From the NCBI RefSeq assembly GCF_002163675.1, contig NZ_CP019334.1, positions 1,064,001 through 1,128,000 of the forward strand: a DNA stretch of 64,000 nucleotides, written 5' to 3'. This DNA is from Polaribacter sp. SA4-12 (GTDB lineage: Bacteria > Bacteroidota > Bacteroidia > Flavobacteriales > Flavobacteriaceae). Shown in pieces: positions 1 to 64,000 of this stretch. The notes below the pieces were generated by a model that saw only the letters and a program-made list of their open reading frames with translations, searched no databases and was not told the origin of the DNA. A program made the position numbers and the translations under genes. Each line of letters begins with the position of its first letter. Position 1 is the first letter of the stretch.

Positions 1-440
1 AAGGTTTTGTAGATGAAGAAGGATCAAATATCGTTTTTGGTATGAGAGATAGAAAAAACTACACAAATACCATTTCTGGAAAATATAATTTTAGTACAAA
101 CTCATCATTATCTTTAAGTTTTAGACACTATTGGGGATCTGTAAATTATAATGGATATCACAATTTAAATTCTGAAGGAAATTTAGACCCAAACACAACT
201 TATACTGGTGACAACGTAAACTTTAATAGTTGGAATTTAGATTTAAACTATATCTGGCAATTTGCTCCTGGAAGTCAATTAATTGCTTTTTACAGAAATT
301 CAATTTTTAATGAAGACACAAAGTCTGATTTAAATTTCTTCAAAAATTTAGATAATTTATTCGATCAATCACAAAGACACACTTTTTCTGTTAGATTGGT
401 TTATTTTATTGATTACAATAAGCTTAAAAATATCTTTTAA
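1..440 (+). CDS. C-terminal end of a DUF5916-type outer-membrane protein (5' truncated by window)
   Basis: The frame is open from base 3, before the first ATG at 42, so this is the 3' end of a longer gene. About 146 residues are visible. They show alternating polar and hydrophobic beta-strands (NYTNTISGKYNFS, SLSLSFRHYWGSVNY, YIWQFAPGSQLIAFYRNS) and end in a strand with a terminal aromatic, as in outer-membrane beta-barrels. The pattern matches the tail of DUF5916 proteins of Bacteroidetes, which carry an N-terminal carbohydrate-binding-like domain and a C-terminal barrel. The N-terminal domain is outside the window, so the family call rests on the tail alone. A strong terminator follows. Confidence 0.6.
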   Translation, partial: GFVDEEGSNIVFGMRDRKNYTNTISGKYNFSTNSSLSLSFRHYWGSVNYNGYHNLNSEGNLDPNTTYTGDNVNFNSWNLDLNYIWQFAPGSQLIAFYRNSIFNEDTKSDLNFFKNLDNLFDQSQRHTFSVRLVYFIDYNKLKNIF

Positions 441-461
441 AATTTATTTCCCCATTTTTTT

Positions 462-503
462 AAACCGGATATTCTTCACTTATAAGGATATCCGGTTTTT
501 TAT
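462..503 (+). terminator. Rho-independent terminator
   Basis: The arms CCGGATAT (465-472) and ATATCCGG (488-495) are perfectly complementary and extended by AAA/TTT, and a T-run follows. It lies 22 bases after the stop of the DUF5916-type gene. Confidence 0.85.
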
Positions 504-550
504 TAATTCAATTCAAGTCTTTTTTATACATTCGTTACAAAGTTTCAAGT

Positions 551-1210
551 ATGATAATTGGTAAAAACATTCACAAATATTACGGGGATGTAGAAGTTTT
601 AAAAGGAGTAGATTTACATATAAAAAAAGGAGAAATTGTTGCTATTGTTGGTCCTTCTGGAGCAGGAAAAACAACTTTACTTCAAATTTTAGGTACTTTA
701 GATAAACCTTTAAAAGAAGAAAACTTCGAATTAAAACTAAACAACGTTTCTCTTAAAAATCTAGCTGACAAAGAATTATCTATTTTTAGAAACAAGCATA
801 TTGGTTTTATTTTTCAATTTCATCAATTGTTACCAGAATTTACCGCTTTAGAAAACGTATGTATTCCTGCTTTTATCGCAAAAAAAGGAAAACAAGAAAC
901 AGAAGAAAAAGCAAAAAAGATTCTTAACTTTTTAGGATTATCACACAGAATAGATCACAAACCAAACGAATTATCTGGTGGAGAGCAACAAAGAGTTGCG
1001 GTTGCAAGAGCGTTAATTAACGATCCTTCTGTTATTTTAGCAGATGAACCAAGTGGAAATTTAGATAGTGAATCTGCAAAAAACTTACACGAACTATTTT
1101 TTAAACTTCGTGATGAATTTGGACAAACCTTTGTACTCATTACTCATAATGAAGAATTGGCAAATATGGCAGACAGAAAACTGACCATGAAAGATGGAAA
1201 AATAATTTAA
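551..1210 (+). CDS. ABC transporter ATP-binding protein, LolD-like
   Basis: This is a 219-residue ABC ATPase of the MacB/LolD class. Walker A is GPSGAGKTT (residues 34-42), the signature is LSGGEQQR (141-148), and Walker B VILADEP ends in the catalytic Glu at 166. LolD energises release of lipoproteins from the inner membrane for transfer to the carrier LolA, which is also encoded here (16742-17398). No LolC/E permease lies next to it, so the partner is unknown and another MacB-like export role is possible. The gene seems to be transcribed alone or with the CPBP protease 47 bases downstream. Confidence 0.85.
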
Positions 1211-1257
1211 TTATGTAACATTCTTCAATTTTATACAACTAATGTATAAACGCTATT

Positions 1258-1806
1258 ATGAAAGAAATATTCCTAAACCTTGTCGCATACTTAAAAAATC
1301 CAGTTTTAGAAAAAGACACAAATACAGATCTAAAATATCGATTTAAAATATTTTTTCAGATTCTTGTAATTGGTATTTTAACCGGATTTATTATAACTCC
1401 CATTTTTGCACTTATTCAAGAATTAGATTTGGTAAATATGGAAAACCATAAGCTAGCAGATCAATTTAAAGAAATGGGAATTCCTCTAATGCTATTAATA
1501 GGAGCAATTGTTGTTCCTGCTATTGAAGAAGCAATCTTTAGAGGACCAATAACACTCTTTAAAAAGCCTAAGTCTTTTAAAATTGCTTTTTACTTTTTTG
1601 CTTTAATCTTTGGATTTGTACATCTTTCAAATTTTGAATTCACAACAAATGTCTTATTATTATCACCTATACTAGTACTTCCTCAAATACTTTTAGGAGG
1701 CTATTTGGGCTATATAAGAGTTCGTTTTGGCTTACAATGGTCTATACTTTTACATGGAACATACAACTGTTTTTTCTTATTAATAAGTACTTTAATAGAG
1801 TTTTAA
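1258..1806 (+). CDS. CPBP family intramembrane metalloprotease
   Basis: A 182-residue multi-pass membrane protein with the three CPBP (Abi/CAAX protease) motifs: EE at 90-91 with Arg95 (EExxxR), FVH with His122, and HGTYN with His166 and Asn170. These residues form the putative metal site inside the membrane. In bacteria these proteins are linked to processing of prenylated-like peptides, bacteriocin immunity or stress responses; the substrate here is unknown. Its stop codon directly abuts the next start at 1807, so the two genes are probably translationally coupled. Confidence 0.85.
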   Translation: MKEIFLNLVAYLKNPVLEKDTNTDLKYRFKIFFQILVIGILTGFIITPIFALIQELDLVNMENHKLADQFKEMGIPLMLLIGAIVVPAIEEAIFRGPITLFKKPKSFKIAFYFFALIFGFVHLSNFEFTTNVLLLSPILVLPQILLGGYLGYIRVRFGLQWSILLHGTYNCFFLLISTLIEF

Positions 1807-2571
1807 ATGAATAAATCTGAGCTTAAAGAATTTTTAGATGAAAAGGTTATTCTATATAACAATCCTAAGTTTATTGAGTCTGATCCTATTCAAATTCCAC
1901 ATTTATTTTCTAAAAAAGAAGATATTGAAATTGCTGCATTTTTAACAGCAACCATTTCTTGGGGAAATAGAACGATGATTATAAGAAACGCCTCTAAAAT
2001 GATGGCTTTGTTTGATAATGCTCCTCATGATTTTGTTTTAAACCATCAAGAAAGCGATTTAAAATCTTTAGAAGGCTTTGTTCACAGAACCTTTAACGCC
2101 ATCGATTTACAACAGTTTATAAAATCATTACAACACATCTATAACAATCACCAAGGCTTAGAAAATGTATTATCTATTAAAGATAATGCTACAACCTATA
2201 AAGATGCAATTCATCACTTGAAACAAGTGTTTTTTGAAGTTTCTCATCAACAAAGAACTCAAAAGCATATTTCTGATCCATTAAAAAATTCTGCTGCAAA
2301 ACGTATAAATATGTTTTTACGTTGGATGGTTAGAAACGATAATGCAGGAGTTGATTTTGGACTTTGGCAAACACACAAGGCAGCCAACTTATCTTGTCCT
2401 TTAGATGTACATTCTGGCAACGTAGCAAGAAAGTTAAAACTACTTTTAAGAAAACAAAATGACTGGAAAGCACTTTCTGAATTAGATAACAACTTACGAA
2501 AGTTAGACAAAAACGATCCTGTAAAATACGATTTTGCATTATTTGGTTTGGGTGTTTTCGAAAAGTTTTAA
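1807..2571 (+). CDS. TIGR02757 family protein
   Basis: A 254-residue protein of the TIGR02757 (DUF2400) family, common in Bacteroidetes and of unknown biochemical role. Family-typical text is visible: the N-terminal IEIAAFLTATISWGNRTMI segment, FLRWMVRN in the middle, and the C-terminal PLDVHSGNVARKL and DPVKYDFALFGLGV blocks. The helical layout resembles HhH-GPD DNA glycosylases, but I see no clear catalytic Lys/Asp, so DNA repair is only a guess. It starts immediately after the CPBP stop codon. Confidence 0.85.
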   Translation: MNKSELKEFLDEKVILYNNPKFIESDPIQIPHLFSKKEDIEIAAFLTATISWGNRTMIIRNASKMMALFDNAPHDFVLNHQESDLKSLEGFVHRTFNAIDLQQFIKSLQHIYNNHQGLENVLSIKDNATTYKDAIHHLKQVFFEVSHQQRTQKHISDPLKNSAAKRINMFLRWMVRNDNAGVDFGLWQTHKAANLSCPLDVHSGNVARKLKLLLRKQNDWKALSELDNNLRKLDKNDPVKYDFALFGLGVFEKF

Positions 2572-2580
2572 TTAGTAATT

Positions 2581-2609
2581 AACAAGGAGTCTTCTCTTTG
2601 TAATTTTTA
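2581..2609 (+). terminator. Rho-independent terminator
   Basis: Stem ACAAGGAG (82-89 of this block) with CTCTTTGT (94-101), one G-T wobble, loop TCTT, then a T-rich tail. It follows the TIGR02757 gene. Confidence 0.6.
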
Positions 2610-2647
2610 TAATAAATTAGTGTTTTTAAAATTACTAAAAAAAATAA

Positions 2648-4597
2648 ATGCAGTTTAAAAACCCAGCAGTTTTATACTTTTTAGCACTACTAATTATTCC
2701 TATTTTAGTGCATCTTTTTCAATTACAAAAGTTTGTAAAAGTCCCTTTTTCAAACGTTGCATTTTTACAAAAATTAGTGCAACAAACACGTAAAAGTTCC
2801 CGCATAAAAAAGTGGTTAATTTTAGCCACAAGGTTACTATTATTTACAGCGATAATTCTTGCCTTTTCACAACCTTATTTTAGCGATAAAAAATCTAATT
2901 TAAAACAGCATAACTTTATCTATTTAGATAATTCTTTAAGCACAAATACAACAGGTGAAAAGGGAAATTTGTTACAAATAGCAGCTCAAGAAATTATAGA
3001 AAATGTTTCAGAAAAAGATGTATATTCGCTACAGACAAATTCAGATTTCTACGATGAAATTACAAAAACTGAACTTAAAAATGTACTACTAGACATTAAA
3101 GAAACTTCAAAAAAAATAGAATTACCCACAGTTTTATTGAAATTTCAGTCAAAATTAGAGAATAAAACCAACGATTTAAGTAAAGTTATTTTAGTATCTG
3201 ATTTTCAGAACACTTACATAAATATGTTTACAAATGTAACACCCCCTTTTTCAGCCATAAAACTAGCATCTTCAACAAAAACAAACATTTCTATAGACAG
3301 TGTTTTTATCAGTAATTCTAACGCAACTAATTTTATACTTAACGTCCTTGTAAAAAATCAAGGCGAAGCAAAAAACAACATTCCTATTGCTATTTACAAC
3401 GACTCAAAACTAATTAGCAAGCTCTCCTCCTCTTTTGAAAAAGATACTCAAAAAACGATTCAATTTAAAATTCAAAACCAAAAAGAATTTAAAGGAAAAA
3501 TAGCCATCAATTTTAACGACACTTTTCCTTTTGACAACGTGTTTTATTTCACCTTAAAAAACGATCAAAAAATCAATGTTTTATCCATAGGAAAAGACGT
3601 AGATTTTCTTTCTAAAATTTACAATAAAAAGGAATTTAATTTTACACAATCTACCGTTCAAAATACCAACTATAATAGTATATCAAAACAACAATTAATT
3701 ATACTAAATGAAGTTGAAAATATTTCTGAAATTGTATCAAAAAAAATTATTGAGTTTTCTAAAAACGGTGGAAATTTAGTTATTATTCCAAATGAAAAAC
3801 TAGATATCAACTCCTACAATTCTTTACTTAAAAATTTAAATGCAGGTAAAATTCAACCTAAAAAAATTGATACTTTAAAAATTACAAATATCAATTACAC
3901 CCATCCATTATTTCAAAATGTATTTTCTAAAAAAGTAACCAACTTTCAATATCCAACTGTTCAGAGCCACTTCCCTATTTCATCTAAAAACGCAAGCAAT
4001 ATTGTTTCGTTTGAAAACAACACTTCATTTATATCTCAAATTAAGAACGCTAAGAGCAGCATTTATTGGATCTCAAGTTCTTTAGACAGAAAAAATAGTA
4101 ACTTCATTAATTCACCTTTAATTGTACCCGTTTTTTATAATTTTGGTAAATTAAGCTTTAAACACGCACAACTTTTCTATAGAATTGATGCTGAAAATAA
4201 GATTGATATTAAAACAAATATTGATAAAGACAAGGTTTTAAGAATCGTAAATTCAGAAAACTCTTTCATTCCTTTACAACAGAAATTTCAAAACAAAGTT
4301 AGTCTTACTTCAAAAATTCAACCTTTAAAAGCAGGAATTTACTCTGTTCTAAAAGACACAGATACAATTCAACAATTAGCATATAATTACCAAAAAGAAG
4401 AAAGTTTATTAAACTTTCTAGATTTAAACGAACTAAAAAAATCGAACAAAAAAATTACTATTTCTAACTCTATTGCTAACACTTTTAAAGAAATCAACAA
4501 AAAAAATGAAGTTCATTGGCTTTGGAAATGGTTTTTATCATTGGCAATTGTATCTTTGCTTTTAGAAATTTTGATATTAAAATTCTATAAACCATGA
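2648..4597 (+). CDS. BatA N-terminal domain protein with C-terminal membrane anchor
   Basis: A 649-residue protein that starts with the double-transmembrane BatA domain (TIGR02226): LYFLALLIIPILVHLFQLQ, then KVPFSNVAFL, then a second membrane segment LATRLLLFTAIILAFSQPYF. A long Lys/Asn-rich periplasmic region of about 530 residues follows, and a third membrane segment (WKWFLSLAIVSLLLEILIL) ends the protein. In flavobacteria such proteins lie upstream of a dihydroorotase-like gene, as here. The function is unknown; Bat proteins are linked to envelope stress and von Willebrand-type complexes. The stop overlaps the next gene by 4 bases (ATGA), indicating an operon. Confidence 0.85.
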   Translation: MQFKNPAVLYFLALLIIPILVHLFQLQKFVKVPFSNVAFLQKLVQQTRKSSRIKKWLILATRLLLFTAIILAFSQPYFSDKKSNLKQHNFIYLDNSLSTNTTGEKGNLLQIAAQEIIENVSEKDVYSLQTNSDFYDEITKTELKNVLLDIKETSKKIELPTVLLKFQSKLENKTNDLSKVILVSDFQNTYINMFTNVTPPFSAIKLASSTKTNISIDSVFISNSNATNFILNVLVKNQGEAKNNIPIAIYNDSKLISKLSSSFEKDTQKTIQFKIQNQKEFKGKIAINFNDTFPFDNVFYFTLKNDQKINVLSIGKDVDFLSKIYNKKEFNFTQSTVQNTNYNSISKQQLIILNEVENISEIVSKKIIEFSKNGGNLVIIPNEKLDINSYNSLLKNLNAGKIQPKKIDTLKITNINYTHPLFQNVFSKKVTNFQYPTVQSHFPISSKNASNIVSFENNTSFISQIKNAKSSIYWISSSLDRKNSNFINSPLIVPVFYNFGKLSFKHAQLFYRIDAENKIDIKTNIDKDKVLRIVNSENSFIPLQQKFQNKVSLTSKIQPLKAGIYSVLKDTDTIQQLAYNYQKEESLLNFLDLNELKKSNKKITISNSIANTFKEINKKNEVHWLWKWFLSLAIVSLLLEILILKFYKP

Positions 4598-5850
4598 CTA
4601 CGCTTATAAAATCGGCAACGATTATAGACTCTTCAAGCCCATATCATAATCAACAAAAAGACATTTTAATTACCAACGGAATTATTGGTAAAATCGCTGA
4701 TTCCATTACAACAGAAGACAATTATCAAGTTGTAGAACTAGATAATTTACACGTTTCTTGTGGTTGGTTTGATACGAGTGTTTCTTTTGGAGAACCAGGT
4801 TTTGAAGAAAGAGAAACTATTAAAAACGGATTAAATGTTGCTGCAAAAAGCGGTTTTACATCCGTAGCTGTAAATGCAAACTCAAATCCTGTAATTGACA
4901 ATAAGTCTGCAGTTGAGTTTTTAATTCATAAATCTAACGGATTTGCTACAAACTTATATCCTATTGCTGCTTTAACACAAAAAAGCAAAGGTGTAGACAT
5001 GGCAGAATTGTATGATATGCAACAATCTGGCGCAATTGCTTTTAGTGATTACAAAAAACCAATTGAAAATGACAACTTAATGAAAGTTGCTCTTTTATAT
5101 GCTCAGAACTTTGATGGTTTGGTATTTAGTTTTCCTAAAAACAACTCAATTGCTGGTGAAGGAATTGCAAATGAAGGAATTAACAGTACAAAATTAGGGC
5201 TCAAAGGAAATCCTGCTTTAGCAGAACACATACAAATTGCTAGAGACATCTATTTATTAGAATATACTGGCGGAAAACTACACATTCCGACTATTTCTTC
5301 GGCAAAATCTGTTGACTTAATTAAAGAAGCTAAAAAGAAAGGTTTGCAAGTAACTTGTAGCGTTTCTACACATCATTTAACATTGACTGATGATGAATTA
5401 CATGGTTTTGACAGTAATTTTAAAACAAACCCACCTTTAAGAACTGTTGCTGACATAAAAGCCTTGCAAAAAGGAATTAAATCTGGCGTTATAGATATTA
5501 TTACATCAGACCACAACCCTATTGATATAGAACATAAAAAAGTAGAATTTAGCGAAGCAAAAGACGGAACTATTGGTTTAGAAAGTGCTTTTGGAGCAAT
5601 AAATTCAGTTTTAAATTTAGAAGATTTCATAGAAAATATAACCACTAAACCTAGAACAATTTTCGGAATAGAAAATTATACTATCCAAGAAAACAATAAA
5701 GCAGAAATCACTTTATTCAATCCGGAAAACAACTACACTTTTACAAAGAAAGATATTTTATCAACATCAAAAAACAGTGCTTTTTTAAATAAAAATTTAA
5801 AAGGAAAAGCATATGGAATTTACGCTAACAACCAATTAATCATAAATTAA
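4594..5850 (+). CDS. Dihydroorotase-like amidohydrolase, metal ligands lost (probable pseudoenzyme)
   Basis: 418 residues, full length and collinear with class I dihydroorotase: GNPALAEHIQIARDI, EYTGGKLHI, HHLTLTD (His260-261) and TSDHNP (Asp306) are all recognisable. The metal-binding HxH motif, normally DxHxHLREPG, reads DTSVSFGEPG (residues 60-69): both zinc histidines are Ser and the substrate-binding Arg is Gly. The HxEDxxL segment reads FPKNNS, the LHxxHxS segment reads LHIPTIS, and DHxPH is DHNPI. Catalysis therefore looks lost. By analogy to PyrX partners of aspartate transcarbamoylase it may be structural or regulatory (inference). It overlaps the BatA gene and is 5 bases from the DUF4870 gene. 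Confidence 0.85.
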   Translation: MTTLIKSATIIDSSSPYHNQQKDILITNGIIGKIADSITTEDNYQVVELDNLHVSCGWFDTSVSFGEPGFEERETIKNGLNVAAKSGFTSVAVNANSNPVIDNKSAVEFLIHKSNGFATNLYPIAALTQKSKGVDMAELYDMQQSGAIAFSDYKKPIENDNLMKVALLYAQNFDGLVFSFPKNNSIAGEGIANEGINSTKLGLKGNPALAEHIQIARDIYLLEYTGGKLHIPTISSAKSVDLIKEAKKKGLQVTCSVSTHHLTLTDDELHGFDSNFKTNPPLRTVADIKALQKGIKSGVIDIITSDHNPIDIEHKKVEFSEAKDGTIGLESAFGAINSVLNLEDFIENITTKPRTIFGIENYTIQENNKAEITLFNPENNYTFTKKDILSTSKNSAFLNKNLKGKAYGIYANNQLIIN

Positions 5851-5855
5851 ACATC

Positions 5856-6182
5856 ATGGAAAATCAAACTGTAAACGATGGAAAAACAATGGCAATTATT
5901 AGCTATATAACTATCGTTGGAACCTTAATTGCATTCATATCAAACAATAACACAAAAAACAGTTTTACTAGTTTTCATATTAGGCAAATGATTGGTTTAA
6001 ACGTACTATACTTTACAAACCAATGGATAATCTATAAATTTATTGGTTCTACAGCTGGTTGGGCTTTTGGTATTGTCATTTTTGTTCTTTGGATTATTGG
6101 AATCATTGGAGCTGTTAAAGGAGAAGAGAAAAGAGTACCAGTAATTGGAGATCAATTTCAAGATTGGTTTAAAAATATATAG
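5856..6182 (+). CDS. DUF4870-like small membrane protein
   Basis: A 108-residue protein with three hydrophobic segments (about residues 14-29, 45-60 and 68-87), starting with a short polar tail and the GKTMAIISYI segment typical of DUF4870 (Tic20-like, also called import component protein). Its role in bacteria is unknown. It lies 5 bases after the dihydroorotase-like gene and 24 bases before the esterase, so it is probably in one operon with both. Confidence 0.75.
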   Translation: MENQTVNDGKTMAIISYITIVGTLIAFISNNNTKNSFTSFHIRQMIGLNVLYFTNQWIIYKFIGSTAGWAFGIVIFVLWIIGIIGAVKGEEKRVPVIGDQFQDWFKNI

Positions 6183-6206
6183 TAAAATAATAAAGTAGCA
6201 TAAAAA

Positions 6207-6848
6207 ATGAGCAATTTACAGTACCTAGTAAGACAACCAGTAACAGCTGTTGAAAACCCACCTTTATTAATTTTATTACATGGTTATGGTAGTAATGAAC
6301 AAGATTTATTTTCTTTTGCAGAAGAATTACCAGACGAATTTTTAATTATTAGCGCACAAGCACCTTTACCAATGGGAGGTGGAAGTTATGCTTGGTATTC
6401 TATTAATTTTGATGACATAAACGGTAAATTTTCAGACTTAGTACAAGCAAAAGAATCTATTGATAAAATAGCTGTTTTTATTGATGAAATAAAAGAAAAA
6501 TACAAGACAGACCCTGAAAAAACGTTTTTACTAGGTTTTAGTCAAGGTGCAATTTTAAGCTACTCTTTAAGCTTCTTTTACCCGAATAAAGTACAAAATG
6601 TAATTGCTTTAAGCGGTTATGTAAATGCTGAATTATTACCAGAAACTATTTCTAAAGATATTAAAACGGAATATTATGGTTCTCATGGTTCTGTAGATCA
6701 AGTTTTACCTGTAGAATGGGCTAGAAAAAACAAACCTTTTCTAGAAAATTTAGGACTTAACTACGAGTATTCTGAATACCCAGTTGGTCATGGAGTTGCT
6801 CCACAAAACTTTTATAGTTTTAGAAAATGGATTCAAGAACGTTTGTAG
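6207..6848 (+). CDS. Alpha/beta hydrolase, phospholipase/carboxylesterase family
   Basis: A 213-residue alpha/beta hydrolase of the Abhydrolase_2 family. The oxyanion segment LLHGYGSNEQDL lies near the N-terminus, the nucleophile elbow is GFSQG (Ser near residue 115), and the C-terminal GHGV supplies the catalytic His. No signal peptide is visible, so it should be cytosolic. Family members cleave short-chain esters, lysophospholipids or acyl-protein thioesters; the substrate cannot be told from sequence. It is the last gene of the BatA operon. Confidence 0.85.
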   Translation: MSNLQYLVRQPVTAVENPPLLILLHGYGSNEQDLFSFAEELPDEFLIISAQAPLPMGGGSYAWYSINFDDINGKFSDLVQAKESIDKIAVFIDEIKEKYKTDPEKTFLLGFSQGAILSYSLSFFYPNKVQNVIALSGYVNAELLPETISKDIKTEYYGSHGSVDQVLPVEWARKNKPFLENLGLNYEYSEYPVGHGVAPQNFYSFRKWIQERL

Positions 6849-6910
6849 GTTGAAAAAAACTGTACAAAAGGTGTTTATATCCTGAAGTTGGCATAATTAA
6901 GAAAAACCGA

Positions 6911-7744
6911 ATGGCAGACCTAAATAGAAGTGAAAAGTTGAAATTAGAAAAGTTCTTTGAAATGGAAGGCGGTTATGTACTTGATTTTTCAAATAGGACT
7001 TTAAGTAATTTTGTTTTTGAAACATTGAATTTAGAATTATATTCAGATAATTACTCTGATTTTGGAGATTCTAAAGCCAACAGACTAAGAGCAATTTGGC
7101 ATAAAGAAAAAAACTATACAGTAGGAAAATTAATCTCTGAAATGCTAGATTATTGGAAGGACAAAAAACTTATGTCTTATGGAGAAATAACTCAACCTGA
7201 GCAAAATCTATTTGACGAGTGTCAAAAAATAGCAGGAAAACTATTAGAGGACACAATTATTGAAGAAATTGGCGTAATTAAAGAAGTTTCTGATGATAGA
7301 GACTTTAGCTTACTAGCTAAATCTATCCGAGAAAGTATAGATAAAAATGAACCTGAAGTTGCTTTAGATAGATTGCATACATATGTAATGAAATTTATCC
7401 GACAATTATGTAAAAACCATAAGGTTGAAATTAAAAAAGAAGAATCACTAAATGCTATATTTGGTAAATATGTAAAGTTCATTGTAGCAAATGAGAAAAT
7501 CGAATCTCAAATGACTGAAAGAATTTTAAAATATTCTATCCACGTCTTAGAAGCATTTAATGACATTAGAAACAATAGAAGTTTTGCTCACGACAATCAA
7601 ATTTTGAATTATTCTGAAAGTGTTTTAATATTTAATAATGTTACTAACTCGATAAAATTTATTGAAACCATTGAAAAGACAATAGAACAAGAAAATAAAA
7701 AAGAAGAAACAAAAACGGTTAATTGGGAAGAATTACCGTTCTAA
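6911..7744 (+). CDS. Abortive infection family protein (Abi C-terminal, HEPN-like)
   Basis: 277 residues with an N-terminal region of about 130 residues and a helical C-terminal domain resembling the Abi_C family. The C-terminal domain carries RNNRSFAH (residues 220-227), an R-x6-H motif like the catalytic motif of HEPN ribonucleases. This fits a solitary anti-phage defence gene that shuts down or kills infected cells by RNA cleavage; the function is inferred. No toxin or antitoxin partner lies next to it. It sits between the housekeeping BatA operon and a tRNA-like element plus attC-like repeat, so it is probably accessory DNA gained by transfer. Confidence 0.75.
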   Translation: MADLNRSEKLKLEKFFEMEGGYVLDFSNRTLSNFVFETLNLELYSDNYSDFGDSKANRLRAIWHKEKNYTVGKLISEMLDYWKDKKLMSYGEITQPEQNLFDECQKIAGKLLEDTIIEEIGVIKEVSDDRDFSLLAKSIRESIDKNEPEVALDRLHTYVMKFIRQLCKNHKVEIKKEESLNAIFGKYVKFIVANEKIESQMTERILKYSIHVLEAFNDIRNNRSFAHDNQILNYSESVLIFNNVTNSIKFIETIEKTIEQENKKEETKTVNWEELPF

Positions 7745-7888
7745 AGATATTTAAGAGCCTATGTAACAAAGTAGAATTAGTAACCAGTTATCTATTTGAC
7801 CTCAGTCAATTTCTATTCTTCGCATTAGCAATAGTGTTTGTAGAACTGATAAAATCTGTAATTATGGAAAAATTGAAAATGATTATTC

Positions 7889-8005
7889 GTGAAGCGACCC
7901 TCGTGTGAAGAATGGAGCCTTTGCTTTGGAATGTTAGTAACTGACGAAAATTAAATTTTATTAGGACTGAGGGTTAAAGGGGTTCGAGTCCCCTGCTTCA
8001 CACCA
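7889..8005 (+). ncRNA. tRNA-like element, 117 nt, with acceptor stem, T-arm and CCA but no standard anticodon arm
   Basis: The 3' end is a normal tRNA half: T-stem AGGGG (7978-7982) with CCCCT (7990-7994), T-loop TTCGAGT, acceptor strand GCTTCAC (7995-8001), discriminator A and encoded CCA (8003-8005). The matching 5' acceptor strand GTGAAGC is at 7889-7895, perfect over 7 bp. A further helix GACCCTC (7896-7902) with GAGGGTT (7969-7975) follows directly, enclosing 66 bases that lack a recognisable D-arm or anticodon loop. A second, 6-bp acceptor partner (GTGAAG at 7905-7910) would give a 101-nt form. It could be an odd tRNA, a minimal tmRNA-like RNA, or a tRNA remnant used as an attachment site. 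Confidence 0.4.
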
Positions 8006-8490
8006 TTTTAAAAACAACTACGCACAACATCGTGTATGAAAAATCACTTAATTTTAGCTGAACCTAAAGTTGTTGCATTTATACTTATTTCTTTTTTCTG
8101 CAGAAAATTCACTTTTCTGAAACACCCAAAACAACAATATTTAGAAAAAAAAAACTGAAAGAAATTACGTTACGGAAGATTGAATGAGATAAAAAAAGGG
8201 CTAAAACACCGTAAAATAAAACGGTATGATTCTAGATTATTCACAAAAATCACCACAGACTTTCCTGATTAGTAATTATTTAGTAGCTTTGCCGCTAAAC
8301 CAACTCAACAAAACTTTTACAACAAAGCTATTAACCATTTAAGAAAGAACATTAGAACTTAAAATTTTGTTTTTCATAAAAAAGTATAATTATTATTAAA
8401 CCAACAAAAAACATTACCCTAAAAAGAACTGCACTTATATTTAGTCTAATAACTCTATTCTTTAATCTCGAATCAAATGCAAATCGTACG
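8006..8490. other. Gene-free stretch between tRNA-like element and T9SS cargo gene
   Basis: No convincing gene. It holds the attC-like repeat (8020-8176), a small ACCGT/ACGGT hairpin near 8209-8226, a possible promoter element TAGCTTTG at 8284-8291, and the untranslated or non-ATG-started signal-peptide coding region of the following gene (8380-8490). Confidence 0.6.
8020..8176. repeat. attC-like structured repeat, copy 1 (degenerate)
   Basis: The left half aligns with the element at 31800-31930: both share CGTGTA, CTTAATTTTAGCT and AAAGTTGTTGC in the same order. The centre has the palindrome TTTTCTGCAGAAAA (8094-8107), where copy 2 has a hairpin with loop TGC. TTGTTG (8070-8075) can pair with CAACAA (8132-8137), and the right end ACGTTACG resembles the ACGTTAGC of copy 2. 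Confidence 0.55.
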
Positions 8491-9558
8491 ATGTATGTTG
8501 ATGATTTCGAATTAATAATAGGTAATACTACTGCCGAAAATATATTGTTAGAATATGCTCAAGCTAATAATATTGAGACGTTATTGCTATATGGTCTTCA
8601 TATTTTTAACGCCAATAACAACCTCTCAAATACTGAGACAAATTATGTTTTAGCAAATTTTATATATAAGGCTAAAACCATTTATGGTGTTATATCGGTT
8701 GGAGCAACTGCCGAAAACGGAAATTTTTTCACCAATACAATTGACACTTATAATAATAGCAGAAGTGATCCTTTAGAAAAATTTGATATCTATAATTTAG
8801 AATTTGAATATTGGAGCAACTATGCAACTGGTCCAGGCGGTTATTATTGTAATACTTATTTAACACCAAATAACCTTCCATGCACCATAGAAGGAGCCTT
8901 TGAGTTTTATATTTCTGTTTTACAAACAATTAAAAATTTAGCTATCAATAATTCCCATCCAATAACTACAGAAGCATATGTAGGTTGGCCAACCGAAACA
9001 GAAGCAAGTACAATAGGCGCCAATTTAGACAGAGTTCGAATACACGCATATGTAAGTAACCCAAATTCTGCTTTTAGTTATTTAGAAAATAGACTTATAG
9101 ATTTTGCAAATGGAAACCCAGATATAGATGTCTCCATTATTTTTTCATCCGAACCTGAATTTATGAGTGATTGGCTAAGTAGTAACTCAATAATCGCTGC
9201 TGAAAATATTTTTATCGATGATTGGAGGAATGCATCATCTATTTGGGCAAATAACATCAATTTAATTGATTTTACATATTTCACTTATACCGATCTCAAA
9301 GATACAGATACAACCCTATCAACTAACATTCAAGAAGTAAAAGAAGTAGTAAGTGTCTTTCCTAATCCTATGCAGAATACACTCTCAGTTCGAAGTATTG
9401 CTCCAATAAAAAACATTAGAGCTTACGATGTCTTGGGCAAACTTGTTCTTGAAACAAAAGAAAGAAACATTAATGTTAATAATCTATCTGCAGGAATTTA
9501 TTTTTTTCAAATCCATACAGAGAAAGGAATGAAAATAATTAAAACAGTAAAAGAATAA
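8491..9558 (+). CDS. T9SS cargo protein with type A sorting domain; signal peptide has no ATG
   Basis: 355 residues from the first ATG. The last 75 residues form a T9SS type A sorting domain (VFPNPMQNTLSV, AYDVLGKLV, NNLSAGIYFFQI, KTVKE). The body resembles a TIM-barrel-like flavobacterial secreted protein of unknown function. A T9SS cargo needs a Sec signal peptide, but the ATG-initiated form has none. In the same frame upstream (8380-8490, after a TAA at 8377) the DNA encodes a classic signal: basic KNITLKR, then ALIFSLITLFF, ending ESNANR. That stretch has no ATG, GTG or TTG start. It may start at ATT or ATA near 8386-8395, or be a decaying gene. Confidence 0.7.
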   Translation: MYVDDFELIIGNTTAENILLEYAQANNIETLLLYGLHIFNANNNLSNTETNYVLANFIYKAKTIYGVISVGATAENGNFFTNTIDTYNNSRSDPLEKFDIYNLEFEYWSNYATGPGGYYCNTYLTPNNLPCTIEGAFEFYISVLQTIKNLAINNSHPITTEAYVGWPTETEASTIGANLDRVRIHAYVSNPNSAFSYLENRLIDFANGNPDIDVSIIFSSEPEFMSDWLSSNSIIAAENIFIDDWRNASSIWANNINLIDFTYFTYTDLKDTDTTLSTNIQEVKEVVSVFPNPMQNTLSVRSIAPIKNIRAYDVLGKLVLETKERNINVNNLSAGIYFFQIHTEKGMKIIKTVKE

Positions 9559-9598
9559 ACTAGAATAAACTAGAATAAACTAGAATAAACTAGAATAA
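9553..9598 (+). repeat. 10-bp tandem repeat at the stop codon
   Basis: The unit GAATAAACTA is repeated 4.6 times without error, beginning with the last sense codon and stop codon of the T9SS cargo gene. Each unit repeats the TAA, so slippage would leave the protein end unchanged. Confidence 0.9.
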
Positions 9599-9674
9599 TA
9601 CATTTTACAAAAAAAACCAAAACAACTACTTTTTAAAATACAAAATTCATCAAAAAATATAGTTTCTTTTAAAC

Positions 9675-9682
9675 TACCTTTG
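9675..9682 (+). promoter_or_regulatory. Promoter -7 element (TAnnTTTG)
   Basis: TACCTTTG, an exact match to the Bacteroidetes -7 element, 15 bases before the ATG of the DEAD-box helicase gene. No clear -33 TTG is visible. Confidence 0.6.
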
Positions 9683-9697
9683 CATAAAAATATTTAA

Positions 9698-10933
9698 ATG
9701 CAGTTTTCTGAATTACCATTACATAAATCAATCTTAAAAGCAGTTGCTGAAGAGCGATTTCATACACCAACCCAAGTACAAGAAAAAGCAATTCCTTTAG
9801 TTTTAGCTAAAAAAAATATAATTGTTTCTGCACAAACTGGTACAGGAAAAACTGCTGCTTTTGCGTTGCCTATTATTCAATTGTTATTAGAAAAACAAGA
9901 AGAAGAAAAAGGTACAAAAAAGATAAAGTCATTAATTATTACGCCAACTCGTGAGTTAGCAATACAGATTTTAGAGAATTTTGTAAGCTATACAAAACAC
10001 ACAGATTTAACAACTACCGCAGTTTTTGGTGGTGTTTCATTAGATCCTCAGAAAGAGATATTAAAAACTGGTGTAGATGTATTAGTTGCAACTCCAGGAA
10101 GATTAATTGATCTTCAAATGCAAGGAAACATCGATTTAAGCGCTGTTGAAATTTTTGTTTTAGATGAAGCTGATTTAATGCTAGATATGGGCTTTATTGC
10201 TGATGTTAAGAAAATAGAAGCTTTATGTCCTAAGAAAAAACAAACACTACTTTTTTCTGCAACAATACCAGAAAAAATAGATCAATTAGCGAATAGAATT
10301 CTAAAAAATCCTATAAAAATTGAAATAAACCCAGAGGAAACAACTGCTAAAAATATTGGTCAATTATTATATTATCTTCCAAAAAAGAACAAAACAGATT
10401 TGTGTCTGCATTTATTAAGACACACATTAAATGGGAAAATAATTATTTTTAGACGTACAAAACTCGGTGTTGACAAATTAGAACAGAGTTTACTTAAAAA
10501 CGATTACAAGGTTACTAGTATTCATGGTGATAAAACACAAGCAATAAGAAATAAAGCGATTGAAGATTTTAAAGATAAGAAATCTAATATCTTAATTGCA
10601 ACAGATGTTGCTGCTCGTGGAATTGATATTACAAATGTAGACGCTATTATTAATTTCGACATTTCTAATGTACCTGAAACATACGTACATAGAATTGGTA
10701 GAACTGGTAGAGCAGGAAAATCTGGAATTGCATTATCTTTCTGTTCTCCTGACGAAAACGCATATATTAAATTGATTGAAGCTTTAATTGAAAAACCAAT
10801 TAAAGTTATAACGGATCACCCGTATATTATCAATCCTCCTAAGCATAGAAAACAACAACCGAATACAATTAGTAAAAATAAAAAAGGAAGAAAATCCGAA
10901 GCTTCTAAAAAGAAGAAAAAACGCTGGTATTAA
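9698..10933 (+). CDS. DEAD/DEAH-box RNA helicase, RhlE/CshA type
   Basis: 411 residues with all core motifs: AQTGTGKT (45-52, motif I), PTREL (Ia), TPGR (Ib), DEAD (156-159, II), SAT (187-189, III), ARGID (V) and HRIGRTGR (VI). A Lys/Arg-rich tail (KNKKGRKSEASKKKKKRWY) probably binds RNA. It unwinds short RNA duplexes during ribosome assembly or mRNA decay and helps growth in the cold. It is monocistronic, with its own TACCTTTG promoter element and a strong terminator. Confidence 0.9.
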   Translation: MQFSELPLHKSILKAVAEERFHTPTQVQEKAIPLVLAKKNIIVSAQTGTGKTAAFALPIIQLLLEKQEEEKGTKKIKSLIITPTRELAIQILENFVSYTKHTDLTTTAVFGGVSLDPQKEILKTGVDVLVATPGRLIDLQMQGNIDLSAVEIFVLDEADLMLDMGFIADVKKIEALCPKKKQTLLFSATIPEKIDQLANRILKNPIKIEINPEETTAKNIGQLLYYLPKKNKTDLCLHLLRHTLNGKIIIFRRTKLGVDKLEQSLLKNDYKVTSIHGDKTQAIRNKAIEDFKDKKSNILIATDVAARGIDITNVDAIINFDISNVPETYVHRIGRTGRAGKSGIALSFCSPDENAYIKLIEALIEKPIKVITDHPYIINPPKHRKQQPNTISKNKKGRKSEASKKKKKRWY

Positions 10934-10958
10934 TTATCTCGTTTGTTTTCAACATATA

Positions 10959-10999
10959 AAAACCTCATAACTTTCTATTAAGTTATGAGGTTTCTTTTT
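10959..10999 (+). terminator. Rho-independent terminator
   Basis: The 13-base arms AACCTCATAACTT and AAGTTATGAGGTT flank a short loop, followed by a T-rich tail. It ends the helicase transcript. Confidence 0.9.
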
Positions 11000-11084
11000 A
11001 TTAAAAAACAGGTATTTACCCTTATAGTAATCAATTTTCTAAACGATTATTTTTACGTAAAATAGCATAGCCAATTTAAAAAGC

Positions 11085-11603
11085 ATGACTTTACACGATA
11101 TTAAAAGTAATTTAGAAGATTTTGAATTGTTTCAATGTGGCATGTATCATGAAAAAGTAAGATTAGACCCCAAAACAAAACTTCCTTTAAAAACGAATAT
11201 TATTGGAGAGAATCAATTCTTAAGAATAGATTTATGCAACTCTAAACTAAGAAAAAAGAGATTAGGTTGTGCACATTCATCTGCTAACCTTAATTTTAAC
11301 GAACTCATCAATAAAATTGAAATTGACTCAATTCACATAAAAGAAATCCAAATAAAAATCAATGAAACAATTCTTAACATTTATGAATTAGATCATAAAA
11401 AAGGGAATTTAGAAAAGGAATTTGCAGAAGTATTATTAAATACTATTCCTAATTTAGAAACTAGGAATAATATTCAAAATAAAATAGGCATTTGTATAAG
11501 CCTACATAGAGATTATATAGCTACTTTAAAAGTTCTGAAAGATGAATTAATCAATATAATTGATCAAACCATTAAAAATGAAACAAAATTTAAAGTAAAT
11601 TAA
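11085..11603 (+). CDS. Hypothetical protein, 172 aa
   Basis: I do not recognise this gene. The product is hydrophilic, has no signal peptide or membrane segment, and the second half is rich in Ile, Glu, Lys and Asn with likely helices and coiled coil (IKEIQIKINETILNIYELDHKKGNLEKEF would be heptad-like, residues about 86-114). Three Cys (in LFQCGM, DLCNSK and LGCAHS) lie in the first 70 residues. It converges on the small acidic gene, whose stop begins one base after its own stop. The ATG at 11085 is the only reasonable start. Confidence 0.55.
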   Translation: MTLHDIKSNLEDFELFQCGMYHEKVRLDPKTKLPLKTNIIGENQFLRIDLCNSKLRKKRLGCAHSSANLNFNELINKIEIDSIHIKEIQIKINETILNIYELDHKKGNLEKEFAEVLLNTIPNLETRNNIQNKIGICISLHRDYIATLKVLKDELINIIDQTIKNETKFKVN

Positions 11604-11828
11604 TTACTCGTAATCTTTCATTTCTAAATCGTAAAAAGCACCAGCTTTATCCATTAAATCGGCTAATTCTGTAGCAATATCTTCTTCAGTTTCTCCTGTT
11701 AAATCTTCGAACCATTCGATATCATCATCTTTTAAATTGATTAAAAAACGAGGAAATTCTGTATGTAACACAAAAATATCTTCAGGAAAATTACTGTTAT
11801 CTGCTAATAAAAATTTAGGTAAGGTCAT
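11604..11828 (-). CDS. Small acidic protein, 74 aa, unknown function
   Basis: A very acidic soluble protein (LKDDDIEWFEDLTGETEEDI, then a second helix ending DLEMKDYE). I know similar small proteins from flavobacterial genomes only as hypothetical. Its start overlaps the end of the MATE gene by 14 bases on the same strand, so it is translated from the MATE transcript and probably coupled to it. No catalytic motif is visible. Confidence 0.7.
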   Translation of the reverse strand: MTLPKFLLADNSNFPEDIFVLHTEFPRFLINLKDDDIEWFEDLTGETEEDIATELADLMDKAGAFYDLEMKDYE

Positions 11829-13200
11829 GTTTTTGCTTAATGAGTTTTAAAGTTAACGAATTAAATCTAATAAATAATAAAATGGAAGCGGTAGTTAATC
11901 CTGCAAGCAAGCCTAACCAAATACCAAAACTACCATACATTTCTTCTTTTCCTAAAAAATAGGATACAGGAAAACCTACAACCCAATAAGAAATAAAAGT
12001 AAGAATTGTTGGAATTTTCACGTCTTGTAAACCACGTAAAGCTCCTAAAACTACAACTTGTATACTATCTGAAATTTGAAAAAATGCTGCTGCAATTAAT
12101 AATTTTGATGCAATAGAAATTACTTCTATATTGTCTGCATAATTTGCAGTATCACTTAAATCTACATAGATTTTTGGTAAGCTTTTATGAAAAATAAAGA
12201 ATAACAATGCAAAGAAAACTGCTAGTAATACTCCTAATAAAAAGAGTGAAAAAGCAATTCTACGCAACTCTTTATAATTTTTTAATCCTTTTTGATTTCC
12301 TACTCTAATCATAGATGCTACACTTAATCCCATAGCAACCATAAACGCCATAGAAGACAAGTTTAATGCAATTTGATTTGCTGCTTGTGGATTTTTACCC
12401 AACAAACCACTTAACCAAATAGCAGCTGTAAAAATAGCTACTTCAAAAAACATTTGCATTGCACTTAAAGAGCCTAAATTGATGATTCTCTTTATCATTA
12501 GAAAATCTAAAACAAAGAATTTTATATCTCTAACTATTTGTTTCGACCTTTCTTTATAACGTAATAATAGCCATAAATAAACAACCATTACAATACGAGA
12601 AATTAAAGTTCCATAAGCTGCACCAACAATACCCATTTCTGGAAAACCAAACTTTCCGAAAATCAATAAATAGTTTAAAATTATATTTATAATGTTTGAT
12701 AATAACGTAGCGTACATCGGGTATTTAGTCATCGACATTCCATCACTAAATTGTTTTATTGCTTGAAAAATTATCATTGGAATTAATGAAAAAGCAACCA
12801 AATCTAAATACGGAATCGCCAATTCTACAACCTCTTTTGGTTGTTTCATTAAATACATTAAAGGTTTAGAGAAATAGATTCCTAAAAATAACGCAATACC
12901 TAATGTTGTACATAAAAACAAACCGCTTTTATAAGTAGATCTTGCTTGTTTTAAATTATCTGAAGAATCTGCTTCTGCAATTAATGGTGTTATTGCTGTA
13001 GAAAAACCAATACCAATAGACATCGCAATAAACATAAAACTGTTTCCTAGAGAAACCGCAGCTAATTCTGCTGTTCCCATTTGCCCAACCATAATATTAT
13101 CAACAAAACTAACAAATGTATGACCTAACATACCTAACATTACAGGTGCTGCAAGTTTCCAGTTGTATTTAAATTCTGATGTGTATTGAGAAATATTCAA
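11815..13200 (-). CDS. MATE family multidrug/sodium antiporter
   Basis: 461 residues with about 12 hydrophobic segments in two similar halves, starting with an amphipathic N-terminus and KLAAPVMLGMLGHTFVSFVDNIMVGQMG, the hallmark of the NorM/DinF MATE fold (conserved VDNIMVG). It exports cationic drugs or metabolites using a sodium or proton gradient; the substrate is not predictable. Upstream on the minus strand a TATCTTCG-like element could be its promoter. It is divergent from tpx and cotranscribed with the small acidic gene. Confidence 0.9.
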   Translation of the reverse strand: MNISQYTSEFKYNWKLAAPVMLGMLGHTFVSFVDNIMVGQMGTAELAAVSLGNSFMFIAMSIGIGFSTAITPLIAEADSSDNLKQARSTYKSGLFLCTTLGIALFLGIYFSKPLMYLMKQPKEVVELAIPYLDLVAFSLIPMIIFQAIKQFSDGMSMTKYPMYATLLSNIINIILNYLLIFGKFGFPEMGIVGAAYGTLISRIVMVVYLWLLLRYKERSKQIVRDIKFFVLDFLMIKRIINLGSLSAMQMFFEVAIFTAAIWLSGLLGKNPQAANQIALNLSSMAFMVAMGLSVASMIRVGNQKGLKNYKELRRIAFSLFLLGVLLAVFFALLFFIFHKSLPKIYVDLSDTANYADNIEVISIASKLLIAAAFFQISDSIQVVVLGALRGLQDVKIPTILTFISYWVVGFPVSYFLGKEEMYGSFGIWLGLLAGLTTASILLFIRFNSLTLKLIKQKHDLT

Positions 13201-13301
13201 TGTAAAATTAGTTTTTCAGACTGCGAAGATAAGTATTAAAGCAAGATGTTTTTATGTAGAAGTAATCCATTTTCTGATAAAGTTTTTTCAATAAAAATAG
13301 T

Positions 13302-13309
13302 TACTTTTG
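13302..13309 (+). promoter_or_regulatory. Promoter -7 element (TAnnTTTG)
   Basis: TACTTTTG, 22 bases before the tpx ATG, in the divergent region between the MATE pump and tpx. Confidence 0.6.
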
Positions 13310-13331
13310 ACAAACTAAAAAACACACTATA

Positions 13332-13829
13332 ATGGCAAGTATTACATTAAAAGGAAATGCAATAAATACAATAGGTAATTTACCAACAACAGGAACAAAA
13401 GCTTCTGATTTTAAGCTAACTGCTGTAGATTTATCTCAAAAGAGTTTATCAGATTTTGCTGGTAAAAAAGTAATTTTAAATATTTTTCCTAGTGTAGATA
13501 CTGGTACATGTGCAACGTCTGTTAGAGAATTCAACAAAAAAGCTGCAGATTTAGAAAACACGGTTGTATTATGTATTTCTAAAGATTTACCTTTTGCTCA
13601 AGCTCGTTTTTGTGGTGCAGAAGGAATTGATAATGTCGTTATGTTATCTGATTTTGCTGATGGTAACTTTGGTACATCTTACCAATTAGAAATTGCAGAT
13701 GGTCCTTTAGCGCACTTACACTCTAGAGCAATTGTTATTGTTGATGAAAACGGAAACGTAGCTTATACTGAACAAGTTTCTGAAATTGTTGATGAACCTA
13801 ATTATACAGCAGCTTTAAACGCACTATAA
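13332..13829 (+). CDS. tpx: Thiol peroxidase
   Basis: 165 residues, the usual Tpx length. The peroxidatic Cys60 lies in FPSVDTGTCATSVREF and the resolving Cys94 in ARFCGAEG, the spacing expected for an atypical 2-Cys peroxiredoxin. It reduces hydrogen peroxide and alkyl hydroperoxides with thioredoxin. It has its own TAnnTTTG element, and dgkA follows after 3 bases, so the two should be cotranscribed, although their functions are not obviously linked. Confidence 0.95.
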   Translation: MASITLKGNAINTIGNLPTTGTKASDFKLTAVDLSQKSLSDFAGKKVILNIFPSVDTGTCATSVREFNKKAADLENTVVLCISKDLPFAQARFCGAEGIDNVVMLSDFADGNFGTSYQLEIADGPLAHLHSRAIVIVDENGNVAYTEQVSEIVDEPNYTAALNAL

Positions 13830-13832
13830 TTT

Positions 13833-14213
13833 ATGAAAAATCCTAACGATAGCTTTTTAAGAGGAAGACTTCGTAGTTTAAAGTTTGCATTAAGAGGAAT
13901 GTGGCTTTTAATAACGACTGAAGATAGTATAAAAGCACAACTTTTTGTTGCTATAATTGCGACTATTTTAGGTTTTTATTTTGATATATCTAATGTAGAA
14001 TGGATGATTCAATTTTTAGCAATTGGGTTGGTTTTAGTTGCTGAAGCTGTAAATACTGCTGTAGAAGAAGTTGCAGATTTTATTCACCCAGATTATCATG
14101 AAAAAATAGGATTAATAAAAGATATAGCAGCAGGCGCACCAAGTTTTGCTGCTTTTATTTCACTAATTATTGCTGGTTTTATATACATTCCTAAAATAAC
14201 TTTACTATTTTAG
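13833..14213 (+). CDS. dgkA: Diacylglycerol kinase family membrane protein
   Basis: 126 residues with three membrane segments and the DgkA signature EAVNTAVEEVADF. The N-terminal amphipathic part (SLKFALRGMWLLITTEDSIKAQLFVA) also fits the family. These trimeric enzymes phosphorylate diacylglycerol or undecaprenol; in a Gram-negative this recycles diacylglycerol released during envelope glucan or lipid synthesis. The gene starts 3 bases after tpx and 42 bases before ftsK. Confidence 0.9.
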   Translation: MKNPNDSFLRGRLRSLKFALRGMWLLITTEDSIKAQLFVAIIATILGFYFDISNVEWMIQFLAIGLVLVAEAVNTAVEEVADFIHPDYHEKIGLIKDIAAGAPSFAAFISLIIAGFIYIPKITLLF

Positions 14214-14255
14214 ACAAAAACGTATATTTACTACTAAATTTCACCAAAAACATTA

Positions 14256-16739
14256 ATGGCTAAAAGGAAAACAAGCACAAAAACAATAATAGATTCTTTG
14301 GATAAAAAACCGTCTATTTTTGCCTATTTTAAAACAAGACAAGCACAGACTATTTTAGGAATTTTCTTAATTTTGTTCTCTGTTTTTTTGTGTATTGCTT
14401 TTATTTCCTTTTTCTTTAATTGGCAAGAAGATCAAAGTACACTTACTCAATTAACTGATAAAACAGTTAGAAGTAAAAACTTACTCGGTAAAATTGGTGC
14501 AAATTTAAGTCACTTTTTTATTTATAAAGGTTTTGGAATTGGCGCATTTATTATTGCTTTTCAAGTATTTTTATCAGGAGCACATATTCTTCTTAAAAAG
14601 AAACTTTCTAAAGCAATCATTTCTTGGAATTGGGCACTTATAGCCATGTTATGGCTTTCTGTTTGTTTAGGGTTTTCTCATAGTAATTATGCACTTCTCT
14701 CAGGAATTATTGGTTTTGAAATTAATGAATACTTACAAGCTTTTATAGGTAAAACTGGTTTAGTAATTCTTCTAAGCTTCTTTTTTATAGCTTATATCGT
14801 TTTACGTTACAAAGTAACTTTTGATAAATATTTAGAGAATTACAAAAAAAATAGAGAAAAAAGAAGAGCCGAAGAATTAATTGAAAAAGAAAGTGTAAAC
14901 GATATTGTATCCTCAACATCAACTAATGAAGCTCTAAAAACAGAGACAAAAGAAGAAACTAAAACGATCACATTAAAAACGGATAAAAAAGAAAAATCTG
15001 TCGTTGAACTTTCTTTAGAAAATTTACAACCAACAATTTCTAAACATTCTGATGTTTCAAACAAAAAAGAAGAAATTACTTTAAAAGTTGAAAAAGAATC
15101 AGGACCTGTATTAAAAACTGAAATACCTAAAGAAGAAGAAAAAGGAATTGAAGTAGAAATTGATGTTGCCATTGGTAGAGAAGAAGAAACTTCTACAGAG
15201 AACTTATCAAATCAATTGGTAAAGGAATTTGGTGAGTTTGACCCAACACTAGAATTAGGTAATTTCAAATTCCCAACTTTTAATCTTTTAAAACAATACA
15301 ATGAATCTATTTCTATCGACCCAGAAGAATTAGAAGCTAATAAAGATAGAATTGTTGATACATTAAAAAACTACAAGATTGGTATTGCAGAAATTAAAGC
15401 AACTGTTGGACCAACAATTACATTATATGAAATTGTACCAGAAGCAGGAATTAGAATTTCTAAAATTAAAAATTTAGAAGATGATATTGCACTTTCTTTA
15501 TCTGCATTAGGAATTAGAATTATCGCTCCTATTCCAGGAAAAGGAACTATTGGTATTGAAGTGCCTAATAAAAAATCGACCATTGTTTCTATGCATTCTG
15601 TTATTTCATCAAAGAAATTTCAAGAGTCAACGATGGAATTGCCTATCGCTTTAGGTAAAACAATTTCTAATGAAACCTTTGTGGTAGATTTAGCTAAAAT
15701 GCCTCACTTATTAATGGCAGGTGCAACAGGGCAAGGAAAATCTGTTGGTTTAAATGCGGTTTTAACATCGCTTTTATATAAAAAACATCCTGCTGAAGTA
15801 AAGTTTGTTTTGGTAGATCCTAAGAAAGTAGAATTAACATTATTCAATAAAATTGAGCGTCATTATTTAGCCAAATTACCAGATAGTGAAGACGCAATTA
15901 TTACAGATACAACTAAAGTTGTACATACTTTAAATTCACTTTGTATAGAAATGGACAATCGTTACGATTTGTTAAAGAATGCAATGGTTCGTAACATTAA
16001 AGAATACAATACAAAGTTTAAACAACGTAAATTAAACCCAAATGATGGGCATCAATATTTACCATATATTGTTTTGGTAATTGATGAATTTGCAGATTTA
16101 ATTATGACTGCTGGTAAAGAAGTAGAAACACCAATTGCACGTTTAGCTCAGTTAGCTAGAGCAATTGGAATCCATTTAATTGTAGCTACTCAAAGACCAT
16201 CTGTAAATGTAATTACAGGTATTATAAAAGCCAATTTCCCTGCAAGAGTTGCATTTAGAGTAACATCAAAAATAGATTCTAGAACAATTTTAGATGCTGG
16301 TGGTGCAGATCAATTAATTGGTCGTGGAGATTTATTATACACTGCTGGTAATGAAATTAATAGAATTCAGTGTGCTTTTGTAGACACTCCTGAGGTTGAA
16401 AAGATCACAGACTTTATTGGTTCACAAAAAGCATATGCAGAAGCACATCAATTACCAGAGTATGTAGATGATGAAAGTGGCACAAGTATTGATATAGATA
16501 TTTCAGACAGAGATAAACTATTTAGAGATGCTGCAGAAATTATTGTAACAGCACAACAAGGTTCGGCTTCTCTTTTACAGAGAAAATTAAAATTAGGTTA
16601 CAATAGAGCTGGTCGTTTAATAGATCAATTAGAAGCTGCAGGTATTGTAGGAGGTTTTGAAGGTAGTAAAGCAAGACAGGTTTTAGTGCCAGATTTTGTT
16701 GCATTAGATCAATTATTAGAAAACGAAAAGAAACAATAG
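14256..16739 (+). CDS. ftsK: DNA translocase FtsK/SpoIIIE
   Basis: 827 residues. Four hydrophobic segments occupy about residues 30-185, a charged Lys/Glu-rich linker follows (about 195-320), then the alpha/beta motor with Walker A GATGQGKS (489-496) and Walker B VLVIDEFADL, and a C-terminal gamma winged helix (SLLQRKLKLGYNRAGRLIDQLE) that reads oriented DNA sequences. It anchors at the septum and pumps chromosome termini apart, activating XerCD resolution. It is followed after 2 bases by lolA. Confidence 0.95.
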   Translation: MAKRKTSTKTIIDSLDKKPSIFAYFKTRQAQTILGIFLILFSVFLCIAFISFFFNWQEDQSTLTQLTDKTVRSKNLLGKIGANLSHFFIYKGFGIGAFIIAFQVFLSGAHILLKKKLSKAIISWNWALIAMLWLSVCLGFSHSNYALLSGIIGFEINEYLQAFIGKTGLVILLSFFFIAYIVLRYKVTFDKYLENYKKNREKRRAEELIEKESVNDIVSSTSTNEALKTETKEETKTITLKTDKKEKSVVELSLENLQPTISKHSDVSNKKEEITLKVEKESGPVLKTEIPKEEEKGIEVEIDVAIGREEETSTENLSNQLVKEFGEFDPTLELGNFKFPTFNLLKQYNESISIDPEELEANKDRIVDTLKNYKIGIAEIKATVGPTITLYEIVPEAGIRISKIKNLEDDIALSLSALGIRIIAPIPGKGTIGIEVPNKKSTIVSMHSVISSKKFQESTMELPIALGKTISNETFVVDLAKMPHLLMAGATGQGKSVGLNAVLTSLLYKKHPAEVKFVLVDPKKVELTLFNKIERHYLAKLPDSEDAIITDTTKVVHTLNSLCIEMDNRYDLLKNAMVRNIKEYNTKFKQRKLNPNDGHQYLPYIVLVIDEFADLIMTAGKEVETPIARLAQLARAIGIHLIVATQRPSVNVITGIIKANFPARVAFRVTSKIDSRTILDAGGADQLIGRGDLLYTAGNEINRIQCAFVDTPEVEKITDFIGSQKAYAEAHQLPEYVDDESGTSIDIDISDRDKLFRDAAEIIVTAQQGSASLLQRKLKLGYNRAGRLIDQLEAAGIVGGFEGSKARQVLVPDFVALDQLLENEKKQ

Positions 16740-16741
16740 AA

Positions 16742-17398
16742 ATGAAAAAAATAACAATCTTATTTTTAAGTATATTTTTAACAACAATTACTTTTTCACA
16801 AAATTCAGAAAAAGCAAAATCACTTTTAGACGAAGTTTCTACAAAAATGGGAGCTTATAAAAATATGTCTATCGATTTTAGTCAAACTTTAAGTAATGAA
16901 GATGCTGGTATTATGGAAGGTGATGAACCACCAATTAGAGGTCAGATTTCATTACATGGAGAAAAATATAGTTTAAATTACTTAGGTAATAAATTCATCT
17001 TCGATGGAAAAAAACTGTACGTAATTAATAATGATGAAAAAGAAATTACCATTACAGATGGTGATATGAGTGGAGATGATGGTTTTATTTACCCTTCTAA
17101 ATTACTAACTTTTTACAAAGAAGGTTACAATTTTGAAATGGGTAATTTAAAGAATTTAAAAGGTAGAAAAATACAATTTGTAACCTTAAATCCTATTGAT
17201 AGTGAATCTGATATTGTTAAGGTAGAACTCGCTATAGATGCAAAAACATTGCACATATATAAGTTAATTCAAACAGGATCTAATGGTTCTAAAACAACAT
17301 TTACAATTACAGAATTTAAAAGCAATCAAGCTTTGTCTAGCAATTACTTTTCTTTTAATGAAGAAAAATATAAAAAGCTGAAATTTACAATAGACTAA
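16742..17398 (+). CDS. lolA: Outer-membrane lipoprotein carrier protein LolA
   Basis: 218 residues with a signal peptide (MKKITILFLSIFLTTITFSQ). The family pattern is visible: KAKSLLDEVSTKMGAYKNMSIDFSQTL at the N-terminus, GQISLHGEKYSLNY, and FIFDGKKLYVINNDEKEI, forming the half-barrel that shields lipid chains. It carries lipoproteins through the periplasm from LolCDE to the outer membrane. It is 2 bases downstream of ftsK and upstream of lptF, an arrangement common in flavobacteria. Confidence 0.9.
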   Translation: MKKITILFLSIFLTTITFSQNSEKAKSLLDEVSTKMGAYKNMSIDFSQTLSNEDAGIMEGDEPPIRGQISLHGEKYSLNYLGNKFIFDGKKLYVINNDEKEITITDGDMSGDDGFIYPSKLLTFYKEGYNFEMGNLKNLKGRKIQFVTLNPIDSESDIVKVELAIDAKTLHIYKLIQTGSNGSKTTFTITEFKSNQALSSNYFSFNEEKYKKLKFTID

Positions 17399-17447
17399 TT
17401 TTTTTTCAATTAACAGAAATTTAGTAGCTTCTTTCATCTTAAGAAAC

Positions 17448-17455
17448 TACTTTTG
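17448..17455 (+). promoter_or_regulatory. Promoter -7 element placed for a leaderless or near-leaderless mRNA
   Basis: TACTTTTG ends 5 bases before the ATG of the lptF-like gene. With the usual spacing the transcript would start at or within a few bases of the ATG. Confidence 0.6.
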
Positions 17456-17460
17456 CCTCG

Positions 17461-18906
17461 ATGAAGATTTTAGATAAATACATCCTAAAAACATTTTTAG
17501 TACCTTTTGTAGCTACATTTCTAATTGTGCTTTTTGTTTTGGTGATGCAAGTTTTATGGCAAACCTTCGAAAGCATTGCTGGTAAAGGAATTAGCATGCC
17601 TTTTATCTTTAAATTTCTTTATTATACTACGTTAATTATTACACCACAAGCTTTACCAATTGGAGTGCTTTTATCTTCTATAATGGCATTAGGTAATTTA
17701 GGTGAAAACTACGAGTTTGCAGCAGCAAAATCTGCCGGTATTTCTTTACAACGTTTAGTAAGACCATTAGTTTTCTTAACAATTATTCTTAGCGGAATAA
17801 ACTTTTTATTTTTAAATAATATTTATCCTTATGCTGTTTTAAAGCAAAAGAATTTATATTTAAATATTAAAAAGAAAAAACCTGCTATGGCTTTAGTTCC
17901 TGGTAGTTTTAACAGTGATATCCCTGGGTTTCAGATTAAATTTGATGAAAAATATGGTGAAGAAGAAAACCTATTAAAGAAAGTTTTAATTTACGATTTA
18001 ACAGCTGGTAAAGGAAACCAAAAAGTAATTACAGCAAAAAGAGGTAAAATTATTTCTGAAGAAGGAAGTCGTTATATGACCTTTATTCTATACGATGGGT
18101 ACTATTATGAAGAGCATGTAAAATCTGCTAATACTGCCATAAAAAAGAAAAAAATGGCAGCATCTAATGCTACTTTTAAAGAATATGAATTTAATATAGA
18201 TATTTCTGAAGTTAGTGGTGATGGTGATTTAGATAAAGAACGTCATACAAAGAACTTTATGATGCTAAGTTTAAATCAGTTAGGAGATACAATTCCTAAT
18301 TTAAAAGCTAGTTACGATGAAGTATTGCTTTTAAAATCTAAAAATATATTTGCGACAGTACATGCTAGAGATTTATATAAATATCCAGATTCTCTAAAAA
18401 CAGAAAATATCAAACCAGATATTTTAGAAAACTTTGATTTAAAAAGTAAGATTAATATTCTAAACGCTGCTTCAACTAAGTCTGGAAGAGCATTAGCTTC
18501 AATAAAAAACAACAAGGCTTCTATTAAATGGAAGCGGAAAAACCTAAACTTTTTTGACACAGAGTATTATAACAGAATTTCATTTTCACTTTCCTGCTTA
18601 ATTCTCTTTTTTATAGGTGCTCCTTTGGGTTCTATTATTAGAAAAGGAGGATTTGGATTACCGATGATACTAGCAATTGCAATTTACGTTACCTATTTCT
18701 TTAGTAACACGTTTGGTAAAAACTTAGCGGAAGAAAGTTCTATAACATCCTTTTTAGGATCTTGGATTGCTGCTTTTATTATGATTCCTATTGGAATATT
18801 ATTAACAAGAAGAGCCACTAGAGATAAAGGTATTTTTAATGTTGATGCAATTACACAACCAATAACCAATTTCTTTAAAAAATTATTTTCAAAAAAAGAA
18901 GCATAA
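17461..18906 (+). CDS. LptF/LptG family permease
   Basis: 481 residues with three N-terminal membrane segments (from LKTFLVPFVATFLIVLFVLVMQVLW), a beta-jellyroll periplasmic domain in the middle, and three C-terminal segments (from FFDTEYYNRISFSLSCLILFFIGAPLGSIIRKGG). This is the LptFG fold that extracts lipopolysaccharide from the inner membrane, powered by LptB. The F or G assignment cannot be made from sequence alone. It lies upstream of the ribB gene with a 5-base gap and has a promoter element directly before its ATG. Confidence 0.9.
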   Translation: MKILDKYILKTFLVPFVATFLIVLFVLVMQVLWQTFESIAGKGISMPFIFKFLYYTTLIITPQALPIGVLLSSIMALGNLGENYEFAAAKSAGISLQRLVRPLVFLTIILSGINFLFLNNIYPYAVLKQKNLYLNIKKKKPAMALVPGSFNSDIPGFQIKFDEKYGEEENLLKKVLIYDLTAGKGNQKVITAKRGKIISEEGSRYMTFILYDGYYYEEHVKSANTAIKKKKMAASNATFKEYEFNIDISEVSGDGDLDKERHTKNFMMLSLNQLGDTIPNLKASYDEVLLLKSKNIFATVHARDLYKYPDSLKTENIKPDILENFDLKSKINILNAASTKSGRALASIKNNKASIKWKRKNLNFFDTEYYNRISFSLSCLILFFIGAPLGSIIRKGGFGLPMILAIAIYVTYFFSNTFGKNLAEESSITSFLGSWIAAFIMIPIGILLTRRATRDKGIFNVDAITQPITNFFKKLFSKKEA

Positions 18907-18911
18907 CTATT

Positions 18912-20057
18912 ATGACAACTAAAAACACTAAAAATAACACTCAATTAAACACTATTTCTGAAGCTATTGAAGACATTAGAAATGGTAAAGTTATTATTGT
19001 TGTAGATGATGAAAATAGAGAAAATGAAGGAGATTTTTTAGCAGCTGCTGAAAAAGTTACTCCAGAAATGATTAATTTCATGGCAACTCATGGTAGAGGA
19101 TTAATTTGTGCACCATTAACAGAAACTCGTTGTAAAGAGTTAGACTTAGGTATGATGGTAAATAACAACACAGATCCAATGGAAACGGCATTTACAGTTT
19201 CTGTAGATTTACGTGGTAAAGGAGTTACTACTGGTATTTCTGCTGCAGATAGAGCTCTAACGATTAAAGCTTTAATTGAAAAAGACACAAAACCTTTCGA
19301 TCTAGCAAGACCTGGTCATATTTTTCCATTAAAAGCAAAAGAAGGAGGTGTTTTAAGAAGAACTGGTCATACAGAAGCAGCAATTGATTTTGCTCGTTTA
19401 GCCGGTTTACAACCTGCAGGTGTTATTGTAGAAATCATGAATGAAGATGGTACAATGGCACGTTTACCTCAACTTTTAGAAGTTGCAAAAAAGTTTGATA
19501 TTAAGATTGTTTCTATTGAAGATTTGGTTGCTTATAGAATGGAACATGATTCTTTAATTGAAATAAAAGAAGATTTTGAAATAAAAACTAGATTTGGAGA
19601 ATTCAGATTGAGAGCTTATCAACAAACAACCAATAACCAAGTTCACATTGCTTTATCTAAAGGATCTTGGTCTAAAGACGAACCTATTTTAACTAGGGTA
19701 AATTCTACTTTAGTAAATAATGATATTTTAGGTACATTAACAAATAATGCTGACAAGAAGTTAGATAGAATGTTTCAAGTGATTAATGAAGAAGGAAAAG
19801 GTGCTGTAATTTTTGTAAATCAACAAAATCAATCTCAAAATTTATTAAGTAGATTATCTGTTTTAAAAGAAAATCAAAAAAACGGAAATATTAAAGCTCC
19901 AGATATTAAAATGGACAATAAAGATTTCGGCATTGGTGCTCAAATCTTACACGATTTAAACATCCGTAAATTAAAACTAATTACAAATACACAACAAACA
20001 AAACGTGTTGGTATGATTGGTTATGGTTTAGAGATTGTAGATTATGTGAAGTACTAA
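18912..20057 (+). CDS. ribB: 3,4-dihydroxy-2-butanone-4-phosphate synthase with degenerate GTP cyclohydrolase II domain
   Basis: 381 residues. Residues 1-205 are an intact DHBP synthase ([11 protein letters not shown] from residue 32, [25 protein letters not shown]), which makes the four-carbon precursor of riboflavin from ribulose 5-phosphate. Residues 206-381 keep the cyclohydrolase fold ([34 protein letters not shown]), but the zinc motif normally holding three Cys (HSECLTGD...RCDCG) reads NSTLVNND...TNNAD (from 264), and the RQEGRG segment is NQQNQSQ. The second activity is therefore probably absent and another RibA is expected elsewhere. Confidence 0.9.
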
Positions 20058-20173
20058 TGATACTTTGGATTGGATTTTTAATTGCAGTTTTCTTTTTTGT
20101 TAAATATTTAAATAAAACAAAATCTAGAGATTCTAGAACAAGAAAAAACGATTATTTTAAACGTAAATTTTAA
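20057..20173 (+). CDS. Small single-pass membrane peptide, 38 aa
   Basis: The ATG overlaps the ribB stop codon (TAATG), which suggests translational coupling. The product is one membrane segment (ILWIGFLIAVFFFVKYL) followed by a basic tail (NKTKSRDSRTRKNDYFKRKF). It ends inside the last four bases of the convergent pepE gene. There is no known family and the coding call rests on the overlap and the clean membrane-plus-basic-tail layout. Confidence 0.5.
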   Translation: MILWIGFLIAVFFFVKYLNKTKSRDSRTRKNDYFKRKF

Positions 20174-20871
20174 AGCTTTACTTCTACTCCACTCTCTAAT
20201 TCTTTTGGGTTTTGGTTTTGTAAAAACAAACGAGCTGTATGATTTCCTTTTAAAGTAATTGTATTACCAGCAACTTCTAACCAACTCCCTTCACGCAAAC
20301 CTAAAACAGGAGTTTCATTAAAAACATGAAATTCCTTAATACGAGTTTCTCTTGTTTCCCCCATATGTGTAGAGCCTTCAATTGGGTCTAAATAATGTGC
20401 GTTGATATTAAAAGGAATACTATTTAGCGTTGTAAAACTTGGCGGATACACAATTGGCATATCATTGGTATTCATCATATTTACACCACAAATGTTACTT
20501 CCTGCACTTGTTCCTAAATAAGGAGTTCCCGCATTAATTATTTCCTGTAAAGTAGTTAAAACGTCGTTTTTGTAAATTTGATTTACGAGTTCGAATGTAT
20601 TTCCTCCACCAGTAAAAATTGCTTCATATTTTTTAATTGCTTCTTTAGGATTTTCAAATTCGTGAATCCCTTTTACATTAATATTCAGCTTAGAAAATGC
20701 TTTATTGGCTATTGCTGTATATTCATCATAAGAAATTCCTCCTGGTCTTGCATAAGGAATAAATAACAACTCTTTAACACCTTTAAAATGAACTTTTAAG
20801 GTTGGTGTTAAATATGCTAAATAGCTACTTCCATGAACTGTTGATGTACTTGCAATAATCATTTTTTTCAT
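20170..20871 (-). CDS. pepE: Dipeptidase E (peptidase family S51)
   Basis: 233 residues. The S51 nucleophile is Ser122 in GTSAGSN, and IFTGGGNTFELV (about 85-96) is the family's binding segment. The enzyme hydrolyses dipeptides with N-terminal Asp in the cytosol. The C-terminal LREGSWLEV segment also fits. It is encoded convergently to ribB and the 38-residue peptide gene, with a 4-base overlap of the coding ends. Its start lies 30 bases from a divergent promoter for the following lipoprotein gene. Confidence 0.9.
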   Translation of the reverse strand: MKKMIIASTSTVHGSSYLAYLTPTLKVHFKGVKELLFIPYARPGGISYDEYTAIANKAFSKLNINVKGIHEFENPKEAIKKYEAIFTGGGNTFELVNQIYKNDVLTTLQEIINAGTPYLGTSAGSNICGVNMMNTNDMPIVYPPSFTTLNSIPFNINAHYLDPIEGSTHMGETRETRIKEFHVFNETPVLGLREGSWLEVAGNTITLKGNHTARLFLQNQNPKELESGVEVKL

Positions 20872-20898
20872 AAACCAAATTTAGTGATTTATTAAATG

Positions 20899-20906
20899 TA
20901 CTTTTG
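20899..20906 (+). promoter_or_regulatory. Promoter -7 element (TAnnTTTG)
   Basis: TACTTTTG lies 9 bases before the ATG at 20916 and 18 before the ATG at 20925, which argues for the downstream ATG as start and against the TTG that lies inside the element itself. Confidence 0.6.
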
Positions 20907-20924
20907 AAAAAAAAAATGAAAATT

Positions 20925-21461
20925 ATGAAAAAGAAAATTTTATTATTACTTACTGTTATTACTTTTTTAACAGCATGTGAATCAAATGACAATCTAGACA
21001 TTAATATTACAAATGCTGATTTAATTGGTACATGGAATGCTACAGAACAAACTATGGAATTAGCTTCTTCTTTTACAATTAACGGGGTTACGATAACATC
21101 AAATAGTAGTGGTTATGGAAAAGATTTTGATTTTATTTATACTTTTGCTGAAAACCCAAATATTGTTGCTGCAACTGGAAGCTACACATCTGTAACAACT
21201 ACAACTAGTAGTATACCTGGTCAACAAGATATTGATCAAGAAATTGAATTAAACTCAATTGAAGGTTTTGACTCTGGAATATGGAGTCTTGATGGTAATT
21301 CAATTACAATATCAGATTCAAGCGGACAAAGTAATACTGCAGAAATTGTTGAATTTACAGGATCAAAGCTAAAATTAAAAATTGCTATAGATGAGTCTCA
21401 AAATATTAGCGGAATAAATGCAGATATTTCTGGTGAAATATTTTTAACTTTAGAAAAATAA
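20925..21461 (+). CDS. Lipocalin-like lipoprotein
   Basis: 178 residues from the chosen ATG. The signal MKKKILLLLTVITFLTAC ends in a lipobox Cys followed by ESNDN, a typical outer-membrane lipoprotein start. The mature part opens with LIGTWNATE and contains strands up to SGEIFLTLEK, resembling flavobacterial lipocalin-like proteins, though this is only a pattern match. An earlier in-frame TTG (20904) lies within the promoter element and is rejected. A terminator follows. Confidence 0.75.
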   Translation: MKKKILLLLTVITFLTACESNDNLDINITNADLIGTWNATEQTMELASSFTINGVTITSNSSGYGKDFDFIYTFAENPNIVAATGSYTSVTTTTSSIPGQQDIDQEIELNSIEGFDSGIWSLDGNSITISDSSGQSNTAEIVEFTGSKLKLKIAIDESQNISGINADISGEIFLTLEK

Positions 21462-21479
21462 AAAGCATATAATAACTTA

Positions 21480-21514
21480 AAAAAACCATCACTAAAACGT
21501 GATGCTTTTTTTAT
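21480..21514 (+). terminator. Rho-independent terminator
   Basis: CATCAC (21487-21492) pairs with GTGATG (21499-21504), with A-run before and T-run after, 25 bases after the lipoprotein gene. Confidence 0.8.
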
Positions 21515-21577
21515 TTAACACAAGTTTATAATTCTCTTAATACATTTTTAAGAAGCACTTCTGTTTTCTTTGTATTG

Positions 21578-22360
21578 ATGAAAAAACTACTTGTTTTATT
21601 AACCTTTCTTATAACTTTCGTTTCTCTTAATGCTCAAGAAAAAAGAATTGTTACTATAGGAAAAGCTGTTTTAGATAGTATTGGTGTTGTTGATGTGCAT
21701 ATTATAAATCAGAATACCAAAATTGGAACAATTACCAATGATAATGGCGTTTTTGAAATTCCTGTAAAAGTTGGTGATCGCTTGTTTGTATCACACCTAA
21801 CACTACAAGACAAACTTATTGTTATTACCGAAGAATTACTCTCTGGTAAAGGTTTTATAATTAATTTAGATGAAGACACCGTTACTTTAAGCGGTTTTGT
21901 ATTAGAAAAAAAACAAAGTATTTTTTATCAAGATCCAGAAACAACTACCTATAAAGGACCTACTGTAAATGCAAAAAAATTGAATTTATCTTACGCAAAC
22001 ACAACTGTAGAAAAAGATAAATCTTTAGTTAAGTTTAGAGCTGGAGGCTTAGTTAGTTTAGATAATTTAATAAATAGTCTTAACGGTAATAATAAAAGAG
22101 AGAAACAACTAAAAAAAATGTCTGCTGAAGATGTGCAGCTAGAAAAAATTAGAAAAAGATTTACAGACGACTTTTTTGTAACAGACTTAAAAATTAAAAA
22201 AGAATACATTAATCAGTTTTTAAATGATTGTATTGATAAAAATATAATCCGTATTTTTAAGAGTGATGATGTGCTTAAACTGACAAAATTATTAATTAAA
22301 GAAAGTAAACTATACCCTAAAAAAATAATAGACGAAGACTCATTTTTATCTAACCATTAA
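21578..22360 (+). CDS. Carboxypeptidase-regulatory-like domain protein
   Basis: 260 residues from ATG 21578 (an upstream TTG at 21575 is ignored). A signal peptide (MKKLLVLLTFLITFVSLNAQ) is followed by a CarboxypepD_reg-like beta-sandwich with the pattern VDVHIINQNTKIGTITNDNGVFEIPVKVGDRLFVSHL. The C-terminal half is helical and charged and ends without a barrel or plug, so it is not a TonB-dependent receptor. The function is unknown. It is the first of three related tandem genes and the most divergent. Confidence 0.75.
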   Translation: MKKLLVLLTFLITFVSLNAQEKRIVTIGKAVLDSIGVVDVHIINQNTKIGTITNDNGVFEIPVKVGDRLFVSHLTLQDKLIVITEELLSGKGFIINLDEDTVTLSGFVLEKKQSIFYQDPETTTYKGPTVNAKKLNLSYANTTVEKDKSLVKFRAGGLVSLDNLINSLNGNNKREKQLKKMSAEDVQLEKIRKRFTDDFFVTDLKIKKEYINQFLNDCIDKNIIRIFKSDDVLKLTKLLIKESKLYPKKIIDEDSFLSNH

Positions 22361-22369
22361 AAGGACTGA

Positions 22370-23176
22370 ATGGCAAAAAAACTACTCCAACTCTTTTTAT
22401 TGCTTTTTACATGTATTTCTTTATCACAAGAAAAAGGAACGCTGGTTACTGGACAAATTGTAGATTCTTTAGGCATTGTTAAAAATGCAAATATTATCAA
22501 CTTAAAAACAAACCAAGGTACGTTTTCATCTGACAATGGTAATTTTGAAATTTTTGTTTCTGTTGGAGATTCTTTACAAATCTCATCCATTCAACACATT
22601 ACTAGAAAAATAACTATTTCTAGAAAGAATCTCGAAAACGAATCAGTAAAAATAAAACTAAAACAAAACACGTATGTTTTAGAGGAGTTTGAATTAAAAA
22701 GAAATCATTTAAGTGGTATATTAGGTGTAGATGTTAACGCTGTACCAACAAATAAAAAAGATTCGTTATTAGGAATTGTAATGGATTTTTCTAACGTAGA
22801 TTTTACACAAAAAGATTATCGAATAGATGAAAATGATCGATCTGAAGCTCGTGTTGTAAACACAGTTTCTAACTCTTATGAAGGTCTAAAAATGGGGTTT
22901 GGATTTTTATTTGGCACTAAAAAGGAAAAAAAAGAAAAAGAATTGCTTAAAAAATTAATAGATAGAGAAGCTATACCCAAAAAAATATTAGCTGAATTAG
23001 GTGAAGATTACTTTTTTAAAACATTAAAAATTCCCGTTGAAAATTACTCTCATTTTATTGAATATTGTAATCCTTTCACTCTTGAGAAACTTTATAGAGA
23101 AAATAGAATTTTAGAACTCATAACAGTCTTAAAAAAAGAAAGTACAGGATATTTAAAAATCATAAAAACAAAGTAA
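22370..23176 (+). CDS. Carboxypeptidase-regulatory-like domain protein, tandem paralog A
   Basis: 268 residues, with a signal peptide (MAKKLLQLFLLLFTCISLSQ) and the same beta-sandwich (NANIINLKTNQGTFSSDNGNFEI). Residues 1-45 are almost identical to those of the next gene, including at the DNA level, and the similarity fades toward the C-terminus. It starts 9 bases after the previous gene, so all three probably form one operon. The role is unknown; surface or periplasmic location is inferred from the signal peptide. Confidence 0.75.
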   Translation: MAKKLLQLFLLLFTCISLSQEKGTLVTGQIVDSLGIVKNANIINLKTNQGTFSSDNGNFEIFVSVGDSLQISSIQHITRKITISRKNLENESVKIKLKQNTYVLEEFELKRNHLSGILGVDVNAVPTNKKDSLLGIVMDFSNVDFTQKDYRIDENDRSEARVVNTVSNSYEGLKMGFGFLFGTKKEKKEKELLKKLIDREAIPKKILAELGEDYFFKTLKIPVENYSHFIEYCNPFTLEKLYRENRILELITVLKKESTGYLKIIKTK

Positions 23177-23179
23177 TTT

Positions 23180-23974
23180 ATGGCAAAAAAACTACTTCAA
23201 CTCTTTTTATTGCTTTTTACATGTATTTCTTTATCACAAGAAAAAGGAACGCTGATTACTGGACAAATTGTAGATTCTTTAGGCATTGTTAAGAATGCAA
23301 ATATTATCAACTTAAAAACAAACCAAGGTACGTTTTCATCTGACAATGGTAATTTTGGCATTTTTGTTTCTATAGGAGATGCTATACAAATTTCATCCAT
23401 TCAACATATTACAAGAAAAATAACTATTTCTAAAAAAAATATCGAAAACAAATCACTAAAAATCAAACTAATACCAAACACGTATGTTTTAGAGGAGTTT
23501 GAATTAAAGAGAAATCATTTAATGGGTAGATTGGGTGTAGATGTGAATGCCGTACCAACAGATGTAAAAGACTCATTATTAAGAAATGTAATGGATTTTT
23601 CTAATGTTGATTTTAAGAAAAAAGACTTACAAATTGATGAAATAGATAAATCGAAACCACCAATTGTAAATACGGTTCCAAATTCCTTTGGTGGCGCAGG
23701 AGCAAGTGCTACAATACCTTTTAAAGATCATGAAAGTATATTACGTAAAGAGTTAAACCGTAAAAAAGCGGTTCCAAATAAAATACTAACAGAACTTGGT
23801 GAACAATTTTTCTTTGAAGAATTAAAGATTCCTAAAGACAACTATTTTCACTTTTTAGAATACTGCAATCCTTTGGGTATAGAAGATCTTCATAAAAAAA
23901 ATAAAATTTTAGAACTGATAAAAATCTTTCAGAAAGAAAGTGTGCCCTATTTAAAAATCATAAAAAAAGAGTAA
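23180..23974 (+). CDS. Carboxypeptidase-regulatory-like domain protein, tandem paralog B
   Basis: 264 residues, 3 bases after paralog A. The first 120 residues track paralog A closely, with a few replacements such as LVTG to LITG. The middle part differs (a Gly/Ala stretch FGGAGASATIPF replaces the Lys-rich KKEKKEKE part), while the C-terminal ...HFLEYCNPLGIEDLHKKNKILELIKIF block is again similar. This is a recent duplication with a diverging central region. Confidence 0.75.
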   Translation: MAKKLLQLFLLLFTCISLSQEKGTLITGQIVDSLGIVKNANIINLKTNQGTFSSDNGNFGIFVSIGDAIQISSIQHITRKITISKKNIENKSLKIKLIPNTYVLEEFELKRNHLMGRLGVDVNAVPTDVKDSLLRNVMDFSNVDFKKKDLQIDEIDKSKPPIVNTVPNSFGGAGASATIPFKDHESILRKELNRKKAVPNKILTELGEQFFFEELKIPKDNYFHFLEYCNPLGIEDLHKKNKILELIKIFQKESVPYLKIIKKE

Positions 23975-24003
23975 TTTGGCGCAATAATTGTTTTAATATC
24001 AAC

Positions 24004-24501
24004 ATGAAAATTAAAAAAGCTAATTTAATTCTTTTTATTATCCCACTACTCTCCTTCTCTGCTCACAAGTATTATTTGAGTCTTACTCAAATTGAATATA
24101 GAAGCGAAAAAAAATCCGTTCAAATAACAATTAATGTTTTTATGAATGATATAGAAGTTGCTTTAAATAAAGATTATAATATCGATTTAAGACTTCACAC
24201 AAAAAAGGAATTAAAAGACAATGATGTTTATTTTATAAAGTATTTAAAAGAGAAACTACATTTTAAAATTGATGATATTTCTAAGGAATTCAATTATATA
24301 GGAAAAGAATATGATGGAGATCTTGTTTATTTTTATTTAGAAATAGAAAACATAAAAGAAGTAAATAGCATCGAAATTGAAAATAAAATTTTAACAAAGC
24401 ATTTTCCGGAGCAGAAAAACTTAATCAAATCTAAAGTAGGGAAAAAGCATAAAAGTATTCTATTAACTGCTAAAAACGATAAAGGTTTGTTAAAATTTTA
24501 A
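24004..24501 (+). CDS. DUF6702 family protein
   Basis: 165 residues with an N-terminal signal-like hydrophobic stretch (LILFIIPLLSFSAHKYYLSLTQIEY). The HKYYLSLTQIEY opening and the pattern with FMNDIEVALN match DUF6702, a flavobacterial periplasmic family of unknown function that is often found before M1 peptidase genes, as here. It ends KGLLKF; an echo of this end recurs before the second M1 gene (see findings). Confidence 0.8.
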   Translation: MKIKKANLILFIIPLLSFSAHKYYLSLTQIEYRSEKKSVQITINVFMNDIEVALNKDYNIDLRLHTKKELKDNDVYFIKYLKEKLHFKIDDISKEFNYIGKEYDGDLVYFYLEIENIKEVNSIEIENKILTKHFPEQKNLIKSKVGKKHKSILLTAKNDKGLLKF

Positions 24502-24562
24502 CAATTTTTAACTTTTTTACTCACTTATCCTTAATTTGTGCACAAATAAAAACCAGGCACAA

Positions 24563-26686
24563 ATGAAGAAAATTACTTTACACTTATTAACCGTTTTTTT
24601 TATTGGAGCATCCGCACTTGCTCAAGAAAAGACAAAACAAAGTCATACAAACCAAAATAAGTTTAAACAACTTAAAGATGAACTAGCAACTCCTAATAGT
24701 CAAAGAACTGCTTCTGGTGCTCCTGGTGTAAATTATACGCAACAAAAGGTAGATTATATAATGGACATCATTTTAGATGACGAAAACCAAAAAATAACTG
24801 GTAACGAGACGATTCTTTATCATAATAACTCTAAAGATGAGTTAACTTATTTGTGGGTACAATTAGATCAAAACATGCGTGCAGCAGACTCTAAAACTCC
24901 AGATATTCAACCAAACAAAATTCCGAAAGTAATTGGTCTAAAAAGATTTGAACGTAGCTTTCCTGAGAAGCCTTTTGATGGTGGTTTTAATATCACAAGC
25001 GTAACAAATAATGACGGGAGTAAACTATCTCACACAGTAAACCAAACAATGATGCGTATCGATTTACCAAAACCTTTGGCTTCTGGTGAAACGTTTTCAT
25101 TTAAAATTAAATGGTGGTATAACATCAATAATCACAGAACAATTGGAGGAAGATCTGGTTTTGAACATTTTACAGAGAATGACAATAATAATTATGTAAT
25201 TGCTCAATTTTTTCCAAGATTATGTGTGTATGATAATGTAGAAGGTTGGCAAAACGACCAATTTTGGGGAAGAAGTGAATTTGCTTTAGAATTTGGAGAT
25301 TATACTGTAAATATTACAACACCAAAAGACCATATGTTAGGTGCAACTGGAGTTTTACAAAACGAAACAGAAGTACTAACAGAAACTGAATTAAATAGAT
25401 TAGCAAAAGCAAGAAAAACGTTTGACAACCCTGTTGTAATTCGTTCTCAAAAAGAAGCTACAAAAATTGAAAAAAGAAAATCTAAAGAAACTAAAACTTG
25501 GAAATTTGTTGCTAAAAACGTGAGAGATTACGCATTTGCAACTTCTAGAAAGTTTATTTGGGATGCAATGGCAGTAGACATCAATGGTAAAACTGTAATG
25601 GCATATTCTTTATATTCTAAAGAAGCAAATCCTTTATATGGTGAACATTCTACAAGAGCAGTTGCACAAACTTTAAAAACATATTCTAAATACACGTTTG
25701 ATTATCCTTACCACAAAGCAATTTCTGTTGATGGACAAATGGGAATGGAATATCCACAGATTTGTTTCAATCCTGGAAGACCAGATGCAGATGGAACCTA
25801 TTCTAATAGAGTAAAATATAGAATGATAAAAGTAACGATTCATGAAGTTGGTCATAACTTTTTTCCAATGATTGTAAATTCTGATGAAAGACAATGGACT
25901 TGGATGGATGAAGGTTTAAATTCTTATGTAGAAATGTTAGCAGAATTAGCATATGATGAAAACTTTCCTGTAACAAGAGGATATCCTAAAAATATTGTAA
26001 AATATATGAGCGGAGATCAATCTAGAATTGCGCCAATTATGACGAAAGGAGATAATGTATATGAATTTGGAAACAATGCATATGGTAAACCCGCAACAGC
26101 ATTATGGATTTTAAGAGAAACTATTATGGGCAAAGAATTATTTGATCATGCTTTTAGAACATATTCTCAAAGATGGATGTTTAAACACCCAACTCCTGCA
26201 GATTTCTTTAGAACAATGGAAGATGCTTCTGGTGTAGATTTAGACTGGTTTTGGAGAGGTTGGTTTTATACAACTGATGTTAATGATATTGGTATTAAAA
26301 GTGTAAAAAAATACCACACAAGGTCTAACGGAATTAACGTTAGCTTTATTGAAGATAAAACAACAGGATTAGGTTTTGGTTCTGATAAAGATGCAGATTC
26401 AAAATATCACTATGAAATTACATACAATAAACCTGGTGGATTGGTAATGCCAATTATTGTTCAATTTAGTTATAAAGATGGTACAAGTGAAAGAAAAGTG
26501 TATCCTGCACAAATTTGGAGATATAATGACAAAGAAGTAACAAAAGTTTTTTCTACAACTAAAGAACTTTCTAAGATTACTATAGATCCTTATGAAGAAA
26601 CAGCAGATGTAGATACATCTAATAATAGCTGGCCTAAAGAAAGTGAGAATAAATTTGAAAAATTTAAAAGTAAAATGAAGAGTTAA
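24563..26686 (+). CDS. M1 family metallopeptidase, copy 1
   Basis: 707 residues from ATG 24563; an upstream TTG (24536) overlaps a TTAATTTG promoter-like element and is not used. A signal peptide (KKITLHLLTVFFIGASALAQ) is followed by the M1 fold. Zinc ligands are His427 and His431 in HEVGH with Glu450 in WMDEGLN, and GMEYP replaces the GAMEN exopeptidase loop. It should be a secreted or periplasmic aminopeptidase for nutrient peptides. A terminator follows, and a close paralog lies downstream. Confidence 0.9.
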   Translation: MKKITLHLLTVFFIGASALAQEKTKQSHTNQNKFKQLKDELATPNSQRTASGAPGVNYTQQKVDYIMDIILDDENQKITGNETILYHNNSKDELTYLWVQLDQNMRAADSKTPDIQPNKIPKVIGLKRFERSFPEKPFDGGFNITSVTNNDGSKLSHTVNQTMMRIDLPKPLASGETFSFKIKWWYNINNHRTIGGRSGFEHFTENDNNNYVIAQFFPRLCVYDNVEGWQNDQFWGRSEFALEFGDYTVNITTPKDHMLGATGVLQNETEVLTETELNRLAKARKTFDNPVVIRSQKEATKIEKRKSKETKTWKFVAKNVRDYAFATSRKFIWDAMAVDINGKTVMAYSLYSKEANPLYGEHSTRAVAQTLKTYSKYTFDYPYHKAISVDGQMGMEYPQICFNPGRPDADGTYSNRVKYRMIKVTIHEVGHNFFPMIVNSDERQWTWMDEGLNSYVEMLAELAYDENFPVTRGYPKNIVKYMSGDQSRIAPIMTKGDNVYEFGNNAYGKPATALWILRETIMGKELFDHAFRTYSQRWMFKHPTPADFFRTMEDASGVDLDWFWRGWFYTTDVNDIGIKSVKKYHTRSNGINVSFIEDKTTGLGFGSDKDADSKYHYEITYNKPGGLVMPIIVQFSYKDGTSERKVYPAQIWRYNDKEVTKVFSTTKELSKITIDPYEETADVDTSNNSWPKESENKFEKFKSKMKS

Positions 26687-26705
26687 AATCTCTCAAAAAA
26701 ATATA

Positions 26706-26736
26706 GAAGCGACATTTAATAATGTCGCTTTTTTTA
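26706..26736 (+). terminator. Rho-independent terminator
   Basis: AGCGACAT (26708-26715) pairs with ATGTCGCT (26722-26729), then a T-run. It separates the two M1 peptidase genes. Confidence 0.9.
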
Positions 26737-26809
26737 TCATCTAAAGTTAATATTTTATAAAGATTTGTTAAAGTTTTAACCATTTTTAACTTTTCTGCGA
26801 CGATATTCA

Positions 26810-26817
26810 TAGCTTCG
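26810..26817 (+). promoter_or_regulatory. Promoter -7-like element (TAnnTTCG)
   Basis: TAGCTTCG, one base from the consensus, 24 bases before the ATG of the second M1 peptidase gene and after the terminator of the first. Confidence 0.45.
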
Positions 26818-26841
26818 CTCCCAATTAATTCAAATAAAAAA

Positions 26842-29043
26842 ATGAAAAAAATCTCTTTATTACTTTTTTCACTATTCTTTGTTGTTGCAGGTACTATTGC
26901 ACAAGAAAAAAAAGAGGAGAATAAAATACAACAAGGTCACATAGATCAAAACAAATTTAGACAACTAAAAGATGTTTTGGCTACTCCTAACGATCAACAT
27001 GCTGCATCTGGTGCTCCTGGAAGTCAGTATACTCAGCAGAAAGTAGATTATGTAATGGACATTCGTTTAGACGAAAATAAAAATCATATCTATGGTGATG
27101 AAAAAATTACGTATCACAATAATTCTAAAGACCAATTAGATTATTTATGGGTTCAGTTAGACCAAAACATGAGAGCAGATGATTCTAAAACTCCTTTAAC
27201 GAAGTCTTCTAGAGTTTCTACTTATCTTTCTCCTAAAAAGTTTAAAACTTCTTTTATGAAAGAAAGTAATGGCTTTGGTTTTAATATAGAAAAAGTAGAA
27301 AGTGAAGGTATACCTTTATCTCACTTTGTAAACAGTACCATGATGCGTATTGATTTACCAAAACCACTTGCTTCTGGAGAAACTTTTAAATTCAGAATAA
27401 AATGGAATTATAAAGTAAACAACTATATAGAAGATGGAGGACGTTCTGGTTATGAAAAATTTCCTGATGGAAATAACAATTACGTAATTGCTCAATTTTT
27501 TCCAAGATTGGCAGTATATAATAACGTTGAAGGATGGCAAAATATGCAATTTTGGGGACGAAGTGAATTCGCTCTAGAATTTGGAGATTATGAAGTAAAC
27601 TTAACAGTACCTTCAGATCATATTGTAGACGCAACTGGTGTTTTACAAAACGAAAAAAAGGTGTTGACTAAAACACAACGCAAACGTTGGGAAAAAGCTA
27701 GAAAAACTTTTGACAATCCTGTATTAATTGTAACACAAGCTGAAGCTGAAAAAGCTGAAAAAGGACGTGCTACAAATACAAAAACGTGGCAATTTAAAGC
27801 AAAAAGAGTTAGAGATTTTGCTTTTGCTTCTTCTAGAAAATATATTTGGGATGCAATGGCTACCAATATAAATGGTAAAAGTGTAATGGCAGTTTCTTTA
27901 TATCCAAAAGAAGGAAATCCTTTATGGGAAGAGCATTCTACAAGAGCTGTTGCAACAACACTTATTGAATATTCTAAATTAACGTTCGATTATCCGTATC
28001 CAAAAGCAATTTCTGTACACGCAAAAAGCCAAGGAATGGAATACCCAATGATTTGTTTCAACTTTGGTCGTCCAAATCCTGATGGAACGTATTCTGATAG
28101 AACTAAAAAAGGAATGCTTGGTGTAATTATACATGAGGTTGGTCATAACTTTTTTCCTATGATTGTAAATTCTGATGAAAGACAATGGACTTGGATGGAT
28201 GAAGGTTTAAATTCATTTGTTGAAATTTTAGCAGAATTCAAATATGATAAAGAGTTATTTGATCAAAATCCTGCAAAAAAAATCACAAGATATATGGGTG
28301 GAGATCAAAGTAACATCTCTCCTATAATGTCTCAAGGAGATTATGTAAAACAGTTTGGTTCTAATGCGTATGCAAAACCAGCTGCTGGTTTGTACATTTT
28401 AAGACAAACTATTATGGGACCAGAATTATTTGACCACGCGTTTAGAAGTTATTCTAAAAGATGGATGTTTAAGCACCCAACACCAGCAGATTTCTTTAGA
28501 TCTATGGAAGATGCTTCTGGTATGGATTTAGATTGGTTTTGGAGAGGTTGGTTCTATACAACTGATGTTAATGATATTGGTATTAAAGAAGTTAAACCAT
28601 TATATTTAACTGATAAACCTGGTGAAAGAGTTGCTAAATTAAAAGAGAAATACAAGCAATATTTTGATGGTTTAGGAGACTTAGTTTATATCACTGATAA
28701 AAAAGAAGATGCAAACTCTAATGCTATGGATACTTATGCAGATGGTAAAGAAGTACCTTCATTTATTTATTCTGTTGAATTTGAAAAACCAGGAGGTTTA
28801 ATTATGCCATTAATCGTTGAGTTAACGTATGCTGATGGAACTAAAGAAAAACAAACTTTTCCTGCTCAAATTTGGATGAAAGATGATACTACCGTAAAAA
28901 GAGTATTTGCTTCAACACAAGAAATAACAAGTATAAAAGTAGATCCAGATTTTGAAACTGCAGATGTAGATACTTCTAACAACAGTTGGCCAAAGAAAGA
29001 ATCTAATAAATTTGATACTTTTAAAAATAAAGTAAAAGAATAA
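26842..29043 (+). CDS. M1 family metallopeptidase, copy 2
   Basis: 733 residues, with signal peptide (MKKISLLLFSLFFVVAGTIAQ) and the same architecture as copy 1. The zinc site is His431 and His435 in HEVGH with Glu454, and GMEYP is again present. The central and C-terminal blocks (ADFFRSMEDASGMDLDWFWRGWFYTTD) are nearly the same as in copy 1, whereas copy 2 has an extra segment around KPGERVAKLKEKYKQYF. The pair comes from a tandem duplication that also copied upstream DNA. Different peptide preference is possible. Confidence 0.9.
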   Translation: MKKISLLLFSLFFVVAGTIAQEKKEENKIQQGHIDQNKFRQLKDVLATPNDQHAASGAPGSQYTQQKVDYVMDIRLDENKNHIYGDEKITYHNNSKDQLDYLWVQLDQNMRADDSKTPLTKSSRVSTYLSPKKFKTSFMKESNGFGFNIEKVESEGIPLSHFVNSTMMRIDLPKPLASGETFKFRIKWNYKVNNYIEDGGRSGYEKFPDGNNNYVIAQFFPRLAVYNNVEGWQNMQFWGRSEFALEFGDYEVNLTVPSDHIVDATGVLQNEKKVLTKTQRKRWEKARKTFDNPVLIVTQAEAEKAEKGRATNTKTWQFKAKRVRDFAFASSRKYIWDAMATNINGKSVMAVSLYPKEGNPLWEEHSTRAVATTLIEYSKLTFDYPYPKAISVHAKSQGMEYPMICFNFGRPNPDGTYSDRTKKGMLGVIIHEVGHNFFPMIVNSDERQWTWMDEGLNSFVEILAEFKYDKELFDQNPAKKITRYMGGDQSNISPIMSQGDYVKQFGSNAYAKPAAGLYILRQTIMGPELFDHAFRSYSKRWMFKHPTPADFFRSMEDASGMDLDWFWRGWFYTTDVNDIGIKEVKPLYLTDKPGERVAKLKEKYKQYFDGLGDLVYITDKKEDANSNAMDTYADGKEVPSFIYSVEFEKPGGLIMPLIVELTYADGTKEKQTFPAQIWMKDDTTVKRVFASTQEITSIKVDPDFETADVDTSNNSWPKKESNKFDTFKNKVKE

Positions 29044-29069
29044 ACTTTTTTTAAGAATTCTTATTTTAC

Positions 29070-29106
29070 AAAAAGCCTCACAAATTTAATTTGTGAGGCT
29101 TTTATT
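29070..29106 (+). terminator. Rho-independent terminator (both directions)
   Basis: AAGCCTCACAAA pairs with TTTGTGAGGCTT across a 5-base loop, flanked by A and T runs, between the M1 gene and the convergent ExbB-like gene. Confidence 0.9.
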
Positions 29107-29137
29107 TGTTTAAAACAGTAGTTGCTACTATTGTTTT

Positions 29138-29500
29138 TTAATTGCTTTTCAATGTAGATTTCCTCTTTATCAAAATGAGTGGTAGTAAAGAAATAATAAA
29201 AATAATCATTCCATAAATAGTTGTAATTGTAGAAACTTTAAGTCCATTATACATAATTTGTGGCTTAACACTTCCAACCTCACCTAAATAAGAGAATGCT
29301 TGATGAAGACCAATAACTTGCCCTAAAATACCAAATGTAAGCGCTAGTATTCCCACATACTTAATTTGATGAAGTCTTTCAATAAGTTTTTCTTCAGACT
29401 TCGAGATCATTGAAAAAATGATTCCCACAATAATAATCAATAGAAATATTGATAATATTGACATAAATAACGCTCCACCTGACACAAATAATTCTTTCAT
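29138..29500 (-). CDS. MotA/TolQ/ExbB-like membrane protein (orphan, short)
   Basis: 120 residues with three membrane segments: near 11-33, 47-65 (KYVGILALTFGILGQVIGLHQAF) and 90-110 (STITTIYGMIIFIISLLPLIL). The second and third match the MotA/TolQ/ExbB proton-channel core. No ExbD/TolR partner lies nearby and the protein is about half the usual TolQ length, so it may be a reduced or regulatory member. It is divergent from the LytTR gene. Confidence 0.65.
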   Translation of the reverse strand: MKELFVSGGALFMSILSIFLLIIIVGIIFSMISKSEEKLIERLHQIKYVGILALTFGILGQVIGLHQAFSYLGEVGSVKPQIMYNGLKVSTITTIYGMIIFIISLLPLILIKRKSTLKSN

Positions 29501-29663
29501 AATAATATGTTTTTAAATGATTAATAATGAAACAAATAAAGAAAAATACAGTCAATTCTACAATGTCGAAAACTGTTGTTAAGCTGCTGTATCCTTGTGT
29601 TTATAGTAGACATTCTTAAAAATGATTATTTTAGCACAAAAATGATATAAATTTATAAAAAAA

Positions 29664-30422
29664 ATGGTTCTGAAGTTAAAAAAAATAAAATATCATTTAG
29701 CATTTTGGGGAGTTGTGCTGATATCTATCTCTTTGGTCTTTGGGCATTCTTGGGGTAATATATTTGCAGCATTCACTTATGTAGCCATTTTAACACCTAT
29801 AGTAATTAGTGTTGTATATTTATTTAATTTTTATTTGGTACCACGTTATTTAATAACTCATCAATATTTTAAATTTTTATTATATAGTTGCTTAACGGTA
29901 GCTATTTCTCTTTTGCTAGAATCATACTTAATTGTTTTCTCTTTTATTTTACTTGGCCACTTTGATTTTCATAAAGTAGCGCCAAATGCTTCTGATACAA
30001 TTCTATTATTTGTTGTTCTATATTTATTTGTATTTGCAACAAGTACCTTTATTTTGTTTAAACACCTTTCTTTAGCCAATCAAAAGATTGATATTTATGA
30101 TGAAAAACAAAAAAATGAGAGTAAAGTTTTACTTGAAGTTATTAGTAATAGAAAGAAAGTTAACATACAATTTGATACAATACTGTACATTGAAAGTTTA
30201 AGTGATTACATTATAATTCACACAACTAAAAAAGAATATCAGAGTAAAGAACGTATCAGTAAAATACAAAAACGTTTACCACATTCTTTTATAAGAATAC
30301 ATCGCTCATTTATTGTCAACAAAGAAAACATCTTTTCCTATGCTAGTAATTATATAACAATTAATGATAAGGATTTACCAATTGGCAGAAGTTACAGACA
30401 AGATATTAAGCATTTATTATAA
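29664..30422 (+). CDS. LytTR-type DNA-binding regulator with membrane sensor
   Basis: 252 residues with four membrane segments in the first 135 residues and a C-terminal LytTR DNA-binding domain (about 150-250): NIQFDTILYIESLSDYIIIHT, KERISKIQKRLP and FIRIHRSFIVNKENI. Membrane-bound LytTR proteins without a histidine kinase are common in Bacteroidetes. The signal and target genes are unknown; the divergent ExbB-like gene and the following lipoprotein gene are candidates. Confidence 0.85.
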   Translation: MVLKLKKIKYHLAFWGVVLISISLVFGHSWGNIFAAFTYVAILTPIVISVVYLFNFYLVPRYLITHQYFKFLLYSCLTVAISLLLESYLIVFSFILLGHFDFHKVAPNASDTILLFVVLYLFVFATSTFILFKHLSLANQKIDIYDEKQKNESKVLLEVISNRKKVNIQFDTILYIESLSDYIIIHTTKKEYQSKERISKIQKRLPHSFIRIHRSFIVNKENIFSYASNYITINDKDLPIGRSYRQDIKHLL

Positions 30423-30455
30423 GCTAATTTTAATAAAAAACTGGTGTTACTCTTC

Positions 30456-30486
30456 TTGATTTTTTAATTCAAAAAAACTAACTTCG
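30456..30486 (+). promoter_or_regulatory. Promoter with -33 TTG and -7 TAnnTTCG
   Basis: TTG at 30456-30458 and TAACTTCG at 30479-30486 are 20 bases apart, the expected Bacteroidetes spacing. The -7 region is repeated at 31186-31208. Confidence 0.5.
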
Positions 30487-30519
30487 CTAACTACCATTAT
30501 AATACATTAAACACACTAT

Positions 30520-31029
30520 ATGAAACTAAAATACATCTCAATACTAATCGTTTTTCTGTTTTTCAATTGTGAAAAGAAAAAAGAAATTAGTTCTATAAAT
30601 GAAGAGAATTGGTCGAAAAGAAAAATTAATTTAACTTCTAAAGATTCTCTAGAATACGGAAAAACATATCTTTCTATTTATTCAGAAATTTATAGTTATT
30701 CAGAACATAAAAAACAAAGTTTAACTGCAATGGTTAGTTTAAGAAATACTAGCGATTTAGATAGTATCTATCTTTTAAAAGCTGAGTATTATGACACTCA
30801 TGGAAAATCGATTAGAAAATACTTTAATTACCCAATTTATTTAGCTCCTTTAGAAACTATTGAAATTATAATAGATGAAATGGATCTTACAGGAGGAACA
30901 GGCTCTAACTTCATTTTTGAATGGAAAGTACCAAAAAACACTTCTGAACCATTATTTGAAGCTATAATGAGCTCTACAATGAGCCAACAAGGGTTGTCTT
31001 TTACAACACATGGTAAAAGAGTAAAATAA
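30520..31029 (+). CDS. DUF3124-like lipoprotein
   Basis: 169 residues. The signal MKLKYISILIVFLFFNC ends in a lipobox Cys. The mature part shows TYLSIYSEIYSYSEHKKQSLTAMVSLRNTSDLDSIYLLKAEYYDTHGKSIRKYF and an acidic TGGTGSNFIFEW block near residue 125, the pattern of DUF3124, a periplasmic family of unknown role. It probably has its own promoter. A perfect 16-base palindrome (GGGTTTAATTAAACCC, 31031-31046) and a terminator follow. Confidence 0.75.
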   Translation: MKLKYISILIVFLFFNCEKKKEISSINEENWSKRKINLTSKDSLEYGKTYLSIYSEIYSYSEHKKQSLTAMVSLRNTSDLDSIYLLKAEYYDTHGKSIRKYFNYPIYLAPLETIEIIIDEMDLTGGTGSNFIFEWKVPKNTSEPLFEAIMSSTMSQQGLSFTTHGKRVK

Positions 31030-31071
31030 AGGGTTTAATTAAACCCACAACATTCTTAGATTTTTTATTAC

Positions 31072-31100
31072 AAACCGAAACTTAATAGTTTCGGTTTTTT
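31072..31100 (+). terminator. Rho-independent terminator
   Basis: AAACCGAAAC and GTTTCGGTTT flank a TTAATA loop, followed by a T-run, after the DUF3124-like gene. Confidence 0.85.
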
Positions 31101-31192
31101 TGTTTGAAAACATTAGTAAAAACGAACACATTTTTGATTTTATTTTAATGAAAAACAGTTGTATTTACTGTAGTTTTTTTGACTCAAAAAAC

Positions 31193-31200
31193 TAACTTCG
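31193..31200 (+). promoter_or_regulatory. Promoter -7-like element (TAnnTTCG), repeat of 30479-30486
   Basis: TAACTTCG within a 23-base segment (31186-31208) identical to 30472-30494. It precedes the secreted-protein gene at 31258. Confidence 0.4.
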
Positions 31201-31257
31201 CTAACTACTATATAAAACATCAAAACATTGTTTAAACATGTTTAAGTTAGCATACAT

Positions 31258-31791
31258 ATGAGAAACAAACTTTTGATAATATTATTTACATTGTTTTTTA
31301 CCCAAACTTATTCACAAGATTTTGGTGAAATAAAAATTGATTCAAAACTTCAGATTAAACATTCTGACACGTTGAAAAATATTGGAGAAAGATTGACTGG
31401 AAAGTGGAAGTATCTTGGAAAAAGAAAAGGAGGAATTTTGAACGATACATTAAATGTAAGTTTTAGTAATAACAAAAAGACTACAGTTATAGTTGAAAAT
31501 GGAATTATATTTGAATTAGCAGACGGAAAAAGAAAAAAAGCAAATTATTATTCAGAAACAACTTATGAATTTGATAATGGAAAAGGATATTATTCTCTTG
31601 AGGAAAAGTCTTTTAATGATGATTGGGAAACAATAACTTCTTGTCAACCAGTCCCTGAATTAGTTTATTATAAAGAAAAGTTTGGAATTCTTTTTATTGG
31701 AATGGCAGGACAAAACTTTGAACCGATTCGTGAATTAAACATTAATAATCTGATTTTCGAAAACGGAGAAGAATATCAAAAAATTGAATAA
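31258..31791 (+). CDS. Hypothetical secreted protein, 177 aa
   Basis: A signal peptide (MRNKLLIILFTLFFTQTYSQ) is followed by a small beta-rich domain with RLTGKWKYLGKRKGG and YEFDNGKGYYSLEEKS, similar in layout to lipocalin-like or calycin proteins, but I cannot assign a family. It is preceded by a copied promoter region and followed only 8 bases after its stop by the attC-like repeat at 31800-31930, so the gene plus repeat looks like a cassette. Confidence 0.65.
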   Translation: MRNKLLIILFTLFFTQTYSQDFGEIKIDSKLQIKHSDTLKNIGERLTGKWKYLGKRKGGILNDTLNVSFSNNKKTTVIVENGIIFELADGKRKKANYYSETTYEFDNGKGYYSLEEKSFNDDWETITSCQPVPELVYYKEKFGILFIGMAGQNFEPIRELNINNLIFENGEEYQKIE

Positions 31792-31799
31792 ATACATAT

Positions 31800-31930
31800 G
31801 CTAACACCGTGTAAAAAAAATTGCTTAATTTTAGCTTAATCAAAGTTGTTGCTTTTTTACTCACTCCTATTTTCCTGCGGAAAATAGCCGTTCATAAAAA
31901 TCGCAACTTTTTATACACAAAAACGTTAGC
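31800..31930. repeat. attC-like structured repeat, copy 2 (complete)
   Basis: Nested inverted repeats over 131 bases: GCTAAC (31800-31805) with GTTAGC (31925-31930), GTGTA with TACAC inside, GTTGC with GCAAC, and a central hairpin CTATTTTCC (31867-31875), loop TGC, GGAAAATAG (31879-31887). The layout (terminal AAC...GTT boxes, a long imperfect hairpin, position right behind a stop codon) resembles integron attC sites. The core boxes do not fit the attC consensus exactly. Confidence 0.6.
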
Positions 31931-31935
31931 GAATC

Positions 31936-31971
31936 AAAAAAAAGCCTCGAAATTTCTTCGAGACTTTTTTA
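31936..31971. terminator. Rho-independent terminator (both directions)
   Basis: CTCGAA (31946-31951) pairs with TTCGAG (31957-31962), with A-run before and T-run after. It lies between the cassette-like repeat and the convergent acyltransferase gene. Confidence 0.8.
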
Positions 31972-31995
31972 TATAAAATAATTATGCTTTTAAGA

Positions 31996-32814
31996 TTAAG
32001 AAGTCCAAAATTCTCTTTTCTTGTTTAGCACTTCTTCTTCTTTAAGATATTCTTCCGCTTCTTTAGGTGAAAGTACTTTTAAGAACGATTTATGTTGTTC
32101 TATAGAATACTCTATCTTAGTAATGATATCTGCAATTTCTTCGTTTTCATAATCTATTTCTAACGGTTCTTTAATAACCATAGATTGCAACACATTTCGT
32201 TTTTTAATACTCAATCCTTTTTTATCAAAAGAACGTCTAAAACCATCTATTACAATTGGCACTACAATTGGCTTATAGGTTTTAATAATATGAGCTGTAC
32301 CTCTTCTAATTGGCTTAAAAGGAGTTGTTGTACCTTGTGGAAACGTAATTACCCAACCATCTTTTATTGCTTTACCAATATTAGAAATATCAGAATTTTT
32401 AACTTGTCTGTTTACATTTTTACCAGCACTTCTCCATGTTCTATCAATAGAAACAGAACCACCATAAGCCATTAGTTTTGGTAAAATACCAGAACGCATG
32501 GTTTCTCCTGCTGCAACAAAGTAAATGTTTAATTTAGGATTCCAAATATAACCTACATTTTTAATATTATCATCTCTACCTTTTAAAGACGCATTAAAAA
32601 CATGAAACATAGCAGCTACATCAGCAAAATAAGTTTGATGATTAGAAATAAACAACACATTTCTATCTGGTAAGTTTCTTAAAATTTCGGATCCTTCAAT
32701 TTGTAAGTTATTAAATTTACGATATCTCCCGTGAGAAATAAGCCCGAAAATTCTTATGATTATTTTTTTTATAAATAAAATCTGACCAAATATATTCCTT
32801 TTAAATAAAGGCAT
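31996..32814 (-). CDS. Lysophospholipid acyltransferase family protein
   Basis: 272 residues of the PlsC superfamily. The catalytic block is SNHQTYFAD (His59, Asp65), with five residues between His and Asp instead of the usual four, and the later VTFPQGTTTPF supplies the substrate-binding motif normally written FPEGTRS. It acylates lysophosphatidic acid or a related lipid at the inner membrane. The exact acceptor is uncertain. It is 57 bases downstream of the Nudix gene on the same strand. Confidence 0.85.
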   Translation of the reverse strand: MPLFKRNIFGQILFIKKIIIRIFGLISHGRYRKFNNLQIEGSEILRNLPDRNVLFISNHQTYFADVAAMFHVFNASLKGRDDNIKNVGYIWNPKLNIYFVAAGETMRSGILPKLMAYGGSVSIDRTWRSAGKNVNRQVKNSDISNIGKAIKDGWVITFPQGTTTPFKPIRRGTAHIIKTYKPIVVPIVIDGFRRSFDKKGLSIKKRNVLQSMVIKEPLEIDYENEEIADIITKIEYSIEQHKSFLKVLSPKEAEEYLKEEEVLNKKREFWTS

Positions 32815-32871
32815 TCTCTTTTAATTTTTAGTGAGTTGATAACAAACTTACAAAAACAATTAATAAAGATA

Positions 32872-33498
32872 CTATTTTAACAGTTCTTTAATTTCAGAAA
32901 GCATCATTGCTGTGGCTCCCCAAACAATGTAATCATTTAATTTAAAGCAAGGTACTTCTATATTTCCCATATATGAAGTATTCATATTTACTGAAGTTAT
33001 ATTTGTATCATTCAATAAATCACTTACTAAAACCTCAATTGTTTTATCTACTTCGTAATTTAAGTCAAAATCTGGTTTTTGATCAACAAAACCAATAAAC
33101 GGCGTTGCTAAAAAATTACTTGGAGGTATGTAAACATCTGTTAATTCTCTAATTACGTTAATTGATGATTCTATAATACCAACTTCTTCAAAAGTTTCTC
33201 TTAATGCTGTTTTCTGAAGATTTTCATCTGTTTCCTCAATCTTTCCTCCAGGAAAACTTATTTGTGCAGAATGCGTTCCTTTATAGCTCGCTCTTTGCGT
33301 TAAAAGGAAACAAGTTTTATTATATTCATTCGAATAAAACAAAGCCAATACAGCAGCTCTTCTTGGGTTATTTGCTCTTATTTTATCTGCGTCGTATTTT
33401 AAACGCAATTTAGGAGCTAATTTAAATTGTGCATCTAAACCACCTAATTCAGTAGTTTTTAGTTGTTCTATTTTTTTTTTGAAGTTATTAAAATCCAC
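32872..33498 (-). CDS. CoA pyrophosphatase-type Nudix hydrolase
   Basis: 208 residues with the CoA-type signature LLTQR (66-70), His76 and ISFPGGKIEE, followed by the Nudix core LRETFEEVGI (99-108). It hydrolyses CoA or acyl-CoA to phosphopantetheine and 3',5'-ADP, or related dinucleotides. The start is GTG at 33498: an in-frame TGA lies directly upstream, so no earlier start is possible, and there is no later ATG before the conserved part. Confidence 0.85.
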   Translation of the reverse strand: MDFNNFKKKIEQLKTTELGGLDAQFKLAPKLRLKYDADKIRANNPRRAAVLALFYSNEYNKTCFLLTQRASYKGTHSAQISFPGGKIEETDENLQKTALRETFEEVGIIESSINVIRELTDVYIPPSNFLATPFIGFVDQKPDFDLNYEVDKTIEVLVSDLLNDTNITSVNMNTSYMGNIEVPCFKLNDYIVWGATAMMLSEIKELLK

Positions 33499-33596
33499 TC
33501 AGAATCTTTTTAGATGAAACAAAATTATCAATTTCAGATTTAAATAAATATTATTTGGCAAGAATTTTGATTAATTTAGTATAATTAAAACACTAC

Positions 33597-33863
33597 ATGA
33601 ATAAAAAATACAAAAAATTAGCTTTAAGCATTGTTTTAGATGCTTTTGGATTTATACCAATTCCTTTTTTAGATTTTGCGTGGGCACCTCTTTCTGCATA
33701 TTTAATGACAAGAATGTATAAAGGAAAAGAAGGTAAAATAGCGGGTATTATCAGTTTTGTAGAAGAAATTCTACCTTTAGATGTAATACCAACATTTACA
33801 ATAATGTGGATTTATACGTACGTTGTAAACAAAGAAAAAACGGAAGAAATTATAGAAATTTAA
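33597..33863 (+). CDS. Hypothetical small membrane protein, 88 aa
   Basis: Hydrophobic segments (LALSIVLDAFGFIPIPFLDFAW and IIPFVEE-like region through LPLDVIPTFTIMWIYTYVV) suggest a two-pass inner-membrane protein, and the LPLDVIPTFTIMW region is similar in flavour to flavobacterial small membrane proteins. The family is not recognised. Its coding end overlaps the convergent DUF6787 gene by 4 bases. Confidence 0.6.
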   Translation: MNKKYKKLALSIVLDAFGFIPIPFLDFAWAPLSAYLMTRMYKGKEGKIAGIISFVEEILPLDVIPTFTIMWIYTYVVNKEKTEEIIEI

Positions 33864-34171
33864 GCTTCTTTTTTAAATAAAAAACCTAAACCTAATCTAC
33901 TTAAAAACTTTTTTTCGAAAGCCCAAAAGAATTTAAACTGACCAAAAAACCAACCAACAATTGGAAGCGTAGCTTGATAAATCGGAAAAATTAATAAAAT
34001 TCTTAATGGCCAATACACCCATGCACTTGTTGTTTCTGGTGATATTCCTAAATAAGCGGTAATTGGTTTTGCAACTAAAGTGGCAAAAGAACCATTTATA
34101 GAAAAAACTAATAATATTGCCAAAATTGACCAATTACTTTTTACTCCCCAACGTTGTTTTAATTTCTCCAT
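33860..34171 (-). CDS. DUF6787 family membrane protein
   Basis: 103 residues from ATG 34171 (a TTG three codons upstream is not preferred). The start MEKLKQRWGVKSNWSILAILLVFSINGS and the motif ITAYLGI...WVYWPLRILLIFPIYQATLPIVGWFFGQFKFFW are typical of DUF6787, a small flavobacterial membrane family of unknown role. It has two or three hydrophobic segments. Confidence 0.75.
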   Translation of the reverse strand: MEKLKQRWGVKSNWSILAILLVFSINGSFATLVAKPITAYLGISPETTSAWVYWPLRILLIFPIYQATLPIVGWFFGQFKFFWAFEKKFLSRLGLGFLFKKEA

Positions 34172-34210
34172 ATTTGGCAAAACTACAATTAGGAAACCAA
34201 TAAAGAAAAT

Positions 34211-37200
34211 TTAGTTGATAATAATTTTTTGAGTAAAACTACCTTTTAAGCTTTTAACCTTTACAACATAAATACCTTTCTTTAAATTAGTAGTATTTAT
34301 TTTCATCTTTGATTCTTTTAAAGAATTATTTATGGTTATAACATTTTGACCTAATAAATTATAAATAAAAACCTCATCTATTAAATATTTAGATGAAATT
34401 AATAATTTATTATTTTTATTTAGAATTGAAAACTCATTTAACTCTTCATTATCTAACCCTAATACAGTTTCATTAAAAGTGATAAAGAAACGATCATTAT
34501 ACTCACCTGAATCAAGATTAATTATTGCTTTGTTAGAAGTGATATTATGATAGATTTTAGTAATTTTATCATATATATAAACGTTTGTATCTAAACTATT
34601 AATTTCATCAATATTAAATGTAACATTTCTATTTACATCACTTTTAACCTTTAATGGAATCACCAAATTAGAGTTGAATTTTTCAACCATAGTAATAACA
34701 TAGGGTAAGTCATTCTCTTCTAATTTTAAAGCCATATCGGTTGGGTTATAATCCCACATTTCTGCTCCTTTATATTCACTAGAAGAACTTATAAAATCTC
34801 TAAAACCAACTGAAATTGGTCTATGGTAAATTTTTCCATTATATAAAAACTCGAAACCTAATCTTATAATTGGAAAGTCTGATGATTTTTTCTTTTTCTG
34901 GTTTTTACTAAAGAAAACATTTGGTGTATTAAAATCTCTTTGAGTATTATTATTAAATGTAATTGCACCACCAGTAGCAGAAGCTTCTACAAAAAAACCT
35001 TGACCAACACCAACATATTGCCCTGGAACTTTATTAAGACCAATTAAAGCTGCATCTATTGAAGTAGCTGAATTACCGGCAGACATAAAACGGGTTGCAT
35101 AACCACCTAAATAGGTACCTCTAGAATGATCTATTTCATTACCTGCTTCATAAAAATATATAGTTCCATTTATGGCAGTGGAATTTTCAGTTGTAAAAAC
35201 ATCTATATCAATTGGTGAAGGGTAAGGGTTTCCTAACAAACTATAATTTCCAGCAGATATATCAGTTGTATATTCACCATCATTTGGCCTACCAACAAAA
35301 GTATAATTTTGTCCAGAAGCATTTCCTGTGCTTTTTTTATTAAAACCTTCTGTAGGGTTTAGCGTTGAAGTTTCTGTCATATCTCTTGACCAATCTCCTG
35401 AGTTTGTCAGTTTAGCTAACCATTTTCTACTTAAAGTAACTGGAGAAGTCGAATCATCACCATCAAAACCTCCTGTAAAAGTAATATCTAAAGGCGTATT
35501 AGATGCTGTTAATGCAGTTGACCCATCTTTTAAAACACCAAATAAATTATATGTTAAACCATCGGTAGTAACAGGAGATGTCCAATAACCACTTTGATAA
35601 ACGTTTGATAAAGTACCTTTTACGTCTTTATACAAATTACCTGTCCCAGATGCATTTTTAACTCCAGTATGTGTTTGTAATAGTTGTGCAGAGCCTAACA
35701 AACGTAAATCTCCACCTAACTCTAGAGCATTTGTAACTGTTAAGTTTACTCCATCTACAATTGTTAAAGTTTGACCGTTTTCTACATTTAAACAATCACA
35801 GTTTGTATCTGATGTAATTGTTATATCGCCTTGTACTCTTATTCCTAAAAGTAAATCTGTAGCACTGTCATCGGGCACACCAGAATTATTTCCACCAGAC
35901 CAACTTCCGTTATATACAATTTCATTATCTGCACATTCTATAAAGTCAAAACTAAGAACATCTGTATGTGCAACTGCATATAATACATCTTCGGCATCAT
36001 TAACTGTAAAAGCTAAATCTGTAAATGTAAATTCTAAATTTGCTGCAGCCTCATCACTATTTATATGACTATTTGCTTTTCCTATAAAACTTAATTGGGC
36101 TTCTGTATTTGAGTTAAGAGTTAAAACTACTGTTAGTCCTTCTGGTACATTACCAATAGTAACCTCAGAATCTGAAAATGTACCTGAACTAGCGAAAAAA
36201 GTATCTCCTGTTAATGTTATTAAAACAGGATTTGTAGTATCATCTATAGTACCATCATTTGGTGTTTCTGGTAATAATGATTTCATATAATATTGATTCA
36301 TATCATCACCAGCACTACCAGAGATATAAAATCTTGAACCATCATCATTTAAAAGAATATCTGTAACTGTGATTTCTTCTGTAGCTATAGAAAAAGAATT
36401 TGTATTTGATATTGTACCTGTAGTTACATCAAAATTATTTTCTAAAGTAAATTCGTAAATAGTATCTCCTGTATTACCAGCTATATAAAACTTACTTCCA
36501 TCACTATTAAAAGCAATTCCTTGCGGGGAGTTATCTATAGAAGTTATATTATAATTTCCATCATAGTCGGCTGCAAGTGTTGATAAATCATAATTAGTAG
36601 ATAATGAAAATTGAAAAACTCTATCTCTTCTATTTCCCAGTAAAAATAGTTTAGATCCATCATCATTAAAAACCATATCTCTTGGACTATTTTCGTTATT
36701 TGTTTCAGTAATATTAACGGAAAAAGGACCAGATTTTGTTACCGTAGAAGATAAGTCGAAATTAGTGGAAAGTGCATATTGATTAATTCCATCATCATCA
36801 TTACCAACTATAAATAAAGTTGAACCATCACCGTTAAAAGCTAATCCTAAAGGTGCTGCTTCTTCAGAAGCAATGGATAAAACACTTTCTAAAGAACCTG
36901 TACCAATATCATAAGGTACAGAAAGGTGAATTTCTAGTACTGTGTCTGAAGAGGAACCTATAACAAATAGTTTTGTACCATCATTATTAAAAACCATACC
37001 ATGTGGAGTTCTTTCAATTGTAGTAAATATATAGGTATCATCTGGTGTTACTGTAAATGTTGAAAGTGCAAAATCATAAGGTGTACTTAATGTGTATTCT
37101 TTTATTTCTTCATCAGTATTACCTGCAATATAGAATTTTGTACCGTCATTATTAATTAATAATGCATTAGGAACAGTTTCAGGTAGTGAAATTGATGTTG

Positions 37201-37987
37201 ATGTAATAACTGTAACCGATGATAGAGAATAACCAGTTGCTAAATTATAAGTATTTACATCATCTCCTGCAGCACCCATTATGTATAGTTTTGTGCCATC
37301 ATTATTAAATTCTATTGCTCTACCATTATTTTCTAATCCTACAACATCAATATCTGCATCTACACTTCCGGCAGTACTAATATCGTAATTTGTATCTAGG
37401 CTAAACTCAAAAACATGATCTGCACTTCTATCTAAAATAAATAATTTAGAACCATCATTATTAAACCTAAAACCCGTTAAATTGTCTCCATGACTAGTTG
37501 TTGGGCTTAAGTAAGTATCTATAGCTGCTTCGGCATTAAATACAACTGGTGTATCTAAAGTTATGTCTATACTAAAAAGATCCCATGGTGTATTTAGCAC
37601 AAATTCTGTAACATCATCTCCTGCTCCACCTAAAATATACATTTTTGTACCAGTACTATTAAAAAAAACATCTTCAGGATTACTTTCACTTGGGTTCACC
37701 CTAAAGTAACTTTGAATGGCTCCTTTAGTTGATACATCATAATCTGTGCTTAATGAATATTGCAAAACATAATCTCCCCCCGTACCAACAAGAAATAACT
37801 TTTTACCAGCATCACCATAAATCATACCGGTAGGACTAGCCTCTTGTCTAGGAATTCCGTATGCTCCAATATGTGTAGAAGTAGAAATATCAAAAGAGTT
37901 TGTACCAGAATACGCTAAACTTTGTGCATTATAAGACACTTGTATTAAAGAAAAAAATAAAAATATAGCAATATTTTTTTTTGTCAT
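34211..37987 (-). CDS. Large T9SS surface protein with beta-propeller repeats
   Basis: 1258 residues. A signal peptide (about 1-21) is followed by about ten repeats of 55-60 residues up to about 560, each with a core such as FNNDGTKLFILG, then ...EFSLDTNYDIST: a six- to eight-bladed or double propeller is likely. A middle cadherin-like or SWM-like beta-sandwich follows (about 570-660). Residues from about 690 to 1180 form the module shared with the 2799-residue adhesin. The C-terminus is a T9SS type A sorting domain (NLKKGIYVVKVKSLKGSFTQKIIIN). It should be secreted and anchored on the cell surface; the ligand is unknown. Confidence 0.85.
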   Translation of the reverse strand: MTKKNIAIFLFFSLIQVSYNAQSLAYSGTNSFDISTSTHIGAYGIPRQEASPTGMIYGDAGKKLFLVGTGGDYVLQYSLSTDYDVSTKGAIQSYFRVNPSESNPEDVFFNSTGTKMYILGGAGDDVTEFVLNTPWDLFSIDITLDTPVVFNAEAAIDTYLSPTTSHGDNLTGFRFNNDGSKLFILDRSADHVFEFSLDTNYDISTAGSVDADIDVVGLENNGRAIEFNNDGTKLYIMGAAGDDVNTYNLATGYSLSSVTVITSTSISLPETVPNALLINNDGTKFYIAGNTDEEIKEYTLSTPYDFALSTFTVTPDDTYIFTTIERTPHGMVFNNDGTKLFVIGSSSDTVLEIHLSVPYDIGTGSLESVLSIASEEAAPLGLAFNGDGSTLFIVGNDDDGINQYALSTNFDLSSTVTKSGPFSVNITETNNENSPRDMVFNDDGSKLFLLGNRRDRVFQFSLSTNYDLSTLAADYDGNYNITSIDNSPQGIAFNSDGSKFYIAGNTGDTIYEFTLENNFDVTTGTISNTNSFSIATEEITVTDILLNDDGSRFYISGSAGDDMNQYYMKSLLPETPNDGTIDDTTNPVLITLTGDTFFASSGTFSDSEVTIGNVPEGLTVVLTLNSNTEAQLSFIGKANSHINSDEAAANLEFTFTDLAFTVNDAEDVLYAVAHTDVLSFDFIECADNEIVYNGSWSGGNNSGVPDDSATDLLLGIRVQGDITITSDTNCDCLNVENGQTLTIVDGVNLTVTNALELGGDLRLLGSAQLLQTHTGVKNASGTGNLYKDVKGTLSNVYQSGYWTSPVTTDGLTYNLFGVLKDGSTALTASNTPLDITFTGGFDGDDSTSPVTLSRKWLAKLTNSGDWSRDMTETSTLNPTEGFNKKSTGNASGQNYTFVGRPNDGEYTTDISAGNYSLLGNPYPSPIDIDVFTTENSTAINGTIYFYEAGNEIDHSRGTYLGGYATRFMSAGNSATSIDAALIGLNKVPGQYVGVGQGFFVEASATGGAITFNNNTQRDFNTPNVFFSKNQKKKKSSDFPIIRLGFEFLYNGKIYHRPISVGFRDFISSSSEYKGAEMWDYNPTDMALKLEENDLPYVITMVEKFNSNLVIPLKVKSDVNRNVTFNIDEINSLDTNVYIYDKITKIYHNITSNKAIINLDSGEYNDRFFITFNETVLGLDNEELNEFSILNKNNKLLISSKYLIDEVFIYNLLGQNVITINNSLKESKMKINTTNLKKGIYVVKVKSLKGSFTQKIIIN

Positions 37988-38070
37988 AGCTAATTATATT
38001 TTTAGTGAGATTTAAAATAAATTAGATGATAAATATAAGGGGGTTTAGAGAAAAAAAACTTTTAAAAATC

Positions 38071-38916
38071 TTATTTTTTTCTAAACATTAACCAAATACC
38101 AATTAAAACTAAAGGAATGCTTAAAACTTGCCCTGTATTTAAAGGACTAAAAAGCCATTCTTCTCCCCTAATTTCTACTTGTGGTTCTTTTAAAAATTCT
38201 ATGATGAAACGTAAAGACCATAAAACCACCATAAATAACCCAAAAAGGTAACCAGTTTGCTTCTTTTTATTTGTTTTCCAATACAAGTGCCACATTACAA
38301 AAAACAAGGCTAAATAACTAAAAGCTTCATATAATTGCGTTGGATGTCTTGCTGTTGTTTCTCCTGCAGCTTTAAAGATTACTCCAAAATTAGAACCAGT
38401 TTCTTTTCCATAAATTTCTGAATTGAAAAAGTTTCCAAAACGGATAAAAAATCCTGCTAAAGCAACCATAATTGCCAATCTATCTAAAATAAACAACCAA
38501 GGTTTTTGTAAGTGTTTTTTTGAATAAAAGTACAATGCAATCGGGATTCCTATTGCTGCTCCATGACTTGCAAAACCAGTAAAACCTGTAAATTTCCATC
38601 CTTTTATTATTCCGAATAAAGAATCGTTTGCACTTTCTTTTATTGGTAAAAATATTTCTAATAAATGATTTTGATAATAAGACCAGCTATAGAAAAATAC
38701 ATCTCCTAAACGCATACCTACAAGCATAGAAACAAAAACATACATAAATAAAATATCTAGTTTTTCTTCTGGAATTTTATCTTCTATATAGATTTTTTTC
38801 ATCAATCTTAAGCCCAATAAAAATGCTGCAACGAACATTAAACTGTACCAACGAATCACAAAAAAACCTAAATCAATCCCTATTGAAGGATTCCACTCTA
38901 TTGCTAAAAAACTCAT
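38071..38916 (-). CDS. lgt: Prolipoprotein diacylglyceryl transferase
   Basis: 281 residues from ATG 38916, which gives MSFLAIEWNPS; an in-frame TTG at 38940 lies inside the repeat arm upstream and is not used. Lgt features: several membrane segments, GFASHGAAIGI (catalytic-region HGG-like motif), RFGNFFNSEIYG (the Lgt signature RxGN..N) and HPTQLYEA. It attaches diacylglycerol to the lipobox Cys, the first step for all lipoproteins in this window. Likely cotranscribed with yidD and cysS. Confidence 0.95.
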   Translation of the reverse strand: MSFLAIEWNPSIGIDLGFFVIRWYSLMFVAAFLLGLRLMKKIYIEDKIPEEKLDILFMYVFVSMLVGMRLGDVFFYSWSYYQNHLLEIFLPIKESANDSLFGIIKGWKFTGFTGFASHGAAIGIPIALYFYSKKHLQKPWLFILDRLAIMVALAGFFIRFGNFFNSEIYGKETGSNFGVIFKAAGETTARHPTQLYEAFSYLALFFVMWHLYWKTNKKKQTGYLFGLFMVVLWSLRFIIEFLKEPQVEIRGEEWLFSPLNTGQVLSIPLVLIGIWLMFRKK

Positions 38917-38940
38917 ATACTTCTTTATATGTCTGGTCAA

Positions 38941-38995
38941 GCGCAGTCGAGACCTAATTATTAAAACGTAATTTTAAAAAACCTCTCGACTGCGC
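38941..38995. repeat. Inverted repeat GCGCAGTCGAGA / TCTCGACTGCGC
   Basis: Perfect 12-base arms at 38941-38952 and 38984-38995 flank an AT-rich loop of 31 bases. The right arm also folds on itself (CCTCTCGA...CTCGAGG). The GC-rich arms stand out from the AT-rich setting, as in short intergenic repeats of flavobacteria. It lies between lgt and yidD. Confidence 0.7.
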
Positions 38996-39010
38996 TCGAG
39001 GTGACAATTT

Positions 39011-39244
39011 TTATTCTTTCTTATCTGGCACTGGATCATAACCACTTCCACCCCAAGGATGGCAACTAAATATTCTTTTTAACGCTAACCAACCTCCTTT
39101 AAATAAACCATGTTTTTGTAACGCCTCTATAGTATAATGTGAACACGTAGGACTGTATCTACAAGTTGATGGTGTAAATGGTGAAATTGCGGTTTGATAA
39201 AAGCGTACCAACAATATGAATGGAAATGAAAGTATTTTTTTCAA
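39011..39244 (-). CDS. yidD: Membrane protein insertion efficiency factor YidD
   Basis: 77 residues, the usual YidD length, with the conserved [32 protein letters not shown] block and GGSGYDPVP at the end. It assists YidC in membrane protein insertion. The start is TTG at 39244: an in-frame TAG lies two codons upstream and no ATG occurs before the conserved block. Confidence 0.9.
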
Positions 39245-39269
39245 AAACTAAACCCTATTTATTTCTAAA

Positions 39270-39313
39270 AGTTCTCGATACAATTTCAATAAAAAATCGA
39301 AATCACTCGAACT
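39270..39313. repeat. Imperfect palindrome AGTTCTCGA ... TCGAACT
   Basis: AGTTCTCGAT (39270-39279) and ACTCGAACT (39305-39313) flank a second internal ATTTC/GAAAT pairing. It lies between yidD and cysS and has the look of a second class of intergenic repeat. Confidence 0.45.
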
Positions 39314-39333
39314 GACAGACTCGTAATTTATAA

Positions 39334-40812
39334 TTAATTTATTAAAAAAGTGGTGCCTTCTTTACCGTCTTTTAATTGAATTCCTAATGCAATTAACTCG
39401 TCTCTAATTTGATCTGACAATGCCCAATCTTTATTTTCTCTTGCCTCTTTTCTTAATTTGATTAACAATTCTACGACTCCATTTATTTTTTCTGAATTGT
39501 CTTGAGAATTTTCATTCATCAATCCTAAAACATCAAATACAAAGGCATTTATAGTTGTTTTAAGTTCTTCTAAATCATCCGAAGTTAAACTTGCTTTTTG
39601 CTCTTTTATTAGGTTGATAACTTTAACAGCATCAAATAAATTTGCAATTAAAATAGGTGTATTAAAATCGTCATTCATTGCTGAATAACATGCTTTTTTC
39701 CATTTTTGAACATCAAACGTAGATGTTTTTCCTGCTTCAATTTTAGGAATAAAATTAACAGCTTCCATCAGTTTAGAATGTCCTTTTTCTGATGCTTCTA
39801 AAGCGTCTCCAGAAAAATCTAAGATGCTTCTATAATTGGCTTGCAAATTAAAGAAACGAACTACACTTGCAGAAAATGCTTTTGGTAAAAGGTCGTTTTC
39901 TCCACTTAAAATTTCATTTGGTAAAATAAAATTTCCTGTAGATTTTGCCATTTTCTGGCTATTTAACAACAGCATATTTGTGTGCATCCAATAATTAACG
40001 GGCGTTTTACCACTACACGTTTTAGATTGTGCAATTTCACATTCGTGATGAGGGAATTTTAAATCCATTCCACCTCCATGAATATCAAAACTTTCGCCTA
40101 AATATTTTGTACTCATTACAGAACATTCTAAATGCCAACCAGGAAAACCATCACTCCAAGGTGAAGGCCAACGCATAATATGACGCTCGTCTGCTTTTTT
40201 CCAAAGTGCAAAATCTTGTGGGTTTTTCTTATCTGATTGTCCGTCTAAAGTTCTGGTATTGTGAATTAAATCTTCCACTTTTCTTCCAGAAAGGATTCCG
40301 TAATTTTCTTTTTTATTGTATTCTAAAACATCAAAATATACAGAACCATTTACTTCATAAGCAAAACCTTTATCCATGATTTCTTTAATCATTTCTATCT
40401 GCTCAACAATATGACCTGTTGCAGTTGGCTCTATACTTGGTGGTAAAAAGTTGTAGTTTTTTAATACATCATGAAAGTCTACAGTGTAACGCTGTACAAC
40501 TTCCATTGGCTCAATTTTTTCGATACGTGCTTTCTTCGCAATTCGGTCTTCACCTTCATCTGCATCGTTTTCTAAATGACCAGCATCTGTAATATTACGC
40601 ACATAACGCACTTTATAGCCTAAATGTAATAGGTATCTATACACAACATCGAAGAACATAAAGGTTCTAACATTACCTAAATGTGCGTTGCTATAAACTG
40701 TGGGACCACAAACGTACATACCTACGTATCCGTCTGTTATGGTTTTAAAATCCTCTTTAGTTTTGGTTAAAGAGTTATATACTTTAAGTTGATTTTCTTT
40801 GTAGAGTTCCAT
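39334..40812 (-). CDS. cysS: Cysteinyl-tRNA synthetase
   Basis: 492 residues with the class I signatures: the HIGH-type motif in [16 protein letters not shown] near the N-terminus, [10 protein letters not shown] with the zinc Cys, [17 protein letters not shown], and the KMSKS loop as KMAKSTGN. It charges tRNA-Cys. Downstream on the same strand are yidD and lgt, an arrangement seen in flavobacteria. Confidence 0.97.
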
Positions 40813-40909
40813 TAAAAAAATTACTATTTACAGCCGATAAAGATAGGCACTTTAAAAAGAATAGCGAAATGGAATTTGTTAGAAGTTTGGTAAATAAAAT
40901 GTATCTAAT

Positions 40910-42370
40910 TTATTTGATAACTATAGTACTATATTCTGCATTCAATTCAATTTTATTTTTTGTGTTTTCGTTTGATATATTTGATGTTGTACTTATCTCA
41001 TTCGTCTTTATTACTTTATTTATAACACCAAAAGATGTTTTGTTATCTAATTTACTCGTGTTGATATTATATATAAAAGATGTTTTTACATCACCCAAAA
41101 GAATAGAAGCATCTGAGTTACTTAAGTTTAATACAAACTTGCCAAAATTAGGATTAAAACGATTAATCGTCAATTCACCAAACTTATCAGAAAGGTGTAC
41201 GTTTTCATTAATAAGGCTAATATTTAAGCCTGAAGAATTATTAGATAATGTTGTATTTGTAACTGATGCAATTTTTGCATCAGTTACATTATTTAAGAAT
41301 AAAGTACACCCGTTTAAATCGTTTATAGAAACCTTAGAATAATCTATCGTTAGTCTTCCTCCATTTAAATTACTCGCATCAAAACCACCATAACTTACTT
41401 TACCAAAAGCTTTTGTGTTTGGTAATTTGACTTTACAATGACGTGTATTTAAGTTGAAAGTTGCATTTTTTGGAACTTTAATTTCTAGTCTTTTTTTAAT
41501 CTTAATTTTCTTTCCATTGATGGTTAAATCATTTGAATTCGAATTAAAATTTAACTTCATTTCCATTATATGTTTCTTAGCTTCTGCTAACTCCTTTTTA
41601 ATCTTCTCTTTGTCTATTTTTTTGATTTCTAGCCTTGCTTTAGCCAAACCTTCTTTAATTTCTTTCATCTTAATTTTCCTAAGACTTTTCTTAGACTCAA
41701 TAAGATTCTTTCTCATTTTAATCTTTGCAACAGACATTTTCTCTTTTAACTCTTTGTATTTTTTACTTTTCTTAAAAGCGTCCCATTCCTTTTTAGATTT
41801 TATACTAATTTTATCTTCACCATCATTCCATTCAAAAGAATAATCTCCATCTTTACCAACTATCTCATCAAGATTTTCTAAGTCTTCTAAGATGTGCATT
41901 CCATCAAAATCGAAGTCAAAATCAAAATCCATTTCAGGGATTACAATCGCTTCAAAATTTGGCATTTCAATATCTGGCATTTCAATATCAGGCATTTCAA
42001 TATCAGGAAAGTTAAAATCTGTATCATTAAAAATGATAAAATCGTTTCTAAAACCTAAAGAATTGTTACCCTGAGAAGTAATTTTTACTTTACTTTTATT
42101 CCCTAAAGCTTCAAAATTCCAATTTTTAAAATACTTTTCTGCTTCTTCTTTAGAAAGTCCTTCAATTTCTATAAATGCCTCAACTTGCACTTCATTTTTA
42201 TTCCAAGTACTTACATTTATTTCAGTGTTAGAAGCATTTATGGCAACTTCTACGTCTTTATTTACTTTAAATTTTTCTGTAAACTTTTCATCAAACTTTT
42301 GGGCAAAAGTTGTTCCTAAAAAACAGATGGCAATTAAAGTTAATATTGGTTTATATAATTTGTGTTTCAT
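40910..42370 (-). CDS. Secreted beta-helix-like protein encoded behind sigma/anti-sigma pair
   Basis: 486 residues. A signal peptide (about 1-23, ending TFAQ) is followed by VNKDVEVAINASNTEINVSTWNKNEVQVEAFIEI, the DUF4097-like start of putative adhesins. Three copies of the five-residue unit DIEMP (near 123-140) are followed by a long Lys/Glu-rich helical region (about 205-285), and then by short regular beta-strands (about 295-486, e.g. INDLNGCTLFLNNVTDAKIAS). Its start overlaps the anti-sigma gene by 20 bases, so it is the third gene of the sigma operon and may be its envelope-facing target. Confidence 0.7.
   Translation of the reverse strand: MKHKLYKPILTLIAICFLGTTFAQKFDEKFTEKFKVNKDVEVAINASNTEINVSTWNKNEVQVEAFIEIEGLSKEEAEKYFKNWNFEALGNKSKVKITSQGNNSLGFRNDFIIFNDTDFNFPDIEMPDIEMPDIEMPNFEAIVIPEMDFDFDFDFDGMHILEDLENLDEIVGKDGDYSFEWNDGEDKISIKSKKEWDAFKKSKKYKELKEKMSVAKIKMRKNLIESKKSLRKIKMKEIKEGLAKARLEIKKIDKEKIKKELAEAKKHIMEMKLNFNSNSNDLTINGKKIKIKKRLEIKVPKNATFNLNTRHCKVKLPNTKAFGKVSYGGFDASNLNGGRLTIDYSKVSINDLNGCTLFLNNVTDAKIASVTNTTLSNNSSGLNISLINENVHLSDKFGELTINRFNPNFGKFVLNLSNSDASILLGDVKTSFIYNINTSKLDNKTSFGVINKVIKTNEISTTSNISNENTKNKIELNAEYSTIVIK
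41961..42005 (-). repeat. 15-bp tandem repeat encoding DIEMP units
   Basis: Three units of GGCATTTCAATATCW on the plus strand, corresponding to DIEMP repeats on the minus strand. They differ by a single base. Confidence 0.85.
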
Positions 42371-42923
42371 TTTGTTTTGTGTTTAAATTTTTAAGTTGTT
42401 TTAATTGCTTTTGCAAGCGTTTTAACAGCTGTAAGCGTAATTGTAAATTACTAATCAATGCATCTATTATTGAATCATTAACCCCATTTGTATTGAGCTC
42501 TAGCGTTAACGATTTGTAATTTTTGGTGAGTTCTGCTATTTTAAATAAATAACCATCAACGATTTCTTTATTCTCCTCAGTTAAATCTAACTGACTAATT
42601 TCTAAATCGATACTCTTTATATAATATGTCTCTATGGTTTGAAATTCCGGAGAAATACTACCTAAACTAATTTCCTTTTGTACAGAACTTGTTTCAACAT
42701 CTTTTATATTCGTTGCATTTTCTGTTGGATAAAATTTAATAGCCAAACTAATTAACAACACAATCGAAGCTGCTACAGACAACCATTTATAATTTTTCTT
42801 TTTGGTTTTTTGTTGATGCATTTCTGACTGTAATAAAGCTTCAAACTTATTAGAATGATTTGCAGATAATTCTACATTTTCTTCCTGATAACCTTTTAAT
42901 GAATTTCTAATATCTTGCTGCAT
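42351..42923 (-). CDS. Probable anti-sigma factor with one membrane segment
   Basis: 190 residues, N-terminal cytosolic part of about 45 residues (MQQDIRNSLKGYQEENVELSANHSNKFEALLQ), then KKKNYKWLSVAASIVLLISLAIKFY as the single membrane helix, and a periplasmic part with coiled-coil helices. It overlaps the sigma gene by 17 bases and the downstream gene by 20 bases. This order is typical of a sigma/anti-sigma pair, but there is no classical zinc-binding anti-sigma motif, so the role is inferred from context. Confidence 0.65.
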   Translation of the reverse strand: MQQDIRNSLKGYQEENVELSANHSNKFEALLQSEMHQQKTKKKNYKWLSVAASIVLLISLAIKFYPTENATNIKDVETSSVQKEISLGSISPEFQTIETYYIKSIDLEISQLDLTEENKEIVDGYLFKIAELTKNYKSLTLELNTNGVNDSIIDALISNLQLRLQLLKRLQKQLKQLKNLNTKQNETQII

Positions 42924-43464
42924 AACTCGTATTTTTTAATGCTTCTTTCAGTATTTTTTTCCCTCTTAATAAATGTGTTCGAGAAGTAGTTTCTGTAATT
43001 TTTAAAACTTCCGATATTTCTTGATGATCATAGCCTTCCAACAAATAAAGCGTTAAAACCAATCTATATTTCTCTTTTAAACCGTTAATCTCTTCTACAA
43101 TTCCTTCAATTGAAATATCACTATCAACATTCCAATCATCTTCATCTGCTTTTGCAATTACTTCTTCATTTATAGAAACCAATTCCAGTTTATTTTTCTT
43201 TAATTGATCTATACTTTGGTTGATCACAATTCTTTTTAACCAAGCCCCAAAAGCGACTTCATTTTTATAATTTTCGATATTCTTAAACGCCTTTATAAAA
43301 GCATCTTGCATAACATCTTCTGCTACAAATTTGTCTTTTACATATCTAAAAGCGACCAAGAACATTGCCTTGCAATACAAATTATACAACTGCATTTGTG
43401 CTTTGCTGCAGTCTTTTTTGCATTGGTCAATAATTGGTTGATGTAGTTGTTTGGTTGATCTCAT
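42907..43464 (-). CDS. ECF-type RNA polymerase sigma factor
   Basis: 185 residues with sigma region 2 (KAMFLVAFRYVKDKFVAEDVMQDAFIKAFKNIENYKN, GAWLKRIVINQSIDQLKK) and region 4 (LKEKYRLVLTLYLLEGYDHQEISEVLKITETTSRTHLLRGKKILKEAL). It directs RNA polymerase to a specific stress or surface regulon. It heads the operon sigma, anti-sigma, secreted protein; the stimulus is unknown. Confidence 0.9.
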   Translation of the reverse strand: MRSTKQLHQPIIDQCKKDCSKAQMQLYNLYCKAMFLVAFRYVKDKFVAEDVMQDAFIKAFKNIENYKNEVAFGAWLKRIVINQSIDQLKKNKLELVSINEEVIAKADEDDWNVDSDISIEGIVEEINGLKEKYRLVLTLYLLEGYDHQEISEVLKITETTSRTHLLRGKKILKEALKNTSYAARY

Positions 43465-43554
43465 TAAAACTTTCTTACACTAAAGACGATACATTTTTGG
43501 TTATGTTGCAAAATGCAAAATATTTATGATTAAATTTACATATTAACTTTTACA

Positions 43555-44622
43555 ATGGATAAAAAATCATCAGCATTACATGAAAAAGAAGGTGTTTCTC
43601 AACCAGAAACAACCAGTAAATCTGCTGCAGAAAAAATAAAATTAAACAGAGCTAAACAAAGTTCTGTAGACACTTTTGTTTCTCAAATTTTAGAAGGAAA
43701 CATTACTTTTTTGAGTCGTGCTATTACTTTGGTAGAAAGTACAAACCCAAAACATCAACAAAAAGCTAACGAAATTTTAGAACGTTGTTTGCCTTATGCT
43801 AATAATTCTGTAAGAATAGGAATTACAGGAGTTCCTGGTGTTGGAAAAAGTACGTTTATAGAATCTTTTGGAAAGCATTTAACTAGCCAAGGAAAAAAAA
43901 TAGCCGTTTTAGCGGTAGATCCAAGTAGCTCTGTAAATAAAGGTTCTATTTTAGGTGATAAAACAAGAATGGAAGAATTAGTAACTGATAAAAATGCTTT
44001 TATTAGACCTTCTCCTTCTGGAACTTCTTTAGGTGGTGTTGCACAAAAAACACGCGAAAGTATTATACTTTGTGAAGCTGCTGGTTTTGATACGATAATT
44101 ATAGAAACTGTTGGTGTTGGGCAGTCTGAAATCGTTGTTCATTCTATGGTAGATTTCTTTTTATTATTAAAATTAGCTGGCGCTGGTGATGAGTTACAAG
44201 GCATTAAACGCGGAATTATAGAAATGGCAGATGCTATTGTTATTAATAAAGCAGATGGCGATAATGAGAAAAATGCTAAAATTGCCAAAGTAGCATTTAA
44301 TAGAGCATTACATCTTTATCCTATAAAAGAAAGTAAATGGCAACCAAAAGTACTTACTGCAAGCGCGTTACATAATTCTGGAATCTCAGAAATTGATACA
44401 ATGATTACTGATTATATTGCATCAACAAAAGAAAATAATTATTTCATCAAAAAAAGAAATACTCAAAATAAATATTGGCTTTTAGCAACTATTGAACAAC
44501 AATTAAAAGATAATTTTTATAAAAACCCGAAAATTAAGGATGCTTTGGCAAAAGAAATAAATAATTTAGAAAACGGAAAAACAACACCTTTTAATGCTGC
44601 TAAAAAGCTGTTAGAATTGTAA
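43555..44622 (+). CDS. meaB: Methylmalonyl-CoA mutase-associated GTPase MeaB
   Basis: 355 residues with Walker A GVPGVGKST (92-100), LAVDPSSSVNKGSILGDKTRM, FIRPSPSGTSLGGVA, ETVGVGQSE and the guanine motif NKADG. MeaB protects and reloads the B12-dependent methylmalonyl-CoA mutase. Its last codons (KKLLEL, stop) recur in altered form at 47454-47478, behind the nrd genes. The next transcription unit is itself controlled by a cobalamin riboswitch. Confidence 0.93.
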   Translation: MDKKSSALHEKEGVSQPETTSKSAAEKIKLNRAKQSSVDTFVSQILEGNITFLSRAITLVESTNPKHQQKANEILERCLPYANNSVRIGITGVPGVGKSTFIESFGKHLTSQGKKIAVLAVDPSSSVNKGSILGDKTRMEELVTDKNAFIRPSPSGTSLGGVAQKTRESIILCEAAGFDTIIIETVGVGQSEIVVHSMVDFFLLLKLAGAGDELQGIKRGIIEMADAIVINKADGDNEKNAKIAKVAFNRALHLYPIKESKWQPKVLTASALHNSGISEIDTMITDYIASTKENNYFIKKRNTQNKYWLLATIEQQLKDNFYKNPKIKDALAKEINNLENGKTTPFNAAKKLLEL

Positions 44623-44825
44623 TTAAGTTTACTTTTAAATTAATAATTCGCTTCTAAATTAACTTCAGACTTAAACTACGTAATTAAGTTTTAAAACAAC
44701 TCAAAACCATTATACACATTAGGTTTTTGAAACTAAAAACACCACATATTTAACACTAAAATAATGTGTTCATAAGTTTCTTAACAAGTTATTCTAAACT
44801 ACAGACATACGAGCTAAATGATTTC

Positions 44826-45020
44826 TAAATTTGAATAGAATTTGGTTTTAATAACAATATCAATTGTTAAAATTAAAAGGGAAATAGGTGAAAAACCTAT
44901 ACTGTTCCCGCAGCTGTGAGCTCTATTAAAAGTTTTTCATTCTTTGTCACTGTTTATTATTTTATAAATGGGAAGACGTAAAATCTGGAGTAAGTCAGAA
45001 GACCTGCCAATTTCAAATTA
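44826..45020 (+). promoter_or_regulatory. Cobalamin riboswitch
   Basis: The core reads GGGAAATAGGTGAAAAACC... with CTGTTCCCGCAGCTGTGA (44879-44919), and the B12 box AGTCAGAAGACCTGCC is at 44993-45008. P1 can form from AATTTGAA (44827-44834) with TTCAAATT (45012-45019). It controls nrdG-nrdD, since it lies directly upstream on the same strand. The terminator at 45046-45088 is the likely expression platform. Confidence 0.92.
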
Positions 45021-45045
45021 GTCAAACTTTCGGGATAAAAGTTAT

Positions 45046-45088
45046 GGCACGATGTATCTACTTAATTTTTGGGTTATCGTACCTTTTT
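45046..45088 (+). terminator. Riboswitch-associated intrinsic terminator
   Basis: GGCACGAT (45046-45053) pairs with ATCGTACC (45076-45083) with one mismatch, followed by TTTTT (45084-45088), 26 bases after the riboswitch. It should form when B12 is bound. Confidence 0.65.
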
Positions 45089-45142
45089 GACACATTATTA
45101 ACCATCAATAAGTAGGTCTTATTGATTATAATATTCGTGAAA

Positions 45143-45592
45143 ATGAATTATTCTAACATCCAGATTGTTCTCCAAGAAGTTCCTGGTGAAATCAGTATTT
45201 GTTTTAGTATTTGTGGTTGTCAAATTCGTTGTAAAGGCTGTCATTCTCCCTTTCTTTGGAAAGAAGAAAACGGACAACAACTCTCTACAAAAACATACCA
45301 AGAAACATTAAAAAAATACAAAGGCTTTGCAAGTTGTGTTTTATTTATGGGAGGAGAATGGCATCAAAAAGAGCTAAGTCATCACCTTAAATACGCCCAA
45401 AAAGAAGGATATAAAACCTGCCTTTATTCTGGTAGAGATTCCATTGATAAAAATCTCCTAAAACACCTTACTTGGGCTAAAACCGGAAAATGGAACGCTA
45501 AAAAAGGAGGTTTAGAAACCCATAAAACAAATCAGCAATTTATAGAAGTACAAACAAATACTATTTTAAATCATTTATTCCTAAAAAACTAA
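45143..45592 (+). CDS. nrdG: Anaerobic ribonucleoside-triphosphate reductase activating protein
   Basis: 149 residues from ATG 45143; an in-frame TTG at 45122 is rejected because the protein core starts later. The radical-SAM cluster is C26xxxC30xxC33 (GCQIRCKGC). NrdG uses S-adenosylmethionine to make the glycyl radical in NrdD. It is 6 bases upstream of nrdD and lies under the cobalamin riboswitch, so it should be off when B12 is plentiful. Confidence 0.9.
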   Translation: MNYSNIQIVLQEVPGEISICFSICGCQIRCKGCHSPFLWKEENGQQLSTKTYQETLKKYKGFASCVLFMGGEWHQKELSHHLKYAQKEGYKTCLYSGRDSIDKNLLKHLTWAKTGKWNAKKGGLETHKTNQQFIEVQTNTILNHLFLKN

Positions 45593-45598
45593 TGCCCT

Positions 45599-47389
45599 AT
45601 GATTAGATTAACTCAGAAACAAATAGATCAAAAAATTGATTTTATTGACAATTACATTAATGCTAACAATGCTGCTGATGGTTCTAAATTAGATGCCAAT
45701 GCTAATGTTTCCTCAAAAAATATTGCAACTATGGAAGCTGAATTAAATAAAGACATTAATGTTCAAGTGAATAGGCAATTAGTAAAAAATAAAATTGAAC
45801 AATTGTTCGATAAAGACTTGGCTAACGAATATGTGAGACAGATTGAGGCTCATGAAATTTATGTACATGATGAAACATCTTTAAAACCTTATTGTGTTTC
45901 TATTAGTATGTATCCGTTTTTATTTGATGGACTTACAAAACTTGGTGGAGAAAGCAGAGCTCCTCAACATTTAGAGAGTTATTGTGGTGAATTTGTAAAT
46001 CTTGTTTTTGCGGTAAGTTCTCAATTTGCAGGTGCTTTGGCAACGGTAGAGTTTTTATTGTACTTCGATTATTTTGCAAGAAAAGATTTTGGAAATGATT
46101 ATTTAAACACGAATACAAAAACAGTTTCTAACCACTTACAACATGCCGTTTATGCTATTAATCAGCCTGCTGCTGCAAGAGGTTACCAATCTGTATTTTG
46201 GAATATTTCTCTTTATGATGAAAAGTATTTTGATAGTTTGTTTGGTGAATTTGTTTTTCCTGATATGTCAAAACCTGAATGGGAAAGTCTTAAAAAACTG
46301 CAACAATTCTTTATGAAATGGTTCAACAAAGAAAGAGAAAAAGCAGTATTAACTTTTCCTGTTGTTACTGCTGCAATGTTAGTAAAAGATGGCAAGCCTG
46401 TGGATACTGAATTTGCAGATATGTGCGCTACTGAATTAAGCGAAGGAAATTCATTTTTTATATATCAATCTGAAAGTGCAGATAGTTTAGCTTCTTGCTG
46501 TAGATTAAGAAATGAAATTAGCGATAATACGTTTAGTTATTCACTTGGTGCTGGTGGAGTTTCAACAGGTTCTATTAACGTGATTACATTAAATATGAAT
46601 CGCATAATTCAGCAAGGAAAAAACCTTAAATGTGAAATAATTAAAATTCAGAAATACCAAATTGCTTACCGAAAATTAATTGAAGAATATAAAGATGCAG
46701 GAATGCTTCCTGTTTACGATGCTGGTTTTATATCACTTGACAAACAATTTTTAACCATCGGAATTAATGGAATGGTAGAAGCTGCAGAAAGCCAAGGAAT
46801 AAAAGCAGAAAATAGTACTCTTTATAAATACTTTGTTGCAAAACAATTAAAGGTAATTTATGATGCTAATAAAGAAGCGAAAGCAAAATATGGTTACATG
46901 TTTAACACAGAGTTTGTACCCGCAGAAAATTTAGGCGTTAAAAATGCGAAATGGGATAAAGAAGATGGCTTATTTGTACCTAGAGATTGTTATAATTCTT
47001 ATTTCTACCCTGTAGAAAGTACTTCGGTAAACACTTTAGATAAAATAATTTTACATGGTACAGATATTATTAAATATTTAGACGGTGGTTCTGCGCTTCA
47101 TTTAAATTTAGAAGAAGCTCCAAATAAAGAAGGATTTTTAAAATTAATTGATGCTACAGCTAAAGCTGGATGTAATTACTTTTGTTTTAATGTGAAAATT
47201 ACTATTTGTAATGATTGTGACCATATTGAAAAGAAAACACTTCAAAAATGTAATAAATGTAATTCTAAAAATATCGACTATGGAACACGTGTTATTGGAT
47301 ATTTAAAGCGTATTTCTAGCTTTAGCTCAGAACGACAAAACGAACACGATTTTAGGTTTTATCACATAGACAAACAAAAAAATTCGTAA
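45599..47389 (+). CDS. nrdD: Anaerobic (class III) ribonucleoside-triphosphate reductase
   Basis: 596 residues. The glycyl-radical motif TRVIGYLKR carries Gly567, 30 residues from the end, and zinc Cys pairs (CNDCD, CNKC) precede it. There is no N-terminal ATP-cone, so it is a short class III form and overall activity regulation is probably absent. It reduces ribonucleotides to deoxynucleotides without oxygen or B12. The riboswitch upstream makes it the backup for a B12-dependent reductase, which is not in this window. Confidence 0.93.
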   Translation: MIRLTQKQIDQKIDFIDNYINANNAADGSKLDANANVSSKNIATMEAELNKDINVQVNRQLVKNKIEQLFDKDLANEYVRQIEAHEIYVHDETSLKPYCVSISMYPFLFDGLTKLGGESRAPQHLESYCGEFVNLVFAVSSQFAGALATVEFLLYFDYFARKDFGNDYLNTNTKTVSNHLQHAVYAINQPAAARGYQSVFWNISLYDEKYFDSLFGEFVFPDMSKPEWESLKKLQQFFMKWFNKEREKAVLTFPVVTAAMLVKDGKPVDTEFADMCATELSEGNSFFIYQSESADSLASCCRLRNEISDNTFSYSLGAGGVSTGSINVITLNMNRIIQQGKNLKCEIIKIQKYQIAYRKLIEEYKDAGMLPVYDAGFISLDKQFLTIGINGMVEAAESQGIKAENSTLYKYFVAKQLKVIYDANKEAKAKYGYMFNTEFVPAENLGVKNAKWDKEDGLFVPRDCYNSYFYPVESTSVNTLDKIILHGTDIIKYLDGGSALHLNLEEAPNKEGFLKLIDATAKAGCNYFCFNVKITICNDCDHIEKKTLQKCNKCNSKNIDYGTRVIGYLKRISSFSSERQNEHDFRFYHIDKQKNS

Positions 47390-47405
47390 GAAAAAAATCA
47401 ATAAT

Positions 47406-47447
47406 AAGGAATGAGTTTCTTAACATTAAAGAAGCTTATTCCTTTTT
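47406..47447 (+). terminator. Rho-independent terminator
   Basis: AAGGAATGAGTTTCTT (47406-47421) pairs with AAGAAGCTTATTCCTT (47429-47444) with two mismatches, then TTT. It ends the nrdGD transcript. Confidence 0.8.
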
Positions 47448-47453
47448 ATTCAA

Positions 47454-47495
47454 CTAAAAAGTTACTGAAATTGTAATTAAGTTTGTTTTTAAATT
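47454..47495 (+). repeat. Copy of the meaB 3' end and following DNA
   Basis: These 42 bases match 44600-44641 at 35 positions, without gaps. The copy still reads as KKLLKL and a stop in frame, as against KKLLEL and a stop in meaB. The first copy is the end of meaB; this one follows the nrdD terminator directly. Confidence 0.8.
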
Positions 47496-47554
47496 TTAAA
47501 AAGATAAATTAGCGAATTACTGTCTGTTTTATAACAATTAACAACAGAAACGCA

Positions 47555-47562
47555 TAATTTTG
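47555..47562 (+). promoter_or_regulatory. Promoter -7 element (TAnnTTTG)
   Basis: TAATTTTG, 29 bases before the ATG of the phosphagen kinase gene. Confidence 0.5.
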
Positions 47563-47591
47563 ACTTCCATATCTTTTAAAGAATAAATTAC

Positions 47592-48623
47592 ATGACACAC
47601 TTTCCTAATTTTAAATCTAATAGCAATTCTCTATTAAAAAAGTATTTAACGGAAGATGTGTTTAATGTACTTATCCATAAAAAAACGAAGCTAGGATATT
47701 CACTTCCACAAGCAATTAAATCTGGTTTAATAAATACAGATAGTAGCATTGGAGTTTATGCAGGAGATAAAGAATCTTATGAAGTTTTTAAGGAATTATT
47801 CAATCCAATAATTAAAGAGTATCATAATTTTACTGAAAGTAATAAACATCAAAGTAATTTAAATATAGCCGATTTAGACATCAATAATCCTGACCCAACA
47901 GGAAAATATATTTTATCTACAAGAATTAGAGTTGGTAGAAATCTAAAAGACACGCCTCTTGGTTCTTTAATTTCTGATAAAGAAAGAAATGAAGTAGAAA
48001 CCCTTATTAAAACTGCATTAATGACACTTTCTGGTAATTTAGCAGGTGATTATTATCCCCTGAATAATATGCCTGAAGTAAAGAGAGAAGAAATGACAAA
48101 TAATCATTTTTTATTCAAACAAGGAGATCGTTTTTTAGAAGAAGCGGGTTTAAATAGAAATTGGCCACATGGAAGAGGAATCTATCATAATATCAAAAAA
48201 GATTTCTTAGTTTGGATAAACGAAGAAGACCAAATGAGAATCATTTCCATGCAAAAAGGTGGAAATATTAAAGAGGTTTTTACACGATTAACGATGGCTT
48301 TAAATCAACTAGAAAAACAATTAAGCTTTTCTTATAGCAACCATTTAGGGTATATTTCTTCTTGCCCGACTAATTTAGGAACAGCCATGAGAGCGAGTGT
48401 ACACATATCTTTGCCTCTACTAAGTAAAAATAAATTAGAAGAAATCACAAAAAATCATCATTTACAGATAAGAGGTATTCATGGTGAACATTCTGAAAGT
48501 GAAAACTCCATTTTTGATATCAGTAATCAAAGACGTTTAGGTATTACAGAAATTGAAGCGATTCAAGATTTATATAACGGAGTGGTTGATTTAATAAAAG
48601 AAGAAAAACAATTAGAACTTTAG
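47592..48623 (+). CDS. Phosphagen kinase, arginine-kinase-like
   Basis: 343 residues, the usual length, with both domains. The N-terminal specificity loop DSSIGVYA is of the short arginine-kinase kind (animal arginine kinase reads DSGVGIYA). STRIRVGRN, VWINEEDQMRIISMQKGG (the Glu that positions the guanidinium), CPTNLGT with Cys258 and RGIHGEHSES (second Glu) keep the transition-state residues. It should reversibly phosphorylate arginine from ATP, giving a phosphoarginine energy store. McsB protein-arginine kinases lack the N-terminal domain and are a poorer match. It is monocistronic and has a TAnnTTTG element. Confidence 0.85.
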   Translation: MTHFPNFKSNSNSLLKKYLTEDVFNVLIHKKTKLGYSLPQAIKSGLINTDSSIGVYAGDKESYEVFKELFNPIIKEYHNFTESNKHQSNLNIADLDINNPDPTGKYILSTRIRVGRNLKDTPLGSLISDKERNEVETLIKTALMTLSGNLAGDYYPLNNMPEVKREEMTNNHFLFKQGDRFLEEAGLNRNWPHGRGIYHNIKKDFLVWINEEDQMRIISMQKGGNIKEVFTRLTMALNQLEKQLSFSYSNHLGYISSCPTNLGTAMRASVHISLPLLSKNKLEEITKNHHLQIRGIHGEHSESENSIFDISNQRRLGITEIEAIQDLYNGVVDLIKEEKQLEL

Positions 48624-48657
48624 GCTTCAACCAAAAACATAGATAAATTGGACGTTC

Positions 48658-51204
48658 TTAACTAATATTAGACCAAATTTTAGAGGTTTTAGACATTTCT
48701 AAATATGCGCTTTTAATATTTTTATTTTCTGGTTTCGATAAATTAGAATCCTCTTGCAATAAAGCAATAGCAGTATTTCTTGCTGCTACTAAAATTTTAG
48801 AATCTCTAACAACATCGGCAATTTTAAGATCTAAAACACCACTTTGTTGTGTGCCCATTATATTTCCTGGTCCACGTAATTTTAAATCTACTTCTGCTAT
48901 TTTAAAACCATCGGTAGTTTCTACCATCGTTTCTAAACGTGTTTTAGCTTCTGGTGATAATTTATAACTAGAAAGCAAAATACAATAACTTTGGTCTGCT
49001 CCTCGCCCAACTCTTCCTCTTAATTGATGTAATTGCGAAAGTCCAAAACGCTCTGAACTCTCAATAATCATAACACTTGCATTGGGTACATTTACACCAA
49101 CTTCTATTACCGTTGTAGCAACCATAATTTGAGTTTCACCTTTTACAAAACGCTGCATTTCATGTTCTTTATCAGCAGGTTTCATTTGTCCATGAACAAT
49201 ACTAATTTGATATTTTGGTGTTGGAAAATCACGAGAAATACTTTCATAACCATCCATTAAGTCTTTATAATCCATAGCTTCAGATTCTTGAATTAAAGGA
49301 TACACAACATACACTTGTCTCCCTTTTTCAATTTCATCTCTCATAAATTTAAAAACCGACAAACGATTGCTATCAAAACGATGCACCGTTTTTACTTCTT
49401 TTCTTCCTGGAGGTAATTCATCAATAACAGAAATATCTAAATCGCCATAAACAGACATTGCCAAAGTTCTTGGTATTGGTGTTGCTGTCATTACTAAAAT
49501 GTGAGGAGGTAAAGAAGCCCCTCCAACCTCCCCGAAGGGGAGGCTTTTCTCACTGTTGTGTAATTCTTGTGTTATCTTCTTGGTTACATTTTCAATATTT
49601 CCTATTACTTCCTCATTAGTGAATCTGATGACTTTAAAACCTAATTCTGTTAAAATTTGTGTTCTTAATTCGTCAGCTTCTATTTGTTCTTTTGTGTTGT
49701 GATATTTACCATCAACTTCAATAATTAATCGTTTAGAAGTTGAAACAAAATCAACAATAAATTCATCTACAACATGCTGTCTTCTAAATTTAATATCTAA
49801 TTTCTTCGTTTTTAATTGCTCCCAAAGAATTTGTTCCGCTTCGGTAGTCTGTTTTTTTCTGTCTTTCTGTAATTCTTTCATCAATTTATAAACAGAAGGA
49901 CGAGCAGTTTCATAACGATTCCGCACTTCAATTCCCTTCTCTTTGGGAAGGGCTAGGGATGGGCTATTCTTCCCCCATAATTTAGCTCTCTGCGCAACTC
50001 CAAATCGATGTTGTTCATCAATAATTGCAATTCCTAAACTTTTAAACTTTACTTTATCTTCCAACAAAGCATGCGTTCCTATTAAAATATGTAAAGTTCC
50101 ATCTTCTAAATTCGCATGAATTTCTCTTCTCTTTTTTATTTTTACAGAACCCGTTAGAATATCAACATTAATATTCATACCTTTTAAAAGTTCTGAGACT
50201 GCTATAAAATGCTGATTTGCTAAAATCTCAGTAGGCGCCATAATTGTTGCCTGAAAACCATTATCTAACGCCAAAAGCATTGCTAACAGTGCAACAATTG
50301 TTTTTCCAGATCCAACATCACCTTGTAAAAGACGATTCATGTGCGCACCAGAAGCAACATCTTTTCGAATTTCTTTTAACACTCTTTTTTGAGCGTTCGT
50401 TAAATCGAAAGGTAAATGGTCTTTATAAAAAGTATTAAAGTTTTCACCTACATTCTCAAAAATAAATCCTTGTATTTTTGTTTTATTGATGAGTTTCTTC
50501 CTTAATAATTGTAATTGAATGAAAAATAATTCTTCAAACTTTAATCGGTTTTGCGCTTTTGCTAAATTTTCTTGACTTTTAGGAAAGTGAGCATTTAATA
50601 ATGCATCACGTTTACTCATCAATTTAAAATCATTAATAATTTCTTGTGATAAGCTTTCTTGAATTCCATCAAAAACCTGTTCCAATAAATATTGAACATA
50701 CGTTCTCATTAATTTATTAGAAACCCCAGAGTTTGTTAATCTTTCTGTGGATGGATATACAGGTTGCATTTTGGTTTGCAACTTTTTCTTGTATTCTGTT
50801 ACTAATTCTAATTCTGGGTGTGGAATGCTAAAAAACCCATTATAATGATTCAACTTCCCATAAACCACATAAGGTTCATTAATTTTAAGAGCATCTTTAA
50901 TCCATTTTTGCCCTTTAAACCAAACCAATTCCATGGTTCCTGTAGCATCTTGAAAAGTTGCCACTAACCTACTTCCTCTTTTTTGTGCAACAGATTTAAC
51001 TCTTGTTATTTTACCAACAATTTGCACTTCAGAAGAATTTGGTTGTAGCTCCTTTATTTTATAGAAAGCAGTTTTATCAATATATCTAAAAGGGAAAAAA
51101 TTTAATAAATCATTACATGTTTTTAACCCCAATTCTGTGTACAAAAGCGTTGCTCTTTGTACACTGACTCCTTTTATATATGTAATTGGATAACTTAACT
51201 TCAA
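48658..51204 (-). CDS. recG: ATP-dependent DNA helicase RecG with inserted DUF559 nuclease domain
   Basis: 848 residues; flavobacterial RecG is normally about 700. The wedge domain lies in the first 260 residues. Helicase motif I is GDVGSGKT (295-302), motif II DEQH (396-399), and motif III TAT (573-575) follows only after 152 extra residues (414-565). Removing them joins LWGKN to PPHILVMTATPIP, giving 696 residues as in other RecG proteins. The later motifs, including ERFGLSQLHQLRGRVGRG, are intact. The start is TTG at 51204. RecG regresses stalled forks and branches DNA. Confidence 0.93.
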   Translation of the reverse strand: MKLSYPITYIKGVSVQRATLLYTELGLKTCNDLLNFFPFRYIDKTAFYKIKELQPNSSEVQIVGKITRVKSVAQKRGSRLVATFQDATGTMELVWFKGQKWIKDALKINEPYVVYGKLNHYNGFFSIPHPELELVTEYKKKLQTKMQPVYPSTERLTNSGVSNKLMRTYVQYLLEQVFDGIQESLSQEIINDFKLMSKRDALLNAHFPKSQENLAKAQNRLKFEELFFIQLQLLRKKLINKTKIQGFIFENVGENFNTFYKDHLPFDLTNAQKRVLKEIRKDVASGAHMNRLLQGDVGSGKTIVALLAMLLALDNGFQATIMAPTEILANQHFIAVSELLKGMNINVDILTGSVKIKKRREIHANLEDGTLHILIGTHALLEDKVKFKSLGIAIIDEQHRFGVAQRAKLWGKNSPSLALPKEKGIEVRNRYETARPSVYKLMKELQKDRKKQTTEAEQILWEQLKTKKLDIKFRRQHVVDEFIVDFVSTSKRLIIEVDGKYHNTKEQIEADELRTQILTELGFKVIRFTNEEVIGNIENVTKKITQELHNSEKSLPFGEVGGASLPPHILVMTATPIPRTLAMSVYGDLDISVIDELPPGRKEVKTVHRFDSNRLSVFKFMRDEIEKGRQVYVVYPLIQESEAMDYKDLMDGYESISRDFPTPKYQISIVHGQMKPADKEHEMQRFVKGETQIMVATTVIEVGVNVPNASVMIIESSERFGLSQLHQLRGRVGRGADQSYCILLSSYKLSPEAKTRLETMVETTDGFKIAEVDLKLRGPGNIMGTQQSGVLDLKIADVVRDSKILVAARNTAIALLQEDSNLSKPENKNIKSAYLEMSKTSKIWSNIS
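49510..49965 (-). mobile_element. In-frame DUF559 endonuclease-domain insertion in recG
   Basis: 456 bases, exactly 152 codons without a stop. The domain reads ...ILWEQLKTKK, FRRQHVVDEFIVDF (Asp485), RLIIEVDGKYH (Glu496, Asp498, His502), LGFKVIRFTNEEV, and ends with ITQEL: a Vsr/PD-(D/E)XK-like DUF559 fold. Its ends are GC-rich and hairpin-forming in an AT-rich genome: CCCTTC...GAAGGG at the gene's 5' side (near 49934-49956) and CCTCCCC TTC GGGGAGG at its 3' side (near 49527-49543). No intein splice residues are seen. Confidence 0.8.
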
Positions 51205-51615
51205 TTTTATAATAATGAAAAACGAAAATACAGATTAATTTAATAGATTACTTTTTATAATGAGAAATAAATATTAAAAAAAATAGACTATTTAGTATCT
51301 AAACACAAACAAGTAAATAATCGTTTTGCAACTGTTCTTTTTTATATATTCAAAACTTTAAAACAACAATATATTACAGCAACCTATAAAACATAATTTT
51401 CTAAGTAAAACCTTAGAAAGATGCCTAAAAATGAGCAACTCATCTTTTAATTTCATACTACTTAAATAATAATTTTATTGTTTATTTTGTCTAAAAAATT
51501 TAAAATAAATAATTTTTTAGAACAAGTATGTGACTATTGAGAACAAATAGTGTCAAAATATTTATACACAATAAAATAAACACTACTTTTGTAGCAATAA
51601 AATGTTTCTTAATAT
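51205..51615. other. Divergent intergenic region with several hairpins
   Basis: No gene. It holds TTTCTAAG/CTTAGAAA (51398-51405 and 51412-51419), ATGAG CAA CTCAT near 51431, a perfect 10-base inverted repeat CTAAAAAATT / AATTTTTTAG (51491-51500 and 51511-51520), which is a possible operator, and the -7 element TACTTTTG at 51584-51591 for the surface-protein operon. Confidence 0.6.
51584..51591 (+). promoter_or_regulatory. Promoter -7 element (TAnnTTTG)
   Basis: TACTTTTG, 24 bases before the ATG of the 276-residue gene that heads the adhesin operon. A 10-base inverted repeat lies 64 bases upstream. Confidence 0.6.
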
Positions 51616-52446
51616 ATGATTAATTATGTAAAAGAAACGAATGTATTTGGGGGAATACATCGTTTTAAATTGCATATTTCTACCCGTTTTCTTGTTCTAT
51701 TCTTTCTTATTTGTATAGCATTTGAGTCAACTTACGCTCAAAATAATAGAACTATTTATGATGTACAGACTTTAAAATTAGATAAATCTACTTCCGATAA
51801 ACTAGTCTCTTTTAAAGTTATACAACCCTTTTTAAATAGTATTGCAGATTTAAGACAACATGTTTTAGAGAATCTAGAAGATTATCCAATGGAGCAAAAA
51901 GCCATTGAAACCAGTAGAGATAAAAAACACGAAGCGCATAAGAGATGGGAAAGATATATGCGTAAACTACCTGTTTATGTCTATATGGTAAATGATATAA
52001 ACGACTTTATTTCTGTTGAAACGCAACTAAATAAAAAAATTACTATTTGTAAAAAGTTTAATGATGAAATTATCATTAAAGTAAAAAACAAAAATAATTA
52101 TAGAATTAATGGGGAGTTAGAGTTATTGCCTAATTCATTAATTAATTACCCATATAATGATAGAGAAGTTATTCAACTATCTAAAACACATTCAGAATCT
52201 TTTTTTAATTACATTAATGCAGGTAGAGCTACTTTTTCTTTACCAGCTAATGCTGAAATTAGCATTAAAATGCCAATCGTATATAATTGTGATGGCAAAA
52301 ATGGCGAAACATACGATTTAAAAGATAAGGTTGAAATTGAACATAAAATAAACCTTAGCGGATATTTTTTTAACAAAAATAAAAAAGAATTATATAGGGT
52401 TACCTCTACAAAAATGGTTTCATCTATTATAAATATCATCAAATAA
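51616..52446 (+). CDS. Secreted protein of unknown function, 276 aa, partner of the adhesin
   Basis: An N-terminal extension (MINYVKETNVFGGIHRFKLHIS) precedes a hydrophobic segment TRFLVLFFLICIAFESTYAQ, which ends in a signal-peptidase-like AQ site. The mature part is hydrophilic with a central beta-rich block (KKITICKKFNDEIIIKVKNKNNYRINGELELLP) and no known motif. The adhesin starts 12 bases downstream, so they are probably exported together. A role as a chaperone or anchor for it is inference only. An earlier ATG at 51602 is out of frame. Confidence 0.6.
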   Translation: MINYVKETNVFGGIHRFKLHISTRFLVLFFLICIAFESTYAQNNRTIYDVQTLKLDKSTSDKLVSFKVIQPFLNSIADLRQHVLENLEDYPMEQKAIETSRDKKHEAHKRWERYMRKLPVYVYMVNDINDFISVETQLNKKITICKKFNDEIIIKVKNKNNYRINGELELLPNSLINYPYNDREVIQLSKTHSESFFNYINAGRATFSLPANAEISIKMPIVYNCDGKNGETYDLKDKVEIEHKINLSGYFFNKNKKELYRVTSTKMVSSIINIIK

Positions 52447-52457
52447 AAGCTTTTTAA

Positions 52458-55400
52458 ATGAAAACAATTACTTTCAAAAACATATTACTGCTACTTACAT
52501 TTTCTTTTGTATTAGCTTTAAACAGTAGCGCACAAACTAATATTGCTGGTGTTGTAAACACATATAAAACAGTTTCTGCTATTAGTGGTGTAAACATCAC
52601 ATTAGGAGATGCAACTGGTTTGGCTATAGATGACCCTGTAATGATTATTCAAATGACAGGAATAAGTGGTGGTGGTAATACTGGTGGAACAGACAATGGT
52701 GCAGGTAATTTTCATATTGCTACAATTACAGGTGTTTTTGGTTCTGGTATTACAATAGATAAACCTGTTGTAAAAACTTTTACCCCTTCTACAGAAAAAG
52801 TTCAATTAGTAAGAATTGCCAGATATACAAATGATGTAAATGTTCTTGGTAATGTAACTGCGCAACCTTGGGACGGAAGTACTGGAGGAGTTATTTTTAT
52901 TGATGCATGCCAAAACAACATTACATTAAATGCAGATATTAGTGCAAGTGGTGCTGGTTTTTTTGGAAGAAACACCAATGGAAACGAAACTTCTACGTTT
53001 TGTGGACAAGCACTATCTTTTTTAAATACACCTGAGGAAAACTGGGGTACAAACCCAGCTTATTATGGAAATAACTATCCAAACTTTGTAGCCAATTCAG
53101 GAGGTACTGGTAGAGGTGGTCATGGTGGTTGCGACGATACTCAAGGATCACCAGATGGTGGTGCTGGTGTTGGTGGTGATGGAGCAAATTCAACTTCAGC
53201 AATACTTAGTTCTGGTGGTGGTGGTGGTGGTTACGGTGGTGGTGGTACTGGTGGTGGTAATGGTACCTCTGTTGGTGGTTTTGACGCAACAGCTACTGCA
53301 AACATTTTTGATACTGCTAATAACTTACGTTTTTTTATGGGAGCTACTGGTGGTTCTGAAGCAGAATGGGCTCCAGCAACTGGTAATGGAGGTGGAATTG
53401 TTATAATTTTAGCTGATAATATTACTACAGGCGGAGCAAATAGAGACATTCTTAGTGATGGTGATGCTGGGCCAAATACAGGTACTTTTACTTATGGAAG
53501 TTTTGGGTCTAGAGTTACTGGAGGTGCTGGAGGTGCTGGGTATATAGCTATAAAAGCAAATATCATTAATTCGACTGTAAGAGCCTATGCAAGAGGTGGT
53601 ACAGCAACTGTACAAACTGCCCCAGCTTCACCAACATTTATAGAATATGGTGGTCCTGGTGGTGGTGGTTTTATCATCAGTACAGTGCCAATAACAACTA
53701 AATTAGTTACAAAAGGAGCAATTACAGCAGGTAACGGTGCTAAAGCAGCTGCAGATGGTAAAATTGTTGTAGATAGTAATATTGGTACTGTTTTAAGTTT
53801 GTTATGTGCTGGTGATGCCTGTGATGCAGTAGCTACAGGTAACCCAGATAGAGATAATGATGGTATTTCTGATACTTGTGATTTAGATAATGATAATGAC
53901 GGTATTTTAGATACTATAGAAAGTGGTGGATTTGATCCTTATGGAGACGAAGATGGTGATGGAACTCTAAACTATTTAGATAATTCTGATCTTACTCCTG
54001 TAGATGGTGACCAAGGGTTAACAAATTACACAGATTCTAATGGAGATGGTATTCCTGATGTATATGATGCAGATGGAGATGGTGTACCTAATCATTTAGA
54101 TTTAGATTCAGACAACGATGGTTTAGCAGATGTTATAGAATCTGGTGGGCAAGATATAAATAGAGATGGTTTAGCAGATGGAGCTTCAGGGCCAACAGGT
54201 GTACCAAGTTCTTCTGGCGCAGGTATCACACCAGCTTCATCAGATGGAGATACGCTGCCAAACTATTTAGATATAGATTCAGATAATGATGGTATTCCAG
54301 ATAACATAGAAGGGCAACCTACAAGTGGCTACATACCACCAAGTCTACAAAATGGAGGTATATTTATAGACTCCAATGGTAATGGAGTTGATGATGCTTT
54401 TGAATTTTCTGGTATTATCGGTTTTACCCCAACCAATACAGATGGCACAGACAACCCAGACTATTTAGATGCAGATTCAGATAACGACGGAATTGCAGAT
54501 ATCGTAGAAAATGGAGATACAGATAACGCAATAGTAGATGTAAATGCAGATGCTGATGGAGATGGTTTAAATGATATTTTTGACGATACAGACGATTCTG
54601 CAATTCAAGGAGCTACTGTAAATGACGGAATTAATCCACCAAGTAATCTCAATTTAGGAGATGATGACAATGATTTCTCATTAGGAGGTGATGTAGATTA
54701 TAGAGATAATCCATCTATTACAGATACAGATAACGATGGTATACCAGATTCTATAGATATAGATGATGATAATGATGGTATTTTAGATACAGAAGAAGGT
54801 TGTACACCTGCAACAGGTACATTTACAGAAAATTTATCTTTTACAACGGTAAGTGGTTCTGGTTTTACTTACAGCAGTAATAACATTACATATAATAACC
54901 CTGCATTTGGTCTCGGTTCAGATAATTTTGTAAATAGTACACATTCTCCTAATTTCTCAACCTATGGTGTAACTGGTGATTTCGAATTAGACTTTACTTT
55001 AGATGGCACCTATACAAATAATAATGATAGGGATGTTTATATTGGTATTAACGAAGCAGGTACAGAAGCAAGCATTGGTACTGCAGATGTGGATTATGCT
55101 TTTCGTATTAGAGCAAGTGGTACAGGAATTAGAGTTTACGAAAATGGAACGGATAGAGGAAGTTTGGGTATTACTGGAACAAGTGGTAATATTTTAACCA
55201 TAAGAAAAGTAAGTGCACAAATTACCTATTTAGTCAATGGAACGTTAGAATATACAAGTACTGTTGATGCTAATGGTTCAGATTATTATGTAGACAACTC
55301 ATTTTATGGACAATCGGATGAATTTGATTTAAATACTTTTAATGTTGAATTTAGTACAGTTATAGATGATTTAGACGGAGATGGTATTTCAAACTGTAGA

Positions 55401-58400
55401 GATTTAGATACAGATAATGATGGTATTCCAGACAATATAGAAGCACAATCTACAATTGGGTATATAACTCCTTCTGGAACAGATTCAGATAATGATGGTT
55501 TAGACGATGCTTACGATAGTACACCAAATGGTAATTCAGATGGAACAGGTTCTTTAGGATTAATTCCTCAAAATACAGATGGTACAGACAATGCAGATTA
55601 TAAAGATTTAGATTCAGATAATGATGGTCTTTTTGATGTAGCAGAATCTGGAAGCGGATTAGCACATACAGGTGGAGTTGTAGATGGCGCTCCTGCTGCT
55701 TTTGGTACAAACGGATTAATTAATTCTTTAGATAATGGAGACAATTATACTGATCCAAATGGTTCTTTTGATGAAACACAAACAGATAACTTTACAGATT
55801 CAGATGGAGATATAGGCACAGGGGGAGATGTAGATTACAGAGATATATTTGGTGTTGTAGATACAGATAACGATGGTATTGCAGATGCTGACGATTTGGA
55901 TGATGATAATGATGGTATACTAGATCTTATAGAAAATGGTAATTGTGATGTTTCATCTAAGGAAGAAATAGCTGTTCTTTACAGTGAAGACTTTGGTACT
56001 GGGACAGATAATAGAACAACAAATGCAAATGTTGTGAATCATTTGTATGATACAGCTGGATCAATTCCAGATGGTTCTTACGCAGTAGTTTCATCTCTTG
56101 ATTCAGGATTACAATATTATAATCGAACAGATACTAACGGAGATAAAGATGCAAACATAGATCAATTTTCAGATCCTAATGTTGGAGGTTCTTCTAATGG
56201 TAGGTATTTAGCAATTAACATGATAAATACGGCTCCAACAGAGTTTTTCCGTCAATCGTTATCAAATTTAATTATTGGTGCAGATTATAGATATCGATTA
56301 GATATGGCGGGTTTATGTGATGGATGTCCAGATAAGCCTGAATTTTTGTTAGAAATCCAGCCTAGTGGTGGAGGAACTGCTTTACAAACAATTTCTTCGA
56401 CTACTTTAGCCCCTGTTGTTGGAAATGATGATAATTGGAGAAGAGTAGTGTTAAATTTTACAGCAACTACTAATAGTATTGATATTGTTATTATAAATGA
56501 ACAACCTGCTGGTGGACAGGGTAATGATGTAGGAATAGATAATATTGTATTTGGTGTACTACAATGTCCATCATCTGTAATTGACCCTGATGGAGATGGT
56601 ATTATAAACTCATTAGATTTAGATTCAGATAACGATGGTATTCCAGATGTTATAGAATCTGGAGGTACAGATGCAAATAGAGATGGTAGAGCAGATGATC
56701 CAGTAGGTACTGCACCAACTACTAATGGTATACCAAGTTCTGCAGGTACTGGTAATACACCAACAGATACAGATGGTTCTGTTACAGAAGATCTTCCAGA
56801 CTTTTTAGACATAGATGCAGATAACGATGGAATTCCAGACAATATAGAAGGACAAACCACAAGTGGCTGGGTGGCACCAAGTGGTATAGGTTCTGGAGTT
56901 GGAGGAATTACAGATTTAAATAATAATGGTGTAGATGATAATTACGAAACAGGTGCACTTGTTGGTTTAGATCCTACAAATACAGATAATGCAGATAACC
57001 CAGATTATAAAGACACAGATTCAGATAATGATGGAATTACAGATATTAATGAAAATGGAGATGGAAATACTTTGGCAAATACAGATTTAGACGGAGATGG
57101 TTTAGATGATAATTTTGATGACACAGACGATTCTGCTACAAATGGCTCTACAGTAAACGACAATCATAACCCACCAGCTCCAGGAAATTTAGGAGATGAC
57201 GACAATGATTTCTCAAACGGAGGAAACGTAGATTATAGAGATGTACCAGGAACAGATACTGACAACGATGGAATTCTTGATGTAAACGATTTAGATGATG
57301 ATAATGATGGTATTTTAGATGTGGATGAAGGGCACACACCAGAAAGTACTACGTGTACAACAGTTAACACACCCGTAGCTGGTGTAGGTGGCAGTAATGT
57401 ACAATCAGGGCATGCAATAGCTCCATTTACGGAAATCAATGACGGTGTTGCGATAGATAATGAAGGTTTAGCAATGAATAATCTGGCTCACTATGCTGTA
57501 ATTGACTTAGGTAGTTTAAGAGAATCATCTAGTACAGTTCGTTTCAATTGGTGGCAAAATGTCTCTGCAAATGTCAACCAGCAAACCATAACACAAGTCG
57601 CAACAAGCACCACTAACACACCTGGTACAAATCCTTTAGTTATCAATTACCAAGGTTTTGGTACGAGCGGATCTTTTATTTACACATTAAATGCACCTAC
57701 TCAGTATTTATTAATAGATATGACAGTTAGAAATTCAAGTAGAATTGAAATAACAGAGGTTACAGTAGAGTCAAATTGTGTAACTACTGAAACAACTACA
57801 GATTCAGATGGAGATGGTATACCAAATCACTTAGATATAGATTCAGATAACGATGGTATTCCAGATGTTATAGAATCTGGAGGTACAGATGCAGATAGAG
57901 ATGGTAGAGCAGATGGTACAGTAGGTACTTCTGGTAATACATTAGGTGTTCCAAGTTCTACTACTGGTGGTACAGGAAATACACCAACCAATTCAGATTT
58001 TGATACCATACCAGATTATTTAGATATCGATGCAGATAATGATGGTATTCCAGATAATATAGAAGGACAACCTTCTAAAACCTATGTAGCACCAAGTGGT
58101 GTTGGTTCTGGAGTTGGCGGAATTACAGATGACAATAATAATGGTTTAGATGATAATTATGAAACAGGTGGTTTTGTAGGTATAAACCCAGAAAATACAG
58201 ACGGTACAGACAACCCAGACTATACAGATTTAGATTCTGATAATGATTTTATAGATGATATTTCAGAAAACGGAAATGTAAATAATGTAACCTCTGGTGT
58301 AGATACAGATGGAGATGGTTTAGATGATAATTTTGATGATAATGACGATTCTGGTATTGCAGGAGCTACCGTAAATGATAATCATAATCCACCAGCACCT

Positions 58401-60857
58401 GGTAATTTAGGCGATGTTGATAATGATTTTAACTCAATTGGAGATTTAGATTATAGAGATACTGGAGCCAATGGTTTACCAATCATTACACAAGTATATC
58501 AATTTGGTGATGAAAAATGGATAGAAATAACAAATATTAGTACCACTGCTAGTGTAAATCCAAATTTAATTAATATTCAGTTATATAAAGATAAAACAGG
58601 AGACCAAACAGGCGAAGTTCCAAATGCATTATATACTGTAGTAACAACCCTTGCTCCTGGTAAATCTGTATTGTTTAAAAATTCTGCAAATCTCATCACT
58701 AATTTAGGGGCAAATGCCACTGTAGTAGTAGATGATAATTTAACAGAAATTTCTGGAGGGAATGATATTATTACGTTATCATCAAAAATTAATTCTAATT
58801 CTTACAAGTTTAGATATGATGAAATTACCAGCGTTACAGATAAAACCTCTTTTGTAAGAATAGACGAAACTCTAACAGGAAATAAGAACTATACACCATC
58901 AGAATGGGTAGTTTTTGTAGACGATGCTCTAGATCCATACAGATTATTAGGAGCAGGAGGTACTGAAAGACATCCTCATGACCCACTTATTTCTGAAATT
59001 ATAAGTTCTAATACAGACGCAAATACAATGTTAGGTTTGCACAGAGTAGATATTACAACTAGAACAGGTTCTGCTTGGTCTAATGGTTTCCCTGACCGTT
59101 CACGTTTTGTAGTGATAGATGAAGATTATGACCATTCTACAGCAAGATTAAGTGCCAGAAAACTAGAAATAGACAACAATAGTAAATTAGTTGTTACTAA
59201 TAATCTATTGGTTGTTACTAATGATGTAAACTTAACCAATGCTAATGATGAAATTCGTTTGGTAGGTACCTCACAATTAGTACAAACTCATACAGATGCT
59301 ACGAAGGTATCTGGACTTGGAAAACTTTTAGTAGATCAAAACTCTACAGTACCAAGTTTTTATAGATATAATTACATGAGTTCGCCTGTTACTTCTAACG
59401 GTACAACATATAGCTTAGAAACTGTTTTTAAAGATGGTACAACCCCTTTAGCTGCTTCAAATACTATTCAAGACATTACTTTTGTAGGTGGTTATGATGG
59501 TAATCATAATACAAATCCTATTTCTTTAGCTAGCTATTGGATTTATACCTATTCACCTTCTACTGATGGTCGTTCTAATTGGGCACAAAGGTCTGAAACA
59601 GGAACTATTGCTGCAGGAGATGGATTTATATTTAAAGGTCCGGGTGTTGCACAAAATTATACATTTACTGGAATCCCTAATGATGGTAATCTTGATGCTT
59701 CTAACATTGGTGCAGGACAATCTTATTTAGTAGGAAATCCTTTTTCTTCTGCTATAAGTGTTAAAAAATTTATAGAAGATAATGACAGCTCATTAACAGG
59801 AACACTTTATTTTTGGCAACATGCTTCTGAAGTAAATTCCCAAGCAGGTACTTCTACAGGACATAATTTTGCAGGATATATTGGTGGGTATGCTACTAGA
59901 ACTATTGATTTAGGTGTTGCGGCAAATGCTTATACTGTAAATCAAAGTAATGGAACTAGTGGTACAGGAACAGGTCATACGTATGATGCTCCAGGGCTCT
60001 ATATTCCTATCGGTCAAGGTTTCTTTATAGAAGGTGATGCAACCGGAGGTGCTGTTGTATTTAACAATAGTCAAAGAGAATTTATTGATGAAGCGGCAGG
60101 CGTTTCTGTATTCTTTAAAGGAGAAGAAACTGCTTCTAAAAATACCGGAAATTATGAAAACACTGTACCAATCATTAAATTAGGTATGGATTACTTAAAC
60201 GAGCAAGCAATAAGTATTCACCGTCAAATCGGAATCTCGTTTAATCCTAACAATACTTTTGAGTATGAAAAAGGATATGATGCAGGTATCTATGACATAA
60301 GTACCACTGACTTTTATTGGAAATTTCCAACTGATGACACTAAATATGTAATCTCTGGTATACAAGATATAACTAGTGATTTAGAAGTACCGTTAGAAAT
60401 AACAATGGGATATTCTGGTGAGGTTTCAATTACTGTAGATGAAATAAAAAATGTAAGTGAAAACGTATATATTATAGATAAAACAACTGGTATCTTTTAT
60501 GAGATTATAAATACTAAAGCTGTATTAAATCTAAATGAAGGTGTATACACAGATAGATTTGTTTTAGGATTTAAACCCAACACCGCTTTATCTACAGATG
60601 ATATTATTGATAATGCATACACAAACGTTTATGCAGATAATAAAAATCATACGTTAGTGATCTCTAAAAATTTAGAAGTTGATATTACAAATGTTGAACT
60701 CTACAATATATTAGGTGAAAAAGTGAGTCTTTGGAAAATTAAAAAACAAAATAATTCTTACAAATTAGACATTAAAAAACAAATACCAACAGGTATTTAT
60801 ATAGTTAGACTAAACACTAGTAAAGGTGAAATTAATAAGAAAATCGTGATTGAATAA
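52458..60857 (+). CDS. Giant T9SS adhesin with thrombospondin type 3 superrepeats
   Basis: 2799 residues. Signal peptide (1-26); glycine-rich domain (about 210-330); then four superrepeats of DxDxDGxxD calcium-binding thrombospondin type 3 units (about 464-780, 970-1165, 1377-1627, 1783-2004). Three beta-sandwich, lectin-like domains separate them (about 784-967, 1167-1374, 1629-1777). A lamin-tail-like domain (about 2005-2170) and the module shared with the 34211 gene (about 2170-2715) follow, and a T9SS type A sorting domain ends the protein (PTGIYIVRLNTSKGEINKKIVIE). It is secreted and surface-bound, probably stiffened by calcium and used in adhesion. Confidence 0.9.
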   Translation: MKTITFKNILLLLTFSFVLALNSSAQTNIAGVVNTYKTVSAISGVNITLGDATGLAIDDPVMIIQMTGISGGGNTGGTDNGAGNFHIATITGVFGSGITIDKPVVKTFTPSTEKVQLVRIARYTNDVNVLGNVTAQPWDGSTGGVIFIDACQNNITLNADISASGAGFFGRNTNGNETSTFCGQALSFLNTPEENWGTNPAYYGNNYPNFVANSGGTGRGGHGGCDDTQGSPDGGAGVGGDGANSTSAILSSGGGGGGYGGGGTGGGNGTSVGGFDATATANIFDTANNLRFFMGATGGSEAEWAPATGNGGGIVIILADNITTGGANRDILSDGDAGPNTGTFTYGSFGSRVTGGAGGAGYIAIKANIINSTVRAYARGGTATVQTAPASPTFIEYGGPGGGGFIISTVPITTKLVTKGAITAGNGAKAAADGKIVVDSNIGTVLSLLCAGDACDAVATGNPDRDNDGISDTCDLDNDNDGILDTIESGGFDPYGDEDGDGTLNYLDNSDLTPVDGDQGLTNYTDSNGDGIPDVYDADGDGVPNHLDLDSDNDGLADVIESGGQDINRDGLADGASGPTGVPSSSGAGITPASSDGDTLPNYLDIDSDNDGIPDNIEGQPTSGYIPPSLQNGGIFIDSNGNGVDDAFEFSGIIGFTPTNTDGTDNPDYLDADSDNDGIADIVENGDTDNAIVDVNADADGDGLNDIFDDTDDSAIQGATVNDGINPPSNLNLGDDDNDFSLGGDVDYRDNPSITDTDNDGIPDSIDIDDDNDGILDTEEGCTPATGTFTENLSFTTVSGSGFTYSSNNITYNNPAFGLGSDNFVNSTHSPNFSTYGVTGDFELDFTLDGTYTNNNDRDVYIGINEAGTEASIGTADVDYAFRIRASGTGIRVYENGTDRGSLGITGTSGNILTIRKVSAQITYLVNGTLEYTSTVDANGSDYYVDNSFYGQSDEFDLNTFNVEFSTVIDDLDGDGISNCRDLDTDNDGIPDNIEAQSTIGYITPSGTDSDNDGLDDAYDSTPNGNSDGTGSLGLIPQNTDGTDNADYKDLDSDNDGLFDVAESGSGLAHTGGVVDGAPAAFGTNGLINSLDNGDNYTDPNGSFDETQTDNFTDSDGDIGTGGDVDYRDIFGVVDTDNDGIADADDLDDDNDGILDLIENGNCDVSSKEEIAVLYSEDFGTGTDNRTTNANVVNHLYDTAGSIPDGSYAVVSSLDSGLQYYNRTDTNGDKDANIDQFSDPNVGGSSNGRYLAINMINTAPTEFFRQSLSNLIIGADYRYRLDMAGLCDGCPDKPEFLLEIQPSGGGTALQTISSTTLAPVVGNDDNWRRVVLNFTATTNSIDIVIINEQPAGGQGNDVGIDNIVFGVLQCPSSVIDPDGDGIINSLDLDSDNDGIPDVIESGGTDANRDGRADDPVGTAPTTNGIPSSAGTGNTPTDTDGSVTEDLPDFLDIDADNDGIPDNIEGQTTSGWVAPSGIGSGVGGITDLNNNGVDDNYETGALVGLDPTNTDNADNPDYKDTDSDNDGITDINENGDGNTLANTDLDGDGLDDNFDDTDDSATNGSTVNDNHNPPAPGNLGDDDNDFSNGGNVDYRDVPGTDTDNDGILDVNDLDDDNDGILDVDEGHTPESTTCTTVNTPVAGVGGSNVQSGHAIAPFTEINDGVAIDNEGLAMNNLAHYAVIDLGSLRESSSTVRFNWWQNVSANVNQQTITQVATSTTNTPGTNPLVINYQGFGTSGSFIYTLNAPTQYLLIDMTVRNSSRIEITEVTVESNCVTTETTTDSDGDGIPNHLDIDSDNDGIPDVIESGGTDADRDGRADGTVGTSGNTLGVPSSTTGGTGNTPTNSDFDTIPDYLDIDADNDGIPDNIEGQPSKTYVAPSGVGSGVGGITDDNNNGLDDNYETGGFVGINPENTDGTDNPDYTDLDSDNDFIDDISENGNVNNVTSGVDTDGDGLDDNFDDNDDSGIAGATVNDNHNPPAPGNLGDVDNDFNSIGDLDYRDTGANGLPIITQVYQFGDEKWIEITNISTTASVNPNLINIQLYKDKTGDQTGEVPNALYTVVTTLAPGKSVLFKNSANLITNLGANATVVVDDNLTEISGGNDIITLSSKINSNSYKFRYDEITSVTDKTSFVRIDETLTGNKNYTPSEWVVFVDDALDPYRLLGAGGTERHPHDPLISEIISSNTDANTMLGLHRVDITTRTGSAWSNGFPDRSRFVVIDEDYDHSTARLSARKLEIDNNSKLVVTNNLLVVTNDVNLTNANDEIRLVGTSQLVQTHTDATKVSGLGKLLVDQNSTVPSFYRYNYMSSPVTSNGTTYSLETVFKDGTTPLAASNTIQDITFVGGYDGNHNTNPISLASYWIYTYSPSTDGRSNWAQRSETGTIAAGDGFIFKGPGVAQNYTFTGIPNDGNLDASNIGAGQSYLVGNPFSSAISVKKFIEDNDSSLTGTLYFWQHASEVNSQAGTSTGHNFAGYIGGYATRTIDLGVAANAYTVNQSNGTSGTGTGHTYDAPGLYIPIGQGFFIEGDATGGAVVFNNSQREFIDEAAGVSVFFKGEETASKNTGNYENTVPIIKLGMDYLNEQAISIHRQIGISFNPNNTFEYEKGYDAGIYDISTTDFYWKFPTDDTKYVISGIQDITSDLEVPLEITMGYSGEVSITVDEIKNVSENVYIIDKTTGIFYEIINTKAVLNLNEGVYTDRFVLGFKPNTALSTDDIIDNAYTNVYADNKNHTLVISKNLEVDITNVELYNILGEKVSLWKIKKQNNSYKLDIKKQIPTGIYIVRLNTSKGEINKKIVIE

Positions 60858-61044
60858 TAAGATAGTTTATAGAAAAGGTTAATATGAGTTTTACAAAAAC
60901 ATTTTAGCTCTAACAATAATTTTCAGATTGCCCCCCAGCTATATGAAACCCTTTTCTATTTAATTTTAATATCTTTTAGTAAAAACAAAATGTTAATTAT
61001 CAAATTCAAAAGAAATAGATAATTTTATTTATAAGAATTATAAA

Positions 61045-61197
61045 ATGGCTTTAATACAAATAGTTCCACCACCTGCACCACCTCCCCCGCCACCAGGACT
61101 CCCAATTGATAATGGAATAATAATACTCTTTATAGTAGCAATACTGTATGGTTCTTTTATTATTATCAACAATATTAAAAGTAAAACACAATATTAA
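61045..61197 (+). CDS. Proline-rich single-pass peptide, 50 aa
   Basis: The product starts MALIQIVPPPAPPPPPPGLP, continues IDNG, then a membrane segment IIILFIVAILYGSFIIINN and a short basic tail. The PPPGLPIDNG-plus-helix layout resembles small flavobacterial proteins I know from beside surface-protein genes. It lies 188 bases after the adhesin and ends just before a terminator. Coding is supported by the stop position and the clean pattern. The function is unknown. Confidence 0.65.
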   Translation: MALIQIVPPPAPPPPPPGLPIDNGIIILFIVAILYGSFIIINNIKSKTQY

Positions 61198-61204
61198 AGA
61201 ATTT

Positions 61205-61234
61205 ACCCCATCAAATTTAAAGTGATGGGGTTTT
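61205..61234 (+). terminator. Rho-independent terminator
   Basis: CCCCATCA (61206-61213) pairs perfectly with TGATGGGG (61223-61230), then TTTT. It ends the adhesin/peptide region. Confidence 0.9.
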
Positions 61235-61381
61235 AAGTACAATGAAAATTGGTTTTATAATAAATTCCTAATTTGAATACATTTCCTTTCCTTCTAAAAC
61301 TATACACCTAGGCTTCTTCTATCAAAAATTGGTGCTTTATTAAAAACAATCCAAAATTCAGTATACATAAAGCAGATTTCG

Positions 61382-61389
61382 TATCTTTG
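61382..61389 (+). promoter_or_regulatory. Promoter -7 element that rules out an upstream start
   Basis: TATCTTTG contains the TTG that would otherwise be the first start of the methyltransferase frame, so the start must be the ATG at 61411, 22 bases downstream. Confidence 0.65.
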
Positions 61390-61410
61390 CGCCCCATTCC
61401 AAAGAAAAAA

Positions 61411-62622
61411 ATGAGATTACATAGAAACTTAACTTTTGCGGTTATAGACAGCATTAGAGATATATTTAACGAAGGTGTTTACGCTGATAAAGCCGTAGAA
61501 AAAGCATTAAAACGTGATAAACGTTGGGGTGCAAGAGATCGAAAATTTGTTGCAGAAACCATATACGATATTGTACGTTGGAACAGGTTATATTCAGAAA
61601 TTGCTGAAGTAAAAGCTCCTTTTGATAGAGATAACATTTGGAGATTATTCTCTGTATGGTGTATTTTAAGAGGAATTCCATTACCAGATTGGAATCAAGT
61701 TGGTGATGTCCCAGAAAGAAAGATTAAAGGTCGTTTTGATGAATTGTCTAGAACTAGAAAATACAGAGAATCTATTCCTGATTGGATGGATGAAATGTGT
61801 GAAAAAGAATTAGGTGAAGAAATTTGGACGAAAGAAATTGCTGCTTTAAATGTACAAGCAAGTGTAATTTTAAGAACAAATACATTAAACATTTCTAGAG
61901 AAATTCTTCAGAAAAAATTACATGCAGAAAATGTAATTACAGAGTTTGTTCCTGATCATCCAGATGCATTGATATTACCAGAAAGAGCAAATGTATTTAA
62001 AACAGAAGCTTTTCATAATGGTTATTTTGAAGTACAAGACGCCTCTTCTCAATTAGTAGCAGCGTATTTAGATGTTAAACCTGGTATGAAAGTAGTAGAC
62101 ACTTGTGCTGGTGCTGGTGGTAAAACCTTACATTTATCTGCTTTAATGGAAAACAAAGGGCAAATTATTGCCATGGATATTTATGAAAGTAAACTTCGTA
62201 AACTTAAAGTTAGAGCCAAAAGAAACAAAGCACACAATATTGATATGCGTGTAATTGATTCTACAAAACCAATTAAAAAATTACACGGTAAAGCAGATAG
62301 AGTTTTAATTGATGCTCCTTGTTCTGGATTAGGTGTTATTCGTAGAAACCCAGATTCTAAATGGAAACTACAGCCAGAATTTATTGAGAATATAAAAAAA
62401 ATACAACAAGATGTTTTACAACAATATTCTAAAATGGTAAAACCAGGAGGAAAATTAGTGTATGCTACATGTTCAGTTTTACCCTCAGAAAATCAAGATC
62501 AAGTTAATCATTTCTTAACATCAGAATCAGGAAAAGATTTTACCTTTGTTTCAGACAAAAAAGTATTAGCACATATTTCTGGTTTCGACGGGTTTTACAT
62601 GGCACTTTTAGAAAGAAAATAA
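61411..62622 (+). CDS. RsmB/NOP-family RNA (cytosine-C5) methyltransferase
   Basis: 403 residues. SAM-binding motif I is VVDTCAGAGGKTLHLS; the two cysteine motifs are DAPCSGLGVIRRNPDSKWK and YATCSVLPSENQDQV, with the catalytic Cys in TCS. The N-terminal 150 residues are a NusB-like RNA-binding helical domain (KALKRDKRWGARDRKFVAETIYDIVRW). It methylates 16S rRNA or another RNA at a cytosine; the exact site (C967-type RsmB or another) is not certain. Confidence 0.9.
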   Translation: MRLHRNLTFAVIDSIRDIFNEGVYADKAVEKALKRDKRWGARDRKFVAETIYDIVRWNRLYSEIAEVKAPFDRDNIWRLFSVWCILRGIPLPDWNQVGDVPERKIKGRFDELSRTRKYRESIPDWMDEMCEKELGEEIWTKEIAALNVQASVILRTNTLNISREILQKKLHAENVITEFVPDHPDALILPERANVFKTEAFHNGYFEVQDASSQLVAAYLDVKPGMKVVDTCAGAGGKTLHLSALMENKGQIIAMDIYESKLRKLKVRAKRNKAHNIDMRVIDSTKPIKKLHGKADRVLIDAPCSGLGVIRRNPDSKWKLQPEFIENIKKIQQDVLQQYSKMVKPGGKLVYATCSVLPSENQDQVNHFLTSESGKDFTFVSDKKVLAHISGFDGFYMALLERK

Positions 62623-62702
62623 AACTCTATATTTATTGCTGATATTAGAGTTGCTATTACTGAAAAAGAAAGTATCTATTTTTTAATTTAACAACAATAT
62701 AA

Positions 62703-64000
62703 ATGGTGAAAAAACTACTTTTATTAATTTTTATTACATCATTCTCAATCTCATTTTCTCAAGTTGAATCATATTATGATGATGTCAATTTAGCTTTGAT
62801 TGGAATCGATCTAAAAAATGAATTAGCTACTAAAATTATAGCTACACATACAAACATGCTAACATATACTCCTGGAGTATGGGAAGCATCAAAAATAACA
62901 GATGCTAACCCTTCGAATAGCTCTGAAGTGGTTTTAATTTATGGTTGGGAAGATGGCTCTGATGGAGATATTACAAACGACAGTACTAGAGATAATAGTT
63001 TGCAAGATAGTGGTGGTGGTGCTTCTTTTGTTTGGAATAGAGAACATGTTTTTTCAAAATCATTAGCAGATCCTATTTTAATAACTACTAATCCTGGTCC
63101 TGGAACTGATGCACATCATTTAAGACCTGCAGATAAAACAAGAAATTCAACTAGAAGTAATTATAAATTTGCATCTGGATCTGGTAATTCTAATCGTTCT
63201 TCAGTAACTTATAATGGTCCTGAAGGAGCAAATACAAGAGGTTGGTATCCAGGAGATGAATGGAAAGGTGATGTTGCTAGAATGATGATGTATATGTACG
63301 TACGTTATGGCGATCAATGTTTACCAACAGCTGTTGGTGTTGGTAATTCTACCTCTACTCCAGATGATATGATTGATTTATTCTTACAATGGAATGTTGA
63401 AGATCCTGTTTCTGAATTTGAAAAAGGAAGAAATACATTTCATGAAAATACCTCAAATACATATGCACAAGGAAACAGGAATCCATTTATAGACAATCCT
63501 TATTTAGCAACTGTTATTTGGGGAGGAGCAGAAGCAGAAGATACTTGGGGAACTTATACAACTAATGATAATGAAGCTCCAACAGTTCCAACTTCAGTTT
63601 CTTTAAGTAATATAACGACTTATTCTATAGATGCTTCTTGGACAGCTGCTACAGATAATATTGGAGTAACAAGCTATGATATATTTGTTGACGGAAATTT
63701 AAAAGGAAACTCTACAAGTACAAATTATACAATAACCGGACTATCTTCTAGTACAACATATGCAGTTACTGTTTTAGCAAAAGATATTTCAAATAATAAA
63801 TCTAATCAAACAACAGCAGTTAATGGTACAACTTTAGTTGACAATGATGCTCCTACTACACCTACAAATTTAATTGTAACTAATGAAATTGGTAATTCTT
63901 TTAGAGTAAGTTGGACAGAATCTACAGATAACACAGCAGTAACAAGTTATGATGTATATTTAGACGGAACTTTTAACACGAACACAATAAATACTGCTAC
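62703..64000 (+). CDS. Secreted endonuclease I with fibronectin type III repeats (3' truncated by window)
   Basis: 432 codons are visible and open to the window edge. A signal peptide (MVKKLLLLIFITSFSISFSQ) is followed by an endonuclease I (EndA/Vvn) domain: VWNREHVFSKS (His115 in the catalytic block) and GTDAHHLRPAD (His138-139). Fibronectin type III domains begin near residues 292 and 379 (APTVPTSVSLSN, then APTTPTNLIVTN). The protein should digest extracellular DNA as a phosphate or nucleotide source. A T9SS domain is expected beyond the window. Confidence 0.85.
   Translation, partial: MVKKLLLLIFITSFSISFSQVESYYDDVNLALIGIDLKNELATKIIATHTNMLTYTPGVWEASKITDANPSNSSEVVLIYGWEDGSDGDITNDSTRDNSLQDSGGGASFVWNREHVFSKSLADPILITTNPGPGTDAHHLRPADKTRNSTRSNYKFASGSGNSNRSSVTYNGPEGANTRGWYPGDEWKGDVARMMMYMYVRYGDQCLPTAVGVGNSTSTPDDMIDLFLQWNVEDPVSEFEKGRNTFHENTSNTYAQGNRNPFIDNPYLATVIWGGAEAEDTWGTYTTNDNEAPTVPTSVSLSNITTYSIDASWTAATDNIGVTSYDIFVDGNLKGNSTSTNYTITGLSSSTTYAVTVLAKDISNNKSNQTTAVNGTTLVDNDAPTTPTNLIVTNEIGNSFRVSWTESTDNTAVTSYDVYLDGTFNTNTINTA

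Follow-up and report, generated by a model that had tools for sequence, protein, structure and literature searches.

A DUF559 nuclease insert with inverted hairpin ends lies in frame within RecG and is probably mobile

How does a gene for the helicase RecG come to carry a nuclease in the middle of its reading frame, and what becomes of that nuclease once it is there? The question is raised by a window of 64,000 nucleotides (the whole stretch of DNA that was analyzed) from a genome of 3.99 Mb in a single contig, whose nearest named relatives, among the matches listed, are Polaribacter. Its recG open reading frame (ORF) (Table 1) contains the RecG_wedge, tRNA_anti-codon (OB), DEAD, Helicase_C, and RecG_dom3_C domains (Pfam). 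A DUF559 domain (PF04480) lies within the same ORF, after motif II (DEQH) and before TATPIP, as the first-pass annotation had read it from the letters. The limits of the insert follow from relatives with an unoccupied RecG (e.g., L036 and L037): these join LWxKN directly to SLPPHILVM, whereas the window has AGCCC...GGGCT between LWGKN and SLPPHILVM, and the element therefore occupies positions 49516-49965. The earlier figures of 456 bp (152 codons) for the insert and 696 residues for RecG without it are corrected to 450 bp (150 codons) and 698 amino acids (aa).

Table 1. Features of recG and its insert, with positions in the window
Feature	Positions	Strand	Evidence
recG, 848-aa ORF with TTG start, insert in frame	48658..51204	-	profile domains
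RecG host segment from motif II (DEQH, residues 396-399) up to the insertion point	49966..50019	-	
Element, 450 bp = 150 codons, residues 414-563	49516..49965	-	inverted AGCCC / GGGCT; empty-site comparison
5' end (coding sense): tail AGCCCATCCCTAG, then hairpin arms CCCTTC + GAAGGG; linker SPSLALPKEKG	49934..49965	-	
DUF559 (PF04480) Vsr-like nuclease domain, RecG residues 446-548	49561..49869	-	
3' end (coding sense): hairpin CCTCCCC-TTC-GGGGAGG, then tail TTGGAGGGGCT; linker SLPFGEVGGA	49516..49543	-	
RecG host segment SLPPHILVMTATPIP, residues 564-578, past the insertion point	49471..49515	-	

Between occupied and empty relatives, no target-site duplication, a hallmark of DDE-type insertion sequences, is visible at the RecG insertion site. 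The site is a locally variable linker, at the 29th to 59th percentile of conservation. Targeting of a conserved site, as in inteins, was rejected because conservation here is about average.

The match to PF04480 is strong (E = 1.8e-30; 105.4 bits against a gathering cut-off of 20.6). The DUF559 core had been described as complete, and residues of the predicted active site are present: D485, E496, D498, and H502 of RecG, corresponding to D72, E83, D85, and H89 of the insert. These four belong to the six positions that are invariant across 54 sequences (E44, D72, E83, D85, H89, and D98). In sequence and fold the domain is similar to Vsr and to the homing endonuclease I-Bth0305I (3r3p), and the insert likely encodes a DNA-cutting enzyme of the Vsr/EDxHD type.

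The two ends of the element are inverted relative to each other, with a C-rich tail outside the left hairpin and a G-rich tail outside the right one; the GC-rich hairpin ends of the first-pass annotation are thus present as a C/G-rich hairpin plus tail on both sides. A 17-nucleotide (nt) pattern of the right end occurs once in the window, exactly, at its own site (shuffled sequence would give 0.04 matches with up to three mismatches). Folded as single-stranded DNA, the two ends do just modestly better than shuffles (z = -1.6 and -1.8), and covariation in the hairpins is biased because these had been selected for pairing. Both end-encoded linkers have a pLDDT below 50 in the RecG structure model. 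We also considered absence of stop codons as a design feature of the ends and rejected it (44 of 85 ends are stop-free in all frames, versus 16% of control 31-mers).

The same kind of ends had been anticipated outside RecG, and they flank DUF559 inserts in unrelated genes and also occur, without DUF559, elsewhere in the window's own genome. The pattern CCYYCCCNNNGGGRRGG is found at 12 places in this genome, the RecG 3' end among them (11 others), while a control pattern is found at none. Some of these hairpins form inverted pairs of 120 to 171 bp with tails of the AAGCCCATCC...GGATGGGCTT type, mostly intergenic according to frame checks that are ambiguous for L322. One such mini-element, L315, shares 29 of 31 nt of its left end with that of the RecG element (counted by eye). 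An inner motif that they share, ACACAACAGTG, reads identically in L001, L028, and one own-genome mini-element, which is no more than suggestive. Another mini-element, L329, has a full-length match in at least 5 of 97 genomes, its own included; elsewhere in the 97, the stretch between the neighboring genes has diverged too far for a clean empty site to be recognized.

We next turn to the presence of the element in related recG genes. In the 97 genomes of the genus, 101 loci were read, of which 90 gave a RecG frame containing both motifs. The remaining 11 comprise ten with other hosts or a free DUF559, plus L051, an unoccupied RecG in which a motif was missed. RecG is occupied in 24 and unoccupied in 66 of the 90 readable genes, the latter providing the empty sites that had been expected in close relatives. 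Most unoccupied genes have a plain 19-residue link (48 genes), 16 have another, longer link, and 2 (L173 and L057) retain a lone 3' end in frame, a scar reading KSLPFGEVGGA or IPSGEFGGA. On a tree of RecG sequences from which the link had been removed, occupancy takes 17 changes, at least 12 of them forced by starred branches. With shuffled labels the mean was 21.5 changes, and no more than 17 were needed in 6 of 500 shuffles, so occupancy is only weakly inherited. Even sister RecG genes differ in state, for example L026 (occupied) and L050 (empty), which share a branch with a support of 100.

The histories of insert and host also conflict. For the 17 hairpin-bearing copies, the insert alignment rejects the host tree (P = 0.00014 [by an AU test]) and the reverse comparison, of the host alignment with the insert tree, also ends in rejection (P = 3.6e-10). 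In the pairs L019/L024, L009/L011, and L007/L016, third positions are 2.4 to 4 times less divergent in the insert than in the host (0.034 versus 0.140 for L019/L024). Over all occupied pairs the mean insert-to-host ratio is 1.11, and most of the spread is therefore not recent. At fourfold sites around the RecG site we observed no signal of co-conversion at species distance (near-minus-far difference of -0.013 in occupied and -0.006 in empty pairs). A hint of it, in that nearby third positions were less diverged in most pairs with L001, was gone once fourfold sites and the empty-pair control were used. Movement of the element between lineages at the RecG site is well supported by these comparisons. 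The proposal that the insert is mobile DNA gains support from the empty sites, the patchy presence, the conflict between trees, and the scars, and also from the other hosts.

A DUF559 match is present in 65 of the 97 genus genomes, and among those copies that were examined, most are in RecG, LeuRS, MetH, and HsdR frames. Named genomes were scanned as well; the best 80 of 577 loci, a choice that favors intact domains, yielded 87 DUF559 hits, and the 81 with a score of at least 50 were used. In this sample, 70 of the 81 lie in open frames 333 aa or longer; the remaining 11 lie in short frames. A check of 18 of the frames from these best 80 loci against NCBIfam placed HutU, IleRS, ValRS, MazG, PaaZ, PurL, RdgB, WecB, guanylate kinase, LeuRS, MetRS, and MetH above the cut-off, so that, RecG included, NCBIfam names at least 13 host families. 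GH31 and RecB-like hosts fell below the cut-off. The remaining host names were assigned by sequence motifs, and HsdR and UvrC are presumed by motif alone. In two guanylate kinase frames DUF559 is placed ahead of the kinase, and the MetH of L280 has two DUF559 domains. A hairpin end accompanies all 81 hits on at least one side and 71 of them on both (again from the best 80 of 577 loci), compared with 12 of 152 distant control windows. Each of the 11 short-frame copies (among L202-L281) likewise shows a hairpin end at one side or both.

In a tree of 77 DUF559 domains, which comes from a short alignment and has many open forks, the 24 RecG rows form one side of a branch (support, 99), as do the 9 MetH rows, which carry three family codes (support, 95). 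The six host labels take six changes; for LeuRS considered singly the number is five, and the HsdR copies do not stay together. The tree omits L112 and L113, which scored low, L110 and L111, which had no hit, and L092, which is a second cut of one and the same RecG match.

How, then, might the element move and persist? The reading we prefer, with a probability of roughly two in three, is that of an in-frame, non-splicing, homing-like element with REPIN-like ends, whose DNA cutting and retention in the protein we infer from sequence. The family would live in frame within conserved genes, and each element would code solely for a Vsr/EDxHD-type nuclease domain between two inverted hairpin-plus-tail ends. 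As there is no stop codon within the element, the nuclease would be made as part of RecG, with the ends serving as flexible linkers. Each lineage would keep largely to one site in one gene: the nuclease would cut or nick an unoccupied cognate allele, and repair would copy the element in. The ends may serve when an element enters a new gene, which is rarer, and may also serve the small copies found at other places in the genome. When a lineage decays, ends and active site would be lost together, after which the dead domain may stay, as in LeuRS of the same genome, or be deleted, leaving a scar. Counted against the homing part are the lack of a target duplication and of a co-conversion tract, the average conservation of the site, and the LeuRS and HsdR copies, neither of which forms one group.

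I-Bth0305I resides in a self-splicing intron. The molecule name of 3r3p in the PDB is "Mobile intron protein." The RecG nuclease is like this EDxHD homing endonuclease in its Vsr-like fold and is related to it in sequence but, unlike it, is in frame with its host, with no splicing element found. In common with EDxHD homing endonucleases, the RecG element has both occupied and empty cognate sites and has spread against the host tree. Homing endonucleases are the closest precedent for its site fidelity (PMC3943268, PMC2814812). The closest precedent for palindromic inserts that keep the frame is the RPE and WPE of Rickettsia and Wolbachia, palindrome-type elements that lie in frame in unrelated genes (PMC10969869, PMC4224334). 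The RecG element is likewise palindromic and in frame, with several unrelated host genes, but it has 450 bp and a nuclease domain, where the RPEs, in the same papers, have ~150 bp and a short conserved peptide (PMC10969869, PMC4224334). A DUF559-containing gene has been assigned to the EDxHD family in a passage on inteins (PMC9403480). In the literature searched, which most subscription papers lie outside, we came across no account in which DUF559 is an in-frame mobile element.

Homing nucleases usually reside in introns, in inteins, or between genes, which spares the host. The elements described here seem to manage without such a refuge, as a compact domain between flexible linkers, in mid-protein, where only in-frame loss would be tolerated. 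A wider proposal, for which we see slightly less than an even chance, is that they represent a third way into essential genes, by permanent in-frame fusion without RNA or protein splicing. A Vsr-type nuclease would home to one site per lineage and also mobilize a REPIN-like family that includes small nonautonomous copies, in at least 13 conserved families in Bacteroidota. If true, they would form a natural catalogue of sites in RecG, tRNA synthetases, MetH, and others that accept a domain of ~150 residues, give a common "DUF" a likely role, supply a candidate new enzyme for REP-like repeats, and explain odd RecG or LeuRS annotations on proteins of ~140 residues.

The most serious competitor, a real possibility that we nonetheless hold to be clearly the less probable, is transposon-like movement. 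Here the nuclease would nick its own hairpin ends and the element would move as a cut or copied unit, like REPIN/IS200 with a Vsr-type enzyme; the clustering at sites would reflect rare jumps plus recombination of the flanks between species. The 5' end and the reversed 3' end of the same element agree at 20.1 of 31 positions, compared with 19.2 between elements of the same host, 16.3 between hosts, and 11.3 for shuffled letters, and small inverted-end copies exist elsewhere in the genome. In the same direction points the distribution across genomes. The hairpin pattern is found in 37 of the 97 genus genomes (among the matches listed). By genome lists compiled by hand from the matches listed, an intact DUF559 element is present in 18 of the 22 genomes with at least three hairpins and in 8 of the 75 others (P = 4.5e-10, a value inflated by phylogeny and by the elements' own ends); the corresponding association for Y1_Tnp has a P value of 0.095. 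REPIN/RAYT systems consist of inverted hairpin-plus-tail pairs, and their small copies are mostly intergenic. The element family shares both properties but differs in that its genome lacks a Y1_Tnp match and its encoded enzyme is of the Vsr type. Against transposon-like movement, the RecG and MetH lineages stay at one site.

A model in which an unrelated transposase moves the ends as REP-type repeats and DUF559 is a passenger is unlikely. Among the matches listed, 12 of the 37 genomes that have the hairpin pattern lack an intact DUF559 element in the lists compiled, and four of these (G006, G015, G088, and G094) have at least three hairpins, which speaks for a passenger role and weakens the case that the nuclease moves the ends. 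However, a profile search for Y1_Tnp/REP transposases (E ≤ 0.001) had 0 matches in the window's own genome, for which mobilization by a RAYT was rejected, and among the matches listed Y1_Tnp is also missing from G001, G017, G020, G021, and G096; each of these six genomes has 3 to 18 hairpins and an intact element, and the transposase search covered the Y1_Tnp type.

Also at odds with a passenger role, loss of the hairpin ends goes together with loss of the active site. Of 62 intragenic copies, 47 combine at least one hairpin end with the D72/E83/D85 core, 10 lack both, 5 show just the core, and none has the hairpin only. In RecG alone the numbers are 17, 5, 2, and 0 (P = 0.0005), although such counts are phylogenetically nonindependent, the seven hairpin-less RecG copies falling in about three lineages. 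Five LeuRS copies with VEFSG, including L002 of the window's own genome, have lost the core and kept the frame. L002 (G000:C1:3136387-3136674, outside the window) is an old insert in the editing domain, and hairpin ends were not found on it.

Quite improbable, in our view, is a useful fusion in which the nuclease gives RecG the ability to cut branched DNA and selection keeps the insert. The insert is in frame and under purifying selection (median dN/dS of 0.18 over 92 pairs), as such a function would predict. Yet 66 of the 90 RecG genes do without it, the same domain occurs in tRNA synthetases, MetH, PurL, and others, and the 5 of 24 RecG copies that lack the D/E/D core persist. We rejected this explanation as the main reading on host variety and decay. 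The suggestion that nuclease and RecG form a fork-processing machine is unsupported for the same reason, since the nuclease sits in unrelated hosts, methionine synthase included, and copies with a broken active site persist.

Least probable is removal of the block at the RNA or protein level, by a novel intron, an intein, or hairpin-based ribosome bypass: inverted hairpin ends could bring the junctions together, but the reading frame runs through both ends in each of the 24 occupied RecG genes, which together with the 67 uninterrupted ones account for all 91 of the 97 genomes with RecG over the cut-off (among the matches listed), and hairpin-less copies and scars remain in frame too. The earlier remark that intein and intron features are absent holds, and both were rejected on the searches: Rfam (E ≤ 5) gave no intron family in 49300-50200, with two unrelated subthreshold hits, and the nine Pfam families in the RecG ORF at E ≤ 0.001 include no Hint domain. 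Inteins share with the RecG element an in-frame position, a nuclease, patchy presence, and conserved host genes. They differ in having a Hint domain and in preferring conserved sites (PMC2814812), whereas the RecG element sits in a variable linker. By the reading we prefer, the insert most likely remains in the finished protein.

Several minor observations were made along the way. A 143-aa DUF559 protein is annotated "histidinol dehydrogenase/leucyl-tRNA synthetase/ATP-dependent DNA helicase RecG," while the name of methionine synthase is given to another two, which have 132 to 138 aa (P0176, P0134, P0163). These names are annotation spill-over from hosts, and histidinol dehydrogenase may be a further host. 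Methionine synthase itself is one long ORF in some genus genomes and two ORFs elsewhere (337 + 892 aa in the window's own genome), among the matches listed. In L217, filed as a Limnohabitans sp. metagenome-assembled genome, RecG is 61% and 75% identical to that of the window on either side of the DUF559 insert, so L217 is probably a misbinned Bacteroidota contig. The recG of G028 (L180) is possibly damaged: its match starts at family position 125, with stops in the stretch and a scar-like link (among the matches listed). A viral scan gave RecG relatives at 20 loci. Within the window, the ORF at 47592-48623 resembles, as we take it, an ATP:guanido phosphotransferase of the arginine or creatine kinase type, unusual in a bacterium. 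A 2,799-aa ORF at 52458-60857, with many DNDGI-type repeats and a C-terminal sorting-like tail, presumably encodes a large calcium-binding surface protein.
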